Shown: one piece after another, positions 1 through 64,000 of the stretch
Position numbering within the stretch: position 1 is the first letter of the stretch
Layout: every line of letters begins with the position of its first letter
Source: Methanosarcina barkeri MS
GTDB taxonomy: Archaea; Halobacteriota; Methanosarcinia; Methanosarcinales; Methanosarcinaceae
Direction: 5' to 3'
NCBI RefSeq assembly: GCF_000970025.1
Contig: NZ_CP009528.1
Coordinates: 1,351,168-1,415,167 of the forward strand
DNA: 64,000 nucleotides
Notes under the pieces: model-generated
What the model saw: the letters and a program-made list of their open reading frames with translations, nothing else
The model's database searches: none
What the model was told of the DNA's origin: nothing
Position numbers and translations under genes: made by a program

Positions 1-1
1 A

Positions 2-472
2 AACGTTGCAAACGCATCAAGCCAGAAAGAGCTTCTGGTCGTTGTCAGGTCCGTACGCGAAGTATGGAATGATGCCGAGAAAGTCAGCCTTTCAAGCGCA
101 GGGCAGACTGTAAGCGAGAAAATCGGAGAATTTCTTGAAAAATCCGAAAATCTCTCTGAAAGGCTTGGAGTAAGAGTTGAGGGTCTAAGAGAAAATGGTG
201 TTGATACATCTGAACTTGAAATTAAACTTGCCAGTTACATTTCTTACATTAAATCCGCGCAGGAAAAGAAAGTAATGGCAGATTCCTTATACAGTGGTGA
301 GAATGTAACCCTAGTAGATATGCGAACTGCGAATAATTACCTCCGTCAGTCTCTCAATGATATCAGTAAAGCTAACAAGTTACTCAGAGAAATTTTTGGC
401 AAGCTCAAAGATTATGAAACCGAAGAGGATAATGGAACTGAGGCTAGAAACCTAACAAAACTTAGGGATTAA
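2..472 (+). CDS. C-terminal part of a coiled-coil protein (5' end outside window)
   Basis: Frame 2 is open from the first bases to a TAA at 470-472, so at least 156 residues of a longer protein are present; the ATG at 275 is internal. The visible part is charged and mostly helical, with heptad-like Leu/Ile spacing and no cysteines or catalytic motif. It resembles the helical tails of Methanosarcina surface proteins, but I do not recognise a family. The last ~14 codons lie in the first copy of a 46-bp repeat that continues twice past the stop, so the C-terminus may be recently evolved. Confidence 0.75.
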   Translation, partial: NVANASSQKELLVVVRSVREVWNDAEKVSLSSAGQTVSEKIGEFLEKSENLSERLGVRVEGLRENGVDTSELEIKLASYISYIKSAQEKKVMADSLYSGENVTLVDMRTANNYLRQSLNDISKANKLLREIFGKLKDYETEEDNGTEARNLTKLRD

Positions 473-565
473 GGGATAACGGAACTGAGGCTAGAAACCT
501 AACAAAACTAGGGAAAAAAGGATAATGGAACTGAGGCTAGAAACCTAACAAAATTTAGGTAAAGC
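428..565. repeat. 46-bp tandem repeat, three copies, spanning a stop codon
   Basis: Copies begin near 428, 474 and 520, each starting GGATAAYGGAACTGAGGCTA. The first copy encodes the end of the upstream protein and contains its stop; the other two are non-coding. This looks like tandem duplication of a gene 3' end. Confidence 0.9.
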
Positions 566-954
566 AACCTGAAAAACTCTAATCAGTACTGAAAAATATA
601 GCAGATATAGTTAATATTTAAATATAATGCCATTAGTATTGTAAATGTAACACCGTTAATTTTAACTGTAACATAATTAATACCGAATAGAATATGTTTA
701 ATTTTAAATTTGGAATGATTAATAACCAAATATAATACCTTTAGTTATAAAGGTACTAACTTTAGTTATAGATATGATCTTTTCAGTTATAAACATATTA
801 CTTTTAGTACCATATGTAACACAATAAATAGTTAAGAGATTAAGTAGTATTCCCCCAAAAGAATTACGATTTCTAATAAAAGGGAAAAATCTAGTCAGGG
901 GATGAGACTGGAAAATTTATTGAAAGAAAAATCACATAATTAAGGAGGTAGAAA
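566..954. other. AT-rich intergenic region without a gene
   Basis: No supported ORF. It holds loosely repeated TTAGTTATA/TAATTTTAA-like segments. The only clear signal is AAGGAGGT near 941-948, the ribosome-binding site of the lipoprotein at 955. Confidence 0.6.
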
Positions 955-1221
955 ATGGTTAAATTCGTTCACCTGCTTGTACTGTCAGCTTTAATTATCT
1001 GGCTTGCAGCATCCGGTTGTGTTGGGAACAGTACGTCTGAAATAGAGAAGACAGGAGTAAACTCAAACGCAGTCGGGGCAGGGAATGCGGTACCAACTAC
1101 AGAAATGGAAATGGAACTTACGCAAGCAGATATCCAAGAGGTTGATTCCAATATGGAAGATCTCGAAGACTTGCTTAAGGAGGCAAGCCCTGAAGAAGAT
1201 ATAGAAATTGAAGAGTTGTGA
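955..1221 (+). CDS. Small predicted lipoprotein
   Basis: An 88-residue protein. The start is supported by AAGGAGGT 6-8 bases upstream. Residues 1-22 form a signal peptide (basic start, hydrophobic core LLVLSALIIWLAA) followed by a lipobox-like ASGC, so Cys22 is probably lipid-anchored and the protein faces the outside. The mature part is Ser/Thr/Asn-rich, then strongly acidic (many Glu/Asp, one Met-rich run, MEMEME-like). No known domain. It stands alone and converges with the phasin-like gene. Function unknown. Confidence 0.75.
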   Translation: MVKFVHLLVLSALIIWLAASGCVGNSTSEIEKTGVNSNAVGAGNAVPTTEMEMELTQADIQEVDSNMEDLEDLLKEASPEEDIEIEEL

Positions 1222-1260
1222 AATAGAAAAAAAGAAGTGAAAATATGCTAAAAACCGTTT

Positions 1261-1587
1261 TCACTTGAAAAATATCTTTTCTTTGTTTTTGAGTATTTGA
1301 ATTTCTTCTTCCAGTGTTTCTATTCTGGACTCAAGTTCATGCATATCTTTTTTAGTAAAAATGTCGGTTTTTGATATAGATTCCTGAATCTTCTCAGAGA
1401 TTTTCTTCTCAAGATCAAGCTTCTGTTTTTTTCGTTCTTCAAGCATATCTTGGACAGCTTTTTTGCCTTCTTCCTTACTGATGTCCCCTTTATCAACAAG
1501 TTCCTTTACAAGATCATCTATCTTATCTTCGGTTATTGCCCAGAGGCCGGCTCCTATAAGCCCAAGTTTTCTGATGGATTCCCTCAT
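1261..1587 (-). CDS. Phasin-like / polyhydroxyalkanoate granule-associated family small protein
   Basis: A 108-residue protein starting MRESIRKLGLIGAGL. A short amphipathic N-terminus (1-20) is followed by a Lys/Glu-rich helix and a long C-terminal coiled coil (about 75-105). The pattern 'hydrophobic start, DKIDDLVKELVDKGDIS.EEGKKAVQDML' is typical of the PhaF/PhaI-like phasin superfamily proteins found as short stand-alone genes in Methanosarcina. In bacteria these bind granules or act as stress chaperones; no PHA synthase is visible here, so a granule role is not implied. The coiled coil suggests oligomerisation. Confidence 0.65.
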   Translation of the reverse strand: MRESIRKLGLIGAGLWAITEDKIDDLVKELVDKGDISKEEGKKAVQDMLEERKKQKLDLEKKISEKIQESISKTDIFTKKDMHELESRIETLEEEIQILKNKEKIFFK

Positions 1588-2117
1588 GTATAAACACTCG
1601 CTTTTAAATTATCGATCTGGAAAAAGCTCACATGAAATAATTCTACATGAAAATAGTTAACTGATATGATCTCCAGGGATGTATTAAAAATTCCCCCTAG
1701 GAAGTAGGTAATGTATGGCTTTGTTTGAGATGTCTTGTGCGATCTACTTTCTATGACAATTTTCTATTCTGATCTGCACTATGTAATAGTTTTAGGTTTC
1801 GATCTACTTCATATGAAAGTTTTCTGTTCTTACATTATTTGTCTGTGTTTTATATAAATGTTTTCTGAGTATAGTTATCAGGCTTCTGACTTTATGTGAT
1901 CTGGGCTCGAGTTCTCTTCAGATTAATATTTTTAAAATGACCGGGTTATCATTAAGGAAACTATGTATCAGGAAACTATGTATCGAGGTTTTTTCTTAAT
2001 TTATTTACACTTGTATCCAGTCAAAACACCGAAAACAGGCACGATCAAACGCCGTTGCTTCTGTGTGTTTAACGTTAACAAATTACTTAGCCAAATGAAA
2101 ATATATAAATATATTAA
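1588..2117. other. Intergenic region with a diverged repeat
   Basis: No gene seen. A segment near 1739-1772 (CGATCTACTT...TTTTCTATTCT) recurs at about 1799-1832 with changes. The region carries the promoters of the two divergent neighbours. Confidence 0.6.
2100..2115 (+). promoter_or_regulatory. TATA-box region of the Hsp20 gene
   Basis: An AAATATATAAATATAT tract, 30-45 bases before the preferred ATG at 2145, fits an archaeal TATA box giving a short leader. No heat-shock operator was identified. Confidence 0.5.
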
Positions 2118-2144
2118 TTGATAATGTCGTTTGGGGGTAATTCT

Positions 2145-2444
2145 ATGGCAGAAACTTTAAAAGTCTCACCAAGTATATGCGCATATCCTGACGACAAATA
2201 CGAAAACCTTGAAATTGAAGTAGTTCTTCCTGGAGTGGATAAAAAAGACATTTCTTTTAAGATTACCGAGGACGGCTTTTACGTAAGAGCCAATAAGGAA
2301 GGGGTTGAGTATGCGGACAGTTACGCAGTCTGTTGCCCGATAGTCCCGGAAAAAGCAGTAGCCAAGTATTCAAATGGTGTACTTAAAGTTACAGTACCTT
2401 ATCAGCAGCCATTTGAGAACGCGGTGGATGTAAAAATCGAGTAA
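2145..2444 (+). CDS. hsp20: Hsp20/alpha-crystallin small heat-shock protein
   Basis: The frame opens further upstream (TTG 2118, ATG 2124), but the ATG at 2145 has GGGGG about 8 bases before it and gives MAETLKVSP, so a 99-residue protein is preferred. The alpha-crystallin domain covers nearly all of it: a VVLPGVDKKDI strand region, a two-Cys segment (AVCC) and the conserved NGVLKVTVP (G-x-L-x-x-x-x-P) near the C-terminus. It lacks a long N-terminal arm and an obvious I-x-I tail, so it is a minimal member. Family role: ATP-independent holdase for unfolded proteins in the cytoplasm. Confidence 0.85.
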   Translation: MAETLKVSPSICAYPDDKYENLEIEVVLPGVDKKDISFKITEDGFYVRANKEGVEYADSYAVCCPIVPEKAVAKYSNGVLKVTVPYQQPFENAVDVKIE

Positions 2445-2449
2445 GGCAA

Positions 2450-2546
2450 GAGCCTATCCCAAAACCTTGACTTTGGAATAATCACTCTAATTTCTAACGT
2501 GAAAATAGTATAGATTTGGGAATAAAATTGGTTTTGGGATGAGCTC
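2450..2546. mobile_element. MITE family A, 97-bp copy
   Basis: Ends are GAGCCTATCCCAAAACC and, in inverted orientation, GAGCTCATCCCAAAACC: 17-bp terminal repeats with two mismatches. CAA flanks both sides (possible 3-bp target duplication). It contains no ORF and lies just after the Hsp20 stop. Longer relatives (about 130 bp) are at 6800, 43904 and 54651. Confidence 0.75.
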
Positions 2547-2590
2547 CAATTTAAACTCGCACTTACTATATATTTTTATAATTGATTTTT

Positions 2591-2607
2591 TTCAACTGCG
2601 TAAGCCC
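2591..2607. repeat. Isolated end of MITE family C
   Basis: TTCAACTGCGTAAGCCC matches the right end of the element at 9402-9515 (TTCAACCGCGTAAGTCC). No matching left end was found nearby, so this is probably a leftover terminus. It lies in the rubrerythrin leader. Confidence 0.45.
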
Positions 2608-2648
2608 AGAAATATAATGTTCAGTTTCATAAAAAAAGAGGTTTTTAA

Positions 2649-3197
2649 ATGGAAAAAATGACAGAACAGAATCTTATCAACGCATTCGGAGGAGAAAGCC
2701 AGGCACATATGAGATATTTACATTTCGGAAACCAGGCTGAAAAAGAAAAATACTATAATGTAGCCCGCTTATTTCGCGCAATTGCTCATGCAGAATATGT
2801 ACATGCAGGAGACCATTACCGTGAGTTAAGACATCTCAATGGAGGATTTGTTGCAAATAGCATGGCAACTTTTGGTCCTGGCGATTCCTTAAAGAATCTT
2901 AAGCTGGCCATTGATGGCGAAACATACGAGATTGAAGAAATGTATCCTGCATACATTGAAGTTGCAAAATCCCAGGGAGAAAAAAGAGCACAAAGAAGCT
3001 TTGAATGGTCATATGCCAGTGAAAAAATGCATAAACAACTTTTTGAAAGGGCATTAGACTCGGTTAACTCAGGAAAAGATATTGATCTCGGTCCTGTCCA
3101 GGTTTGCGAAGTATGCGGATATACCTTTGAAGGAGAAGCACCCGACAGATGTCCTATTTGTGGTGCTCCAATGAACAAATTTACTGCATTTAAATGA
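2649..3197 (+). CDS. rbr: Rubrerythrin
   Basis: A 182-residue protein. Residues 1-140 are a ferritin-like four-helix diiron domain (NAFGGESQAHMRY; IAHAEYVHAGDHYREL; a later SFEWSYASEKMH helix). The C-terminus is a rubredoxin-like domain with two Cys pairs, CEVCGY and CPICGAP, holding one iron. Family role: cytoplasmic reduction of hydrogen peroxide using electrons from rubredoxin or a reductase, which protects strict anaerobes. Length is usual for the short rubrerythrins. It is monocistronic here. Confidence 0.95.
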   Translation: MEKMTEQNLINAFGGESQAHMRYLHFGNQAEKEKYYNVARLFRAIAHAEYVHAGDHYRELRHLNGGFVANSMATFGPGDSLKNLKLAIDGETYEIEEMYPAYIEVAKSQGEKRAQRSFEWSYASEKMHKQLFERALDSVNSGKDIDLGPVQVCEVCGYTFEGEAPDRCPICGAPMNKFTAFK

Positions 3198-3394
3198 ATA
3201 ATTATTCTGACACCTTCCCTTATCTACAAACAGGCAAATTTCTATCCTTTAGGTCCAGACTATTTCCTATAAGCTAAATCTGGGCTAATTTTTTTACTAA
3301 AAATCCCTCTTTCATTAGTAAAAAATTTGTGAGAATGACTCTCTTTACAAGCCAGTTTCACGAACATTCCCCAAGCCCTCACTACCAGAAGAAA

Positions 3395-3658
3395 TCACTC
3401 TGGAATTTTATTGTTTTTCTCCTTGCTTTCAAACCAGTCTGCAATTCTGGGCCAGAGAGACAGTGAAATTATCATGGAGATCACAAAAACAAAAATTGAG
3501 CCTGCAGCCATGTCTACATGGGTGTAGGCAATTTCTCCTCTTGAGATATTGGTCAAAAGAGCCCCGGAAAGGAAAATAATATCAAGCACTATCGAAGTGG
3601 CAAGACTTAGCAGAAGTACTACTTTTGGCCTGTTATCTGCAGAACCGAATGTTACCAT
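3395..3658 (-). CDS. Small two-TM membrane protein downstream of copA
   Basis: An 87-residue protein with two hydrophobic helices (about 12-35 and 50-70), a cytosolic basic/acidic tail (WFESKEKNNK) and no cysteines. It starts 53 bp after the copA stop on the same strand, so it may be co-transcribed with copA. No recognised family and no metal-binding motif. A role in the copper operon is inferred from position only. Confidence 0.6.
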   Translation of the reverse strand: MVTFGSADNRPKVVLLLSLATSIVLDIIFLSGALLTNISRGEIAYTHVDMAAGSIFVFVISMIISLSLWPRIADWFESKEKNNKIPE

Positions 3659-3711
3659 ATAAATCTCCTCTATTAAATTCTCTACTGTTAATTTTACGCT
3701 ATTTGCCCCGT

Positions 3712-6579
3712 TTATTTAAGCTTGCTTCTTTTCATTAACAGGGAATTGGTGGTCACTGAAACCGAACTTAGAGCCATGAAAGCAGCAGCAAGTGCGGGTG
3801 TAATTAGGACCCTACCAAAGAAGGGATAAAGAATTCCAGCTGCGATGGGAATACCGATCGAATTATACCCGAAAGCCCATAGCAGGTTCTGCTTGATCTT
3901 GTTTATGGTAAGCCGGCTCAGCTTAATAGCTACGACCACATCTCTTGGATCATTTTTGATAAGCACAATTTTTGCGGATTCCATTGCTACATCCGTACCT
4001 GCTCCCATTGCAATTCCAACATCGGACTGAATCAACGCAGGAGCATCATTAATGCCGTCACCCACCATTCCGACAAGCTTGCCCTCTTCCTGAAGCTTCT
4101 TAATTTCATTTGCTTTGTCTTCGGGAAGTACCTCTGCCAGCACTCTTGAAATACCTACCTCTTTTGCTATTGCATTGGCTGTAACAACATTGTCGCCTGT
4201 GATCATAACTACTTCTAGACCCATTTTGTTAAGAGTTTCAATAGCCTCCCTGGAGTTTTCCTTCAGGGTATCAGCAACTGCAACAAGGCCAATAATTTCG
4301 TCCCCGAAAGCTACGAGCATTGCAGTTTTTCCGCTCTCTTCAAAAGCTCGCATTTCAGCTTCTAATTCTTTAAAGGAAAATCCTTCTTCTTCCATAAGTT
4401 TGCGAGTGCCGAGCAAAATTCTTTTTTCTTCAAAGTAGGTTTCCACTCCTTTTCCGGGAATTGAATGAAAGCTTTCTGCTTTTCCTGGACTGATCCCCTG
4501 TTCTTCAGCCCCTTTTACTATAGCTTCCCCAAGGGGATGCTCGGAACCTCTCTCAGCCGTTGCTGCAATAAAAAGTACGTCCTTTTTCTCGTGACCGGGA
4601 ACGGAAACCAAATCTGTCAGCCTCGGAGTACCTGCCGTAAGTGTGCCTGTTTTGTCAAAAACGATAGCATCAAGTTTATGCGCTCTTTCGAGAGCCTCTC
4701 CACCTTTTATAAGAACCCCGTTTTCCGCACCTCTGCCGGTACCGACCATAATAGCGGCAGGCGTTGCAAGCCCGACTGCACATGGGCACGAGATTACAAG
4801 GACAGTAATGGCTATAAGCAGGGAAAATAGAAATGGGCTGATTCCACCCAGAGTTGCGGATTCCCCTACTCCATAGCGCCAGTACCCTATGAAGAACCAG
4901 AAGAAAAAAGCTAGAAGTGCAATAATGTGCACGGTTACTATGAAGTTTCCGGCAACAACATCTGCAACTCTCTGGATAGGAGCTTTTGTAGTTTGCGCAG
5001 TCTCAACAAGCCTGATTATCTGGGCAAGGGCAGTATCAGCCCCTACTTTTGTAGCTCGAAAATTGAAAGATCCTGTCTTGTTAAGAGTAGCTCCTATAAC
5101 AGTATCACCAGTGACTTTCTCCACTGGGATGCTTTCTCCTGTTAGCATGGACTCATCTACTGCAGAACTTCCCTCAACTATAATTCCATCAACAGGGATT
5201 TTTTCTCCGGGCCGTACGACAACAATGTCTCCAACTGCTACATCTTCGATAGGGACTTCCTTTTCAATACCGTTTACAAGGATTCTGGAAGTTTTTGCCC
5301 TGAGGCCCATCAGTTTTCTAATTGCTTCAGAGGTCTGACCCCTTGCCCTTGCTTCAAGATACCTGCCAAGGACAATGAAAATGATTAGAAAAGCTACGGT
5401 ATCATAATATAGACTATTATACCCGGGGCCAAGATCAAGAAATGTTGCTGCTACACTGATAAGATAAGCTGATCCTGTCCCCGCTGCAATCAGCAGGTTC
5501 ATGTCAGTTACGCCGTACTTAAATCCTTTGAAAGTCCCGACAAAAAATTGTCTGCCAGGGAAAAGGAGGACAAGAGTAGATAGTATAAAAAGAACGATAG
5601 GGTTGGAAAGGAAATCAGGTACAAAGGACAGGAAAGGAAACATCATGCTCATGTTTCCCAGCCCTATTGGAATTCCCAGAACAAGAGCAATTATCAGGTT
5701 ATTTCTCTGCTTCCTGATTTCAGCGTCTCTGGATATCTGCTCTCTGTCTTCATACTCAACAGCCTCGGTTTTAACAAATGCTCCATAGCCAATTCCCTGA
5801 ACTGCGGCAATTATTTCTCTGACAGAGACACGGGAGGAATCAAACTCTACAATTGCCTTTTCAAGCGGGAAATTCACAGATGCTGAAATCACGCCTTCAG
5901 TTCTATTAAGGACTTTCTCGATATTTGCAGCACAGGAGGCACAGCTCATGCCCTCAAGATTCAGAGTCACTGTGTCTTTTTCTACCTTATATCCAATAGA
6001 TTCGATGGTTTCCCCAATTTCTTTTGGAGAGATTAGTGAGGGATCAAAACTAACATTTGCCTTTCCAAGTTCAAGGTTGACAACTACTGAGTCTACGCCT
6101 GCTTTTTTCTTCAGTACTCTCTCAATATTTGAGGCACAGGCTGAACAGGTCATACCGGAAACCCCTAGTGTAATTTCTTTTCGACCGGTTTTCAGGCCTG
6201 AGGTTTGAGGTTCCTCTTCTACCAGTTCACAGGTTTCGGTCAGGGGACAGGTTTGAGGAGCCTCTTTAGGTTCCTCTGATTCCTCTAAAGCCGGTTCCGC
6301 AGTTTTTGAAGTCTCTCCTTTGGTCTCTGTTGTGTAGGGAACCTCTGTCCCAGCCTCTTCCTGAGCTTCACTTTCATGTTCTGTTGGATATCCTGCCTTC
6401 CGAATAGCTGCCTTTATGTCATCCAGGCTTATTTTTTCAGGATCAAAGCTAACCGTTGCACTTTCGGATTCAAGGTTTACGTCAACGGATTCTACCCCTT
6501 CAAGAGAAGAAATTGCATCTGCTACTCTTTTTTGGCAGTGACCACATGTCATGTCGTAAACATTTATAGTAACTTCCAT
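3712..6579 (-). CDS. copA: Copper-exporting P1B-type ATPase with three HMA domains
   Basis: A 955-residue heavy-metal ATPase. Three N-terminal metal-binding domains have Cys pairs MTCGHC (C12/C15), MTCSAC (C145/C148) and MSCASC (C213/C216). An acidic Glu/Pro/Thr-rich linker with two extra Cys (about 70-135) separates the first from the second. Membrane helices follow, then the TGE actuator (about 480), the CPC ion site (598-600), the phosphorylation site DKTGTLT (D642), SEHP of the nucleotide domain (about 679-682) and [11 protein letters not shown] plus HMA domains point to Cu(I) efflux across the membrane. Upstream on the same strand are a broken HMA gene and copZ, so this was one operon. 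A stub of a second copA lies at 10943. Confidence 0.95.
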
Positions 6580-6621
6580 AGGATCTGCCGCCTATCCAGA
6601 TTTTTCAGGACTGCCCGGCGT

Positions 6622-7000
6622 TTAAAAGATTCTTCCGAGCTTTTCTACAGTTTTATATTTAGTTTTAAGCAAAGTAATTTGTATGAAATACGCATCAGTT
6701 ATCCGGCTGTCATAGGCTACACTTATAGTTCTTTCAGAAATATTGGCATATTTACTCTGAAAATCCCTAGAGGTATCCTGCCTTGCGATCTTATCCTTGG
6801 AGCCTATCCCAAAAGCCATTTCGTTCTTAATCATCAAGAATTTTCAGGACTGTTTTCATGATCAGAAACTTGATTGATTGTTCGGAATACAGGATTCAGA
6901 GAAGCAATTTTGAGTTTTGGGATCAGCTCTGTAGTAACTGCATGAAGGTTTAGTCTAGTATAAATGCAGTCTTTCCTGTACGTTTACCCCCAAAGCACAA
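6622..7000 (-). pseudogene. HMA-like copper-binding protein gene interrupted by a MITE
   Basis: The downstream half encodes ERTISVAYDSRITDAY and KLGRIF, matching the intact protein at 11182-11430. The 5' part begins TTG TGC TTT GGG GGT (MCFGG, against MCCGG in the paralog) at 7000. Between them sits the MITE at 6800-6929. Removing it and a 2-bp duplication restores alignment to the paralog around CRYC. There is also a one-base shift near 6945-6950, and a stop appears in the 5' half. The Cys pair is lost, so the gene is dead. Confidence 0.8.
6800..6929. mobile_element. MITE family A, 130-bp copy inside an HMA gene
   Basis: Ends are GAGCCTATCCCAAAA and, inverted, GAGCTGATCCCAAAA. There is no coding capacity. 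The flanks CCTTG and TGTAG correspond to an uninterrupted stretch in the paralogous gene near 11355-11375, which acts as an empty site. Confidence 0.8.
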
Positions 7001-7129
7001 TTACGTTTTTCAAACAGGTGCTTCACATATATGTAAAAGCTTGTACCTTTTAGTATAACTTTTTGGTATAATAACCTTTGAGACCGGTAAGAGATATTAC
7101 TGAGATATTACTTACGCAAGAATATCACA

Positions 7130-7336
7130 TTAGATAGGTTCATATCCGGCTTCCCTGACCGCATCTTTGACCTTTTCGAGGTTTTCCTTCCCTTCTTCAA
7201 AATCAACAGTTACCTGTTTGGTCTGAAGGTTTACGTCCGCCTTCTGTACACCTTCTACAGCTTCGACTGCTTTTTTAACTCTCATTTGACAGTGCATACA
7301 GGACATGCCTTCAACTTTTATGGTTTCTTGAGTCAT
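7130..7336 (-). CDS. copZ: Copper chaperone CopZ (copy 1)
   Basis: A 68-residue HMA-fold protein. The start at 7336 (MTQETIKVEG) has GGAG about 9 bases upstream, like its paralog; the longer frame to 7351 would include the RBS. The MSCMHC motif binds Cu(I), and the rest (VNLQTKQVTVDFEEGKENL) follows the beta-alpha-beta-beta-alpha-beta pattern. Family role: carries Cu(I) in the cytoplasm to CopA. It heads the copZ-HMA-copA gene set. It differs from the copy at 11581 at only a few positions. Confidence 0.9.
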   Translation of the reverse strand: MTQETIKVEGMSCMHCQMRVKKAVEAVEGVQKADVNLQTKQVTVDFEEGKENLEKVKDAVREAGYEPI

Positions 7337-8196
7337 GGTTTCAATCTCCAATTATAAATTTAAAATGTTATTATCTAAAATCAAGCTGTTAAACTTAGAG
7401 CTTCCAAGTATTAAATTCATATGTATAATTATGCAAAGATTATACAAATCACAATACTCAAGCCGTATCATTATGGTTTCAATATTGATCCTTTGGTCAG
7501 TGTGCTTAAATTTAAGCGCATAATTGGATATTTTAGCTATTAGCTATTTTAGCTATTAGCTATTTTAGCTATTAATAAATCAATGTACCTGAGAACATTG
7601 TTTTTTCAGTTAAACTGTGCAGTACTGGCTGAGAAAACAATAATTGAGATTACAATAATATTAGACTCTCATTAGACTCTCAGCAGTTAAAAACACGAGT
7701 TTAGATTACAACATTATCTGTGCTTGATTTTACACCTTAAGTACATAAGTTCTGGTTGTTTAAAAGGTAAAAATTTTTGTCTTTGTAGAAAGCCTACTTG
7801 AACCAACTCCCCTGGAGTCGAAAACAAACAAAAATACATCATACTATTTGGCATGAAATTACGGAACAAAACTGGCTTCCAATGTTCCTTTTGAGTTCCT
7901 GCTCCTTACCAAATTTAAGCCTTTTATGGCAATTCACTGATGTTTAGCGATGGTTCGAAAAGCCATAGTTAGGACAACTTTACTACCGGGGTAATGATGA
8001 GATCAATAGTCAAAAAGGGTAAAGTAGAGTACTTTCATTTGTTTGTGCCTGTTATTTGAATAATTTAGTGTGCGTTTAGCTCAAGTTGATGAAATAGCAT
8101 GTGTGTTTAGTTCAAGTTAATTAATAATTAGTATAGAGGAACACTTACAAAGTCAAAAATTCAGATTAACACAGGCTGTTTCCTGAGTTTTCTACT
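7337..8196. other. Long intergenic region, no supported gene
   Basis: About 860 bp without a convincing ORF; a 62-aa frame at 7335-7523 has no coding features. It contains the 16-bp repeat at 7531 and a diverged pair of segments around 8070-8093 and 8100-8123 (GTGYGTTTAGYTCAAGTT). It separates the copper genes from the cupin/flavin reductase pair. Confidence 0.5.
7531..7574. repeat. 16-bp tandem repeat
   Basis: TTTTAGCTATTAGCTA occurs 2.7 times in a row. Confidence 0.85.
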
Positions 8197-8742
8197 TCAC
8201 TCCATTCTGCAGTTCCAGTCATAGGGAATGATATCATTGTCAATAGGATTTACTCGTCTTTCATCCACGTCTTCGGGATTGTAAAATAGGGAAGGCATCC
8301 CTATAACCACAGATATATCATTTCCTACGTTTTTTGTACCATGGAATATTCCCGGGGGGATGTAAATAGTACGGGGATATTTTTCGCCCATAAAAATTTC
8401 ATTAAGAACTTTGTAAGTGGGAGAATCTGCCCTATAATCGTATAATGCAACTTTTACCATTCCAGTAGCACAAAACAGATGGTCTTCTTGTTTTGAATGG
8501 AGATGCCAACCTTTGATCATTCCAGGATATGAATATGATGCAATTATCTGCTTGATATTTTGTGCTTTCAGATCTTCATCGTCTAAACGTATGACCTCGG
8601 TTAATAAACCTCTTTCATCGCTGAACAATTTCATATCCCTTATAAAAACTCCTTCAATAAGTTTTTCACCGTAAAATCCTGGAATTTTTTGAACTCGTGG
8701 CTTTTCGAGTTCATTAAAATCTTCTATACTCATTACTTGCAT
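8197..8742 (-). CDS. Cupin protein of the dTDP-4-dehydrorhamnose 3,5-epimerase (RmlC) type
   Basis: A 181-residue protein. RmlC-like signatures: [13 protein letters not shown] near the start of the barrel, the W-H-x-H strand ([17 protein letters not shown]), LYDYR, and [13 protein letters not shown] with a conserved His. True RmlC epimerises both C3 and C5 of a dTDP-keto sugar; this protein lacks rmlA/B/D neighbours, so the sugar substrate is unknown and it could be a related isomerase. Its start overlaps the flavin reductase stop by 10 bp, so the two are translationally coupled. Confidence 0.75.
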
Positions 8743-9377
8743 TCTTGACCCTCTTCTTTTTTATATATCCTTTCGAGAGGATCTTTACCGTTCTTGAACA
8801 TAGCTCCATAAGGCTCAAATTTACCGATATCGTTGACAGTACAGAAATGCATACCATCGTCTGACCCTGTCATCATTAATGGTTTAGCTTTTTCTACGTC
8901 CCAGGAGCCATTTTCTTTGTTGTAGGCACTATCTTTCATCTCAAGATACACTACTTTTCCAATAATCAATGCGTAAGGAAAGCCATTGTATACTTCATCA
9001 ATTATGTGGTCCAGTTTGCATTCCATCCATGCATAGCATCCTTCAATTCCTGGAGCCTTGATCTTTTTTGAAGGTTTTTCCTTTAGACCGGCTAATTCGA
9101 ATTCATCAACATCGGGAGGGACGTGTGAAGCCGTTGGTATCACTTTATCTGCCATATCAGTACCAGGCATGTTAATAACGAATTCCCCTGTGCTTTTTAA
9201 ATTATCTAATGTATCTCTCCTTTTTGCTGAAGCTACACAAACTAAATCAAATGGGCGTAAAACAGGCATAAAGCAAGAATATGGAGCTATATTTCTAATT
9301 CCATTTTCACTGATCGTTGATATGAATGCCACTGGCAAGGGTACTATTGATTCTCTTTTGAAATTTTCCAATATCAT
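8733..9377 (-). CDS. Flavin reductase-like / flavoredoxin family protein
   Basis: A 214-residue FMN-binding split-barrel protein. Conserved features are PLPVAFIST near the N-terminus, [18 protein letters not shown], the [18 protein letters not shown] segment that contacts FMN in this family, and a later ECKLDHII strand. Family members bind FMN and move electrons (flavoredoxin) or reduce free flavin. It is the first gene of a two-gene unit with the cupin epimerase, an unusual pairing whose logic is unclear. Confidence 0.85.
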
Positions 9378-9401
9378 ATTACCACTACTCTATTTACAAT
9401 A

Positions 9402-9515
9402 GGACTTACACACTTGAATTACAAAATCAAGCACTTTAGGCGTTGTGACTTGTTTAGTGGTTTAGACAGTTGAAGATTTGATGCTATTGATTTCCCAGTT
9501 CAACCGCGTAAGTCC
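9402..9515. mobile_element. MITE family C, 114 bp
   Basis: Terminal inverted repeats GGACTTACACACTTGAA and GGACTTACGCGGTTGAA (17 bp, three mismatches) enclose a non-coding core. It lies between the cooC-like and flavin reductase genes. A lone end is at 2591. The ends resemble termini of Methanosarcina insertion sequences, but I cannot assign the parent IS. Confidence 0.65.
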
Positions 9516-9538
9516 CGTACAATTCTCTTATTTCGATC

Positions 9539-10303
9539 TCAAGAATGAATTCCTGAGATTATAAAATCAGCAACTGACTCAATTTCTGGAAGTTCCACTT
9601 TTAGCTCGTCTCCTTCAAACCCTGCTATAAATACCTCCGAGTTTGAGGGAACTGAAGTCAGAATACGATTTTTATCCACTGTTTCCATCATTAACTGAGT
9701 CCCTATTTTGTCTGCACGGTTAAGAATAAAATATAGAGGTTTCCCGGCTTTCTCGGCAAGTTCATTTATTTTTTCAGAAAGCCTTATGGATTCATAAGAT
9801 GGATCAAGCACCATTAACACAAGGTCACAGCCTTCTTCAACTCCTCTTCCAAAATGTTCAATACCAGCTTCAGTATCTACAAATACAACATCTTCAGGAG
9901 TAGTTTCTGTGTTTATCAGAAAATTCTTTGCAAGAGCACCCATCGGACAGGCACATCCTTCTCCAAAATCATGGATCTTGCCTATGGTTATCATTTTAAT
10001 GTTATCTTTTTCTACAGTATAATCTTCAGGAATATCAGAAATTTGCCATTTATTCTCAAAAATACTGGCAGTGTCTCCCGTCTGATACGCCTGCATTAGT
10101 TTTTCCCCAAGAGTTTTTTTCCCTCCAAGATAATTCATGAAATCTTCGGGCATTTCAAGGCCTAGCTGTTTATGAAGCCCGAAATTTGACTCATCACTGT
10201 CAACAACGAGTACATTGTAACCTTTTTTAGCCATAGATTTTGCAAGCAGAGCAGTAATGGTACTCTTACCGCTCCCACCTTTTCCACATATAAGAACTTT
10301 CAT
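9539..10303 (-). CDS. cooC: CooC-type nickel-insertion ATPase
   Basis: A 254-residue MinD/SIMIBI-class ATPase. The N-terminus has the deviant Walker A GKGGSGKST with its two lysines, VVDSDES follows as the switch region, and VVFVDTEAGIEHFGRG is Walker B. GCACPMG supplies the C-x-C pair that forms the metal-bridged dimer in characterised CooC. Family role: ATP-dependent Ni insertion into the CODH C-cluster. It stands divergent from an HxlR regulator, and the CooS-type protein lies 20 kb away. That CooS may not be a normal Ni enzyme, so this CooC may serve another CODH in the genome. Confidence 0.85.
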   Translation of the reverse strand: MKVLICGKGGSGKSTITALLAKSMAKKGYNVLVVDSDESNFGLHKQLGLEMPEDFMNYLGGKKTLGEKLMQAYQTGDTASIFENKWQISDIPEDYTVEKDNIKMITIGKIHDFGEGCACPMGALAKNFLINTETTPEDVVFVDTEAGIEHFGRGVEEGCDLVLMVLDPSYESIRLSEKINELAEKAGKPLYFILNRADKIGTQLMMETVDKNRILTSVPSNSEVFIAGFEGDELKVELPEIESVADFIISGIHS

Positions 10304-10385
10304 CTTATTACCTCTGTTTAAGAATATTTAATATTAAAAAAAAATTAAATGGTAACATAAAATATTAATAACTAGGATACTTTTC

Positions 10386-10403
10386 TATAGTATTTAAACT
10401 ATA
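10386..10403. promoter_or_regulatory. Palindromic operator candidate between cooC and hxlR
   Basis: TATAGT-ATTTAA-ACTATA: two perfect 6-bp arms around a 6-bp centre that also contains a TATA-like core. It lies 24 bases before the HxlR gene. It could be the binding site of the dimeric HxlR protein, controlling itself and perhaps cooC. This is inference. Confidence 0.45.
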
Positions 10404-10426
10404 AAGTTAATAGTGATAAAGTGACT

Positions 10427-10801
10427 ATGAAAAAGAATAGTAATGGGATTTGTTTGTGCCCCATCGAGGGGATTATCACCATAATATCCAAAAAATGGGC
10501 TATCCAGGTTATCAGTGCCCTTGGGCATCACAGTAGATTACGATTCAATGATCTCATGAACACTCTTAAGGGTATCAGCCCAAAGTCACTCACCGATCTG
10601 TTAAAAGAACTCCAAAAAGAAGGCCTGATCCAACGAGAAGCATTTCCCGAGATACCTCCGAGGGTTGAATACTTTTTGACAGACGATGGAAAAGAGCTTT
10701 GTGAAGTAATAATTCCTTTAATACAATGGGCAGAAAAACGGGATAATCTACATCAGGAAATCAATTCCACCTGCAAAAGCACAGTTTTTCCCTCAAAATG
10801 A
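10427..10801 (+). CDS. HxlR-family winged-helix transcriptional regulator
   Basis: About 124 residues. The ATG at 10427 is preferred to the in-frame GTG at 10421. HxlR signature: CLCPIEGIITIISKKWAIQVI, then RFNDLMNTLKGISPKSLTDLLKELQKEGLI (recognition helix) and the wing FPEIPPRVEYFLTDDGKEL. Cys residues near the N-terminus could sense redox or a thiol-reactive ligand, as in several HxlR proteins. It is divergent from cooC with a palindrome between them. Confidence 0.9.
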   Translation: MKKNSNGICLCPIEGIITIISKKWAIQVISALGHHSRLRFNDLMNTLKGISPKSLTDLLKELQKEGLIQREAFPEIPPRVEYFLTDDGKELCEVIIPLIQWAEKRDNLHQEINSTCKSTVFPSK

Positions 10802-10942
10802 CTGGTGTGTATGAAAGAAAACGTAACTATTTGATAATATGGGTAATATCTTTCAGAACTGTACTTTTTAAATTTAAAATCCCTTCAAAACTCAATTTGT
10901 TTAAAAATACCTTTAGAAGTCCAGTTCGAACTTAAGCAGTTT

Positions 10943-11053
10943 TCATTTCACAATAATAAAAATAGCACCTGCTATGCTGTTCTGAATAGCACTAGCTATC
11001 CATTTCTGGCAATGAACGCAGGTCATGCTGTAGACTCTAATACTCCCTTCCAT
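10943..11053 (-). pseudogene. Truncated second copA: N-terminal HMA stub
   Basis: A 36-codon frame, MEGSIRVYSMTCVHCQKW then IASAIQ, ending at a TGA. It matches the first residues of CopA at 6579 ([24 protein letters not shown]), including the MTCxHC copper site, then diverges. The upstream non-coding DNA, the HMA gene and copZ also match the first locus in order, so this is what is left of a duplicated copA after a large deletion. It might still be translated as a mini-HMA peptide, but that is not expected. Confidence 0.75.
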
Positions 11054-11059
11054 TGGATT

Positions 11060-11165
11060 TGCCACTATCCAGATATCGGACCTGGCACTATTCAAATCAG
11101 ATTTACCACTATCCAGATATTGGATCTGTCAATATTCAGATCGGATCTGTCAATATTCAGATTTT
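11060..11165. repeat. Short diverged repeats upstream of the copA stub
   Basis: CACTATCCAGATATYGGA and GATCTGTCAATATTCAGATC units recur between the copA stub and the HMA gene. The first locus has a single CTATCCAGAT here, so the unit appears to have expanded. Confidence 0.6.
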
Positions 11166-11181
11166 CAAGATTGCCCTGCGC

Positions 11182-11430
11182 TTAAAAGAGTCTTCCGGGC
11201 TCTTCTACGATTTTATAGCCAGCTTTAAGTAAAGTCATCTGTATAACGTACGCATCAGTTATCCGGCTATCATAAGCTACATTTACGGTTCTTTCAGGAA
11301 TATTGATATTTACTCTGGAAACCCCGTTGATAGAAGCAACGAGTTTTGTGACCATATCCTTGCAGTACCTGCATACCAGATCATCTACTATGAATGTTGT
11401 CTCCCCGATGTGTTCACCCCCGCAGCACAA
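11182..11430 (-). CDS. HMA-like small copper-binding protein
   Basis: An 82-residue protein read from a TTG start. The N-terminal CCGGEH is a possible extra metal site, followed by an HMA-like fold with CRYC (a C-x-x-C in the copper-loop position), VNINIPERTVNVAYDSRITDAYVI and a C-terminal GYKIVEEPGRLF. It lies between copZ and copA in both copies of the locus; the other copy is broken by a MITE. The likely role is Cu(I) or other soft-metal binding, inferred from fold and position. The intervals to the neighbours are about 130-150 bp. Confidence 0.75.
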   Translation of the reverse strand: MCCGGEHIGETTFIVDDLVCRYCKDMVTKLVASINGVSRVNINIPERTVNVAYDSRITDAYVIQMTLLKAGYKIVEEPGRLF

Positions 11431-11580
11431 TTGTATTTTTCAAACAGACGCTTCACCCACATGTAAAATTTGTACCTTTTATGATATATTCTTTGAAACC
11501 AGTACTAGATAGTATTTGCATTTGTACCTTTTATATATATTCTTTGAAACCAGTACCAGAGATTATTATGTGAGACTACA

Positions 11581-11787
11581 TTAAATAGGCTCATACCCGT
11601 TTTCACGAATTGCAGCCTTGACCTTTTCGAGGTTTTTCTTCCCTTCTTCAAAATCAACAGTTACCTGTTTGGTCTGAAGGTTTACATCCGCCCTCTGTAC
11701 CCCTTCTACAGCTTCAACAGCCTTTTTAACCCTCAACTGGCAGTGCATACAGGTCATGCCTTCAACTTTTATGGTTTCTTGGGTCAT
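11581..11787 (-). CDS. copZ: Copper chaperone CopZ (copy 2)
   Basis: A 68-residue HMA protein nearly identical to the copy at 7130 (MTQETIKVEGMTCMHC; QRADVNLQTKQVTVDFEEG). Main changes are MT for MS before the first Cys and ENGYEPI for EAGYEPI. GGAG lies about 9 bases upstream of the ATG. Because its own copA is a stub, it presumably delivers Cu(I) to the remaining CopA. Both copies look functional. Confidence 0.9.
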   Translation of the reverse strand: MTQETIKVEGMTCMHCQLRVKKAVEAVEGVQRADVNLQTKQVTVDFEEGKKNLEKVKAAIRENGYEPI

Positions 11788-12020
11788 GATTTCAATCTCC
11801 GCCTAACTTTACCTGATAATCCAACATATTAAATTAATGTAATAATTTTCTGGAATATTGTAGGATTGAATAATAATATGTCCTATTTGCCACAAATTCT
11901 TTACGCAAATTCAGGTTAATGAAGCTGAGTTTATCGCTACATTAGATAATTCCACTGAAAAGGTTTCATCAAGCCATCTTAAGAAGAATTATGGCTATGA
12001 TACTGATAGACGTTTTCGCT

Positions 12021-12043
12021 CAAGCCTTTTTTAAAAAGGCTTG
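12021..12043. terminator. Perfect palindrome, candidate bidirectional terminator
   Basis: CAAGCCTTTTT-T-AAAAAGGCTTG forms a perfect 11-bp stem, ending in a T-run on either strand. It lies downstream of the minus-strand SHOCT/Met-rich unit (ends 12145) and upstream of copZ2. Confidence 0.5.
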
Positions 12044-12144
12044 CGATTCACCACATTCCTTGTTTGATATTTAGTCCCTATGGATATCTTTAATAAAAAT
12101 GAAAATAAGTTGGAAGAGGTTCCTGCCCAGCAGGTTGAAGGCTT

Positions 12145-12429
12145 TCACATCAAACGTTTTTTCATTTCTTCAAATTCTTCTTCAGTAATTTCACCTTTCG
12201 CATATCTCTCCTTTGCAATATCCAGTGCAGACTTCTCTTCACCTCCTTTAGTTTTATTTTGCTCAACAAACCATCTAATTAGAAAATAAGCTAGCACAAT
12301 TATGAGAATCCAGAAAAGGAACCCAAAAAATATACCTCCGTATCCCATCATGCTGTAACCATAATGATCCATAAATCCATCCATTGTTACCACACTCCCC
12401 GTATAACCGTCAATATCTTGTTTTTTCAT
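12145..12429 (-). CDS. SHOCT-domain membrane protein
   Basis: Up to 94 residues; an internal ATG at 12384 (MDGFMDHYGY) has GGGGAG upstream and may be the real start. A Met/Tyr/Gly-rich lead (HYGYSMMGYGG) precedes one TM helix (about 32-52), then a C-terminal SHOCT domain (LDIAKERYAKGEITEEEFEEMKKRL). SHOCT motifs are oligomerisation tails of small membrane proteins. It is 65 bp downstream of the Met-rich protein gene, probably the same operon. The Met/His lead fits a metal-stress setting. Confidence 0.8.
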   Translation of the reverse strand: MKKQDIDGYTGSVVTMDGFMDHYGYSMMGYGGIFFGFLFWILIIVLAYFLIRWFVEQNKTKGGEEKSALDIAKERYAKGEITEEEFEEMKKRLM

Positions 12430-12494
12430 TCATATGTTTACGATCAGAAACAAAAGCTTACGCTTAAATCAGTCAACTGGACTATAAATAGAAA

Positions 12495-13232
12495 TTAGCC
12501 TGTTATGTTTGTCTCGCCCAGATAAGGTCCGTGCCAGGTATGCACCCAGATCTGACCACTGTAGGCATTTACGCTCAACATCCCTTCAATATCTTGTCTT
12601 CCAAAATCAAAAGTGTAATAACCGGGCATTTCGTTAGATTCCAGGACCTGCGCTCCCGGCAGGTAGCCTGTTAAGAAATCTCCTGCCAGCTTTTTAGCCT
12701 CATTTAGATCATACTCAGGCGCTCCGGTTGTTGTTCTGCCAGCCCCAAAGCGTGTGTTCCACATCATGTTTGGTCCTGGTTCAGGATAGGCTGACCCTGA
12801 ATAGCGGTCCACCAGCATTTCAGCTATATCCTGACTGCTGTTTGTGTCCTTTAAAACAGCATAATAGTTGCCGCTAAATATCATGACGTCCGCGACCTGA
12901 ATATTCGAGCCATACTGGCTGGCGAAGTTTTCCAAGCTTTTCAAAGCCTCATCCTGGGTTACAGGTTTTGACTCAGGATAATATATTGCCATCATATTGC
13001 CCATCATTCCCGGTCCATAGCCATAGTTATAGCCTGAATTATTCATCATTCCCGGTCCATAGCTATAATTATAGCCTGGATTATTCATCATTCCTGGCCC
13101 CATATGCCCGGGCTGATAATCTCCCTGGCTATAGGTTGAACTGTATGTCATTGGTCTGAAAGCTAGAAAAAAAAGAAGCGCTATTAATGCCAGTACTAAC
13201 AGACCAATTATGATATTTTTGCTGTCTGCCAT
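12495..13232 (-). CDS. Membrane-anchored Met-rich protein with two PepSY-like domains
   Basis: A 245-residue protein. An N-terminal TM anchor (8-26) is followed by an extracytoplasmic Met/Gly/Tyr repeat region (GHMGPGMMNNPGYNYSYGPGMMNNSGYNYGYGPGMM is three diverged units, about 42-80), then two alternating alpha/beta halves (TQDEALKSLENFASQYG... and NEAKKLAGDFLTGYLPG...GMLSVNAYSGQIW) reminiscent of PepSY modules. Met-rich GPGMM motifs are typical of extracytoplasmic Cu(I)/Ag(I) binding. Next to the copper locus, a copper-sequestering role is likely but inferred. Confidence 0.7.
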   Translation of the reverse strand: MADSKNIIIGLLVLALIALLFFLAFRPMTYSSTYSQGDYQPGHMGPGMMNNPGYNYSYGPGMMNNSGYNYGYGPGMMGNMMAIYYPESKPVTQDEALKSLENFASQYGSNIQVADVMIFSGNYYAVLKDTNSSQDIAEMLVDRYSGSAYPEPGPNMMWNTRFGAGRTTTGAPEYDLNEAKKLAGDFLTGYLPGAQVLESNEMPGYYTFDFGRQDIEGMLSVNAYSGQIWVHTWHGPYLGETNITG

Positions 13233-13648
13233 GATCGCCTCGAATTAAATTCTGTATCGGATTAAGTTCTAATAGTTAAATCAGCAGCTAACCGGACTTT
13301 TTATTAGACTATCATAGATTTTTATCAAATTTTAGCAAGTAACTCTGATTTTTTTAGCAAGTAACTCTGATTTTACTATATTTTTGGACGAAAAAATACA
13401 ATCAAACTCCGGCAATTAAATTAAAACGGGGTGCTTTGAACAATTGAATGAGCTTGTTCAATTTTTGGTGTATTCCTATGTAAACTCTCGCCAAGTTTCT
13501 GTGCTTCATTTTGAAACTATAAACCTCAGCTTTTAACCACAACGGTTAATGTCTCACCTTGCAGACAAAAAATCAACGACCACCATAATACCCCAATAAT
13601 TAAAGATATGTTAATTTATTTATAATTATCATCTGATACTTTAGATAG

Positions 13649-13753
13649 CTTGCAACCCTCGATCTGGAGAGTGACCTGTCTTTTGGGTACAGCACTTCCC
13701 GAAGAACCCAGACCATAGCAAGGGCAGCGAGGCTTCAAGATGTCGAATGCAAG
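13649..13753 (+). ncRNA. Structured RNA candidate upstream of the TauE gene
   Basis: Three nested pairings: CTTGCA/TGCAAG (13649-13654 with 13748-13753), CCTCG/CGAGG (13657-13661 with 13728-13732) and TGGGT/ACCCA (13684-13688 with 13706-13710). A TATA-like ATTTATAA lies about 25-30 bases upstream. The span is GC-richer than its surroundings and sits ~115 bp before the TauE start. The strings GGAGAG and CCGAAG faintly recall a glycine aptamer, but the rest does not fit. It could be a leader riboswitch or a separate small RNA. Confidence 0.4.
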
Positions 13754-13764
13754 AGAAAATTGAG

Positions 13765-13858
13765 TCTAATTAAGTCTAATTAAGTCAAGTTACATCTAAT
13801 TAAGTCTAGTTACATCTAATTGGATCTGATTATATCCGGTTGAATCCGGCTGAATACG
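13765..13858. repeat. Diverged 11-12-bp repeat (TCTAATTAAG-type)
   Basis: TCTAATTAAG, TCAAGTTACA, TCTAGTTACA, TCTAATTGGA and similar units run up to the TauE start, in the presumed leader. Confidence 0.7.
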
Positions 13859-13868
13859 GTAGGAGAGC

Positions 13869-14600
13869 ATGTTTGTCTATGAAGAAATTATCTATATAGC
13901 CCTGCTTACACTGCTGGCAAGCCTGATAGGGACTATGGCCGGATTTGGAATATCCACAATCATGGTACCTATCTTGCTGATTATTCTCCCTCTGCCTCAG
14001 ACTTTACTTCTGGTGGGTATAGTTCACTGGTTTAATGACATCTGGAAGATACTCTTATTTCGGAAAGGAATAAGATGGAAGCTTCTTCTTACCTTTGGGC
14101 TTCCAGGGATCTTTGCCAGTTTCCTGGGATCATCCCTATCCTTGAAAATCTCAAGGGAAATTCTTTCAAGAGCTTTAGGGATGTTCCTTATAGCCTATGT
14201 TATCTTCATCATTTTCAACCGAACTTTCAAACTGAGCCAGAAGTTATCAGTAGCAATATCCGGTGGAACCCTTACAGGATTTTTCGCAGGTATATTTGGT
14301 ATAGGCGGGGAGATAAATGCCGTAGCCTTAAGCGCTTTCAACCTGAAAAAAGCTGTTTACGTTGCAACTGCTGGCGCTATAGCTTTTATGATCGACTCTA
14401 CAAGGATAGCAACGTATATCCAGGGAGGTACGAGACTTGCCCCTGTCCTTGTATCAGGCTTTTTGATCTTCATACCCGTATCTTTAATTGGGGCAATGAT
14501 CGGGAAAATCGGAATTGAAAAAATACCCCAGGAAAAATTCAGGAATTTTGTGGCAGTTTTCATATTTCTATTTGGTTTAAAGCTGGTGTTATTCCCTTAA
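13869..14600 (+). CDS. TauE/SafE-family membrane permease
   Basis: A 243-residue protein with about eight hydrophobic helices and the two-fold repeat of the family. The first half has TLLASLIGTMAGFGISTIMVP (G-x-G-G-type loop) and the second has TGFFAGIFGIGGEINAV. Family members export or take up sulfite, sulfonates or other small organic anions. The exact substrate is unknown and no sulfur gene is adjacent. It is preceded by a structured leader and short repeats. AGGAGAG lies 6-8 bases before the ATG. Confidence 0.85.
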   Translation: MFVYEEIIYIALLTLLASLIGTMAGFGISTIMVPILLIILPLPQTLLLVGIVHWFNDIWKILLFRKGIRWKLLLTFGLPGIFASFLGSSLSLKISREILSRALGMFLIAYVIFIIFNRTFKLSQKLSVAISGGTLTGFFAGIFGIGGEINAVALSAFNLKKAVYVATAGAIAFMIDSTRIATYIQGGTRLAPVLVSGFLIFIPVSLIGAMIGKIGIEKIPQEKFRNFVAVFIFLFGLKLVLFP

Positions 14601-14764
14601 CTTAACGACAGCCTTTCTTCTGGTGAATGCAAATCAAGTATAATAGAAAAAGAGTCTTCTTCAGCAGTTTTCAGTCGTTAGCTGCCAAATTAAGTAATTA
14701 AGTAATTAAGTAATTAACCATTAAGACCCGAGTTTACTGAAATATTTTTGATTTTTATTTATCT

Positions 14765-16420
14765 TCATTTACCTCGAAATACAAGAAGAAGTGCTATCAG
14801 AACCGATCCCCCAAACCCAGTCAGTCCGACCCAGGAAAAAGTACCCCCGTTTAGAAGTATGTAAGTTGAAGCAATAAGCAGGACAGTCAGGTAGAGCTCT
14901 TTTGAAAATGTAGTTTTCCCTGTTTTCTTCTGCTTTAAGGAAAGAAACTTATCTCCCATTCCTTCCATTTTATCGGCAAGTTCTTGAATCGCGGTCCTCA
15001 ACTCGGCCTTTTCATCCACGGGCTCGGTGGAAAATTCGATATGAACAGCAGCTCCTTTTGGAGCATTAAGCTTTTTATAAGCGTCCATCAGCACAGGAAT
15101 AGCAATGGTTTTAATGTTGTATTTAGGGTCCAGCTCCAGACAAACGCCTTCTATAAGCAAGATCGCCCTCTGCAGGGTTGAAAATTCCCCGGGCAGCCGA
15201 ATATCGTATTTCAAGCCGAGTTTTGCATAATTATCACTCTGCCTGCCTTCAAACCCGTAGTTCTGGTTTGCGATCAGGCTATCCATATCTTTCTTGAGCC
15301 TGCGGATATCCACATCCCGTGCATCCGCACCCCCTATTTTCAGGAAACCCTGAGTCGCTCCTTCCACATCCCTGTTATTGATGGCGTAATAAAACTCCAG
15401 CATGTTCTTTTTGAGCTCGTCGTCAATACTGCCTACAGCCCCGAAGTCGATAAAGGCAATGGTATCGTTTTCCTGAACCAGCATATTGCCCCCATGAGGG
15501 TCAGCATGGTAAAAACCGTCGATATAAACTTGTTTAAGATAACTTTTGGTAATAGTACGCGTATATTCCGATTTCTTGCTCTGGGGCACAGGCATATTGA
15601 TTATGTCCTTAATCTGGATTCCCTGGATGAACTCCATTGTAAAGACATTAGCTGAACAGTAGTCTGGATAGATTTTGGGCACAGACACATTTTTCACGTT
15701 CTTGAAGTTGTCCTCAAAACGCCGCATGTTGACGGCTTCGGTTCTCAGGTCAACCTCGCGGGTGAGCATTTCCCGGATCTCAAGCAAGAAAGCATCAATA
15801 TCAAAATTACTCCCCAGACCGAGAACCTTTCTCATAACAGGCCTAAAATCGTCCAGAATAGAAAGGTCGATGTTTATAGTGTCAATCAGGTTCGGGCGAA
15901 GAATCTTTACGGCAACCGGTTTCCCTTCCAGAACTCCTTTGTAAACCTGCGCAATCGAGCCGCTGGCAATGGGATCTGTATCAAAGCTGTCAAAAATTTT
16001 AATAAAAGCTTTTTCTCTTCTCTCCCGGGAAGCTTTAAGCTCTGCTTCCGTTTTTTTTCGTTTTCGCTCTTCAGGTGGCTCGAATTCGCAAACACAGGCA
16101 AGGTCAAGAGATTCAGCCATTTCCTCAAAGGGTATCGGTTTAACCTTGTCCTGAAGGTTTGCCATTTCTATAACATAAGGCTGCGGAACAAGATCAGGCC
16201 GCTTGCTCATTGTCTGTCCCATTTTAATAAAAGTCGGCCCGAGTTCTTCAAAGGCCTCTCTGAGTTTCACAGCCGTCTGCCTGTTTTCTATATCAAAAGT
16301 ACAGGTGCACTCAGGATTTGAAATATAATTGGTGCGCAGATCCCGGTAGAGTTCAGGAATAAGGTTGTATTTTAAAAGAACCCGTGTGACCTCAAGGTAA
16401 CGCTTTGTTTTCCCCAGCAT
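14765..16420 (-). CDS. ABC1/UbiB-type atypical kinase
   Basis: A 551-residue protein. Hallmarks of the UbiB/AarF/COQ8 family: the KxGQ motif ([19 protein letters not shown], about 64-82), a nucleotide loop [20 protein letters not shown], the catalytic [10 protein letters not shown] (about 308) and FIDFGAVG. Two C-terminal TM helices (about 505-550) anchor it. A charged insert ([23 protein letters not shown]) after the KxGQ region is unusual. Homologues support ubiquinone synthesis through ATPase activity in a lipid complex. Methanosarcina lack quinones, so a link to methanophenazine or isoprenoid lipids is a reasonable guess. Confidence 0.9.
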
Positions 16421-16555
16421 CCATTTATTAATTGGTTATTATTGTTTAAGAGAGTTTCTTTAAAATCGTATTAACGAGTTTTTTGCTTTTACATTATTAT
16501 CCTTTTGACAGATTAATTGCTTTTAATAATGGACATAAATTCAAACAAAAAAGCT

Positions 16556-17155
16556 CTATGGTTTTGCTCTGATTTTCCTGAAAACGTCCTTAAAAGCCAG
16601 TTTTTTTGCTTCCTTAATGGTGAAACCAGCTTTTTCAATATTCTTCACAGTATGCCGGGTTGCATGATCTCCAAGCAGGAAAAACAAAATCGGATTAATC
16701 AAATGTTCTATGAAGTCAACAATAGGGTAGTCACTGTGAACGTGCTCAAGAGCTATCAATTCTCCTGAAGGTTTCAGGACTCGTCTCATTTCCTTGAGAG
16801 CTTTCACAGGGTCAGGGATTGTGCAAAGAACAAAAGTTATGACCACGTAATCGAAACTATTATCAGGAAATTCAAGACGTTCGGCATCCATAGGATAAAG
16901 AGTAATGTTTTTCCTGCTTTCTGCTTTTTCCTGGGCTCTCCTGAGCATCCTTTCGCTTTTGTCGATTCCTATTACCCTACAGCCGGCCGGATAGTATTTC
17001 AGGTTTCTTCCGGTGCCCACCCCTACTTCCAGAATTTTTCCGCTCAGGCCTGAAAGGGCTTCTTTTCTCCATTCCCGGAAAAAGAAGAATTCTAGAGGCA
17101 GGTCTATCAGTTCATATATGGGTGCGATTCGGTTATACTTTGAAACAGTGGACAT
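16556..17155 (-). CDS. UbiE-like class I SAM-dependent methyltransferase
   Basis: A 199-residue protein. SKYNRIAPIYELIDLP is the typical UbiE-type lead. Motif I is ILEVGVGTGRNLKYYP, followed by VIGIDKSERML (acidic ribose contact), the MDAERLEFPDNSFDYVVITFVLC post-I/II region and LKEMRRVLKPSGELIALEH. The product is likely a C- or O-methylated lipid, quinone-like or small molecule. It is upstream of and on the same strand as the UbiB-like kinase (136-bp gap). The 5' end is duplicated as a remnant at about 19050-19160. Confidence 0.85.
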   Translation of the reverse strand: MSTVSKYNRIAPIYELIDLPLEFFFFREWRKEALSGLSGKILEVGVGTGRNLKYYPAGCRVIGIDKSERMLRRAQEKAESRKNITLYPMDAERLEFPDNSFDYVVITFVLCTIPDPVKALKEMRRVLKPSGELIALEHVHSDYPIVDFIEHLINPILFFLLGDHATRHTVKNIEKAGFTIKEAKKLAFKDVFRKIRAKP

Positions 17156-17342
17156 TAAGCAAATTTATGCGTTTCTCATGATTAGCTTTTTTGGGATATG
17201 CAAGGGAGAATTATCAATAAGAAGGGGAGATGTTCAAATATGGAAAAATAATTTGATAAATTACAAAATTTTTCACTAATTATACGAAGCGTAAAACCTA
17301 AGCGTAAAACCTTAACGACACAAAAAAGTTAATGAAATGGAC

Positions 17343-17579
17343 TTAGAAAATATATGTTTTAATCAGGTTGTTTATCATTTCAATTACAATTTCCGGGATT
17401 ATTGGCCTTTTTTCTATGTCTCCGATTATCTGGCATTTGTTGCCATCCTGCTGCATTGAGGGAGTTGTAGCGCAATTATTACCGCCTTTGTACGGCTTCC
17501 CGGTGCTCATGTCCTTTAATTCGGTAATTTTTGCAATGGGACTCTTTGTATAATAACACAAAATATAGGAAAAAATCAT
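17343..17579 (-). CDS. Hypothetical small protein (weak)
   Basis: The frame gives 78 residues; an internal ATG near 17510 (MSTGKPYKGGNNCATTP) may be the real start. The second part has two Cys (GGNNC, GNKCQIIGD) and a helical C-terminus (IPEIVIEMINNLI). Glycine-rich, charged composition makes it more protein-like than most short frames nearby, but I know no family for it. The opposite strand is also open. Confidence 0.3.
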   Translation of the reverse strand: MIFSYILCYYTKSPIAKITELKDMSTGKPYKGGNNCATTPSMQQDGNKCQIIGDIEKRPIIPEIVIEMINNLIKTYIF

Positions 17580-17810
17580 TTTATTCCACGGTGTTTTATT
17601 AAATATTTACTTTTATTATTATATTATATAACAATTTTATTTTTATAATTATCTGGGCGATCTTGAGGCTTTATTATTGTATATTATAATTTTGGTCAAT
17701 AGCTAAAAAATCAAAAAGATGGGTAATTAATAAGCACTAAAAATAATGAAAATAGTTAATTTGAGGAGTTTTTCGATAAAGTATATAACAGCAAACATAA
17801 AACAAATTAT
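17580..17810. other. Very AT-rich intergenic segment
   Basis: No gene seen. A TATA-like GTATATAAC at about 17781-17789 probably drives the hairpin at 17811 and the decayed protease gene. Confidence 0.5.
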
Positions 17811-17848
17811 GGAGTTCAAATGTAATGTGGAAGATCTATTTGAACTCC
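17811..17848 (+). promoter_or_regulatory. 11-bp perfect hairpin in a leader
   Basis: GGAGTTCAAAT (17811-17821) pairs perfectly with ATTTGAACTCC (17838-17848) around a 16-nt loop. It starts ~25 bases after a TATA-like GTATATAAC, so it would be at the very 5' end of the transcript reading into the gene at 17964. Confidence 0.5.
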
Positions 17849-17963
17849 AGGCGCCCAGACGCAGGTTAGATAACTTTGGAGCAAATTACATTAATTTTGC
17901 GTATATTTAAGCTTACTTAAATCCTGCCTCCGGGGTAAAATCCTTAGGAGAAAATAAATAACA

Positions 17964-18552
17964 ATGAATAAAAAAGTTAGAGTAAGTGCAATATTTGCAA
18001 CATTTTTAATAGTAACTGTTGTAGTTGTACTGGCAGTAAGGACAACTACAGAGGACGACAAATCAGATATAATAAATAACATTGACTTCGACAAAAAAAT
18101 TGCTTGACTTCAATGATACACTATATAATTTTGAAACTGTTACTACAAATCCTACAGCTTTTCTCGATGATGCAGCTGATGGTCAGGTTACACTTAGACT
18201 GTTAGGACAAAATTTTGATCTTAAACTTCAGAAAATGCATGCAGTAAGTGATAATACAACAATTACAGCAGCAGATGGATCTATCTCAGATGCTCCTAAA
18301 TCCTATTCGTATACCGGAACAGTTGTTGGGAAAGCAAATAGTAGCGTCGTATTAACAGCAGGGGATGGCGTTCTTATCGGAGAAATAAACGTTGATAATA
18401 AAAGTTATTATATTGACCAGACTGCTAAGAAATATAACAACAAAGTTGTCCATATAGTCTATTCTTCAGATGAGATTAAGAAGGGAACTATTTTGGCATA
18501 TTGTACTGTTTTTCCTGTAATTTATTTTGTTCCTCAAGTGAGGAAGTCCTAG
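17964..18552 (+). pseudogene. Frameshifted, truncated secreted protein (resembles a metalloprotease propeptide)
   Basis: The start ATG at 17964 (GGAG upstream) gives a signal-peptide-like lead, MNKKVRVSAIFATFLIVTVV, and stops after DFDKKIA. Removing one A from the A7 run at about 18092-18098 joins it to the next frame (KKLLDFNDTLYNF...). The second part (LDFNDTLYNFETVTTNPTAF..., SYSYTGTVVGKANSSVVLTAGDGVLIGEI) looks like the pro-region of secreted M12-type zinc proteases of methanogens. It ends at 18552 without an HExxH domain after an unrelated hydrophobic tail. So it has both a frameshift and a C-terminal loss. Confidence 0.6.
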
Positions 18553-18585
18553 TTATAATAGAGAGATCTTGGTTGAGGAATTAAC

Positions 18586-19011
18586 ATGTCAAGAAAAATA
18601 TTAGTCATATTTGTATGCATATTCCTTTTGTTGATAAGCATTATTGTTTTAATTCCTGTTGTTAAGCAGAATATTCTTCTTGACAACAATGAAAATAATA
18701 ACAACAAAGAAAGCGGTAATTATTTTTTTATACATAATTGGGGTAATAAAAGCCATGAAGTTACTGTAGAAGTACTCGACTCAAAAAATACCTCTATATT
18801 TAACGAATCATATATGTCAGCTCCTAAAAAAGAATCCATGAGAAAACAATTCCCATTTACACTGACATCAGGGACATACATTAAAGCTACATTAGACAAC
18901 AATATTACAAAGACTGAAATGATCTCTAATGATGCTAGTGATCTATCAATATCTATCGATATAGAGATACAACCTGATGATCCATTGGACATAGGCATTG
19001 CGATTCCATGA
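18586..19011 (+). CDS. Membrane-anchored extracytoplasmic protein, unknown function
   Basis: A 141-residue protein with one N-terminal TM helix (4-27), an Asn-rich spacer (DNNENNNNKES) and a single beta-sandwich-like domain (YFFIHNWGNKSHEVTVEVLDS...FTLTSGTYIKATLDNN). It has no cysteines or catalytic motif. It lies 33 bp downstream of the decayed protease. A preceding GAGG (about 18574) supports the start. The family is not recognised. Confidence 0.65.
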   Translation: MSRKILVIFVCIFLLLISIIVLIPVVKQNILLDNNENNNNKESGNYFFIHNWGNKSHEVTVEVLDSKNTSIFNESYMSAPKKESMRKQFPFTLTSGTYIKATLDNNITKTEMISNDASDLSISIDIEIQPDDPLDIGIAIP

Positions 19012-19028
19012 ATTAAATCTTATACATT

Positions 19029-19160
19029 AACCATCGGTTAAGGAATTTTCTTACCTGATAGTATGATGTCATAAATCGCTGAGATCCGGTGTACTTCGAA
19101 ACCACGGACACTAAGTGAACTTCAGCTTTCCTTACGATTAGCTTTTTTGGGATACCGAAA
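19029..19160 (-). pseudogene. Methyltransferase 5' remnant joined to a MITE-B end
   Basis: On the minus strand, GTTTCGAAGTAC...(frameshift)...CGGATCTCAGCGATTTATG encodes VVSKYT/RISAIYDIILSG, the start of a UbiE-like methyltransferase. Its upstream DNA (ATTAGCTTTTTTGGGAT near 19138-19154) also matches the region before the gene at 17155. The coding match ends at TCAGG, where about 29 bases (CATCGGTTAAGGAATTTTCT...) match the end of the 190-bp elements at 57407 and 59103. Confidence 0.55.
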
Positions 19161-19492
19161 GAAACCGGACAAGTAAGTAAGCCGTGATAGTTTTCAAAAA
19201 TTTTTACTGAAAAAAACAAGGGCCTACCTGATACAGTTAGCCTTAAAAGAAAAATCCCCCGAAACCGATTCATATTTAAGCGTTCGAAATAATACCACGC
19301 TACAAATCTTACTTTAAATCTTGCATCAAGTATTTCATTTAAGTTTTATATTAAATCTTATAAACCTCATGTTAAATCTCATATTAGTTTCACAAATACT
19401 ATTGCCACAGACATTAACAGAAATTAAATTCGTATCAACAGGAATTATACTCACACCTACTTATATCACAAAAATCAGAGAGAGGAAAACCG

Positions 19493-20977
19493 ATGAGCAA
19501 TATTTTACGCAGAGGCAGGCTGGAGGCTGCCCAGGACGAGGAAATCTTACGTTATACTTCCTCTATGGAAGCTGATAGGTGGATTTTTGATGCTGACATA
19601 GCAGTAGACCTTGCCCACACAGTAATGCTAAAAGAGCAGGGCATCATAAATAGGGAGGACTGCAGCAAAATCCTTAGTGGGCTTTTAAAAATCCGGGAGG
19701 AAGGGATGGAAAAGCTTGATTTCAGCTATGAAGACATCCATATCTCTCTTGAGTCAAGGCTCATCGATATGGTTGGGGAAGACGTTGGGGGCAGGATGCA
19801 TTCTGGGCGTTCCAGAAACGATGAGGTTGCAACCTGCATCAGGCTGGTGCTCAGGGAAGAACTGACCGGGCTGCTTGAAGAAATCCATGAACTAAGGCAA
19901 ACGCTTCTTACCCTTGCGGAAAAACATACTGAGACGCTCATGCCTGGTTTTACTCACATGCAACATGCCCAACCGACAACACTTGCTCATCACCTCTGCG
20001 CCCACGAAGCCGCTCTTGGCAGAGATTTTGACAGGATTCAAGATGCTTACTCGAGGGTAAACCTCTGCCCGCTTGGGGCTGCGGCTTTTGCTTCCACGGG
20101 TTTTAACCTGAACAGGAAAAGGACCCAGGAGCTTCTGGGCTTTGACGGCTTGCTTGGAAATTCAATGGATGCGGTCAGCACCAGGGACTTTCTTATTGAA
20201 TGCGCTTCAGGATTTACAAACCTCATGATAAACCTGAGCCGTATGGCTGAAGAACTTGTAATGTGGTCCACTTCCGAATTCAATTTCATAGAACTGGACG
20301 ACATGTACGCTTCTACTTCTTCAATCATGCCGCAGAAGAAAAATCCTGACACTGCCGAACTTATGCGCGGGAAAACAGGAGTAGCAGTGGGTGCACTAAT
20401 GTCTCTGATTACGATCTGCAAAGGGCTTCCCCTGAGCTACAACCGGGACCTTCAGGAAGCAACCCCAAATATCTGGCGGTCTGTAGAAACTGTAAGGGCT
20501 TCAGTAAGGGTCATGGAAGGAATGATAAAAACTATGAAAATCCACCCTGAAGTGCTTGCTGCCCAGGCAGTTACAGGTTTTACAACCGCAACCGAACTTG
20601 CGGATACCTTTGTCCGGGAAACCGGAATTCCTTTCAGGACTGCCCACCAGATAGTCGGGATGCTCGCAAGGAAAATGGAATACCCAACTCTCAAAAAAAT
20701 CGACTCTGCTGCCGAAATTGTGCTGGGTGAATCTCTTTCAAGCCGGGGGCTCACAGAGAAAATGGTAAAAGAAGCTCTTAACCCAGTTTCGAACGTAAAG
20801 AGAAGAAAAATCGCTGGTGGACCAGCTCCTGACGAAATGTTAAATTACCTCTCGAAAAGACAGACCGAGCTTGAACTTAATAGGCAGGAAATTGCAACCC
20901 TGAAAGATATTACAGACTCAGCTTTTGAAAATCTGCTTGCAACTGTTAATGAGTACACAGGAAAACTTGAGCTATAA
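19493..20977 (+). CDS. argH: Argininosuccinate lyase
   Basis: A 494-residue member of the aspartase/fumarase superfamily. Signatures: MHSGRSRNDEVAT, the catalytic His region FTHMQHAQPTTLAHH and the signature loop SSIMPQKKNPDTAEL with the catalytic Ser. Reaction: argininosuccinate to arginine plus fumarate, the last step of arginine synthesis, in the cytoplasm. AGAGAGAGG lies just before the ATG. It is monocistronic here; argG is not in view. It is GC-richer than the flanks, like a core gene. Confidence 0.97.
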   Translation: MSNILRRGRLEAAQDEEILRYTSSMEADRWIFDADIAVDLAHTVMLKEQGIINREDCSKILSGLLKIREEGMEKLDFSYEDIHISLESRLIDMVGEDVGGRMHSGRSRNDEVATCIRLVLREELTGLLEEIHELRQTLLTLAEKHTETLMPGFTHMQHAQPTTLAHHLCAHEAALGRDFDRIQDAYSRVNLCPLGAAAFASTGFNLNRKRTQELLGFDGLLGNSMDAVSTRDFLIECASGFTNLMINLSRMAEELVMWSTSEFNFIELDDMYASTSSIMPQKKNPDTAELMRGKTGVAVGALMSLITICKGLPLSYNRDLQEATPNIWRSVETVRASVRVMEGMIKTMKIHPEVLAAQAVTGFTTATELADTFVRETGIPFRTAHQIVGMLARKMEYPTLKKIDSAAEIVLGESLSSRGLTEKMVKEALNPVSNVKRRKIAGGPAPDEMLNYLSKRQTELELNRQEIATLKDITDSAFENLLATVNEYTGKLEL

Positions 20978-20997
20978 CGAAGCAAACTTCAGATTTA

Positions 20998-21130
20998 AGT
21001 ATACTTGATGTCAATGAACTAAGTATTAATACTCAGTATTAATATTACATTGACCTCTTAAACTTAGTATTAATTTCAGTATTAATTTCAGTGTTAATTT
21101 CAGTGTTAATTTCAGTATTAATACTACTTT
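20998..21130. repeat. AGTATTAATTTC-type tandem repeats after argH
   Basis: ACTCAGTATTAATAT and five or so TTTCAGTRTTAA units (12 bp), flanked by two TTGACCTCT copies (about 21049 and 21128). Confidence 0.8.
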
Positions 21131-21261
21131 GACCTCTCAGTATCACGCAAAATGTATAATATTGTAAAAGTAGCTAGGTATTATACAAGAATGTCTGTAT
21201 GATATCGGAGTACCTATTATCTATACAGCATTTAAAAAAGTTATCATAAAAGGGATTATTT

Positions 21262-22536
21262 ATGGAATTTAAACAGGGCGACCGGGTACGTATTGAAAAG
21301 AACGGCACTGTCTACGAAGGCAAAGTAATGCCGTCCATGGAAGGATATATTACAATAAAGATGAACAGCGGTTACAATGCCGGTTTTTCCATGGATAAGG
21401 TAAAGATAACTCTTCTGGAAAACAATGGAAAAAACACAAATGGAGGCCGGAACGGCGGAAAAGGACCTAAAACGGCAGGAGAGGAGATCCAGAAATCTGG
21501 AAAAAAGCTTCCAAAGGTAGCTATTCTTTCCACAGGCGGAACGATTGCAAGCAAAATCGATTACAGGACAGGTGCAGTAACTTCCCAGTTCACTGCTGAT
21601 GATATCCTTGCAGCTATCCCTGAACTCAGAGAGATAGCCGATTTCAAAGGAAGGGTAATCTCAAGCATTCTATCGGAAAACATGGATTCGGAGTCCTGGC
21701 AAAACCTTGCCCGTGCCATCGTAGAGGAAATCGAGGCAGGTGCCGATGGAATAATCGTAACCCATGGGACAGATACCATGATGTACACGGCTGCAGCCCT
21801 TTCCTTTATGATCGAAACGCCAGTGCCCATTGTTATTGTGGGTTCCCAGAGAAGTGCAGACCGTCCGAGCAGCGACAATGCCATGAATGCAATATGTGCG
21901 GCTCTTGTTGCTATTAGTGATATTGCTGAAGTTTCGGTTGTTATGCATGGAACAACCTCAGATGATTTCTGCGAGATCCACCGTGGAACTAAAGTCAGGA
22001 AAATGCATACTTCCCGCAGAGATGCCTTCAAGTCAATAAATTCCCGACCTATAGGAATCGTGGATTACAATACAAGGGAAATAAAAACTTTCATTGACTA
22101 TATTAAACGTGGAGAAAGACCTCTCAAATTCAAACCAGGCATGGAACCAAAATGTGCCCTTGTTAAATTCACTCCGGGTTCAGGCCCTGAAATCCTTGAC
22201 CATTACATTGACAGCGGGTACAGAGGACTGGTTCTTGAAGGTACCGGGCTTGGGCATGTTTCTACAAAGTGGATTCCTAAGATCCGGAAAGCAACAGATG
22301 CAAAAATGCCTGTTATAGTTACATCCCAGTGCATTAATGGCAGAATTTGCGACCGGGTCTATGATACCGGCCGTGATATGCTGAAAGCCGGTGCAATCGA
22401 AGGAGAAGATACTCTCCCCGAAATCGCCCTTGTTAAACTTATGTGGGTGCTCGGTCAGACCGATGAATTTGACGAAGCTGTCAAAATGCTCAGGGAAGAT
22501 CTCAGTGGAGAAATTACAAAGTGCTGTTTTAAGTAA
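21262..22536 (+). CDS. gatD: Glutamyl-tRNA(Gln) amidotransferase subunit D
   Basis: A 424-residue protein. The N-terminal Tudor-like GatD domain (1-52: [20 protein letters not shown]) and a Gly/Asn-rich linker (53-80) precede an L-asparaginase domain. The active site has STGGTIAS (T91) and THGTDTM (T167-D171). GatD releases ammonia from glutamine, which GatE uses to convert Glu-tRNA(Gln) to Gln-tRNA(Gln); the pair is archaea-specific. gatE is not adjacent in this window. Start supported by length and GGG upstream. Confidence 0.97.
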
Positions 22537-22771
22537 GAAATCAGATTTTTCTTTCTTCATTTTTCTTTCTTCACTTCTTTTTCCTGAATCTTGTTTTCTT
22601 ATTTTTTGTTTTTTTCACTTGATCTGCTAGCTCTAAGCTTTGAACGTAAGATGCTTTTTCTGGCTATGAAATTTCACCCCACTTTCCGCAGATGTCTGAT
22701 AAATTTCACTATTTTTCCCGACATCGTTTTTTTCAATATCTCTATCTATTATATTAAATTGTATTTCTTAG

Positions 22772-22829
22772 TTCATTCATTCATTCATTCATTCATTCAT
22801 TCATTCATTCATTCATTCATTCATTCATT
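22772..22829. repeat. (TTCA)n microsatellite, about 14 units
   Basis: An uninterrupted TTCA tetranucleotide run. A frame reading HSFIHSFIHS across it is a repeat artefact. Confidence 0.97.
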
Positions 22830-23014
22830 TAAACATTATATATTCAGTAAAGGTTTTCCTTCTTGTTTTTTGGTAGCAACAATTGAGATCCCAGACAATC
22901 TCAATACTAAATTTTGGAAATTTCTCCAAAAACGATAGCAAGAAAATTATTCATGTTAAGAGGACATCTGCAGAAAGACAGTTTCACCTGCACCGGTAGG
23001 AAAATATGTTCTGG

Positions 23015-23030
23015 AACAAACCGGTTTGTT
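23015..23030. promoter_or_regulatory. 16-bp perfect palindrome, operator candidate
   Basis: AACAAACCGGTTTGTT is fully self-complementary. It lies well upstream of the symporter promoter, with no other feature at the site. Confidence 0.35.
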
Positions 23031-23124
23031 TTCAATGAGATCATTTTGCGGATACGTGCTAAGAAGTAATATCATACTCATAACAAACCTGTCATGATAA
23101 AACGTCTGCACGAGAGTATAAAAT

Positions 23125-23204
23125 ATTGGATTACAGAGCAACATATTGGGTTTCAGAACAATAAATTAGATTCCAGAACAACAGATTAGATTCTAGAACA
23201 AAGA
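23125..23204. repeat. 20-bp tandem repeat, four copies
   Basis: Units ATTGGATTACAGAGCAACAT, ATTGGGTTTCAGAACAATAA, ATTAGATTCCAGAACAACAG and ATTAGATTCTAGAACAAAGA follow each other exactly. Confidence 0.9.
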
Positions 23205-23375
23205 AATAAGGAAATCAGGCTGGCTTTTAATAATCTGCATATAAAAGTCCCTCTAGATTTTGGAATTAAGTTAAAGATCTCATAATCCAATTGGATCTGT
23301 GACGAAAATGCATAAAATTGTTTATTTAGTTTTCAGAATTCACTTCGTTACATTCTGCTGGAGTTTTACCTTACT

Positions 23376-23391
23376 CAATATATTTAAATAA
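23376..23391 (+). promoter_or_regulatory. Promoter of the symporter unit
   Basis: CAATATATTTAAATAA is a strong archaeal TATA-like match about 80-90 bases before the accessory-protein start. Confidence 0.5.
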
Positions 23392-23467
23392 CAAAAAGGT
23401 TAATGTACAGTGCTAACAAGTATCACGTTAACTATTGTCAGGATATTCTCCAGGAAGGTTATTGTAT

Positions 23468-23629
23468 ATGGTATTAGGAATAAATGATCCGCAAATTTGG
23501 CTTGCATATCTTGCTTGTATATTTAGTGCACTCGGATGCATGGTTTATGGAGTATTGAACTGGAAAGAGGAGAAAGAAGAACAGGTAGTAAAGAGCAGTA
23601 CTCAGAAACAGGTGACTCAAGACCAGTAA
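23468..23629 (+). CDS. Symporter small accessory protein
   Basis: A 53-residue protein. The ATG at 23468 (MVLGINDPQIWLAYLACIF) is chosen over 23435 because AGGAAGG lies about 10 bases upstream. One TM helix (about 10-30) and a polar Lys/Glu/Gln tail. The GINDPQIWLAYL.CI.S...C..YG..NW pattern is that of small proteins encoded next to sodium/solute symporters. It probably associates with the permease that starts 110 bp downstream. Confidence 0.8.
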   Translation: MVLGINDPQIWLAYLACIFSALGCMVYGVLNWKEEKEEQVVKSSTQKQVTQDQ

Positions 23630-23739
23630 ACTAATGAGGGGTTTACTTTAGAGATTTCTCTAAAGAGCTCACTTCAATCAGACCTTTTTGGTAATACCTG
23701 AGAAAAAACAGTAGTCGAAACTATTCTGGAGTAATTTTT

Positions 23740-25401
23740 ATGGCAGTCAGTACTTCAACTCTAATCCTCCTCGTCATTATTTACTTTACGTGCACTTTCT
23801 ACGTTGCTCGGCTGGGGTATAAGAAAAATTCCCAGACCGATGATGGGTATATGCTTGCAGGCCGACGTGTACCCCCGGCAATTATGGCTCTCTCCTACGG
23901 AGCTGCGTTCATCAGCACTTCTGCAATTATAGGGTTCGGAGGAGTAGCCGCTTCTCTCGGAATGGGGCTTCTATGGCTTGTTTTCATGAATATCTTTTTC
24001 GGAATTTTCATCGCCTTCGTGATTTTTGGCCCAGGAACCAGGCGCATGGGGCTAAACCTTGGAGCCATTACTTACCCTGAATTAATAGGAAAACGTTTCC
24101 AATCAAGATTTATTCAAGCATTTTCCGGGCTTCTTATCGCGGTTTTCATGCCTCTTTATGCTGCAAGCGTGATTATAGGAGCAGGCCGATTTCTTGAAAC
24201 CACGCTTGGGATAAACTATAATGTCGCTCTTTTGATCTTTATCGTCATCATTGCTTTTTATGTGATTAAAGGCGGACTCCTCTCAGTAATGTATGTGGAT
24301 GCAATGCAGGCCACTATCATGCTGATAGGAATGACCTTTTTGCTGGTATATACCTACAGTAAATTGGGAGGAGTTGTAGAAGCCCACCAGGCCCTTACCA
24401 ATATGGCAAACCTTGTGCCTCAGGCGCTTGTTGACCAGGGGCACAGGGGTTGGACTGCAATGCCAGCTTTCAATTCCTCTATCTGGTGGACAATGGTTTC
24501 CACAATCGTAATGGGAGTAGGGATAGGAGCACTTGCACAGCCACAGCTTGCAGTCAGGTTCATGACTGTAAAAGATGACCGTTCCCTGAAAAGAGCAGTT
24601 GCCGTGGGAGGTCCCTTCCTTCTTATGATGGCAGGAGTTGCATATGTTGTAGGAGCTCTTTCCAACGTATACTTTTACAGGACTACAGGAATGATCGCCA
24701 CTCAGGTTGTCCCGGGTGGAAACACTGACCTTATAATTCCCGCATACCTGAATCACGCAATGCCCGCGCTGTTTGTGGCAATCTTCATGCTAAGTCTGCT
24801 TTCGGCAGCAATGTCTACCGCAGCTGCCCAGTTCCACACCATGGGTACAGCCATAGGGTACGACTTTTATCAGAACGGCCTTATGAAAGGCAAGTCAAGT
24901 TCAAGCACGGTTCATGTTACAAAAATAGGAATTGCCTTTACCATCGTAGTAGCAGTTATTCTGGCTTACGTTCTTCCTGGAAGTATTATCGCAAGAGCTA
25001 CTGCCATGTTCATGGGACTGTGCACATCCGCTTTCCTTCCCCTCTACATTGGAGCGCTGTTCTGGAAACGCACAACAAAAGCCGGAGCAACTGCAAGCCT
25101 TGTTATAGGATCAATAAGCAGCCTTTTCTGGCTGGTCTTTGTCCATGCAACAGAAGCAGTGCCTCTAGGAATCTGCCAGGCAATTTTTGGAAAAGAAACT
25201 TTACTTACAGGCACCTGGCCCCTTGTAGATCCTATCATGATCGCAACTCCACTGTCCTTCCTTGTCCTGATTGTAGTAAGCCTTATGACACCCAGGTTAT
25301 CTCCGGAGTTCCTCAAGAAGGCTTTCAGGCTCAGGCTTGAAGATGAAGAAGAAGCATCTGAAGCAACGTCACACAGTGCAGCGGATTCGGCAGGCGTTTA
25401 A
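23740..25401 (+). CDS. Sodium:solute symporter (SSS family)
   Basis: A 553-residue integral membrane protein with about 13 TM helices. SSS features: GRRVPPAIMALSYGAAFISTSAIIGFGG in TM1-2, GLNLGAITYPELIGKRF, and the Na2-site region LLSAAMSTAAAQFHTMGTAIGYD in TM8. Substrates of the family include acetate, proline, pantothenate and other small acids. The three LarA-type genes that follow on the opposite strand suggest a hydroxy- or carboxylic acid, but this is inference. The C-terminal tail is acidic/Ala-Ser-rich. Confidence 0.9.
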   Translation: MAVSTSTLILLVIIYFTCTFYVARLGYKKNSQTDDGYMLAGRRVPPAIMALSYGAAFISTSAIIGFGGVAASLGMGLLWLVFMNIFFGIFIAFVIFGPGTRRMGLNLGAITYPELIGKRFQSRFIQAFSGLLIAVFMPLYAASVIIGAGRFLETTLGINYNVALLIFIVIIAFYVIKGGLLSVMYVDAMQATIMLIGMTFLLVYTYSKLGGVVEAHQALTNMANLVPQALVDQGHRGWTAMPAFNSSIWWTMVSTIVMGVGIGALAQPQLAVRFMTVKDDRSLKRAVAVGGPFLLMMAGVAYVVGALSNVYFYRTTGMIATQVVPGGNTDLIIPAYLNHAMPALFVAIFMLSLLSAAMSTAAAQFHTMGTAIGYDFYQNGLMKGKSSSSTVHVTKIGIAFTIVVAVILAYVLPGSIIARATAMFMGLCTSAFLPLYIGALFWKRTTKAGATASLVIGSISSLFWLVFVHATEAVPLGICQAIFGKETLLTGTWPLVDPIMIATPLSFLVLIVVSLMTPRLSPEFLKKAFRLRLEDEEEASEATSHSAADSAGV

Positions 25402-25419
25402 GCCTGCATCTCCCCAATT

Positions 25420-25545
25420 CATTTCAGTTTCACAGTTTATTTCAGTATTGCAGTTTATTTTTTTAGTTTCACAGTTTATTTCAGTATTGCAGTTTATTTT
25501 TTAGTTTCGCAGTTTATTTCAGTTTATTTTTTAGTTTTGCTCCCT
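25420..25545. repeat. CAGTTTATTTCAGT repeats between convergent genes
   Basis: Repeated TTTCAGT-TT(C/G)CAGTTTATTT(TTT)AG units; a ~54-bp block appears twice (about 25430 and 25466). It lies between the symporter and larA-like 1. Confidence 0.8.
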
Positions 25546-25571
25546 TATTTCCTGCTTATTCTAGGAAGTTC

Positions 25572-26840
25572 TCAATTTTCTTTTCTAACAGGTAGGGTCT
25601 GCCCTCCATGAGGCATAAGGTGAATTTTTGCGTCAGGATTTTCCGATAGCACTGCAGACAAGGCCTCCTCTACACTTACCATAGGAGTAAAGAATGCATT
25701 TCTTGTTTGCTCGTCTGAAAGTTTTGAAACCAGATAAAGCTTAAATCTTTTTGAAGTTTTTGCAATGATTGCCGTCTTGTGCCCCCCGAATTCAAAACAT
25801 TTTTTGAAACGCTCAATCGCGTCGTCTGGGCTTCGACACTCTCTGTTCCAGCATTCGTAGACCTGGTTTCCTATCCCTTCGGCACATTCGGCTACAAGAA
25901 TGATGGAACCTCCCGCTTTCACAGCCTGAGTTGCATTGTCAAGCGCCTTATTTGCCTGGAAGAGATTGATATCTTTAGGAAAGCCTCCGCAGGAAACAAT
26001 TACCGCATCAGCAGGCTCCACAGACACTTTATACATGGAATCCACAACTTCCACGCCTTTCCTGTGAGCCTCGATAAAGTCCCCGGCAACGGCAGCAACT
26101 ATCTTTTTTTTACTGTCAAGCACCACATTCAGGATAAAATCAAGGCCGAATATTTTTGCGGCTTCTTCCATGTCCTGCCTGACAGGCCCATCAACCCTTC
26201 CGGAAACAGCTTTTTCATCGATCATCATTTTATGGTTTGTAATAACTGTTTCTTTCGAGCTTACACCAGGCAGTATGGACTTTGCCCCTCCACTGTATCC
26301 TGCATAATAATGGAATTCAATGCTTCCGGTCCCTATAACAACATCGGCATCCATAATGTCTTCAAAGACCTCAATCGGGGTTCCACGGGAAGTTATGCCA
26401 ATGCGTCTGCACCTGCCGGTATCATGCTGAATGCAACGAATTTTTTTGTAGACTTCTTCTCCAACCAGTTTTCGGGATTCCTCTTCAGTCTGGTTTCGAT
26501 GAAGCCCGAGAGCAAAGACAATAGTAATATTTTCGTCCTTTATCCCTCCAAGGTAAAGCTCTTCAAGCAGAGAAGGAAGAAGCTTTGCAGTAGGAGTTGG
26601 CCGAGTAACGTCACTAACTATAATTGCAACCTTCGAATCAGGGTTTACAATCTCAGAAATCCTTTTGCTTTTTATGGGATTTTCAAGAGCTTTTTTAATT
26701 AAATAAGTTGGATCTTCCTTTTTTTCAGGCTCTGAAGGCAAAATAATGCTGGATACGTTTCTTTCCGGGATATCCAGCTCAAGTGCCGTGCTTCCAAAAG
26801 CTAATGATATTGTTTTTGTGTTTTCAATCATATTTGGCAC
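25572..26840 (-). CDS. LarA-type nickel-dependent 2-hydroxyacid racemase, paralog 1
   Basis: A 422-residue LarA (DUF2088) protein. All residues known to matter in Lactobacillus LarA have counterparts with the same spacing: D77/R80 (SDVTRPTPT), H114 (GLHRNQ), H177 (FHYYAGYSGG), K187 (the lysine that holds the Ni-pincer cofactor), H203 (Ni ligand), and Q...K in FPKDINLFQANK. It should therefore bind the nickel-pincer nucleotide; LarB/C/E that make it are not in the window. Paralogs 2 and 3 have ~10 extra residues after the Ni-His that this one lacks, so its substrate may differ. Confidence 0.85.
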   Translation of the reverse strand: MPNMIENTKTISLAFGSTALELDIPERNVSSIILPSEPEKKEDPTYLIKKALENPIKSKRISEIVNPDSKVAIIVSDVTRPTPTAKLLPSLLEELYLGGIKDENITIVFALGLHRNQTEEESRKLVGEEVYKKIRCIQHDTGRCRRIGITSRGTPIEVFEDIMDADVVIGTGSIEFHYYAGYSGGAKSILPGVSSKETVITNHKMMIDEKAVSGRVDGPVRQDMEEAAKIFGLDFILNVVLDSKKKIVAAVAGDFIEAHRKGVEVVDSMYKVSVEPADAVIVSCGGFPKDINLFQANKALDNATQAVKAGGSIILVAECAEGIGNQVYECWNRECRSPDDAIERFKKCFEFGGHKTAIIAKTSKRFKLYLVSKLSDEQTRNAFFTPMVSVEEALSAVLSENPDAKIHLMPHGGQTLPVRKEN

Positions 26841-26919
26841 TTCACTTGACCTTTTTTCTATATTTGCTTTTATAATTGTCTTCTTTTACAGCTATCATTT
26901 CATATCTGTCTTTTATAGC

Positions 26920-26994
26920 CGTCTTCTTATAGCCATCTACTTATAGCCATCTACTTATAGCCGTTTTCTTATAGTTGTCTTTATAGCTGTCTTT
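26920..26994. repeat. ATAGCCATCTACTT-type repeats
   Basis: TATAGCCATCTACT/TATAGCCGTTTTCT/TATAGTTGTCTT/TATAGCTGTCTT units between larA-like 1 and 2, in the promoter region of paralog 1. Confidence 0.75.
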
Positions 26995-28257
26995 TTATTT
27001 CATTATGGGCAGAGTCCACCCGCCATTGGGCATAACATGGACTTTAGCGTCAGGGTTTTCTGAAAAAATCTTTTCAAGTGCTTCTTCGACGCTTTTTACA
27101 GGAGTAAAGAAAGTATTTCTGCTTTCAGTGTCCGGAAGTTTAGAGACAAGATAAAGTTTGAAGGTTTTTGCAGCCCTCCCAACAGTGGCAGCTTTGTGTC
27201 CCCCAAATTCAAAACATTTTCTGAATTTCTGTATCGCCTCATCGGGAGTTTTGCATTCTGTACTCCAGCGCTCATATACCTTATTCCCGATCCCTTCAGT
27301 ACATTCAGCCACAAGCACTATTACTCCTCCTTTTTTTACAGCAAAAACTGCATTTTCAAGGGATTTTGTCGCCTGGAAAAGGTTAATGTCTTTTGGAAAA
27401 CCTCCGCACGAGACAATTGCTGCATCCGCAGGTTCTACAGGCACCTTGTACATGGAATCAACAACTTCTACTCCTTGTCTGTGAGCTTCGATGAAATCTC
27501 CAGCAACGGCATCAACTATCTCTTTTTTGCTGTTAAGCACGACATTAAGGATAAAGTTAAGGCCCGCAATCCTTGCAGCTTCCTCTATATTTTGTCGTGC
27601 CGGACTGTCGGTTCTGCCTGAGAGAGGGTCTCCTTCAAAGAGTTTGCTATAAAAACTATGATAAGAAAGAATCGATTTTTCCGAACTGACTCCCGGAAGA
27701 ACAGATTTCCCTCCTCCACTGTATCCCGCATAATAATGAAATTCCAGGGTTCCTGTGCTTATGATAACGTCGGAGTCTGCTACTTCTTCAAAGACTTCTA
27801 CAGGCGTTCCGAAACTTGTCTCTCCTAGATGCCTGCACCTTTTCCTGTCATGCTGGATGCAGCGAATTTTTTTGTAGACTTCTTCTCCAACCAGTTTTCG
27901 GGATTCTTCTTCTGTCTGGTTTCGATGGAGCCCGAGGGCAAAAACAATAGTAATATTTTCATCTTTTACCCCTCCAAGATAAAGCTCATCAAGTAGAGGA
28001 GGAAGAAGTTTTGCAGTAGGAGTTGGCCGAGTAACATCACTAACTATGATTGCAACCTTTGAATCAGGGTTTACAATCTCAGAAAGCCTTCGGCTTTTAA
28101 TGGGATTTTCAAGCGCTTTTTTAATAAGGGAAGCTCTGTCTTCCTTAATTTCAAACTCCGAAGGCAAAATAGCACTGGCAAGATTTCTTTCAGGAATTTC
28201 AAACTCAATTCCCGTACTTCCAAAAGCAAGTGATATTTTTTTTATGTTTGCAGTCAT
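26995..28257 (-). CDS. LarA-type nickel-dependent 2-hydroxyacid racemase, paralog 2
   Basis: A 420-residue protein strongly similar to its two neighbours. It has SDVTRPTPT, GLHRNQ, FHYYAGYSGGGK with the cofactor Lys ten residues after the His, and the Ni-His 16 residues later in SILSYHSFYSKLFEGDPL. That last segment is an insertion shared with paralog 3 only. The Q...K pair (LFQATKSLENA) is kept. Likely active LarA enzyme; substrate unknown. It has its own 150-250 bp upstream gap, so separate promoters are likely. Confidence 0.85.
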   Translation of the reverse strand: MTANIKKISLAFGSTGIEFEIPERNLASAILPSEFEIKEDRASLIKKALENPIKSRRLSEIVNPDSKVAIIVSDVTRPTPTAKLLPPLLDELYLGGVKDENITIVFALGLHRNQTEEESRKLVGEEVYKKIRCIQHDRKRCRHLGETSFGTPVEVFEEVADSDVIISTGTLEFHYYAGYSGGGKSVLPGVSSEKSILSYHSFYSKLFEGDPLSGRTDSPARQNIEEAARIAGLNFILNVVLNSKKEIVDAVAGDFIEAHRQGVEVVDSMYKVPVEPADAAIVSCGGFPKDINLFQATKSLENAVFAVKKGGVIVLVAECTEGIGNKVYERWSTECKTPDEAIQKFRKCFEFGGHKAATVGRAAKTFKLYLVSKLPDTESRNTFFTPVKSVEEALEKIFSENPDAKVHVMPNGGWTLPIMK

Positions 28258-28374
28258 GTTTATGCCGATGTTTTATCTTGATATTATTTTTCTTTTTATT
28301 ATTTTACAATAATAAGGGTAAACAAGTATAAAAAGAACGAGAAGGTAGTTTTAAATGAAAAGGTAATTTTCAAG

Positions 28375-28470
28375 GAGAGGGTAATTTTAAGGAGGAAGTA
28401 ATTTTAAGGAGGTAATTTTAAGGAGGTAATTTTAAGGAAGAAGTAATTTTAAGGAAGAAGTAATTTTAAC
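28375..28470. repeat. TAATTTTAAGGAGG-type tandem repeat
   Basis: Seven or so units alternate 14 bp (TAATTTTAAGGAGG) and 17 bp (with GAA inserted). On the plus strand the units look like serial ribosome-binding sites, but no gene follows. Confidence 0.9.
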
Positions 28471-28509
28471 GGCAACTTAAACCTTCGTCTTTTTATCTAT
28501 AGTACATTT

Positions 28510-29778
28510 TTATTGCTTTACAGTCAAAGTCCACCCACCATTTGGCATAACATGGATTTTAGCATCAGGATTTTCTGAAAGAACCTTCTCAAGCGCTTCA
28601 TCTATGCTTTTTGTCGGTATAAAGAACGCATTTCTACTTTCCGTCTCTGGAAGTTTTGATACCAAATACAGTTTGAATTCTTTTGCAGTTCTCCCTACAA
28701 TAGCAGCTTTGTGCCCACCGAACTCACAATGGTTCTTGAAACGTTTGACTGCATCTTCAGGAGCCCTGCATTCCCTGTTCCAGCACTCATAAACTTTGTT
28801 TCCTATTCCCTCGGCACATTCGGCTACAAGGATAATTGAACCTCCTTTTTTTACGGCAGAGGTAGCGTTTTCAAGTGATTTTGTTGCCTGGTAAAGATTG
28901 ATATCCTTTGGAAAACCACCGCAGGAAACAACTACAGCATCCGCAGGCTCTACAGGTACTTTATACATAGCATCGACATACTCTGTCCCTTTCCTGTGGG
29001 CTCCGACTAAATCGCCTGCAACGGCATCAACTATCTCTTTTTTGCTGTCAAGTACAACATTCAGGATAAAGTCAAGGCCTGTAATCCTTGCAGCTTCCTC
29101 TATGTTCTTTCTTGCCGGACTGTCGGTTCTGCCTGAGAGAGGGTCTCCTTCAAAGAGTTTGCTATAAAAGCTATGGAATGAGAGAATGGATTTTTCCGAA
29201 CTTACTCCTGGAAGGATGGACTTCCCTCCTCCTCCATATCCTGCATAATAATGAAATTCCAGCGTTCCTGTGCTTATGATAACGTCGGAGTCTACTACTT
29301 CTTCAAAAACCTCTACAGGTGTTCCGAAACTTGTCTCCCCGAGATGCTTGCACCTTTTCCTGTCGTGCTGGATACATCTTATTTTTTCAAAGATCTCTTT
29401 CCCTACAAGCTGGCAGCACTCTTCTTCAGTTTGTAAACGATGAAGTCCAAGGGCAAAAACAATAGTGATATTCTCGTTTTTTGCTCCTCCAAGATAAAGC
29501 TCTTCAAGTAGAGGAGGAAGAATTTTTGCAGTAGGAGTTGGCCGTGTAACATCGCTTACGATAATTGCAATTCTCGAATCAGGGTTTACAATCTCAGAAA
29601 GCCTTTTGCTTTTAATGGGATTTTCAAGCGCCTTTTTAATTAGGGAAGCCCCTTCTTCCTTTATTTCTAATTCCGAAGGCAAGATAATACTGGAAATGTT
29701 TTTCTCAGGGATATCAAGCTTTAAAATCCCGCTTCCAAACGCAAGTGGAATCGTTTTTACATTCGTAGTCATGATCAT
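28510..29778 (-). CDS. LarA-type nickel-dependent 2-hydroxyacid racemase, paralog 3
   Basis: A 422-residue protein (an in-frame ATG at 29772 is an alternative start). It is closest to paralog 2, with the same SFHSFYSKLFEGDPLSGRTDSPAR insertion after the Ni-His, FHYYAGYGGGGK and LYQATKSLENA. GLHRLQTEEECCQL differs from GLHRNQTEEESRKL of the others, next to the active-site His. It is the first gene of the minus-strand LarA triplet. Role as for paralog 1. Confidence 0.85.
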   Translation of the reverse strand: MIMTTNVKTIPLAFGSGILKLDIPEKNISSIILPSELEIKEEGASLIKKALENPIKSKRLSEIVNPDSRIAIIVSDVTRPTPTAKILPPLLEELYLGGAKNENITIVFALGLHRLQTEEECCQLVGKEIFEKIRCIQHDRKRCKHLGETSFGTPVEVFEEVVDSDVIISTGTLEFHYYAGYGGGGKSILPGVSSEKSILSFHSFYSKLFEGDPLSGRTDSPARKNIEEAARITGLDFILNVVLDSKKEIVDAVAGDLVGAHRKGTEYVDAMYKVPVEPADAVVVSCGGFPKDINLYQATKSLENATSAVKKGGSIILVAECAEGIGNKVYECWNRECRAPEDAVKRFKNHCEFGGHKAAIVGRTAKEFKLYLVSKLPETESRNAFFIPTKSIDEALEKVLSENPDAKIHVMPNGGWTLTVKQ

Positions 29779-29970
29779 TCCGATGTCATAGTATTAATTA
29801 TATAAAATCATATAGGTAAACAATAAAAAATTAAATTCTAAAAAGAATTCGAACCGACATCTATAGGACTTTTATATTATAATTAGTTTATGATATTGCA
29901 ATGGTTTTTTATGTTATATTTTGTTTCCACTTATTTTTTCCAGAAGGTTCAATTAAATTTCCGGTAACGT

Positions 29971-30085
29971 TTGCAGTGTAGCATTTGCAGTGTAGCATTT
30001 GCAGTGTAGCATTTGTAGTGCAGCATTTGTAGTGCAGCATTTGCAGTGTAACATTTGCAGTGTAACATTTGCAGTGCTTCATTTC
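29971..30085. repeat. 14-bp minisatellite, about eight copies
   Basis: GCAGTGTAGCATTT units at 29973, 29987, 30001 and onward, with variants GTAGTGCAGC and GCAGTGTAAC. The period is not a multiple of three, so the frame across it is an artefact. Confidence 0.95.
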
Positions 30086-30364
30086 CTGCCATAATTTACA
30101 TGCGATTTTAAAACTCCGCAAGAGACACTTTTATTTATATTTATTGAGCTCGTTTCAGAACCGATCTTATTTGCACATAAATAAGAGTTCAGAACTGGTT
30201 TTATAATAGGAAGATTGATTGATAATTAAAAATTAAAGTCATTACAAACCTGCATACCACTGTTAATTTATTTAAAAAAACATTCAGACGCATAAGTACC
30301 GAAAAGAATTTTTTTGGTGCTTCAGAGGAGGCAGGAAAAGGAAATTCGTTGTGGGGGAGATTAA
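30086..30364. promoter_or_regulatory. Upstream region of cooS
   Basis: No ORF. AGAGGAGGCAGG (about 30326) and GTGGGGGAGATTAAATG supply the ribosome-binding site of CooS; a TTTATTTATATTTATT tract near 30129 is a possible promoter. Confidence 0.4.
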
Positions 30365-32269
30365 ATGGACAAAGAAAGAATTTCTTATCACGAATCCGTT
30401 CTGAATATGTATGAGCGGATAAAAAAAGACGGGATGACGAATGTCTGGGACCGTTACGAAGCCCAGGGTCTGGGAGGAAATCCAGACAAAAGATGTACTT
30501 TCTGTATGGGAGGAGTGCGCTGCGACCTGTGTTCCAACGGGCCATGCCGTTCGGATGCTGCAAAAGACAAAAGAGGAGTATGCGGAATCACTGCCGATGG
30601 TATGGCAATGCGGATGATGCTTCTCAGAAATGTGATGGGAGCTTCTACTTACCACTATCATACGGATCAGACCATCAGGACTTTGAGGGAAACTGCCAGA
30701 GGCAACACTCCTTATACAATAATGGAACCTGAAAAGTTAAGGACGTTTGCAAGCCGGCTGGGGCTCAAAACCGAAGGATCGGACTCAGAAATTGCTCTTC
30801 GCCTTTGTGAGTTTGTAGAAAAGGAGTTTAACAGACCTGCCTACGAACCAAGCCGGATTGTTGAGTTCCTTGCTCCTCCCGAAAGAAAAGAAAAGTGGAG
30901 AGCACTGGATATATTTCCAGGTGGAATCTACGGGGAGATGATGCTTTCCACAAGCTCCTGCCTGACAAATGTGGATGGGTATTATGCTAGCCTGGCCTTA
31001 AAAGCCATGCGTCTGGGAATTGCAATGGGATACCAGAGCCAGATTGTAAACGAATATTGCCAGGACATCCTTTTTGGAATTCCCAGACCCCACAATATGA
31101 GAGTAGACCTTGGCGTGCTTGATCCTGAGTACGTGAACGTGCTCCCTAATGGGCACGAACCATTTATCGGCTTTGCCATGGTCCAGCTTGCCCGAAAACC
31201 GGAATGGCAGGAAAAAGCAAAAACTGCAGGAGCAAAGGGACTGAGGGTTATTGCTAGCATTGAAACAGGGCAGGAAATGATCCAGAGATGGGAGGAAGAC
31301 AATGCTTTCTACGGATTTACAGGCAACTGGATTTCCCAGGAAGCGGTGTTTGCAAGCGGAAGCGTGGATCTCTTTGCAGCAGATATGAACTGTTCTCTTC
31401 CTGTTGCTCCCCTTTATGCCGAAAAATACAATTTTAAACTCATGCCTGTAAGTGAACTCGTAGCCTTCGAAGGCATCGGGGAACGCCTGAACTATAATCC
31501 CACCGAAGCCGAAAAGCAGGCAGCACAACTTCTGGATATGGCGATTGAAAATTTCAAAAAACGAAAAAGCTCGATAGAATCCGTTTCGAAGCTCCCTATG
31601 AAAGAATCTGTGGTAGGCTTTTCAAACGAGAGCATCCTTGCAGCGCTTGGAGGCAGCTTTGCCCCTCTCCTTGATGCTATAAAAAACGGAGCAATTAAAG
31701 GAATTGTGGGGATGGTATCCTGTACTACCTTGAGGGACTACGGTCAGGATGTATACAGCGTTGCTGTGGTAAAAGAGCTTATCAAAAGAAATATCCTTGT
31801 TCTGTCTCTTGGTTGCGGGAACGGAGCTATGCAAGTGGCAGGCCTCTGTACCCCTGAAGCCAGAGAATTTGCAGGAGACAGCCTAAAAGCCGTATGCAAA
31901 GCCCTGGGCATCCCACCAGTGCTAAGCTTTGGGACCTGTACTGATACAGGCAGGCTTGCTGATCTTCTTGGAGCTATCTCCAGAGCCCTCGGAGGAGTTC
32001 CAATTCCTGACCTTCCTGTTGCTGCCGCAGCACCTGAGTATATGGAACAGAAAGCCACAATAGATGCTATCTTTGCTCTGGCCCTCGGGCTCTATACTTA
32101 TGTGAACCCGGTCCCGACAGTCACAGGCGCCCCGAATCTGGTCAAACTGCTTACAGAAGACTGTCGGAAAGTTACAGGCGGGGTCATGAATGTGGAAAAA
32201 GATGCAGTAAAAGCCGTTGATGGGATAGAACAACACATTATGGAAAAGAGAAAAAATCTTGGAATCTAA
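30365..32269 (+). CDS. cooS: CODH-fold CooS protein with hybrid-cluster-protein-like active site
   Basis: A 634-residue CooS-type protein. Cluster B cysteines are present (C53, C56, C61, C73). The D-cluster pair is changed: C44 and an extra C47, while the usual second Cys is R52. At the C-cluster, H264, C343, C453, C484 and C525 match the CODH ligands, but the canonical Cys-Cys-Thr-Gly is I299-E300-T301-G302, so one Ni-Fe cluster cysteine is Glu. E561-Q-K563 gives the E-x-K pair of hybrid cluster protein. The usual CODH proton-transfer His motif is altered (STYHYHTD). It may therefore reduce hydroxylamine or a related compound rather than oxidise CO. No CooF is adjacent. Confidence 0.9.
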   Translation: MDKERISYHESVLNMYERIKKDGMTNVWDRYEAQGLGGNPDKRCTFCMGGVRCDLCSNGPCRSDAAKDKRGVCGITADGMAMRMMLLRNVMGASTYHYHTDQTIRTLRETARGNTPYTIMEPEKLRTFASRLGLKTEGSDSEIALRLCEFVEKEFNRPAYEPSRIVEFLAPPERKEKWRALDIFPGGIYGEMMLSTSSCLTNVDGYYASLALKAMRLGIAMGYQSQIVNEYCQDILFGIPRPHNMRVDLGVLDPEYVNVLPNGHEPFIGFAMVQLARKPEWQEKAKTAGAKGLRVIASIETGQEMIQRWEEDNAFYGFTGNWISQEAVFASGSVDLFAADMNCSLPVAPLYAEKYNFKLMPVSELVAFEGIGERLNYNPTEAEKQAAQLLDMAIENFKKRKSSIESVSKLPMKESVVGFSNESILAALGGSFAPLLDAIKNGAIKGIVGMVSCTTLRDYGQDVYSVAVVKELIKRNILVLSLGCGNGAMQVAGLCTPEAREFAGDSLKAVCKALGIPPVLSFGTCTDTGRLADLLGAISRALGGVPIPDLPVAAAAPEYMEQKATIDAIFALALGLYTYVNPVPTVTGAPNLVKLLTEDCRKVTGGVMNVEKDAVKAVDGIEQHIMEKRKNLGI

Positions 32270-32322
32270 GTCTGAGATCTAAGCTTGGGATCTAAGTCTG
32301 GGATCTAAGCCTGGAATCTGAA
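32264..32322. repeat. 13-bp repeat continuing from the cooS stop
   Basis: TCTAAGTCTGAGA, TCTAAGCTTGGGA, TCTAAGTCTGGGA and TCTAAGCCTGGAA run from the last codon and stop (GGAATCTAA) onward. Confidence 0.85.
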
Positions 32323-32467
32323 AACCAGATAATAACAGATTTCTGATAAGAAGAGATCTAATAAGAAGAGAGCCGAAAAATTCGAATTTATCTACTCTCT
32401 TTTACATTTCATATTTAAACAGGATAGATCCGAACCTGATAAATCAAAGCTTAAATCAAGGCTTAAA

Positions 32468-33160
32468 TCAAAGATCTATAGATTCTCCGGGTTTCATGAT
32501 AATGACTTTTGTATCGATTTTTGCCTCAACTGCTCTTTTAAACTCTTTAGGGTCCTGTTTTATTACGTCAAATGTGCTATAGTGCATAGGAATTACAGTT
32601 TTAGGCTGAATTAGTTCTACGGCTTTTGTAGCTTCTTTTATGCCCATTGTAAACTTGTCGCCTATGGGTAGGAGAGCCAGTTCAGGTTCATAGAGTTCAC
32701 CTATGAGCTTCATGTCCCCGAAAACTCCAGTGTCTCCGGCGTGGTAGATGGAATGTCCGTTGATTTGTATAATGAAACCTGCCGGGGAACCACCATCGAA
32801 ACTAAAACCTGAGGCATCAATTGAGGAGGAATGGAGCGCTTCGGTCATGGTTAGCTTTATCCCCTCTACGTTTACTGTACCGCCCTTGCCCATGCCTTCT
32901 GCAAAAACTCCTTTCGATTTTATATAGTTCGCAACCTCATGAACAGAGATTATCCGGCATCCGGTTCGTTTTCCGATTTCGATCGTATCTCCAAGGTGAT
33001 CGCGGTGCCCGTGAGTTACGGCTATTATATCAGGGTTCAGTTCTTCAGGGATGCACGGAGCCAGTGGGTTCCCTGAAATAAAAGGGTCGATCAACAATTT
33101 CTTTTCAGCTTCGAACAAAAAAGCCGAATGTCCGAGCCAGGTAATCTTTACGCCAGCCAT
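32468..33160 (-). CDS. UPF0173 metal-dependent hydrolase (metallo-beta-lactamase fold)
   Basis: A 230-residue protein. Core motif [10 protein letters not shown] (HxHxDH), then [17 protein letters not shown] (metal-binding Asp) and PMHYSTF (last His): the full dinuclear metal set. [12 protein letters not shown] and [11 protein letters not shown] are the usual start of the family. Substrate unknown; predicted cytoplasmic hydrolase. Monocistronic, with a 19-bp minisatellite upstream. Confidence 0.9.
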
Positions 33161-33223
33161 CTTTTTGCCTCAAAATCATTACTTATACAAAAATAATAAT
33201 ATGTAACTACGGAATTAAGTTGT

Positions 33224-33356
33224 CCGTAATTTAGCTATTAGTAAGTAATTTAGCTATCAGTGAGTAATTTAGCTATCAGTGAGTAATTTAGCTATTAGTA
33301 AGTAATTTAGCTATCAGTGAGTAATTTAGCTATCAGTAAGTAACTTAACTATCAAG
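33224..33356. repeat. 19-bp minisatellite, about seven copies
   Basis: RAGTAATTTAGCTATYAGT units at 33243, 33262, 33281, 33300 and 33319, plus partial flanking units. It lies between the divergent UPF0173 and DUF2117 genes. Confidence 0.95.
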
Positions 33357-33524
33357 TAATTTAGTCATCAATATTTTCGCTATCAATAATTTAATTTTCG
33401 ATAATTCTTGGCTGGTCATGAAATATTAACAATAGAGAATAAAAGATAAAGCAAAGACAAAGGAAAAATAAAGAGTTGTACTGAGGATCATGTTAATATG
33501 CTTCTTCTGTCAAACGGAGTGAAA

Positions 33525-34709
33525 ATGAAAATCGGTCTGGTAATACATGGTCCCGAAGTTATTGATTCGGGAGAGGCTAAAAGAGTTTTTGACAAGCTTT
33601 CCTGTGTGGGCAAAGTCGAGGCGAGGCTTGGCGGAACAATGGGAAAAGTAGCTATCCTGGATGCCGGACTTGAAAACATTATAAATATAAGTCAGCACCA
33701 GAAGCCAAGTGCCTGCATTGAATCGCTTTTCGAAACCTCAGACCTTGTATGTCTCCTGAACCGTGGAAAAACTATTGAAACCGGGAAGGTGTTTGGAAAA
33801 ATGGTTGCTGTCCGGCTTAGAGAGCCGGAAATAAAACCTATTATCCAGATCGAAAGCCCGGAAAGTACCGATGGAATTCTGATACCTCTTAATAAAAAAG
33901 CCGGAGAATATGGAGAATATCTTGAGAAGCTTTCTGAAATCCTGAGGCTTCCTATGGAAAGTCCTTTGTCCCTTCAAAGTTCGAGAGTTCAAAATTCTGT
34001 TCTTGTAGAAAAGTGTCCGGGAACAGGCAAAATCCAGGTTATACGCAAGCTTTCAGGCGTTTTTCCCGGAGAAAATATTCTGGTAAACGGAACCGTGATT
34101 GGAAAAGCCTTTTCTTCCAAAGTAAGCATAATCTCAGAAAACGGCTTTATTGTCGCAATCGAAGGGGGAGAAATAAAAGAACATGGGCTCGAAAAACTTC
34201 ATAATTATGAAAAAAGAGACCCTGTTGACCTTGCAAAAGCCTGGGTAAAAAGTGGCGACCTGAGAAGAAGCAATTTCTCTCCCCTGCAAGGCCGGAAACT
34301 AAACGTTCGCGGCCAGAATTCTGGTTTTTCTTCCAGGCCAGCCGCAGGAAGAGTCGTACTTATAGACCATGCTGCGGAAGATACTTTTGAGCTGGCTGTC
34401 GATGCTGAACTTGTAGTTACCGTGGGAGATGACACCACAACAATAGCAGGCGACATTCTCTTCAGGCTTGGAATCCCAATTTTAGGGATCACGGACGGAG
34501 ATTGTGACAGGCTTGCTTGCCAAACGGCCATTTTTCCAGGTTCTATTGTGCTCAGGCTGGCAGCGGGAAATGACGATATTCTGGGTAAAAAACTGAAGCA
34601 GAAACTGCTAGGTGGAGAAAATTCTGCGGTTTTAGAGGATGTGTATGCTTTTAAAGAAGATGTGCTGAAACTTGCAGAGCCCTTGATTGAAGCTGTTTTT
34701 GAATACTGA
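33525..34709 (+). CDS. DUF2117 family protein, copy 1
   Basis: About 394 residues. The ATG at 33525 (MKIGLVIHGPEVIDSGE) has GGAG 7 bases before it and aligns with the start of the second copy at 50182, so the upstream ATG at 33498 is not used. Conserved parts: GTMGKVAILDAGLENII, SACIESLF, and the C-terminal VTVGDDTTTIAGDILFRLGIPILGITDGDCD, an Asp-rich segment that looks like a metal or phosphate site. The family is known from methanogens and has no assigned function. A Ser/Gly/Asn-rich linker divides two halves. Confidence 0.85.
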   Translation: MKIGLVIHGPEVIDSGEAKRVFDKLSCVGKVEARLGGTMGKVAILDAGLENIINISQHQKPSACIESLFETSDLVCLLNRGKTIETGKVFGKMVAVRLREPEIKPIIQIESPESTDGILIPLNKKAGEYGEYLEKLSEILRLPMESPLSLQSSRVQNSVLVEKCPGTGKIQVIRKLSGVFPGENILVNGTVIGKAFSSKVSIISENGFIVAIEGGEIKEHGLEKLHNYEKRDPVDLAKAWVKSGDLRRSNFSPLQGRKLNVRGQNSGFSSRPAAGRVVLIDHAAEDTFELAVDAELVVTVGDDTTTIAGDILFRLGIPILGITDGDCDRLACQTAIFPGSIVLRLAAGNDDILGKKLKQKLLGGENSAVLEDVYAFKEDVLKLAEPLIEAVFEY

Positions 34710-34947
34710 TAATAAAAGAATAAGAACTCATTGGCTGGTTCCTGATACTGATTCTAACCCGCACGAGTTGCATCTCCCTAATTGTGCCTTGGGAGTAACC
34801 TGTCCGTTTCACTTTCTTCGCGCACTCAAATGGACCAATCAAAGTTTCATTAGCTCACATCACAGCAAGTTGCGGGGTATTCGACTGAAATTAAACAGTA
34901 AATTGAAATGAAGTAGAAAGTGAAGTTTTAAAATGAACTCACTTGTG

Positions 34948-36404
34948 TTAATATCTTTTTTCATTTAAAAATTCATATTCTTCTTTTGAATATTTATTAA
35001 TTTTAGCATTTATTTCTTCAATGCACTCGCTGATAATTATTCTTAACTTCCCCGGTTTGAACGCATTATACATTTTTTGGAATAAATTTTTTTTCGCTAC
35101 TAATATCGGTGGTATATTCCCACCTATTGATACTATACCTTCTCTTCCACATGAAACGTGACTAAGAAAAGCGGTTCTAATCTTTTCAATTTTATCTGGA
35201 GTAGTTGCATTTTTTGCTAAATTTATCAGTGTTTCTATCGTTGCTTCTTCGAATGGTAAATATTCAGATACCGCAACAGCGGAATAAAAGTCTCCTCTTT
35301 CGAGTTTATGCATTATATATTCTTCTGCATATAATTTATTGGAGGAACTGTTTCGAATACCTATAACTGAATCCATTACAAAATTAATTGACTTTCCTAC
35401 AAGATAATTGTCGTCTTGATTCCAAAGTAAAAGACTATCCAATAACTTATCATAATCATCTAATGAATAAATATGATTACCAATTGACTCTAATCCGTCA
35501 TGTGGAATTCCTTGATATGTTGAGTAGTAGCCAATCTTTTTTTGATCAAAAATGCGAGTTTCTAAAAATGAAATTACAGTATCAATGTCGCTAAAAGAAT
35601 AATCTAACAGTTCATTTGCGTACCAATCTAATTTAGAGGTACACTTTAATTTTTCAATCAAATCTCTTTTAAAACTCCTTAATAGGCCAGCATCAACTAT
35701 ATTTTCATATTTTTTGATATTACCAATTTGAAAAAATATATTCTGGGGTAAAACAGCGTCAAAATTTGGTTCTGTTCTGATTATCAATTGCAGATATGAA
35801 ACGATAAAATTGAATTCATTTTTTGGGCCATAAATAAAATACAGAAAGTCAACAACTAATTTTCGAATATCGGAGTTTCCTTTTTCTATAAGCTGTATTA
35901 TACAAGAATCTCTAAACTCAACTGGGTTAGTTCCAATAATTCTTAAAAATGTATCGATTTTTCCAATATCTACATTGGGGAGATTAGAAAATAACTCGTC
36001 ATATAGTTCTTGAATGAATTTTTCATTTCCACAAGATATTGCGAAATCAATGATATTTTGGAATTTGCCTGGAACTAATTCCCACAATGATTTATTTTTT
36101 CGAATTGAGATAAATATATCTGGATTTATTCTTACCCAACAATCAATTATTAGTGATCCAACTGAATTTATTTTTATAATTTGATGAAGATCACTTAAAT
36201 ACCCTATTATTTGAACGCCGCTGACATATTTATTATTTAGTGAAATAGCTAAATGTTTAACGTCCTCGGACTTAAGCTTAAAGTTATGTAGATAATTATT
36301 AATGTACCAGTTCCACTTTTCTTCCTTAGGTACCTTACTCTCAAGTAAAGAAAAGTCTTCTATAACAAAATCAACAGAATAAAAATATTTAAATACTACA
36401 TACT
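34948..36404 (-). pseudogene. C-terminal part of the split STAND NTPase
   Basis: The frame is open from about 36430 to the stop at 34948, yet has no ATG, GTG or TTG until 36087, so about 106 codons before that TTG would be orphaned. The reading frame continues directly from the upstream gene after a -1 shift at 36420-36426 (LLK-KLPQNIEYVVFKYFYS...). The content is helical with repeated 30-40-residue units, like the HEAT/ARM-like sensor tail of STAND proteins. It has no catalytic motif. With the N-terminal part, the full protein would be about 1,310 residues. Confidence 0.7.
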
Positions 36405-38882
36405 CTATATTTTGAGGTAATTTTTTAATAATTCACTTACTCCGTCAGTACCTTCTTTTTCAAGAGCCCACCATTCCAAAAACAGTTTTTCTATATTATA
36501 TAACACTCGAAAGTCTTCATCAATTGAAATATGATTGCTTAATTCATTAATCAGTTGACTTCGTTCATTACGAATTTCAGTAGCTAATGATAATCCGTTT
36601 TCTGAAATGGAATGAGTTCTACCAATGTTATTTATAATTTCAATTGCAGATAATCTTAAATTTAGATTATGATGATTAAGCATCGTTTTTACGACTGCAA
36701 TTGCCTTTCTCCTTGTATAAATTAATTCAGAATTTGCCTGTAAACTAACAGGTCTCCAAGATGTTTTTCCAAAACCATAATCTGAAACTATATGGGTACC
36801 TGAAAGTAATTCAGACAAAGCAGATGATATATTTTCAACAATTGGTTTATCTGAGTTAATCACCCAATTTTGCAAAATCTCTAGAGTAGAATTAATTAAG
36901 GCAAGATTATTTTCTGTAGGTGATATTGATGTAAAAATCAATTGATTTGGTTTATAGCTGTCATAAGTACCGTATTTTACTTTTTTATCATATAGTTCAC
37001 TTATAAACTCCAAAACGTTTTCTCTCGAGTGCCCACTTATTAATAATCTTATTACGATTGGCCCATAATTATCTGTAGTAGGGTAGACATTGTTTAGCCA
37101 TCGGTGATCAACTTCGGAAATTTGTGGTAATGGAGAGTCTAAGTAAGTGTACATTAAATCCAATGTTTTATCAGGAACAATATGAACAATTTTTTGTAAC
37201 AATTTTAATTTTTTTATTCGAGTATATCCAAAATCATTGTCAGCATTTTTAACCCAGTCATTTAATAATCCAGAACAATATTTTTTTAAGATCGGGGGAT
37301 TATCAAATTTCGAGGCCGCTGATAAATTTATAAACACTTTATCAGTAGTTACAAAAATCCATTTTTCTATTAGTTCTTTTAAAGTAGATTCATTAGCAAT
37401 TTCTTTTAAATTGTAAGCCAGATATAAATCTCCCTTCATGTCAGGATTAAATCTCAAAGAGTTACCAACGATTCTTAATAGACCAATTTTTATGAGAATA
37501 TCAAGTGATTTGGTTATTTTTTCTACACTTTGTGAACATAGAACACTTAGATTTTTCACTATTTCATCGTCTTTTTGCGAAAAAGGAACTATGAGAGAGA
37601 GATTTAATATAAAATTTTTGATGATTGAAGCTTCAAGAACACCATTTAAACATTTTTTAGCTTCATAATTAATGTCATTGACAAAGTTATTTTTAATAGT
37701 GTTGAATTCAATTACTTGATCATTTTTAATTTGTTTTCCAATCCACACAATCAAATAAGGATTTAAAAAAGTATTGACGATTATTTCTTCATCGTCTATT
37801 CGTTCTTTTCCTGCAACAATTCTCAAAAGTTGAATTAAATCTTCATTAGACCATCTTGTGATCATCAGTTCTTCACGAGAATTTTTGCATGGCAGTTGAT
37901 TTATTATTTCATTGATGCCTTGTAATCCAGATGTTCTGGTTGACAGAATAACTTTAATATTTTTATTGATATATGAAATATAAGACAAAAGAGGTTTTAC
38001 TTCTTCTGGATATCTATCGGCGTCGTCAAAAATTAATAGATATTTTTTATTTTTAACTATTTCGTTTGATATTGCATCGTTGATTTCTGGAAATCCAGGA
38101 GTTACAATAAAAACTTCTCTATTCAAATCTATCTCATTGATAGTAGAGGCAATTTCCCTTAGTAAATGAGATTTTCCATAACCTCCAGGGGAATGTATTA
38201 TAAAAATATTACTGGTTTGAGAAAGTATAAAATTTCTGGCCGTATGCAGATAAGCTTTAAACGTAGGAATTTCAGAAGATAATGCTGGAATCAAGTCAAT
38301 TTCGTTTTTAGAGAAATATTCGCACCAGTTTACAAATTTATATATCTTTGGTTTTGAAAGAGTATCTATTGAGTTTCTTATTTCTTCTGTGTTACTTTCA
38401 ATTCGGTCTATTTTATCTTCAAGTAAATTCAAACGGAATTGTGTTTTTGCATCATGAGCAGAAACAATTCCCTCTGAAACGGCTTCGTTTAATGTTAGTT
38501 TGCACCCTTCAATTAAAATATTAAAAAGATTAGATGCAAAAGAATCACAGTTCTCAGTTTTTAGTTCAAAATTGAGTGAAAATAATAAACAAAAATCATA
38601 TTTTATTTCTTCAAGACTTTTATGTACTAATCCTTGATCAAAAATTTGTAGAACTATTGATTCGACATCATCGGATTTCAAAAATAAAGATAATGATTTC
38701 GCTTCGATTTCTGGAAATTCTTCAAATAAAATTTTCGTTTCAATGATTGATTCGAAGTCCGTCTTATTAATCAGTATGTTTTCAATATCTTTATTAAATA
38801 TTTTTGAATATGCTAGTTTGAAAGACTCTATAACCAAACTGGGTACAACATTTGTTAGCATTGAAGAAATAACAGTTTCCAT
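36405..38882 (-). CDS. STAND-type P-loop NTPase, N-terminal part
   Basis: An 825-residue frame. Residues 1-200 are helical with a coiled-coil stretch (LNLLEDKIDRIESNTEEIRNSID is seen near 150). A P-loop NTPase follows: Walker A HSPGGYGKSH, Walker B YLLIFDDADR, a sensor arginine in LSTRTSG, and a winged-helix-like segment. The C-terminal half is helical repeats. The layout fits STAND NTPases, many of which sense invaders and trigger cell suicide; no effector domain is recognised at the N-terminus. It is AT-rich compared with neighbouring core genes, suggesting an accessory origin. It stops at A_AAA_AAT, after which the next frame continues. Confidence 0.75.
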   Translation of the reverse strand: METVISSMLTNVVPSLVIESFKLAYSKIFNKDIENILINKTDFESIIETKILFEEFPEIEAKSLSLFLKSDDVESIVLQIFDQGLVHKSLEEIKYDFCLLFSLNFELKTENCDSFASNLFNILIEGCKLTLNEAVSEGIVSAHDAKTQFRLNLLEDKIDRIESNTEEIRNSIDTLSKPKIYKFVNWCEYFSKNEIDLIPALSSEIPTFKAYLHTARNFILSQTSNIFIIHSPGGYGKSHLLREIASTINEIDLNREVFIVTPGFPEINDAISNEIVKNKKYLLIFDDADRYPEEVKPLLSYISYINKNIKVILSTRTSGLQGINEIINQLPCKNSREELMITRWSNEDLIQLLRIVAGKERIDDEEIIVNTFLNPYLIVWIGKQIKNDQVIEFNTIKNNFVNDINYEAKKCLNGVLEASIIKNFILNLSLIVPFSQKDDEIVKNLSVLCSQSVEKITKSLDILIKIGLLRIVGNSLRFNPDMKGDLYLAYNLKEIANESTLKELIEKWIFVTTDKVFINLSAASKFDNPPILKKYCSGLLNDWVKNADNDFGYTRIKKLKLLQKIVHIVPDKTLDLMYTYLDSPLPQISEVDHRWLNNVYPTTDNYGPIVIRLLISGHSRENVLEFISELYDKKVKYGTYDSYKPNQLIFTSISPTENNLALINSTLEILQNWVINSDKPIVENISSALSELLSGTHIVSDYGFGKTSWRPVSLQANSELIYTRRKAIAVVKTMLNHHNLNLRLSAIEIINNIGRTHSISENGLSLATEIRNERSQLINELSNHISIDEDFRVLYNIEKLFLEWWALEKEGTDGVSELLKNYLKI
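36420..36426 (-). other. Heptamer A_AAA_AAT at the frame junction
   Basis: Read in the frame of the 825-aa ORF, the minus strand has tta-aaa-aat. A -1 slip on this heptamer enters exactly the frame of the downstream half. A lost A from an A7 run gives the same result. No strong hairpin follows. Confidence 0.7.
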
Positions 38883-39481
38883 ATAATAGAATACAACTTA
38901 TTTAAATTATTTAATTATATTGATGTCATTTTTCCGATCGTTTAATTACTTCGTTTTTGATATTCTTTCTTTTGACGGGCCGCCAGACAAGCTGGCGGAG
39001 GCTTCCTATTTATTGTGGATTAAAATATGGTTTCACGGTATAAGGGAAGTATTTCTTAGGTAGGTAGTGGATTTGAACGTTCATTTTTAATATTCTACCA
39101 TTTCTTGCATGCGAATAATAGGGATGTGAATCAGAGTTTAACTGGAAGTAATTTTAACATTTAGTAACAAACTTTAATTTAAATAAGACATCGAGGTTTA
39201 TTACTCGAATATTTGTGACACTACACACCACTCTATGAAACTAATTATAAAATTATAAAATAATAAAATAATGTTACAAAGTATCTTATACTATAACACT
39301 ATTTTAATGCTGAAACTCAGATCACCACCAATACTATCCTGTTATCTGTAGCAACAGGACCGTGTGGACAGATTTTCGTAATGACTGTATTGTATCTACG
39401 GAAAAGTCAACCTAAAACAGACATGATGAATTATTTCTGTATGAATCTTTAAGTTTTATTAATTGTAAACAGGCGGGTAAA
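38883..39481. other. Intergenic region with one GC-rich hairpin
   Basis: No gene found. At 38980-38998 CCGCCAG-ACAAG-CTGGCGG makes a perfect 7-bp stem in otherwise AT-rich DNA, just upstream of the NTPase gene's 5' end. It may be a repeat or a small control element. Confidence 0.5.
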
Positions 39482-40123
39482 ATGTCAGATAACGTATTTA
39501 CTCACATTATCAGGATTATTTGGCTAGTTGCCGTTATAATTTTTTTTTTGTTAATTACCCTTCCTTTTATAGCGGAATATATCTCAGGAGACAATATTTT
39601 AAATGAGTCCATTGGGCCATCAAAAGACCTCGAAGCAAACATATTGCTAACTGAAAATGAAAAAGTAACTGTTGTATTCAAAACAGAAGAACGGGCTTTA
39701 AATTCAGAATCGCTGAATCTATCCTTAGTTGATCCGCAAAAAAAAGAGCTTTTCTGGGAAAAAAGCTTTGAAAAAAGCTTTACTCCTATTCCATCTGATG
39801 AGACTGGGACACAAAAGGAAGCTATGACACAACAAACCATCGATTTCTTTTCATTTACACCGAAAGCATCAGGAATATATCATATCAAAATAAGTAACGC
39901 TGATTTTCCTACAGATGTCAAAATAGTCTCAGGAATGATAACTCCATCCGAACAACCATCCTACATACCCTTACTATTAATATCTCTTATAGTCATGTTT
40001 GCTGGCTGTTTATTCAAGAGTATCAGAATGGGCTTTAGAAGATTTTCATTTAGTGGAGCAATCAATTTTATTATATCTCTATCTCTGAGTCTGATTACAA
40101 TCTATAAAATAATTGGTTTATAA
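39482..40123 (+). CDS. Membrane protein with an extracytoplasmic beta domain, unknown function
   Basis: A 213-residue protein. N-terminal TM (about 8-30), a soluble beta-rich domain (about 45-155; NILLTENEKVTVVFKTEE..., FFSFTPKASGIYHIKISNAD resembles GOLD/emp24-type sandwiches), then two TM helices at the C-terminus (160-180, 190-210). GGCGGG lies just upstream of the ATG. No family assigned. Neighbours give no clue. Confidence 0.7.
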   Translation: MSDNVFTHIIRIIWLVAVIIFFLLITLPFIAEYISGDNILNESIGPSKDLEANILLTENEKVTVVFKTEERALNSESLNLSLVDPQKKELFWEKSFEKSFTPIPSDETGTQKEAMTQQTIDFFSFTPKASGIYHIKISNADFPTDVKIVSGMITPSEQPSYIPLLLISLIVMFAGCLFKSIRMGFRRFSFSGAINFIISLSLSLITIYKIIGL

Positions 40124-40423
40124 TTTAGCTTGACTATGCCACATTACAAGGTAAAGCTTCATCATTATACTTCATAACCAAATATTTGTTTGTGTTAAAA
40201 TAGAAGTTGATAGGGAAATAGGGGATCTTATTTGAATATAAAGGTGAAACTTCAGGATGCTGTCAATGCACTTAATTATAGCAGTCTTTCCGTATCGAAT
40301 AAAAAAGAAGAAGAAACCTGTGCAATTCTGGGTCTTCCTTGTAGAAAAGTGAAGAAAAATAGTTGGCAAAATTACAAAGTTTGTAAACTGAGCATTGTAT
40401 GAGAATCCGATTTTACTATTTTT
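40124..40423. other. Intergenic region, possible short frame
   Basis: A plus-strand TTG frame at about 40231-40401 (56 codons, beginning NIKVKLQDAVNAL) is open but has no supporting features. Otherwise nothing seen. Confidence 0.35.
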
Positions 40424-40640
40424 CAGTTTTGTACTGGTACTGTAAACCTTATAAAGAACTCAGTCCCAGAATCTCTTTTTAATTCAACTTCTCCTAACTG
40501 ATCTACCAGGGTTTCCACTAACTGCAATCCAAGAGAATTGGAGTTTTCTAAACTAAAGTCTTCAGGAATACCAATCCCGTTCATCCACATGCTGAAGTGG
40601 AGATAACAATGATAGTGCTTGAGGGAGAATTTACTAACAA
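40424..40640 (-). pseudogene. Histidine-kinase HATPase remnant
   Basis: The minus strand encodes MNGIGIPEDFSLENSNSLGL, then QLVETLVDQLGEVELKRD and SGTEFFIRFTVPVQN before a TGA at 40424. This is the G1-G2 end of the HATPase domain of Methanosarcina sensor kinases (GxGIP; NSLGLQLV). The upstream part is missing; the purine-rich repeat starts there. Only the last 55-65 codons remain. Confidence 0.75.
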
Positions 40641-40675
40641 AAACATGTGAAATAAAGGAAAAGAAAAAGGAGAAG

Positions 40676-40800
40676 GTACAGAGAAGAGGAAACAGAGAAG
40701 AGGAAACAGAGAAGAGGAAACAGAGAAGAGGAAACAGAGAAGAGGAAACAGAGAAGAGGAAACAGAGAAAAGTAGACAGAGAGAGGAGACAGAGGAGAGG
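40676..40800. repeat. 14-bp purine-only minisatellite
   Basis: AGAAGAGGAAACAG repeated about seven times, then degenerate units. The plus strand is almost all purine. Confidence 0.95.
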
Positions 40801-40837
40801 AAATAGAGACGAGGAAACAGATAAAAAGAGGCGTTAA

Positions 40838-41140
40838 ATGAGTCAGGAGCAGCTTGAGAGAGAAAGTAACAAAAATGAGCAACCTCGGAGAGGAAGTTAT
40901 GGAAAACGGGCACAATCGGGAGAAATTGAACAGAAACAACCTCGAAGAGGAAGTCATGGAAAGCAGGGATCGTCGGAAGAACCGGAACAGGAACAGCCTG
41001 AGAGAGGAAGTGACAGAACGCCAGATCAGCCAAGGGAAGTTGAAGAAGAACAACCTGGGAGAGGAAGTGACAAAAAAGAAGAACAGCCTGGGAGAGGAAG
41101 CGACAAAAAAGAGGAGCAGCCTGGAAGAGGAAGGGGCTGA
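40838..41140 (+). CDS. Repeat-derived low-complexity protein (doubtful)
   Basis: A 100-residue frame MSQEQLERESNKNEQPRRG... made of diverged units ending EQPxRGSDKKE. It has AGAGG 8-10 bases before the ATG and a possible hairpin terminator near 41256-41276. All three plus-strand frames, and one minus frame, are open here because the strand has few T's, so openness is not evidence of coding. It may be a true acidic/basic repeat protein or non-coding. Confidence 0.3.
   Translation: MSQEQLERESNKNEQPRRGSYGKRAQSGEIEQKQPRRGSHGKQGSSEEPEQEQPERGSDRTPDQPREVEEEQPGRGSDKKEEQPGRGSDKKEEQPGRGRG
40845..41135. repeat. 33-36-bp purine-rich tandem repeat
   Basis: GARCARCCTSGGAGAGGAAG units occur about nine times. 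The last three (41050-41130) are nearly identical; earlier ones are diverged. Confidence 0.9.
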
Positions 41141-41298
41141 GGAATATATAATCATAAAAAAGCATAGGCTAAAGTTAAAAGCAGAATCAAAAGGATTCAA
41201 CAGATATTAGCTGGGCTGCAGTTAGAAACAAATTGAAGTGAGAGGTAAAAACAGTAATAGAGAGGGATTTCTCTCTCACTTCTTTTTGTTTCTGATAT

Positions 41299-41466
41299 CC
41301 GGAACCTAAATGAGGAATGGCGAACCTCATTTCCGGTTCTCTTGAAACCTCTCCTAACTAAAGCTTGAGGAATGGCAAAAAACCTCAGCAGCTTTTCCAT
41401 TCAGGCGGGGTTTCGGATTTGTGGAGGGCAGGGCTGAGGAATGGCGAACCTCGTTTACCTTGCTCT
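41299..41466. ncRNA. Three tandem stem-loops with a common loop, small-RNA candidate
   Basis: Three hairpins share GAGG-AATGGCRAA-CCTC. Stem 1 is CCGG..AAATGAGG with CCTCATTT CCGG (41299-41336); stem 2 is AAGCTTGAGG with CCTCAGCAGCTT (41361-41394); stem 3 is GAGGGCAGGGCTGAGG with CCTCGTTTACCTTGCTC (about 41424-41465). The outer stem sequences differ but still pair, while the loop is kept. That is the pattern of selected RNA structure. Strand and function are unknown. Confidence 0.55.
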
Positions 41467-41738
41467 ACGTTTTTGCTAAATGCTACTCATGAACCCCATT
41501 CAATATTAGCATTTAGAACTGCATGATATAGAATATCAATCACATATAAAACATAAGTGGAAATGATTTTTTTTTTTCTTTGATGTAATCAAGAACACTC
41601 AAAATTTTCAAGTGGCTTATCCCCAGATTAGACTAAAATTATTCCAATCAGTAAATATTTATTAAAGTATTCACAACTTGACCACAAAGAATTTATATCA
41701 TAAATTTCAAAATTACTTAGTTAAATTATACCTCATGT
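41467..41738. other. AT-rich intergenic region
   Basis: No gene or repeat seen. Confidence 0.4.
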
Positions 41739-42002
41739 TCAAACTACTTTTCTTACACTCTTCTTTTTACTACTTCCTTTTATATTTCGTTCTCTGTATG
41801 AGCTCATTCCAGAACCAGTTTTATTCTTAAATTCAAGGATCTTAATTAAGATATCAATTGTTACTAAAGTTTTTACTGTTTCAAGAGCAATGCCATTCCC
41901 TTTTGCCATAATTTTTTTCAGCAGAGTATCTCCACATATCCGCAAGATTTCTTGCCTTAAGATCCAATGACCCCGGCTGCATGCAGGCAAGGTTACTGGC
42001 AT
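41739..42002 (-). CDS. Hypothetical small basic protein (weak)
   Basis: An 87-residue frame with a helical core (ALETVKTLVTIDILIKILEF) and a Lys/Arg/Ser tail (GSSKKKSVRKVV). It has no known domain. It could be a gene remnant; the start is not supported by a clear ribosome-binding site. Confidence 0.3.
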   Translation of the reverse strand: MPVTLPACSRGHWILRQEILRICGDTLLKKIMAKGNGIALETVKTLVTIDILIKILEFKNKTGSGMSSYRERNIKGSSKKKSVRKVV

Positions 42003-42296
42003 CTAGCTGGTCTTTTTAGTTGATATTAATAGTAGATATCTATAACTTAGATTTATATGAAAATCAGTCATACATTGATTTCGTAATGAGTAGACTGGTT
42101 TAAATATAAAAATAGTAGTCCAGGTAGTCGAAAGTTATAAAATTTATAAAAATAATATAATAAAGAATGGTGTATAAATACTAATTATTAACGTCACCTT
42201 CAGTAAAGATACACAACATTAATTTCTTGGACACAGCTTATAACACTAATTTTCGGTCTGAAGGTTTGAACCTCAAAAGACTTGATAAATCAGAAA

Positions 42297-43424
42297 ATGT
42301 GGCCAAAAATTCTGAGGAAAGGGGGCAAATTTAGCGTGCCGGATACATCGGATATGTTGATTTTCTGGACTGTGGTTATGTTACGTTTCTTTATACCACT
42401 CGCTATTCCCAGATATCCTCTGCCGGCAGTAATCGCTTCTATGGTCCTTGATACCATAGACCAGACAATTTTCCAGCAGTTTACGAGCCTGCCTCTGGAA
42501 GGTTACCAGGGCTATGATAAGGCGCTGGACATTTATTATCTGGCGATTACATACCTTTCAACTCTTCGAAACTGGTCAAACCTTTTTGCCTTTAAGATGA
42601 GTCGTTTCCTTTTTTATTACAGAATGGTCGGAGTAACCCTTTTCGAAATAACACACCTGCGTCCATTATTGCTTATTTTTCCCAATACCTTTGAGTATTT
42701 CTTCTATTTCTATGAAGGAGTCCGCTTGAAATGGAATCCTTCAGTGCTTACAAAAAAGAAATTAATTACGGCTGCGGCCCTGATCTGGGTCTTCATAAAA
42801 CTTCCACAGGAATACTGGATCCATATTGCCAAACTGGACACAACCGATTGGATAAGAGCCAATCCTTCAAACGCTCTCATTCTGATTGCATGGGCTCTCT
42901 TTCTGCTCGGCATTGCATGGGCGCTGCTTCGAGACCTGCCTCCAATGAAGCCTGGTTTTGAAATTGCAGCCGACTCTCTTCCTGCCGCTCCAGAAGGTTT
43001 TTCCGGGCAAGTACGTGAGATTAATTTTCCGGTACTTAATTCTGCAGAACGTTTTTTCAATACCGCGCTTGTCGAAAAAATAGTGCTGGTATCCCTCTTG
43101 AGCATAATTTTTGCCCAGGTTCTTCCCGAGATACGTTCAACCAACTTCCAGCTGGCGATAGGTATGGCCATCATTATAATAATAAACACTGCATTGAGCC
43201 ACTGGCTTGCAAAGCATGGGACTCACTGGAGGTCTATAATCCGGGAATTCATAGTGATGACCATGGTGAACTTCGGCATAGTCCTCGCATTTGATTTCCT
43301 GCTGCCCAGATATGACGGTTCGATCAACCTTTTTAACGCGCTATTTTTTGTCCTTCTCCTTACCCTGAACGTAACGCTCTATGACAGGTATCGTGTGGTA
43401 CATATAAGGTATAATGTCGATTGA
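42297..43424 (+). CDS. Multi-pass membrane protein, unknown function
   Basis: About 375 residues from the ATG at 42297 (MWPKILRKGGKFSVPDTSD); a TTG at 42282 is the alternative start. Nine to ten hydrophobic helices are separated by short loops, with a larger loop around 215-250 (PPMKPGFEIAADSLPAAPEG). Polar residues within membranes include D59-x-x-D (VLDTIDQTIFQ), an EITHLRP loop and a His in LSHWLAKHGTHW. No transporter family recognised. It is GC-richer than its flanks, like a core gene. Confidence 0.75.
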   Translation: MWPKILRKGGKFSVPDTSDMLIFWTVVMLRFFIPLAIPRYPLPAVIASMVLDTIDQTIFQQFTSLPLEGYQGYDKALDIYYLAITYLSTLRNWSNLFAFKMSRFLFYYRMVGVTLFEITHLRPLLLIFPNTFEYFFYFYEGVRLKWNPSVLTKKKLITAAALIWVFIKLPQEYWIHIAKLDTTDWIRANPSNALILIAWALFLLGIAWALLRDLPPMKPGFEIAADSLPAAPEGFSGQVREINFPVLNSAERFFNTALVEKIVLVSLLSIIFAQVLPEIRSTNFQLAIGMAIIIIINTALSHWLAKHGTHWRSIIREFIVMTMVNFGIVLAFDFLLPRYDGSINLFNALFFVLLLTLNVTLYDRYRVVHIRYNVD

Positions 43425-43686
43425 GGGACTGGCAGGAGAATGGGGAAAAAGTATCCTCTTCAAATTGAGTGGAAATTGAGGAATTTCCACTCAAATATGA
43501 AGAGATGCTATCTTTTTGATTTCGTATCCTGAAAATACTTTCTTGCATGATTTTATCCAGTGAAAGACCCTTTCTATTGCACTTTTCTTCGTGTATTTTT
43601 CCGTCTACCTTTATTGGTCTTCTTATCTTCTTTTTTTGGTTTTTTTGTTTAGTATATTGGACTTTATTCCTCTTTTTCGGTAACAT
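43360..43686 (-). CDS. Hypothetical basic protein, antisense overlap (weak)
   Basis: A 108-residue frame whose first 45 residues are very Lys/Arg-rich (MLPKKRNKVQYTKQKNQKKK). Its end overlaps the membrane-protein gene by 65 bp in antisense. No family. It may be chance in AT-rich DNA. Confidence 0.2.
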   Translation of the reverse strand: MLPKKRNKVQYTKQKNQKKKIRRPIKVDGKIHEEKCNRKGLSLDKIMQESIFRIRNQKDSISSYLSGNSSISTQFEEDTFSPFSCQSLNRHYTLYVPHDTCHRALRSG

Positions 43687-44266
43687 TTTCTAATCTTAGC
43701 TGTATCCTTAGCTGTATCATACATTTCTTCAGCTGTCACTTTGGAAGGTCCGGAAACAGGCCTTCATGTATGTGATTTCTATGATGGAAGATAAGGTTCT
43801 ATGGATTCCCATAGAACATCATCGATTTCATAAAATAATATAAAACAATATTTATAATTTCTAACTATTGGTTTCTGGATAGGCACAACAAAATTATATT
43901 AATAAGTTCGCCCCAGAACTTAAAATTTGCTTCTTAGGCCTTTTATTTTGAATAATCAATCAAGCTCATGATCATGAAAACAATTCTGAGAATTCTCACT
44001 GATTAAGAATAAAGTGGCTTTTGGTATAGGCTCAAATCTAGCACTAAAAATAATAATTTTTTAAAATAACATAACATCATTTAGAAAAATTAATATATGA
44101 ATAATATAAAGTATGATAAAATTTAAAGTTTGTTTGAAATAATATGTAATTAAAAAAATAATAATCGACTTACGTAATTAATTACTATATATTCCAGCTA
44201 ATGGCTTTAATAGTTGCCAGAAATTAAAAACTTATAGAGAAATTATGAAGAGATGGGCGAATAAAT
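43687..44266. other. Intergenic region holding a MITE
   Basis: Apart from the element at 43904 and a stray family-A end (TTTCTGGATAGGC near 43871-43883), nothing is seen. A tract at about 44095-44200 is extremely AT-rich and probably includes the promoter of the DUF3344 gene. Confidence 0.5.
43904..44033 (-). mobile_element. MITE family A, 130-bp diverged copy
   Basis: In reverse orientation it starts GAGCCTATACCAAAAGCCA and ends TTAAGTTCTGGGGCGAACTT. The core (GTTTTCATGATCA...CTTGATTGATT) matches the copy at 6800 along its length. Mutations in the right end suggest an old insertion. Confidence 0.7.
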
Positions 44267-45958
44267 ATGCTGTTAAAAAGCAGTAAATTGAACAGATTTT
44301 TAATATACGCTGCAGGACTCTTAATTCTTTTTATGCATATTTCTCCTTGCCTGGCAACTTACAATTTTGAAGGTGTTCCTGATCAGGACGAATTAACCGA
44401 AATTACATCAGGGACGGTAAAAGGCGGACTTTACGTTGATGGAGGAGAGGGACTTAAGGAAACCCCTTATGTTCAGGAATTCAATATTCCGGGAGATTCC
44501 GTAAAATGGGCCAGGGTATATGTGGGTGTATGGGGTGGTACAGAAGAAAAAACCGGAACTGTGGATCTTACGATAAATGGAAAAGATTTTGAAAGTGTGG
44601 ACTTGGAGGGTAAAGCAGATTCGGGAGATGATGAGGGTCAGAATCCATCAATATATTGTTCTGGGCATGGAGTATATTGGTTAGCTTATGACGTAGGCAC
44701 AAACATAAGCACCGGACCTGTAAAAGTGGAAGCAAAAACTGAAGGGGACATTGATGGCAGAGTATATGGTATAGTCCTTACTGCTGTATATGAAGATAAA
44801 GAAGGAACGAATACAAAGTACTGGATAGAGGAAGGAAATCTGAACCTTCACGGTACAGGATGGAGTGGGGATATGCCATCAACGCATGACGAGGGATATG
44901 CCAAGTTTTCTGGACGTATAGATACGGATGAGTACAAAACTGCAACCCTTGCTGTAGCTTATCTCTGTGGCAGTAAAGGGCTTGATGACTCTCTCTACTT
45001 TAACGATGAACAGCTATCCGATGGGGATAACAAAAACGATATTGCCGATTCAAAAAGTTATTTTGATTTGAAATTCTTTGATGTACTGGACTTTCTTACG
45101 GAAGATGACAACGAAGTTAAGTTCCAAAGAGATGATGAAGATTATGTCCATCCTGTATTGGCCGCGCTAACTTTGGGAACAGAAGAAGCTGGAACCTCCT
45201 CTGATCTCATAGTCTCTGGACTTACCTTACCTGTGCTCTGCACAGGCAAAGATAATGTCATCAAGGCAAACATAAAAAATATCGGAACAGACCCGGCAAG
45301 TAGTTTTCAGGCAGCACTTTATGCTGATGATGAAGTAGTATCCACTGCTTCCGTATCTTCTCTTGCCAGTGATAAAAACAAAACTATAGAGTTTAATTGG
45401 AAACCTGCCAGTGATGGACAGAAGGCTCTAAAAGTATATGTCGACTACGTGAACAAGATAAAAGAAAAATGTGAAATAAATAATTGCAACATTCCTGTTC
45501 TTGCCAAAATTGTCGATATGAATCCACCCGAGATTGAAATAAAATCACCTGAAGACGGAAGTTTCGTAGACGCTGGAGAGATAACTGTAAGTGGAACGGT
45601 TGAAGACACAAGTCGGAACATAACAGTGGACGTGAACGGAAAAAAAGCCTTACTTTCAGAAGGGGGCTGGAGCGCAAAAGTGCCTTTGGTTTCAGGACCT
45701 AATGTAATAACTGTTTGCGCGGGGGATAAAGCAAATAACACAGCAAAGGAAGTTATCGTTATCAACCGAAAAGCTTCTTTCCTGCGTGACTTTAATGAGT
45801 CTTCCTTGTCTAAAAATAAAAATAAAACAAGATCTACTAATGAGACTCATCAGATTCCCCAGTATGAAGACCTGTTACTAAATAAGATCGACCTGTCAAT
45901 AAATAAGATCTATCTATTTATCAAAAAATTGATCTCTAATTGGTGGCAACGATTTTGA
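44267..45958 (+). CDS. DUF3344/CARDB/Ig surface protein
   Basis: A 563-residue secreted protein. Signal peptide (about 8-30), then a DUF3344 domain (about 45-305; GTVKGGLYVDGGEG...VQEFNIPGD, YWIEEGNLNLHGTGW, DYVHPVLAALTLG), a CARDB-type domain (about 315-410; DLIVSGLTLPVLCTGKDN) and an Ig-like domain (PPEIEIKSPEDGSFVDAGEITVSGTV). The C-terminus (540-563) is amphipathic and not a typical sorting signal. Role: cell-envelope protein, probably adhesive or structural. It is the first of four DUF3344 proteins in 20 kb. Confidence 0.85.
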   Translation: MLLKSSKLNRFLIYAAGLLILFMHISPCLATYNFEGVPDQDELTEITSGTVKGGLYVDGGEGLKETPYVQEFNIPGDSVKWARVYVGVWGGTEEKTGTVDLTINGKDFESVDLEGKADSGDDEGQNPSIYCSGHGVYWLAYDVGTNISTGPVKVEAKTEGDIDGRVYGIVLTAVYEDKEGTNTKYWIEEGNLNLHGTGWSGDMPSTHDEGYAKFSGRIDTDEYKTATLAVAYLCGSKGLDDSLYFNDEQLSDGDNKNDIADSKSYFDLKFFDVLDFLTEDDNEVKFQRDDEDYVHPVLAALTLGTEEAGTSSDLIVSGLTLPVLCTGKDNVIKANIKNIGTDPASSFQAALYADDEVVSTASVSSLASDKNKTIEFNWKPASDGQKALKVYVDYVNKIKEKCEINNCNIPVLAKIVDMNPPEIEIKSPEDGSFVDAGEITVSGTVEDTSRNITVDVNGKKALLSEGGWSAKVPLVSGPNVITVCAGDKANNTAKEVIVINRKASFLRDFNESSLSKNKNKTRSTNETHQIPQYEDLLLNKIDLSINKIYLFIKKLISNWWQRF

Positions 45959-46112
45959 AAACCAGGACATACAATCGAAGCCTGTATATAGGGTGTTCTT
46001 TTGCAGGTTCTAATAAAATTGGAAAGCAGGCATGTTTTTCCAAATTTTACGTAGTCTCAGGGTTTATTTTGGCTGCTTTGCTCATAAAGTTACAAAACTG
46101 GAGGGAACAGTC

Positions 46113-47312
46113 ATGAAGAGAAAAGGTAATTTCTATACAATTGCGGTTTTTTTAATTGTTTTTTACATGCTCATAGGTATTATGCCTGCTGCGGCAAATG
46201 AAGATGAATGGAGCAGCCTGACCGTTACTCTCGGAACTGAAAATTCAATAGTAAGCATAGTTTCTGTTGATGAATACACTATTGAAGCATTGAAATTTGA
46301 TGGTTATGGCATGGTCTGGCTTCGTGTCTCGAAAAACGGTTTGACTCTTGGGGATACGGTCCTGGAAAATAACAGTTCAAGCTGGTGTTATATGGACAAT
46401 AACAACATACGGCTTAAGGCTTGCAACGTCACCAATATGGAAAACCTTCCTATGTTTTCTAATCTTTGTTCACCTGAAGCAGAAGTAGTTTTTGAAGCAA
46501 AAAAGTCCGCCGATGAAACATCTACCGAAGATAACGTGAGTCTGGCACTTGATTTGGAGGCTGATAAAGATGAGTACCTGCTTAGTGACGAAGTAATTGT
46601 TGATACGGAGATTCGAAATATAGGGAACATTAAAGCAGACAAAGTAAAATTTAATGTTGACCCCGATGGGCTTCTGGTTCAGGATGGAGGTCCTGAAAAT
46701 ATAACGATTGATAAAGGTTCAAAAAAATCTTTTGAACTTCGTCTCAGGTTTCCAGAAAGAATAAAAGATAATTATAGTATAACCGGAAATGTGAGTTGGG
46801 AAGATAATTCCGGTAAACATTTCCTTTCAAAAGTTGTAGACATTTCAGTCAGCGAGCCCCTGAAAATCTATAAATACACAGGGTCCGAAGTTTTTATAGG
46901 AACTCCTGCATATGTTACGGTTTCCGTTAAAAACGTTCAAGACAGGCCAGTAAATATCTCATTAATCGACCCGGTGCCAGCAACATTTACAATGATTAAC
47001 AACTCCGAACTGGCCTCCAGTGTCCTGGGTTTGGATAATTTGTCTTATTTGAGCCAGGATTTTGTGCTGGCCCCGGAAGAAATGAAAACAATTTCTTACT
47101 CCATCAAATCCGAAAAACTCGGAGCACACAGGGTACCGCAAACTCATGCATATGCAAATTTATGCGGGCAACTATACAATGAATGTTCAGATTCCGAAGA
47201 TATAATCACAGTATATGATAATATTTCATACAAAGAATATAATCATGAGACTCAGGTAGAAGAAATATCTCCTGTAAAAACAAAATTGTCCGTTAATCTG
47301 GTTCCAGCATAA
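46113..47312 (+). CDS. Secreted protein with CARDB/DUF11-like domains
   Basis: About 399 residues from the ATG at 46113 (MKRKGNFYTIAVFLIVFYML), which has GGAGGG 10-14 bases upstream; the frame opens at 46032 but that start lacks a signal. Signal peptide 1-30, an N-terminal beta domain with two Cys (SSWCYMDNNNIRLKAC) and two tandem Ig-like domains (DEYLLSDEVIVDTEIRNIGN; GSEVFIGTPAYVTVSVKNV). No C-terminal TM is seen, so it may be released or bound to other surface proteins. It follows the DUF3344 gene by ~150 bp. Confidence 0.75.
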   Translation: MKRKGNFYTIAVFLIVFYMLIGIMPAAANEDEWSSLTVTLGTENSIVSIVSVDEYTIEALKFDGYGMVWLRVSKNGLTLGDTVLENNSSSWCYMDNNNIRLKACNVTNMENLPMFSNLCSPEAEVVFEAKKSADETSTEDNVSLALDLEADKDEYLLSDEVIVDTEIRNIGNIKADKVKFNVDPDGLLVQDGGPENITIDKGSKKSFELRLRFPERIKDNYSITGNVSWEDNSGKHFLSKVVDISVSEPLKIYKYTGSEVFIGTPAYVTVSVKNVQDRPVNISLIDPVPATFTMINNSELASSVLGLDNLSYLSQDFVLAPEEMKTISYSIKSEKLGAHRVPQTHAYANLCGQLYNECSDSEDIITVYDNISYKEYNHETQVEEISPVKTKLSVNLVPA

Positions 47313-47979
47313 TTTTTTTGGTCTTCATAACTTTATTATTATAAGGCGAGAAACTCCCTTCCTCGAAAACCTGAGCATGAAATGGTTCTAGGGAGAGGTA
47401 CTTGACTTTCATAACTTTTTATAGTTATAGAATGAGGAGAGATTCAAGAGTTCTATGCTTTCACGAAAGTCGAAGCAAGAAATCCACTGCTTTAGTTGTG
47501 GAAGGACTTCGCCAACTCTAACAACATTATTTTCATCGTGTGTTGACTTATTTTAAGTCAAAATTCCAATCATATATGAGCATCTCATGCACAAATCAAT
47601 GAGGGTTGCAACGGTTCGACGCTACTGGCTTTAGTCAATAAGCCTATTGTCCTCTGCCTCTTTCGAGGAATTTCTATGGGCTTTGTGTAGTCAATGAGCC
47701 TATTGTTCTCTACCTCTTTCGAGGAATTTGAAAGCCAAGCCAACTACTTTAGCTGCTGGTAATTGACACCTTATCTGACAATTCTATTGTGAACTCACCG
47801 AAGCAGGCAGCAGCCAGGATGAAATGTTGGTAGTTGACAGCTTATCCGACAATTATATTGTGGGGTAAAAAGATGACAAAACAACATGAAATTCTTCGAA
47901 TAACAAGTACAGGTAAATAAAATTTTAAATAATCTTACTCTCTTTCTAATTTTCCCTGAAAATTTTCAGTTATGATTTA
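47313..47979. other. Intergenic region between convergent genes, with duplicated segments
   Basis: No gene. It holds the paired segments described at 47633-47870 and further direct repeats such as TCATAACTTT. Confidence 0.5.
47633..47870. repeat. Two interleaved duplicated segments
   Basis: AGTCAATRAGCCTATTGTYCTC...CTCTTTCGAGGAATTT occurs at about 47633 and 47689. GGTARTTGACA-CTTATC-GACAATT-TATTGTG occurs at about 47757 and 47830. Confidence 0.75.
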
Positions 47980-48903
47980 TTATTTAAGTAGCCTCCTTCT
48001 CATTAGCAGCCCTGAAATCACCAGACATACATATGCAAGGGATGCATTAAAACCAGGTAAAACATGGAACTTTTCTTCATAACTTTTAATTTTAGTCAGA
48101 TCAGAAGGATTTTTTTCACCAAGGTTTTTAATTGTATTACCAAGACTCTTAGTAATAACTTCAAAACTTCTGGTTGCATTATCAATACTCTTGGTCATAA
48201 TTACTTGCAAATTTTCAGTGTAATCTTTTAGTTCCTCATCTATATGTGTAGCATTCTGACTAAAATTAAGCCTGTCGTCGATGTTTTCCAAAGATTGCTG
48301 CAAGGTCTTGTTGATTTCTATTTTAGTTAAAGGATTTGAAGAGTTTTCTATCCCTTTTGAATAACTACCATTGGAAGAGTTTTCTGTTCCTTTTGAATAA
48401 CTACCGTTGGAAGAGTTTTCTATTCCTTTAGAAGAGCTACCACTAGAAGAGACTCCTTTAGAAGAGCTACCACTAGAAGAGACTCTTTCAGAAGAACTCT
48501 CTTCTAATGTGGAGACTTCAACATGAACAGGAATTATGACCCCCGCCCCAACAGATCTTCCTGGTATGGTGCATGGAACATATATTTTGCATTTAATGTC
48601 TGTTTCAGTAGAAGCGGGAACTTTGAGCGTAACTCTAACTTCTTTCGTTTCTCCTGCTTTTAGATCAAAGGAGGAGGGAGAAAAGGTAAACCAATTTTGA
48701 TAAGTACTTTCATTAACAAAAACATCATATCTTGCAGTTTCATTTCCTGTATTTATCACATATATCTGTTGCTCTGCAGACGTCCCAGGAGCAAGTTTAA
48801 AACTCATATTTCCTGGGCTCACTCCAATTCCCATACCATACGCTGCAGTTCCTTGCAATGAGATCAGAAGGACGCTAATGAATAACACAATCTTTACTTT
48901 CAT
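47980..48903 (-). CDS. Surface protein with Ig-like domain and PGF-CTERM-like tail
   Basis: A 307-residue protein. Signal peptide 1-22; an Ig-like domain (about 25-130; GIGVSPGNMSFKLAPGTSAEQQIYVINTGN) like pilus-associated/NEW3 modules; a Ser/Gly/Asn-rich low-complexity stretch with repeats SSSGSSSKG and ENSSNGSYSKG (about 135-190); a helical segment; and a C-terminal LPGFNASLAYVCLVISGLLMRRR, which fits the PGF-CTERM signal cut by archaeosortase A. It is probably lipid-attached at the surface and heavily O-glycosylated in the Ser-rich part. Confidence 0.8.
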   Translation of the reverse strand: MKVKIVLFISVLLISLQGTAAYGMGIGVSPGNMSFKLAPGTSAEQQIYVINTGNETARYDVFVNESTYQNWFTFSPSSFDLKAGETKEVRVTLKVPASTETDIKCKIYVPCTIPGRSVGAGVIIPVHVEVSTLEESSSERVSSSGSSSKGVSSSGSSSKGIENSSNGSYSKGTENSSNGSYSKGIENSSNPLTKIEINKTLQQSLENIDDRLNFSQNATHIDEELKDYTENLQVIMTKSIDNATRSFEVITKSLGNTIKNLGEKNPSDLTKIKSYEEKFHVLPGFNASLAYVCLVISGLLMRRRLLK

Positions 48904-49006
48904 TTACAAACCTCACTATTTCCCAGTACAAATTTTATGCATAATTTAAGTTTGACTTTTCACGTTTAGAGAGTTATCTCGTCTTTTGTGCAAATGTAAA
49001 CGTAGT

Positions 49007-50182
49007 TCAGTATTCTGAGACGGATTCAAGAGAACTTTCTGCGAGATTCATAATTCTTAACTTCAAGTTATCAAGATTTTCAAAAAAGGCGACTTTTTTT
49101 CCTGATAAAATATCCTGCAGAATTAGTCTACCGAACTCGTCATCCTGTCCGGATTTTAAATTCAGGATCACAGAACCCGCAGAATAGGTAACTGAAGCTG
49201 CAAGTTCGTCACAGTCACCATCCGTAACTCCAATAATCGGAATTCCAAACCTGGAAAATATACTTCCTGCAATCTCAGTTGTGTCGTCTCCAATGGTAAT
49301 AGCAATGTCTGCTCCTTCAATCATCTCAAGTGAACGCTCTGCACAGTGGTCTATAAGAATGACCTTAACTCCGTTTTCAGGAGTTGTCTCCATTAAAGAG
49401 TTCTTTTTTAAAATAGCAGTTTTTGCCACACATTCGCTTTTGTCTTCAGGAGAGCTTTTATGGCCTTTGAAATTTTCCCGCTGAGTACCGGTTTTTATCC
49501 AGGACCTGGAAAGGTCTATAGGTACTCTTTCTCCATGCTTATGGAGAATATCAATACCCTGCTCTTTTAGAATTCCTCCTTCTATTGAGGTCAAGAAACC
49601 ATCTTCGGATATGAGGGTGACCTCAGAAGAAGTAGCTTTTCCAATAATGATCCCCTCAACAAGTATGTATGCCCCGGGAAAAGCTGATATTCTTCTCAGA
49701 ATCCGCCTTCCCTGGTTGGTTATTTCAATAGTATTAATCGGACGCGGAGGCTGGGAAATTTTTAGATTAAGCAATTTGGAAAGTTTTTCAACATGGGGTT
49801 CAGCAGCCTGATTCCATGGGATGATTTCACCATCGAGACAACCGGGCCTTTCTATCTGTATAAGAGGCTTTTCATCAGGGTTTTCTACATGCGAGACTAC
49901 GATCCTTCCAAAAGTTCGGCCTGTTTGGAGCTCTCTACCATGGTTCAGAAGGCACACCATGTCATTTGATTTAAAGAGAGTCCCAATACAGGCACTTGGA
50001 CTTCGAAACTGGTTAATTTCAATCAAGTCTTCCAAACCGGCATCAATAACTGCAACTTTTCCCAATGTACCGCAGAGACAAGCGTCGACAAGGTTTTCCC
50101 TGGAGAGTAGTGTAAGAATATTTTTAATTATCTGGGGGGAATCCATAAGCTGGACATTATGAATAACAATTCCAATCTTCAT
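49007..50182 (-). CDS. DUF2117 family protein, copy 2
   Basis: A 391-residue paralog of the protein at 33525. Shared features: MKIGIVIHNVQLMDS, GTLGKVAVIDAGLEDLIEI, SACIGTLF, CLLNHGRELQTGRTFG, and ITIGDDTTEIAGSIFSRFGIPIIGVTDGDCDELA. The middle linker (EDKSECVAKTAILKKNS) differs. Function unknown; the GDDTTxIAG and TDGDCD motifs are the best candidates for an active site. Located inside the surface-protein region, unlike copy 1. Confidence 0.85.
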   Translation of the reverse strand: MKIGIVIHNVQLMDSPQIIKNILTLLSRENLVDACLCGTLGKVAVIDAGLEDLIEINQFRSPSACIGTLFKSNDMVCLLNHGRELQTGRTFGRIVVSHVENPDEKPLIQIERPGCLDGEIIPWNQAAEPHVEKLSKLLNLKISQPPRPINTIEITNQGRRILRRISAFPGAYILVEGIIIGKATSSEVTLISEDGFLTSIEGGILKEQGIDILHKHGERVPIDLSRSWIKTGTQRENFKGHKSSPEDKSECVAKTAILKKNSLMETTPENGVKVILIDHCAERSLEMIEGADIAITIGDDTTEIAGSIFSRFGIPIIGVTDGDCDELAASVTYSAGSVILNLKSGQDDEFGRLILQDILSGKKVAFFENLDNLKLRIMNLAESSLESVSEY

Positions 50183-50624
50183 AGATACAAGTCATATAGT
50201 CAAACTAATTATACTCATCGAATTAATTTCGTATTAAATAGGTTATATTTCTTTATAATATTTAGTTATATCAATTTTTATATTATCAAAATCTGTTTGG
50301 AAATCTTTTATGGTTAAGCTTGTACATCAGATTAATACAACGTGATAAACTCATTTTATGACTATTAAAAAATAAATTACATTTTAAATTCGGGCTTAAA
50401 TTCGAGCTTGTTTCCAAATAAGTACCTGTAAAAATCAAAAAAGATATATATTCATAATTTATGTTAACTAATAAAAAATAAGTAACATTTAATCTTGTAA
50501 TCAGCAATGTTTTTTCTTTCATTAATTATACGTTACTGTAATCATAATGCATTGATCTGGCTACGTTTTGGTCTTATCCCTGCCCCATTACAGTAATGGA
50601 AAAGGAAACAAGGATTGTTGAACG
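50183..50624. other. AT-rich intergenic region
   Basis: No convincing gene: a 78-aa minus frame at 50286-50522 lacks coding features. Divergent promoters for the DUF2117 and permease genes are expected here. Confidence 0.45.
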
Positions 50625-51809
50625 ATGTTTGACGAAGAATTTTCAATGGCAATAAGGCAGTTGCGTCTTAAAAAACTCCGAAGCCTGCTGATACTTCTAG
50701 GAATCGCAATTGGAGTAGCATCTGTAGTAGCCGTCGTCTCTTTCGGAGAAGGTCTACGAATCAATGCGGTAGAAGAGATTCAGAAGTCTCGTGACCTGAC
50801 TTTAATTGATGTTTCTCCAGGTTTAAAAGATAATGGACTCATCCTGCTAAGCGAATCGAAAGTAGAAGAACTAAAAGAATATGGGAATCTGGTCTGTCCG
50901 TATGTAAAAGATGCCTATGTTAGTCCTTCAGGGAGCTATTTTGACTTATTTGGTGTTCAGGAAGATTACAGAACTGCAAATGAGCTTGAGCTTGCCGGAG
51001 GGGGCTGGTTTGAGAGTGGGCAGAACCAGATTGTACTTGGAAGTGACCTGTGGGAAAAACTGGAAAAATTGGACGGAGCCGAGATAGGGACACCCATAAC
51101 AGCTAAGTTGCGTCTTTATGGAGCTGATGGGAGACCAATCGATAAGGAAGTAAGCTTTATTCCAACGGGCTATTTAAAGCCAACTGGGAGCGAAATCGAC
51201 AATGAAGCTTTTATGAGGCTTGGATATGCAAAGGAACTCAGCAAAAAGGAGTATTATGATGGGGCTCTGGTTAAGGTGGAAAGTTCTTCTCTTGTTACCG
51301 ATACAAGAAAGAAGATCGAAAAACTTGGGCTTGCTACTTCAAGTGCCCAGGACGAAATCGATTCCGTTAACCGGATAATGAACGCGGTGACTCTTATCCT
51401 TGCTTTTTTTTCGAGTATTACCTTGCTTGTAGGTGGACTAATGGTAATCAACACTATGGTGGTCTCGGTCTACGAACGAACCCGGGAGATAGGGATCTCA
51501 AAAGCTCTTGGTGCTTCAGAATCTGACATCCTGCGAATGTTTTTAGCTGAATGTCTGTTTATCGGGGCTCTTGGTGGGATTTTTGGAGATTTCTGTGGTG
51601 TTATTTTCTCGATGCTCATAGATAAAGTAGGAAGACCACTGTTGATATCACGGCTCGGAATTGAAAATATCGGCCACCTGACTGCATTAAACTTCGAGAT
51701 TCTTGCAGCCGGTTTTATAATCTCTTTATTTGTGTCCGTGCTTTCAGGGCTTTATCCTGCCTGGAGGGCTGCAAAACTGGATCCTATCAAGGCATTGAGA
51801 CATCTTTGA
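50625..51809 (+). CDS. ABC transporter permease, MacB/FtsX type
   Basis: A 394-residue protein. N-terminal TM (about 18-42; LRSLLILLGIAIGVASVVAVVSFGEG), a large extracytoplasmic MacB-like domain (about 45-240), then three TM helices in the FtsX domain (LILAFFSSITLLVGGLMVINTMVVSVYERTREIGI..KALG is the diagnostic segment). C-terminal PAWRAAKLDPIKALRHL is the usual end. Family role: mechanotransmission or export of lipoproteins and peptides using an ATPase partner; no ATPase gene is in view. It is followed 34 bp later by a DUF3344 gene. Confidence 0.93.
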   Translation: MFDEEFSMAIRQLRLKKLRSLLILLGIAIGVASVVAVVSFGEGLRINAVEEIQKSRDLTLIDVSPGLKDNGLILLSESKVEELKEYGNLVCPYVKDAYVSPSGSYFDLFGVQEDYRTANELELAGGGWFESGQNQIVLGSDLWEKLEKLDGAEIGTPITAKLRLYGADGRPIDKEVSFIPTGYLKPTGSEIDNEAFMRLGYAKELSKKEYYDGALVKVESSSLVTDTRKKIEKLGLATSSAQDEIDSVNRIMNAVTLILAFFSSITLLVGGLMVINTMVVSVYERTREIGISKALGASESDILRMFLAECLFIGALGGIFGDFCGVIFSMLIDKVGRPLLISRLGIENIGHLTALNFEILAAGFIISLFVSVLSGLYPAWRAAKLDPIKALRHL

Positions 51810-51843
51810 ATGGAATACTTAGCTTTTCCGGGAGATGATTTAG

Positions 51844-52788
51844 TTGGATACTGGAAAGAAAATCTTGATAATAGGGCTGCTTGGAATCGGGCTTTTGCTC
51901 CTTTACTTCTTCTCCGGAAACGGAGGCTGGCAGGGAGATGGTATTCCTCCATATACGATTGCAGAAGGAGTTGTCAGAGGAGAAGTCTATGTTGATGGGG
52001 GACATGGCTATACCGGGGAAAACCCTTATATCCAGTATTTCAAACTGCCTTCTGGGGACATCAAATTTGCTAGACTTTACGTACCCGTCTGGAACTATAA
52101 AAGCGGGAATAGTATCCGTGTAACTGTCAATGGCAATAACCTTGCAGTAAAGCAGGAGCCGGATTATTCTTCGGCCTGGGGAGTCGGCCTCTATTGTTTA
52201 CAAATCAATAATTCTCTCCATGATGGAATAAACGAGGTTTCTATCTCTCCTGAAATCCCAGGAGGTGGCCCTTACGGCACTACCCTCGTAGCTGTTTGTG
52301 AGAACAGGTCCCTGCCTCCGGTCAAGTTCTGGATCAACGAGGGCAATTATGCTCTTGCGTATACAACTAATAAAGATGATGTAACGAGCACTTTTGAAGG
52401 CACATCCCCTGGGAAAAATGCAAGCCTCTATACAATGATTGTAGCAGGCACTGAAGGGGAGAGAGATGAACTGTACTTTGATTCTACGAATATTGGAAGC
52501 GATGTTGGCAGGTCTGCTCAGGGAAAGTACTTTGACCTTTTTTCAACTTCAGTCTCGCTGAAGAGTACGGAAAGCTCTCTTCGCTTTGAACGGGGAGATG
52601 AAGGCTACTTACATCCCTGTGTTGCAGTCCTCGTTTCTGAATCGGAATCGAATGATGAGTATCTTAAAATACATGAACAAAAAAGCGCAGAAAGTCAACA
52701 GGTGCCTCTTCCAGTAATAATCGTCTGCCTTCTAGCTTTCCTTGCTATTGCCATCAGGTTCAGGAAGAGATATGTTCAGGAAGAATAG
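51844..52788 (+). CDS. Membrane-anchored DUF3344 protein
   Basis: A 314-residue protein with a TTG start (GGGAGAT upstream). TM anchors at both ends (about 7-23 and 287-305); between them is a DUF3344 domain (VVRGEVYVDGGHGYTGENPYIQYFKLPSG, VKFWINEGNYALAY, YLHPCVAVLVSES). Compared with the gene at 44267 it is just this domain without CARDB. It lies in an apparent operon with the FtsX-type permease, so the permease may handle this protein or its partners. Confidence 0.85.
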   Translation: MDTGKKILIIGLLGIGLLLLYFFSGNGGWQGDGIPPYTIAEGVVRGEVYVDGGHGYTGENPYIQYFKLPSGDIKFARLYVPVWNYKSGNSIRVTVNGNNLAVKQEPDYSSAWGVGLYCLQINNSLHDGINEVSISPEIPGGGPYGTTLVAVCENRSLPPVKFWINEGNYALAYTTNKDDVTSTFEGTSPGKNASLYTMIVAGTEGERDELYFDSTNIGSDVGRSAQGKYFDLFSTSVSLKSTESSLRFERGDEGYLHPCVAVLVSESESNDEYLKIHEQKSAESQQVPLPVIIVCLLAFLAIAIRFRKRYVQEE

Positions 52789-52930
52789 GTTTAGGAAGAA
52801 TAGGTTAGGAAGAATAGGTTAGGAAGAATAGGTTAGGAAGAATAGGTTAGGAAGAATAGGTTAGGAAGAACAGGTTCGGAAGAATAGGTTAGGAAGAACA
52901 GGTTAGGAAGAACAGGTTAGGAAGAGATAG
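52765..52930. repeat. 14-bp minisatellite beginning in a gene 3' end
   Basis: AGGAAGAATAGGTT is repeated about ten times. The last codons of the DUF3344 gene (TTCAGGAAGAGATATGTTCA...) are themselves diverged units. Confidence 0.95.
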
Positions 52931-53055
52931 GTGTGTACATAAAAGGCTTTCTAACACTGATTCAAAAAAATCTTCTTTGGCTAAAAAGTATGCAGTTCCT
53001 ATCCCACGTAAAATTAGATAACTGAAAATTAATCCTGATACAAATGAGGTAAAAC

Positions 53056-54147
53056 ATGAAATACAGACTGATTCTCGCAGCAGTGCTTGCACTGATCCTG
53101 GCTGTTTATTTTGTTCCTGGAGTTATTATATCAGGAGCAGTTTCCAGCTCATCGCCTTCCCCTTTTGCGTGTAGTCTGGAGATTCCGCTGGACAAGAGTC
53201 AAGCTTCCAATGTTCTTGTAGCGGGACAAACCTGGGAGAGGGCTAGAGTAAACATCCAGAATATCGGAAGTGAACCTTTACACAATATAACCGTACTAAT
53301 TGAAATTCCACAAGATCTGGAAATCGACATACCTTCTCAACCATATCATATAACAAAGGAAGGACAGAACCTCGAGGCCGAAATTGGGGATCTGTCTCCC
53401 GGACAAAGAGAAGGCCTCCTTCTTGATGTAAAACCACCTGCCTCTGTTGAGTTTAAAAAAGAGTTCCCTCTCAAAATTCACGTGGTCTACCTTGAAGGTG
53501 AGCAGCAAAGTAAACAATTTATAAATATTGTACCACCACCTTCCTGGCTGACTTATATTACGATCCTGGCAAGCCTCCTGCTCTTTGCTGGCATTCTGAT
53601 TGCTGTAAAACATTTTGGAGTTCTTGAGCTCTTTTCAACTGTTGACCTGATAACAATAGCACTTCTTGCCGCCATTATTGCCGTAGTGTTCCGGTACATA
53701 AGTAAACTCATTAATCTGGGTTGGTTTGACGGCCTGGTTATTGCAATTCCCACAGTTATCCTGATGATAGTAGCCCTGCAGCTGGTCCGAAAGCCCGGAA
53801 CTGCAACTTTGCTTTTTGCCTGTGTCCTGCTAATCAGTATTGTTGTCTGGGGTTCTCAGATTATGTGGCTGGGTTTCTATCTGGCTGAAGGTGTTATAGT
53901 TGACCTTCTTGTCTTCTTATTCGGGATGGATTATGCAGATAGGCGCTTGACAGCTGTGGTCTATGGCATATCAAGAGGCGCGATTTCAACCCTTGTATTC
54001 TATATGCTCTATGCCCCCGTTGAGTGGAAGATCTCATATGCACCCTGGTACGTAGGGGTTCAACTTGCACTTGCATGTGCAGGAGGGTTAATAGGAGGGC
54101 TGCTTGGCTACGATACAGCTATTAAAATGAGTGGTGCAAGGCTTTAA
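53056..54147 (+). CDS. Ig-like domain fused to a multi-TM membrane domain
   Basis: A 363-residue protein. Signal/TM (about 5-25), an extracytoplasmic NEW3/CARDB-like domain (about 35-160; ARVNIQNIGSEPLHNITVLIEIPQDL), then six to seven TM helices (about 165-355). The membrane part, with short loops and a Gly-rich end (ACAGGLIGGLLGYD), recalls ECF-type S-components or other small-ligand membrane binders, but I cannot assign it. It follows the permease and DUF3344 genes, probably the third gene of their operon. Confidence 0.7.
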   Translation: MKYRLILAAVLALILAVYFVPGVIISGAVSSSSPSPFACSLEIPLDKSQASNVLVAGQTWERARVNIQNIGSEPLHNITVLIEIPQDLEIDIPSQPYHITKEGQNLEAEIGDLSPGQREGLLLDVKPPASVEFKKEFPLKIHVVYLEGEQQSKQFINIVPPPSWLTYITILASLLLFAGILIAVKHFGVLELFSTVDLITIALLAAIIAVVFRYISKLINLGWFDGLVIAIPTVILMIVALQLVRKPGTATLLFACVLLISIVVWGSQIMWLGFYLAEGVIVDLLVFLFGMDYADRRLTAVVYGISRGAISTLVFYMLYAPVEWKISYAPWYVGVQLALACAGGLIGGLLGYDTAIKMSGARL

Positions 54148-56090
54148 AATATCTATTAAAATTTTTGTTTTCTAAAAATCTGTAAAAAAGATTCAACTGG
54201 GCAGAGGATCAGAATTTTTTTCTGGCCCAACCCCTGCCCTAATATTCCGCAATAATATGTGTAGAGTATGCTTATGTTTACTAATTTTACTTTTATTTTA
54301 GTGAGATGAGTTTTTCAAATTGCTACAATATCTGGAAATAGTTTCATTTTGTGGACTTTTGCGGAATACAAGCTGCACCTAAAACTCTTCACCTGCCCAT
54401 ACTTACAGGCGAAGAATTTACAGGAGTTGTATGTTCAAGTAACGAATCTAGGAGGCTTTTCTTTTTTGTGTCCTTGTAGACATATATATGTATGATAAAC
54501 TTATATTTAACATTTTCTGTAATTTTCATAACATTAGATGTTATTATAATAAAAAGTTATGTTATTTATAAAGAAGAAAAATACTCAGAGGGAAGAACCA
54601 AAAGGAATAACCATCATGATTCTCAGAGTGTCTGACTACTATTAGTTAATGAGCCTATCCCAAAACCTATTTTATTCTAAATTATCATGAATTTACAGGA
54701 TCATTTTAGTGATTAAGTATTCAATTGATTGCTCCAAAAACGAGATCCAAAAATCAAATTTTGAGTTTCTGGATAGGCTCAATAAGAAAAAGAATGACCG
54801 TATCTGAGATGCAGCCTGAAAAATGTATTTAATTTTTCGGGTAAGTTCCAAATAGAATGATGGCTCTTCGCTGTTTAGAATGAGTAACTTATATCCATCC
54901 CTTAAATGTCGAAGTAGCGCATCTAAACTTTAAAAATGTTTATGGTTGAAACTCACATTCAAACTTGGTGTTTCTCTTTTTGGCCTAGCTACTTTTTAAC
55001 TGATAAATTATTTTCAACCTACACAAAACAACGAAGAATCAAAATATTGAAAAATTAATATATCTACTATATAAATACGTTAAATTTGAAACAAAGTTGC
55101 ATGTTTGCATATTATATAACACTTATTACAATTTTTATAAAATTTAATGTTATTTCATTAAAATTATTGTTATCAAAACAGAGCAAATGTGTCCCGGTCA
55201 AAGCAGATGATTTGATTAATCTTTATTGAATAATCACAATCGCTAGCCATATCTCTCATTCATTTTTATTATATTTATAAAACTATAAACTAATTTCTTT
55301 AACTGGCTACAATTTTAATTTCAACATGAGAAGGCAGTAAGGTATTTTCATAGGACAAGAACCAGGGGTAGTGTCCCTTTTTATAAAGTTGAAACATTTG
55401 AATTTTATTAAGAACTGCCACCCAATATTAAATAAATAGTAACAATATATAATTTGAAAATTTAATTTTATATTAAATTTATTCATCTTATGTATATCAA
55501 ATAAAATTAATGAAAAAAAAAGTAATACTATGTTAGAAAAATTTAAATAAATGTTATGTCTAAAAAAATACTGCCGGAAAAAAGTAAATAGGCAAGAAAA
55601 AGTAGACAGTCCAGGGAAGTGGAACGTATTGACTTGCTGACTTGTCTTAAGACCCCTCATATAACCTTTAAAAATATGCCGATCCACATTCGTGAAACAG
55701 AGAAAGTGGAAATATATTCCGGCTATCAATCATCTGGACAAGGTGATTAGATCACATGAACACGAAGAATCTGAACAGAAGATAAAAGTGTCTACGTTCA
55801 GATTTTTCATTGTCCATTTTGAATGCTCTGTGCATGCTTACTGCACAGTATCGCTCGACGAATTTCCCAAAAAGCGTCGAGGATAACCGGAAGAAGGATA
55901 AAAGAGAATCCATTCTCGGATTCCAAAGTATATTATCCAGATTATATATAAACTTACTGGATAGTGTCGCTCGGCGGACCCCCAATGAGCTGTCTGAGGA
56001 TGGAATAGTACAACGAGTTTTCAACTAAGATGCGGGGACAACCTGCGATTAAAATCAATATTCGAGTAGATTTGAAGGAGAAATTCATAG
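54148..56090. other. 1.9-kb gap with no convincing gene
   Basis: It contains a hairpin at 54387-54414 (CTTCACCTG/CAGGCGAAG), a MITE at 54651 and very AT-rich DNA around 55020-55560. Open frames at 55307-55729 (-) and 55692-56028 (both strands) have no recognisable family and may be decayed genes. A short motif, ATAGTGTCGCTCGGCG-like, occurs near 55848 and 55962. Confidence 0.45.
54651..54780. mobile_element. MITE family A, 130-bp copy
   Basis: Starts GAGCCTATCCCAAAACC and ends, inverted, GAGCCTATCCAGAAACTC. AAT flanks both sides. It has the same length as the 6800 copy and a similar core (TGATTAAG..TTGATTG). Confidence 0.8.
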
Positions 56091-57092
56091 ATGATAAGAA
56101 AATCTGATTTAAGTTTGCACATAGGGATGACTATGCTGGTCCTGTGTGCGGCACTGATTCTGACAGCGTTACCGGCGGCTGCTAATTATACGGGAGACAA
56201 GAATCTTACCGAAAATTTCAGTGGAATAATTACAGGCGAGATGAACTACACTATAGGTGACAGCTACTATAGCCCCAAAATGTGGAGTAACGACGATTAT
56301 GTGTACACAACTACTATTTTAGAAGCCATACCGAATAACGCCGAGCCCGTTATAGCAAGGTTATATGTGTATTGGTCATGGAGTTTCAACGACACTGATC
56401 CTACTTCTACTAAGTATGACACAGGCGTTCCTTACCCTGAGATGAATGTAACCATTAATGGTGGTCAGCCTCTTGCGTTAGATGCTAGGTACAATGACAC
56501 CAAGGACTTTGATGGATATAATTATCCCGCCGGGACGTACTGCTATGATGTAATAGGCAACGTTACACCTGGTGGTGTTAAGTCCTATGTTGTGAATATA
56601 ACTAATTCATATAATGGTGAGTATAATCAGTCATTCAATATTGCGGGTGTGGGGCTTTTAACACTCTACAACTATACATCTTCAGAAAAAGAATACCGGA
56701 TTGCAGAAGGACACGACATGTTGTATGACAAATACAATACCAGCACCAGTTCCTGGGAGAATGGAATACCACCAACTATGGCCACTAGTTATGCATTTTT
56801 AACTGACTTGACCGAAAATGAAAATAATGGAACTCTGACTACTGTCGTTCCATTTGCAGGTACAAACCCACCCGGAGGTACAGCATACAACGTGTTATTC
56901 TTTAATGATCAAGAGTGGGTAGGATTATGGGATGGAATTCCAAGAGACAATAATTTTGCATATGAGACTGTAAACGTAACTGTTATAGGAGGCAACAATA
57001 CTGTCGGATTCCGAGATGGTGTGGACAACGCCACCCATACAACTGACCTTCAGATGGACCCAGCGAATGCGTTCCTGTTGCATCCATTATAA
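56091..57092 (+). CDS. Secreted single-domain DUF3344 protein
   Basis: A 333-residue protein. Signal peptide (about 12-31; MTMLVLCAALILTALPAAA), then a DUF3344 domain to the end (GIITGEMNYTIGDSYYSPKMW, YNIAGVGLLTLYN-like segment, EYRIAEGHDMLYDKYN, NTVGFRDGVDNATHTTDLQMDPANAFLLHPL). It has many N-glycosylation sequons and no C-terminal anchor. AAGGAG lies before the ATG. Its role is inferred as an S-layer-associated or released envelope protein. Confidence 0.85.
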   Translation: MIRKSDLSLHIGMTMLVLCAALILTALPAAANYTGDKNLTENFSGIITGEMNYTIGDSYYSPKMWSNDDYVYTTTILEAIPNNAEPVIARLYVYWSWSFNDTDPTSTKYDTGVPYPEMNVTINGGQPLALDARYNDTKDFDGYNYPAGTYCYDVIGNVTPGGVKSYVVNITNSYNGEYNQSFNIAGVGLLTLYNYTSSEKEYRIAEGHDMLYDKYNTSTSSWENGIPPTMATSYAFLTDLTENENNGTLTTVVPFAGTNPPGGTAYNVLFFNDQEWVGLWDGIPRDNNFAYETVNVTVIGGNNTVGFRDGVDNATHTTDLQMDPANAFLLHPL

Positions 57093-57406
57093 TCAACAGT
57101 CAAAGTATAATTTTTTAGTAAGAGACAGTCTTTAGCAATGAAATCTTTGCAGGCTACAATTATCAGGAGGTATAAAATAAAGCGATCTCAAATAGCACCA
57201 GAAAAACATGACCGTTACCCTCATTCTGCTTGAAAAAGTATGAATATCAGGAAATGTAAAAATGATAGTTGCTTTCAGGATGTAACTGCTTGAATAAAGC
57301 AGTACTTCCCATATATTTTTTGATTATTTGTAACTTAACTCCGCCATATAATAAAAACACCGAATAAGCAAGTTTGTATCTTTTCGGGGAAGAGTAAAGT
57401 TAGATC
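57093..57406. other. Intergenic region after the DUF3344 gene
   Basis: No gene seen. AGGAGG near 57167 is not followed by a frame of any length. Confidence 0.4.
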
Positions 57407-57596
57407 CATGCATCTTCGGTTAAGTGAGGAATCATGACAAATTGCGTCGATTTCCTCAACATTTGTCAAATATTATAATAAATTGTGAGGTGGAGCAGAG
57501 CATCGATTTCATGTAAATAGGCCAAAATTTAAAACCGGCTCCTAATGCAAAATCGATAGCTTTCAGGCAAAAAAATTTCTTAACCGATGACCAATG
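57407..57596 (+). mobile_element. MITE family B, 190-bp copy
   Basis: Imperfect terminal inverted repeats CATGCATCTTCGGTTAAG and CATTGGTCATCGGTTAAG. AAGTTAGATC occurs on each side (57397-57406 and 57597-57606), a 10-bp target duplication. No ORF. It matches the copy at 59103, in opposite orientation, with few differences. Confidence 0.88.
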
Positions 57597-57772
57597 AAGT
57601 TAGATCCACTTTCCTTACTTGAACACAAATCTAGAATTTATTTGCCTAATTGCCTAAAATTATCCTTTGTGGTATACGGTATTTTAAGCTATTGTCAGTT
57701 TGAGAAAATTAATGTCATTTTTTTTACATATGTTGAATAAGAAATAGCGATTACTCACTCTTCCTCTTCTAA

Positions 57773-57806
57773 GAACCATACGTAAAAGTTTCCCCTAATA
57801 CGGCTC
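57773..57806 (-). ncRNA. Group II intron domain V
   Basis: On the minus strand 34 nt fold as domain V: GAGCCGTA pairs with TATGGTTC, a 2-nt bulge (CG) follows, then a second helix capped by a GAAA tetraloop. The catalytic AGC triad is present. It is downstream of the decayed maturase, in the right order and orientation. Confidence 0.85.
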
Positions 57807-57846
57807 AAGCATTCTATAATTTTTTCGGTATCAAACAGCAGTTTTT

Positions 57847-58560
57847 TTAATCAAACGAATTGACCTTTCCTAAACTCAGTTTGTATTGGCGTTCACGGAA
57901 ATAATTCTTGTCAAAAACGGATTCATTTTCAGCTTTAAAGGAATATTGGTAATGTCTCAAATTTGCTGTAAATTTGAAGTCAAATTTTTGCGTACTATGG
58001 AGATAATTGATCTTCCGATATGGAATTTTCTACCCAACAACTTTGTAATATTTATGATTTTACAGAAAAATTGGCACACTGCCGAAATATTTCTACAGAT
58101 TCTGGTTTTTGGTAAAAGCAACAGACTGTTTCTTTCTGTTCTGAAGTTTCATCTTCGTGTAGCATTTCGCTTCCAGTATTTGTTGACAATCCAATCTTTG
58201 GACTTATTCGGATGTCTTCTTTTAGCCCATTTTCACAACAGTTCCCAAATTATGTGATCAAATTTCTGGAAAGTATCCGAAGAAACCACGGAATTATGGT
58301 AGTTAGACCAGCCTCTTATTATGGGATTTAGTTTGGCAATTAAGACTTCCTGAGACCATGCCATTCTTTCCGCTATGGTTTAACTGATTGTTTCAGTAAA
58401 TTTTTTAATGGATTTTTTGGAAGACTTGATCAGAAGAATTACTATTAAATGCACATTCTGGTAGAATTACTTCAACTGAAAGGGACAGATTGAAGCAATT
58501 CGCGAAGTAATTTATTGTCGTATTGTGAACGTCATAGTAGTATTGCCTCAAATGGAAAAG
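57847..58560 (-). pseudogene. Decayed group II intron maturase (X domain and C-terminus)
   Basis: Several frames together give the end of an intron-encoded protein: IKSSKKSIKKFTETIS, then LIAKLNPIIRGWSNYHNSVV, SSDTFQKFDHIIWELL, stop, KWAKRRHPNKSKDWIVNKYW, and after further shifts NPF..DKNYFRERQYKL and a stop at 57847. KLNPIIRGWxNYH is diagnostic of the maturase X domain. No reverse-transcriptase core (YADD) was found upstream, so the 5' part is deleted or beyond recognition. Confidence 0.85.
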
Positions 58561-59102
58561 GTAGCATAGTGATTCAATTATGGAAGTCGAAGCATTTGTT
58601 GAAAACATACTTTTTTATATCTGTAAAATGAATAGCTACAAAGATATACTATATGCTACTTATTTTTTTATTTATGTTATTTATTTCCTATATTAATAGA
58701 TATAGATGTTATTTTTTAGTAAAATTTATATATTCACAGTCTGTATATCTTTTTTAATAGGGGCGACCTGGGCTCCTATAGTTTAGGCACATTTACATAA
58801 CTCTACTAATTGTAATGTTCGATGATTACGATTTCAAAAATAAGCCTTTTAGTGCGTTTAAAGTTATACATAATTTAACATTTTAAAGATTTATGTGCTT
58901 AAATATGTGAAATTCCGGTAGTAACGGCGCTATGACAAGCAATTCCTTTACAGATGTGAATTTGTATAAAATATTTTTGTAAATGTTTTTGTATTTAATT
59001 TTGGTCTTAAAGTGGTGATATCAAAGAAAAAATATGACAAGCATAAATAAAAATGTGAATTTTTATCCGTTTAACTAACTCATTTAGAACATAATCTGAA
59101 TT
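58561..59102. other. AT-rich remainder of the decayed intron region
   Basis: No gene. It would hold the intron's 5' part if that part persists; I cannot recognise a 5' boundary. Confidence 0.4.
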
Positions 59103-59292
59103 CATTGGTCATCGGTTAAGGAATTTTCTTGCCTGAAAGCTATCGATTTTGCATTAGAAGCTGGCCTTAAATTTTGGCCTATTTACATGAAATCGATGCT
59201 CTGCTCCACCTCACAATTTATTATAATATTTGACAAATGTTGAGGAAATCGACGCAATTTATCACGATTCCTCACTTAACCGAAGACGTATG
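59103..59292 (-). mobile_element. MITE family B, 190-bp copy, inverted
   Basis: Same length and ends as the 57407 copy. AATCTGAATT flanks it on both sides (59093-59102 and 59293-59302), a 10-bp target duplication different from that of the other copy, so the two inserted independently. Confidence 0.88.
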
Positions 59293-59363
59293 AATCTGAA
59301 TTGAAATACTGTCTTATTATAAAGGGCAGCGAAGAGCCAGATTCCAATTACTGTCAAGCAGAA

Positions 59364-59392
59364 ACGACCTGATCGGGTCGTCCTTGTTTTTT
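59364..59392 (+). terminator. Terminator-like hairpin in the leader of the giant surface gene
   Basis: ACGACC (59364-59369) pairs with GGTCGT (59376-59381), followed by CCTTGTTTTTT. It lies only ~20 bases before the start codon, so it could be the terminator of upstream transcription or an attenuator of this gene. Confidence 0.45.
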
Positions 59393-59412
59393 AATTGATC
59401 AAAACAAAGGTG

Positions 59413-62400
59413 ATGAATATAACCCCCAAATACGCAAAATATCTACTTCCAATACTATTAATACTGCTTTTTGCCGGTACTGCCTCGGCTTTACCCACAG
59501 TAGTACACGACACGGTTCGAGGTGAGATGTATGTCTCATCCACTGCAAACTGGTATTCTAAATATACTACAAACAATTTTAACGTACCAAACGGTACCGT
59601 TGCTTTTGCACGATACTATGTAGGAATTTGGGGTTCCTCTGATGACCTCACGTATGCAAGAATATCCACTGCATTCAACGGGCATGCATTCCCAACAAAT
59701 CCATCATATTATTCCTCAGAAATGGGTGTAACATGGATACCCTATGATGTCACAGACTACCTGCGCCCAGGAGAAATAAATACCGCAACTATCAACTCTA
59801 AATTATGGGGTGACGGTAGACAGTACGGCACTACTCTTGTAGTCGTACTGGAAAACGAAAGTAAACCACAGATGGAATACTGGATTGCAGATGGTCTTGA
59901 CTGGATGCATGATGGTGACTATGTAGGATATGATGTTCCGAACTCTATCACATATTTCAATGGGACAGTAAATCTCTCTGACGTGCAGAGTGCCAGCCTG
60001 TTCTCAACTCACCTCACAGGATTCAATCACGAAGATCTGAATGGAAACTCTCTTTCAGATCCTGCCGATTCAACAAGTGGTGAATACTTCAACTATATCA
60101 GGTGGGACAATGTAAAGAACTCACTTGTGGCCGAGAACCAGACCGTAAACGTGGGACGAGGAAGCGACTCATACTGTTCTGCAGTCTTTCACGCTCTATC
60201 GATAATACACAAAAATAAACCCGATCTAGTTCCAGTAAACCTTACTCCTTCTTTTGTAACTGCCAACATCACAAATGCCATGACTGTAACCCTCAAAAAT
60301 CAAGGAAACAAAGATTCTTCAGCTTTTAATATATCGCTCTTCGTGGACGACAAGCTAGTTGATACGCAGCCTGTGGCCAGCCTGGGAAGCGGAGACAACA
60401 CAACCGTCGACTTAAACTGGACTCCTGATGGCAGTAAAGGTGCCTATTTGTTGACCGTGGTTGCAGATCCTGAGAATGAGATAGTCGAGTTGAATGAAAC
60501 TAATAATATGATCACAAAACTGGTCGGCATAGCTTCGGCAAACTCCCCGATAGCTGAGTTCAGCGCAGATAAGACTTCAGGTGATTCCCCGCTTACGGTC
60601 AACTTCACAGATCAGTCAACAAACTCTCCCCTATCGTGGGCCTGGGACTTCAACAATGATGGAACAGTGGACAGTAACGTGCAGAATCCTACCTACACAT
60701 ACAATGCCGCCGGCACTTATACAGTCAAACTCACAGTCACCAACGCCGGTGGGAGTGAGTCCGAGACGAAAACAGGGTATATTGTTGTTAATCCACTAGC
60801 TGCCAACTTCACGGCAATACCAATTTCCGGTAATGCTCCACTTACGGTCAACTTCACAGATCAATCCACAGGCACACCAACTGCATGGGCCTGGGATTTT
60901 GAGAATGACAGTACTGTAGACAGCACACAACAGAATCCTACCCATACATATTCAACCCCTGGCAACTATACTGTCAGCCTTACAGTTACGAACGTTGGTG
61001 GAAACAACTCCACTGTGAAAACAGACTACATAACAGCTTCATCAGTTATTCCAGTAGCTAATTTCAGTGCTAATAAAATTCATGGTATTTCCCCACTCAG
61101 TGTCACATTTACAGATCAGTCAACAAACACGCCTACTGAGTGGCTCTGGGACTTCGGGGACGGTAACACCTCAACAAGCCAAAATCCTACACACACCTAC
61201 ACCACTGTCGGAACATATACAGTCAAACTAGAAGCCACAAATCTTGCCGGAACTAGCAATATTACAAAAACAGGATACATAACAGTTTCGGCAGGAGTTA
61301 GTCCTGTGTGGACAAGGAATACCTCATGGGATATACCTGATATAGGGTCTCGTGCAGCTCCGTGTTTTGTCGATTTAGACGGTGATGGAGACTATGACTT
61401 GCTGATAGGTACAGGTAGTGGTATTACTTATGCATATGAAAATACAGGAACTACAAGCAGTCCAGCTTGGACGAAAAAATCAGAATGGGATGTACCTGAC
61501 GATGTGGGTAATTATGCTAAAGTGGCATCTGCTGATCTTGATAGCGATGGAGACTACGACTTGTTAATAGGTGAATATACAGGTAAAATATACGGCTATG
61601 AGAACACCGGGAATAAAAGCAGTCCTATGTGGACGAGGAATAACTCATGGGATAGTAAGGGTGGCTCGACTAGAGCATCTCCATGTTTAGCTGATCTTGA
61701 CGACGATGGAGACTTTGACTTGCTAGTAGGTTTCCATGATGGTATCACATATGGATATGAAAATATTGGAACTAAAAACAGTCCGACTTGGACAGTAAAA
61801 TCGGAATGGAACGGTCCTGCTACAGGATCTTCTTTTACAGGTCCCTACGCAACCGACTTAGACGGCGATGGAGATTACGACTTACTTATAGGTGAATCCG
61901 ATGGTATTTCACATGCCTACGAAAATATTGGGACTGCAAGTAGCCCAATATGGGAGGCAAAATCAGAATGGAACACACCTGATGTGGGAGATAATGCTGA
62001 ACCAGAAGTTGCCGATCTCGACAATGATGGAGATTACGACTTACTTATAGGTGCAAGTAACGGTATTTCATATGCCTACGAGAACACTGCAGTTTCAGTT
62101 GTAGCAAAGCCTGACCTCATCCTCACTGCGTTCACTCCAGAATCCAGCATTGCTGTGAATGCCCTCTGCACCATAGTTGCCACCGTTAACAATACCGGTA
62201 CAGAGAATGTAGATACCTTTAACGCGACCCTTTCTGTAAATGGCACTGTCGTAGATACGCAGTCTGTATCAGGCATCGCATCAGGCAGCAGCGCTTTAGT
62301 TAACTTCTCGTGGACACCGGAAGCAGCGGGTGACTATAACCTCACTGTAACTGCAGATCCAGAAAATAGGATCGCTGAATCGGACGAAACGAACAATGCG

Positions 62401-64000
62401 TTTACAGTACTTGTCACAGCTTCTTCAGCGTCGACAACCCTGGTTGCGAACTTCTCTGCTGACGTAACGAAAGGTACGATTCCTCTCAGTGTAAATTTCA
62501 CTGACCAGTCAACAGGTTCCCCAACATCCTGGTTCTGGGACTTTGGAGACGGTACCAACGCTACTGAGCAGAACGTTTCACACAAATATACATCAGCTGG
62601 TAACTATACTGTGAATCTTACAGTTGCAGATGCAGAAGGAAGAGATTCCAAGGTAAAGACTAACTATATTACTGTTTCTGAGTCCTCAATACCTGTAGAA
62701 CCAGCACCAATTGCCGCTTTTACTGCTGATGTAACAAGCGGTACTGCTTCTCTCACTGTCAACTTTACGGATCAGTCCACAGGTTCTCCAACTTCCTGGT
62801 TATGGGACTTTGGGGACAATTCGACTGCTACCGAGCAGAACGTTTCACACACGTACACATCAGCCGGTAACTATACCGTTAACCTTACGGTTTCCAACGC
62901 TGATGGAAGCGATTCTGAAGTAAAAACTGAGTACATTGTGGTAAGTGAATCACTTCCTGGAGCACCGGTTGCAGATTTTGCAGCAACACCTACTTCTGGC
63001 GATGCACCACTTACTGTTAACTTCACTGATGCTTCAACTGGCAATATTTCATCCTATGCATGGGACTTTGATAATGATGGAACTGTTGACAGTACTGAGC
63101 AGAATCCAGTCTATACGTATTCAACAATAGGTAACTATACTGTTAACCTTACTGTTGCCAATGTAGACGGTAACGATTCTGAAGTAAAAACTGATTACAT
63201 TGTAGTAAGTGAATCACTGCCTGGAGCACCGGTTGCAAACTTCACAGCCAATCGGACCAGTGGAACAGCTCCGCTTGACGTTCAGTTTACAGATGCATCA
63301 ACTGGAAATATCTCATCCTATGCATGGGACTTTGATAACGATGGCAATGTAGACAGTACTGAGCAGAACCCGATTCACACTTACACCGCAGCTTGGAACT
63401 ACACCGTCAATCTTACGGTCACAAATGAAGCCGGAAGCAACAGTACAGTAAAGACGGATTATATCACTGTAAGTTCAGCGAAAACTAACGATCTCACAAT
63501 CTCCGGAATCATAAACACTGTACCAAGCTCTGCAGTCTTTGCCAAGGAGGCAAACACTGTAAAGATAACCGATGTCAAGAACACCGGAACTGACACCCTT
63601 ACTAACATTTCGCTGGCTCTATATGCAAGCGACGTGTCCGATGGAACAGTTCCGGTAAACACGACAACAATTTCATCCCTTGCAGGCGGAGCTAAAACTA
63701 CTGTCTCTTTAATTGATCCCACAATCCGCAGCCTGGAAGGCGGCACCGTAACCTATACTGCAGTTGTCGACCCTGACAACCTTATTCCTGAAAATAACGA
63801 GGCAAACAACAATGCCAGTGTGGATAAGCCTGTCAAATACAATGGGTATAAAGGCAAACGCTATTGGGAAGGTGGAAGTGATATCACAACAAAAGAGACC
63901 TATGATCTCCAGGGTAACCTTCTGTACTCCACTCAACCTTCTTCTGCTTATAAGGGTGTAAAATGGACTGGCAGGACGGAAACCTGGACAGCAAGCGATC
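59413..64000 (+). CDS. Giant DUF3344/CARDB/PKD/VCBS surface protein (3' end outside window)
   Basis: Open from the ATG at 59413 to the last base: at least 1,529 codons. Order: signal peptide (1-26); DUF3344 (about 30-270); CARDB (about 275-375; DLVPVNLTPSFV); three PKD domains (about 376-625; WxWDFxxDG); five FG-GAP/VCBS-like repeats with DLDGDGDYDLLIG calcium-loop motifs (about 630-890); CARDB (about 897-1000); four PKD (about 1010-1355); CARDB; and the start of another DUF3344 module (YNGYKGKRYWEGGSD). The third and fourth of the late PKD domains are nearly identical, a recent internal duplication. Role: long extracellular stalk or adhesin. Confidence 0.92.
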   Translation, partial: MNITPKYAKYLLPILLILLFAGTASALPTVVHDTVRGEMYVSSTANWYSKYTTNNFNVPNGTVAFARYYVGIWGSSDDLTYARISTAFNGHAFPTNPSYYSSEMGVTWIPYDVTDYLRPGEINTATINSKLWGDGRQYGTTLVVVLENESKPQMEYWIADGLDWMHDGDYVGYDVPNSITYFNGTVNLSDVQSASLFSTHLTGFNHEDLNGNSLSDPADSTSGEYFNYIRWDNVKNSLVAENQTVNVGRGSDSYCSAVFHALSIIHKNKPDLVPVNLTPSFVTANITNAMTVTLKNQGNKDSSAFNISLFVDDKLVDTQPVASLGSGDNTTVDLNWTPDGSKGAYLLTVVADPENEIVELNETNNMITKLVGIASANSPIAEFSADKTSGDSPLTVNFTDQSTNSPLSWAWDFNNDGTVDSNVQNPTYTYNAAGTYTVKLTVTNAGGSESETKTGYIVVNPLAANFTAIPISGNAPLTVNFTDQSTGTPTAWAWDFENDSTVDSTQQNPTHTYSTPGNYTVSLTVTNVGGNNSTVKTDYITASSVIPVANFSANKIHGISPLSVTFTDQSTNTPTEWLWDFGDGNTSTSQNPTHTYTTVGTYTVKLEATNLAGTSNITKTGYITVSAGVSPVWTRNTSWDIPDIGSRAAPCFVDLDGDGDYDLLIGTGSGITYAYENTGTTSSPAWTKKSEWDVPDDVGNYAKVASADLDSDGDYDLLIGEYTGKIYGYENTGNKSSPMWTRNNSWDSKGGSTRASPCLADLDDDGDFDLLVGFHDGITYGYENIGTKNSPTWTVKSEWNGPATGSSFTGPYATDLDGDGDYDLLIGESDGISHAYENIGTASSPIWEAKSEWNTPDVGDNAEPEVADLDNDGDYDLLIGASNGISYAYENTAVSVVAKPDLILTAFTPESSIAVNALCTIVATVNNTGTENVDTFNATLSVNGTVVDTQSVSGIASGSSALVNFSWTPEAAGDYNLTVTADPENRIAESDETNNAFTVLVTASSASTTLVANFSADVTKGTIPLSVNFTDQSTGSPTSWFWDFGDGTNATEQNVSHKYTSAGNYTVNLTVADAEGRDSKVKTNYITVSESSIPVEPAPIAAFTADVTSGTASLTVNFTDQSTGSPTSWLWDFGDNSTATEQNVSHTYTSAGNYTVNLTVSNADGSDSEVKTEYIVVSESLPGAPVADFAATPTSGDAPLTVNFTDASTGNISSYAWDFDNDGTVDSTEQNPVYTYSTIGNYTVNLTVANVDGNDSEVKTDYIVVSESLPGAPVANFTANRTSGTAPLDVQFTDASTGNISSYAWDFDNDGNVDSTEQNPIHTYTAAWNYTVNLTVTNEAGSNSTVKTDYITVSSAKTNDLTISGIINTVPSSAVFAKEANTVKITDVKNTGTDTLTNISLALYASDVSDGTVPVNTTTISSLAGGAKTTVSLIDPTIRSLEGGTVTYTAVVDPDNLIPENNEANNNASVDKPVKYNGYKGKRYWEGGSDITTKETYDLQGNLLYSTQPSSAYKGVKWTGRTETWTASD

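Follow-up and report, generated by a model that had tools for sequence, protein, structure and literature searches.

A gene of Methanosarcina barkeri MS has the fold of a CO dehydrogenase (CODH) and had been described in an initial annotation as having the ligand set of hybrid cluster protein (HCP). This raises the question of which cluster its product holds and what job it does. The window, meaning the whole stretch of DNA analysed, is 64,000 nucleotides long. The gene lies at 30365-32269 on the plus strand and encodes 634 amino acids. It starts with ATG, and a purine-rich GGGGGAG stands immediately 5' of the start. Based on sequence search, alignment, tree and structure model it was classed as a cooS-V-type gene of clade D, structural group D-1, with the CODH fold and a predicted hybrid [4Fe-3S-nO] cluster. 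The probability that it belongs to the CooS-V family and carries a nickel-free hybrid cluster at the C-cluster site was estimated at about 0.88. Clade D and group D-1 were defined by Inoue 2019, who described the HCP-like ligands and included Methanosarcina acetivorans (PMC6344411), and the structure of CooS-V was solved by Jeoung 2022 (PMC9311411). The family is therefore already described, and the gene is read as a further and in itself ordinary member of it.

Identity of the protein

The protein matched the NCBIfam model of the CO dehydrogenase catalytic subunit with 745.8 bits (cut-off 478) and was assigned to Prismane in Pfam. The hydroxylamine reductase/HCP model (NCBIfam TIGR01703) gave 36.1 bits against a cut-off of 360.8, placing the protein outside the HCP family. 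When all PDB sequences were searched the best match was CooS-V of Carboxydothermus (7b7q) with 675 bits, followed by a CODH with 386 bits. Identity was 51% to CooS-V and 34-36% to true CODHs. The AlphaFold model had a pLDDT of 87.7 and a pTM of 0.90. Its top PDB matches were the CooS-V structures 7b9a and 7b7q (TM 0.96-0.97, 1.4-1.5 Å), compared to TM 0.92-0.93 for true CODHs. A CODH-scaffold structure from Carboxydothermus with an HCP-like cluster was mentioned in the initial annotation. That structure exists and is CooS-V (Jeoung 2022, PMC9311411).

Cluster ligands and conserved residues

The protein was aligned using MAFFT to CooS-V (7b7q), CODH-IV, Desulfovibrio vulgaris CODH and Thermococcus AM4 CODH. 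All features below are on the plus strand. The five C-cluster ligands named in the initial annotation aligned as claimed with CooS-V and the three true CODHs: His264 (31154-31156; His259 of CooS-V), Cys343 (31388-31393 with the preceding HCP-like Asn342; C338), Cys453 (31721-31723; C449), Cys484 (31814-31816; C480) and Cys525 (31937-31939; C521, the persulfide cysteine, PMC9311411). The position of Glu300 (31262-31264) was inspected for an aligned Cys. CooS-V Glu295 was found there, and the claim of a Glu at a CODH Cys ligand position stands. This position is Cys295 in CODH-IV/CODH-II numbering and true CODHs carry Cys at it, so the complete canonical C-cluster set of His and five Cys is absent from the protein. 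Glu561-Gln562-Lys563 (32045-32053) is identical to the E-x-K motif of HCP and aligns with it, as had been proposed. Glu561 and Lys563 correspond to Glu556 and K558 of CooS-V, and the position of Glu561 is Ser or His in true CODHs. Tyr96 (30650-30652) replaces the acid-base His93 of CODH.

The Cys pair of the D-cluster had been reported as altered. It is altered into a recognised alternative, the type III motif C44-x2-C47 (30494-30505; motif named in PMC6344411), at which an interfacial [2Fe-2S] cluster is expected. The type III D-cluster is a [2Fe-2S] cluster in CooS-V and D. vulgaris CODH. Arg52 stands where the type-II D-cluster has its second Cys. The B-cluster cysteines C53, C56, C61 and C73 ([4Fe-4S], 30521-30583) are intact, the spacing of the last two being one residue shorter than in CooS-V.

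Fourteen residues were invariant in 135 of 135 E300-type sequences: H264, E300, E304, N342, C343, C453, C484, G485, C525, E561, Q562, K563, C53 and Y96. Part of this set consisted of contig loci found by patterns including EQK, so E561 was pre-selected there; the set from the genome search is free of this bias. C47 was present in 133 of the 135. Judged by this conservation the ligand pattern is not due to chance. All group D-1 signatures of Inoue 2019 were found in the protein (H-E-C-C-C-C, Tyr, Lys, type III D-cluster and Glu two residues before Lys), and no differences from them were found.

Comparison with CooS-V and canonical CooS

CooS-V (CODH-V) of Carboxydothermus hydrogenoformans (PDB 7b7q, 7b7t, 7b95, 7b97, 7b9a) shares with the window protein the ligands including Glu295 and Glu556, the type III D-cluster and the best structural match. 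CooS-V contains no Ni and neither oxidises CO nor reduces CO2 (PMC9311411). The C295E mutant of CODH-II loses both Ni and CO oxidation (PMC6344411, PMC9311411). On reduction the oxidised [4Fe-2S-S*-2O-2H2O] cluster of CooS-V becomes [4Fe-3S], and the change is reversible, with potentials between -390 and +80 mV (PMC9311411). The gas channel is blocked by the Cys521 persulfide in the oxidised state and opened by reduction, from which the authors infer a reductase (PMC9311411). Hydroxylamine is reduced very slowly (kcat 0.13/s, kcat/KM 20 per M per s), and no reduction of NO could be detected (PMC9311411). All CooS-V residues involved are present in the window protein, and by homology the same cluster chemistry, without Ni and without CO activity, is therefore expected.

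Canonical archaeal CooS accompanied by CooF is alike in fold, in the His and in four of the five Cys. It differs in having Cys300, Gln342, Ser561, His96 and a CooF neighbour, whereas the window gene has no CooF. In the other CooS of the same genome (L063) no C-cluster ligand is missing, and the gene after it is CooF.

Comparison with hybrid cluster protein

HCP classes I-III (hydroxylamine reductase) share with the window protein the aligned His, four Cys, the Asn before the first Cys and the E-Q-K motif. The window protein differs in its CODH fold and size and in the ligand Glu. In two alignments the ligand Glu of HCP (HGE motif) fell on E304, and the HCPs of Methanosarcinaceae were gapped at E300. 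The HCP-like ligand set of the initial annotation thus holds for the residue types and for E561, but E300 is not at the position of the HCP Glu. E304 is found in every CooS. Because the Glu of HCP aligns with a residue common to all CooS, E300 would be convergent and would reach the cluster from a different position. The same remark was made for CODH-V by Fujishiro and Takaoka (Fujishiro 2023, PMC10502027). According to the aligned sequences the HCP-homologous residues of the window protein are E561 and N342.

Gene neighbourhood in the window

The gene has a divergent larA-type gene on one side and a convergent MBL hydrolase gene on the other, an order that Methanosarcina-like genomes keep and more distant ones lack. 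Three larA-type copies, the MBL hydrolase and a DUF2117 gene were considered as operon partners and rejected although they are conserved beside the gene across Methanosarcina-like genomes. The nearest flanking genes are encoded on the other strand, and in the next genera the set is gone, so they were not counted as partners. The larA-type genes are three tandem copies of LarAH6-type nickel-dependent malate racemase (25572-29778, minus strand; NF052593, 557-601 bits), of which two or three are kept in related genomes. The intergenic stretch between the gene and the divergent larA copy is 586 bp long (29779-30364). It contains a 14-bp minisatellite at 29970-30076 (TTTGCAGTGTAGCA, 7.6 copies). 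At the same place in two relatives checked, one had a similar 14-bp repeat and the other had different short tandem repeats. No stress-gene neighbours of the gene were found in the window, and no MsvR box (TTCGN7-9CGAA) was found upstream of it. A single such site in the window, at 36560, is no more than chance predicts, and MsvR regulation was rejected there. An 825-amino acid protein with an nSTAND NTPase domain (PF25199), a kind seen in defence proteins, is encoded at 36405-38882 on the minus strand.

Gene neighbourhoods of relatives

Genes within 2.5 kb of 132 E300/D300-type loci were compared to those of 22 canonical archaeal CooS loci, which served as the baseline for rates. CooF adjoined 16 of the 22 canonical loci and none of the 132. 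Near the E300/D300-type genes a flavodiiron protein was found at 12 loci, a 95-amino acid FTR-like protein (assigned by eye from its cysteine motif) at eight and rubrerythrin at six. Mostly these genes preceded the CooS gene in the same orientation, in ANME-type Methanosarcinales. An octahaem HAO-like cytochrome with 7-8 CxxCH motifs was present at nine Methanoperedens loci, mostly directly downstream. The redox regulator MsvR was present at 12 loci, mostly divergent, in Thermoplasmata and in an archaeon with Asp300. Of these five neighbours only MsvR occurred near a canonical control (1/22). With duplicates merged, 27 loci had at least one of the five. These are a minority and partly related by descent, and no dominant partner was found in a dereplicated set of 38 loci (genes within 350 bp). 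A general gene-context analysis was included in Inoue 2019 (PMC6344411), and an eLife 2026 survey reported no clear context pattern for clade D (PMC13056359).

Further neighbours were recorded. A ferredoxin-like protein was found at 14 loci. A copper P-type ATPase gene overlapped or lay at most 22 bp downstream at seven loci, of Methanolobus-like genomes apart from one bacterial case; at L045, L048, L049, L159, L161 and L162 it is His-rich and on the same strand as the CooS-V gene.

Distribution and phylogeny

Identity of the CooS-V-type protein was 86-97% among the Methanosarcina-like genomes having it and 69-76% in other Methanosarcinaceae. Relatives at 53-57% identity were found in ANME and Methanoperedens archaea. 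Archaeoglobus-like archaea (taxon inferred), Thermoplasmata, Clostridia, Nitrospirota and Deltaproteobacteria held relatives at a similar distance. No relative was found in the viral contigs searched. The D-1 protein of M. acetivorans is presumably CooS2. A methanogen member had been proposed for this locus, and the CooS-V type was confirmed; it is not new for methanogens, as M. acetivorans was already placed in D-1 (Inoue 2019, PMC6344411).

In the CooS tree the E300-type proteins formed one clade holding both CooS-V and the window protein (SH-aLRT 100). The archaeal branch that includes the window protein stands on its own long stem, apart from CooS-V. One protein from another archaeal family of the same phylum has Asp300 and is sister to the E300 clade (SH-aLRT 90). 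Four Methanoperedens rows of the tree have Cys300 and Gly47, yet already carry Tyr96, Asn342 and Glu561. The Cys300/Glu561 forms branch outside both the E300 clade and the Asp300 protein. Gly47 is also found in one E300 protein (L169), which means that the D-cluster change and E300 do not strictly go together; since this protein lies inside the E300 clade, a reversal is likely. When HCP and CdhA were added as outgroups E300 was again nested beside the Cys300 and Asp300 forms. Long branches meet in this tree and the deepest root is left aside for that reason. As far as the trees go, the nesting of E300 agrees better with Jeoung's proposal, in which the ancestor was a CODH-like protein, than with the proposal of CODH-V as the earliest branch. 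What may be new are the relatives with Cys300/Glu561 or Asp300 and the difference in gene neighbours from canonical CooS.

At two Methanoperedens loci (L061, L110) an E300-type and a Cys300/Glu561-type CooS are divergent and a few kb apart, with an AsnC-like regulator, a ferredoxin-like protein and an octahaem HAO-like cytochrome. The CooS with Asp at the Cys295 position and Glu561 (L165/L192, G211) adjoins MsvR and a flavodoxin-domain fragment matching flavodiiron protein. A WOR-3 bacterial MAG (CP070834; L144, 5493-8697) has a tight run of an Rrf2 regulator, a CooS-V 75% identical to the window protein and a 2[4Fe-4S] ferredoxin-like protein. This copy suggests archaea-bacteria transfer or a binning error.

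Proposed function

The protein would be a homodimer with the CODH fold, an enzyme of the CooS-V family and no CO dehydrogenase. Its C-cluster site would hold a nickel-free Fe/S/O hybrid cluster that morphs with redox state, bound by His264, Glu300, Cys343, Cys453, Cys484, Cys525 and Glu561. Electrons would be fed in by way of the interfacial [2Fe-2S] D-cluster (C44/C47) and the [4Fe-4S] B-clusters, and the hybrid cluster, once reduced, would in turn reduce a small oxidised molecule. Using low-potential electrons, the enzyme would scavenge an oxidised species of nitrogen or oxygen, such as hydroxylamine or an NO-derived or peroxide-like compound. This role as a low-potential reductase under redox or nitrosative stress is a tentative proposal, plausible but short of probable, which draws on the neighbours of relatives. 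Defence against NO or hydroxylamine had been suggested in the initial annotation. The neighbourhoods of relatives favour a redox-stress role, but the specific role stays tentative. Purified CooS-V reduces hydroxylamine very slowly and NO not detectably, and the window gene has neither stress-gene neighbours nor an MsvR box. The neighbour evidence comes from 27 merged loci of partly shared descent, and the M. acetivorans knockout study, as cited in PMC6344411 and PMC4652020, was read as a contribution to CO use.

An unlikely alternative is a redox sensor or regulator, in which the cluster would switch structure at low potential and report redox state without substrate turnover. The reversible restructuring and slow turnover of CooS-V are consistent with it (PMC9311411), redox sensing was suggested for clade D in the eLife 2026 survey (PMC13056359) and MsvR is the gene's divergent neighbour at roughly ten archaeal loci. 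The opening of the channel in the reduced state only was, however, read by the authors as the behaviour of a reductase (PMC9311411). The buried ligand shell and Lys563 are fully conserved, which fits catalysis, and a domain search of the window protein found no regulatory domain.

Functional replacement of HCP where HCP has been lost is somewhat less likely again. A profile search found no HCP gene in the window genome, which has two CooS-type and two CdhA genes, and several archaeal families have a CooS-V-type protein and no HCP above cut-off. But within the genus Methanosarcina, counted by hand, HCP was also present in 12 of 17 genomes with a CooS-V-type protein and in 11 of 14 without. This co-occurrence means that the protein is not simply an HCP stand-in, and the replacement reading was rejected as presence and absence show no trade-off. 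The potentials of CooS-V, about 300 mV below those of HCP, also suggest a different job (PMC9311411).

A working Ni,Fe-CODH that tolerates Glu for Cys295 and helps the methanogen remove CO is very improbable: the general CODH model matches far above its cut-off, M. acetivorans genetics (Rother 2007, knockouts of monofunctional CODHs) are cited in Inoue 2019 as suggesting D-1 in CO oxidation (PMC6344411) and a review credits CooS1F and CooS2 with assisting CO removal (PMC4652020), but the ligand set and fold are those of Ni-free CooS-V, the C295E mutant has lost Ni and CO oxidation, CooF is absent beside all 132 loci, the same genome holds a complete CooS with CooF, and a Clostridium autoethanogenum acsA knockout with cooS1 and cooS2 still present did not oxidise CO (PMC4895105), the D-1 enzyme of that organism being reported by Inoue not to compensate for AcsA. 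The cooS of Archaeoglobus fulgidus is not induced by CO (PMC4543118).

Possible origin and significance

The low-potential reductase remains the preferred reading of function. A broader proposal is offered more tentatively still. D-1 proteins may form a stress module apart from CO metabolism and HCP, together with flavodiiron protein, FTR-like protein, rubrerythrin, HAO-like octahaem cytochrome and MsvR. The hybrid cluster may have arisen stepwise inside clade D, with a Tyr96/Asn342/Glu561 background and five cysteines first, extant in Methanoperedens, an Asp300 form elsewhere, and the change of Cys300 to Glu later. If true, a stepwise origin would argue against CODH-V as the earliest CODH to split from HCP. 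The Cys300/Glu561 and Asp300 relatives would then be natural steps between the Ni,Fe cluster and the hybrid cluster and would supply natural intermediates.

CooS-V-type genes are labelled carbon monoxide dehydrogenase by annotation pipelines, and CO metabolism is therefore overestimated in methanogens and ANME archaea. The gene occurs in a genetically tractable genus, frequently alongside a canonical CooS and in some cases where HCP is missing, which makes the role of the CooS-V family directly testable.
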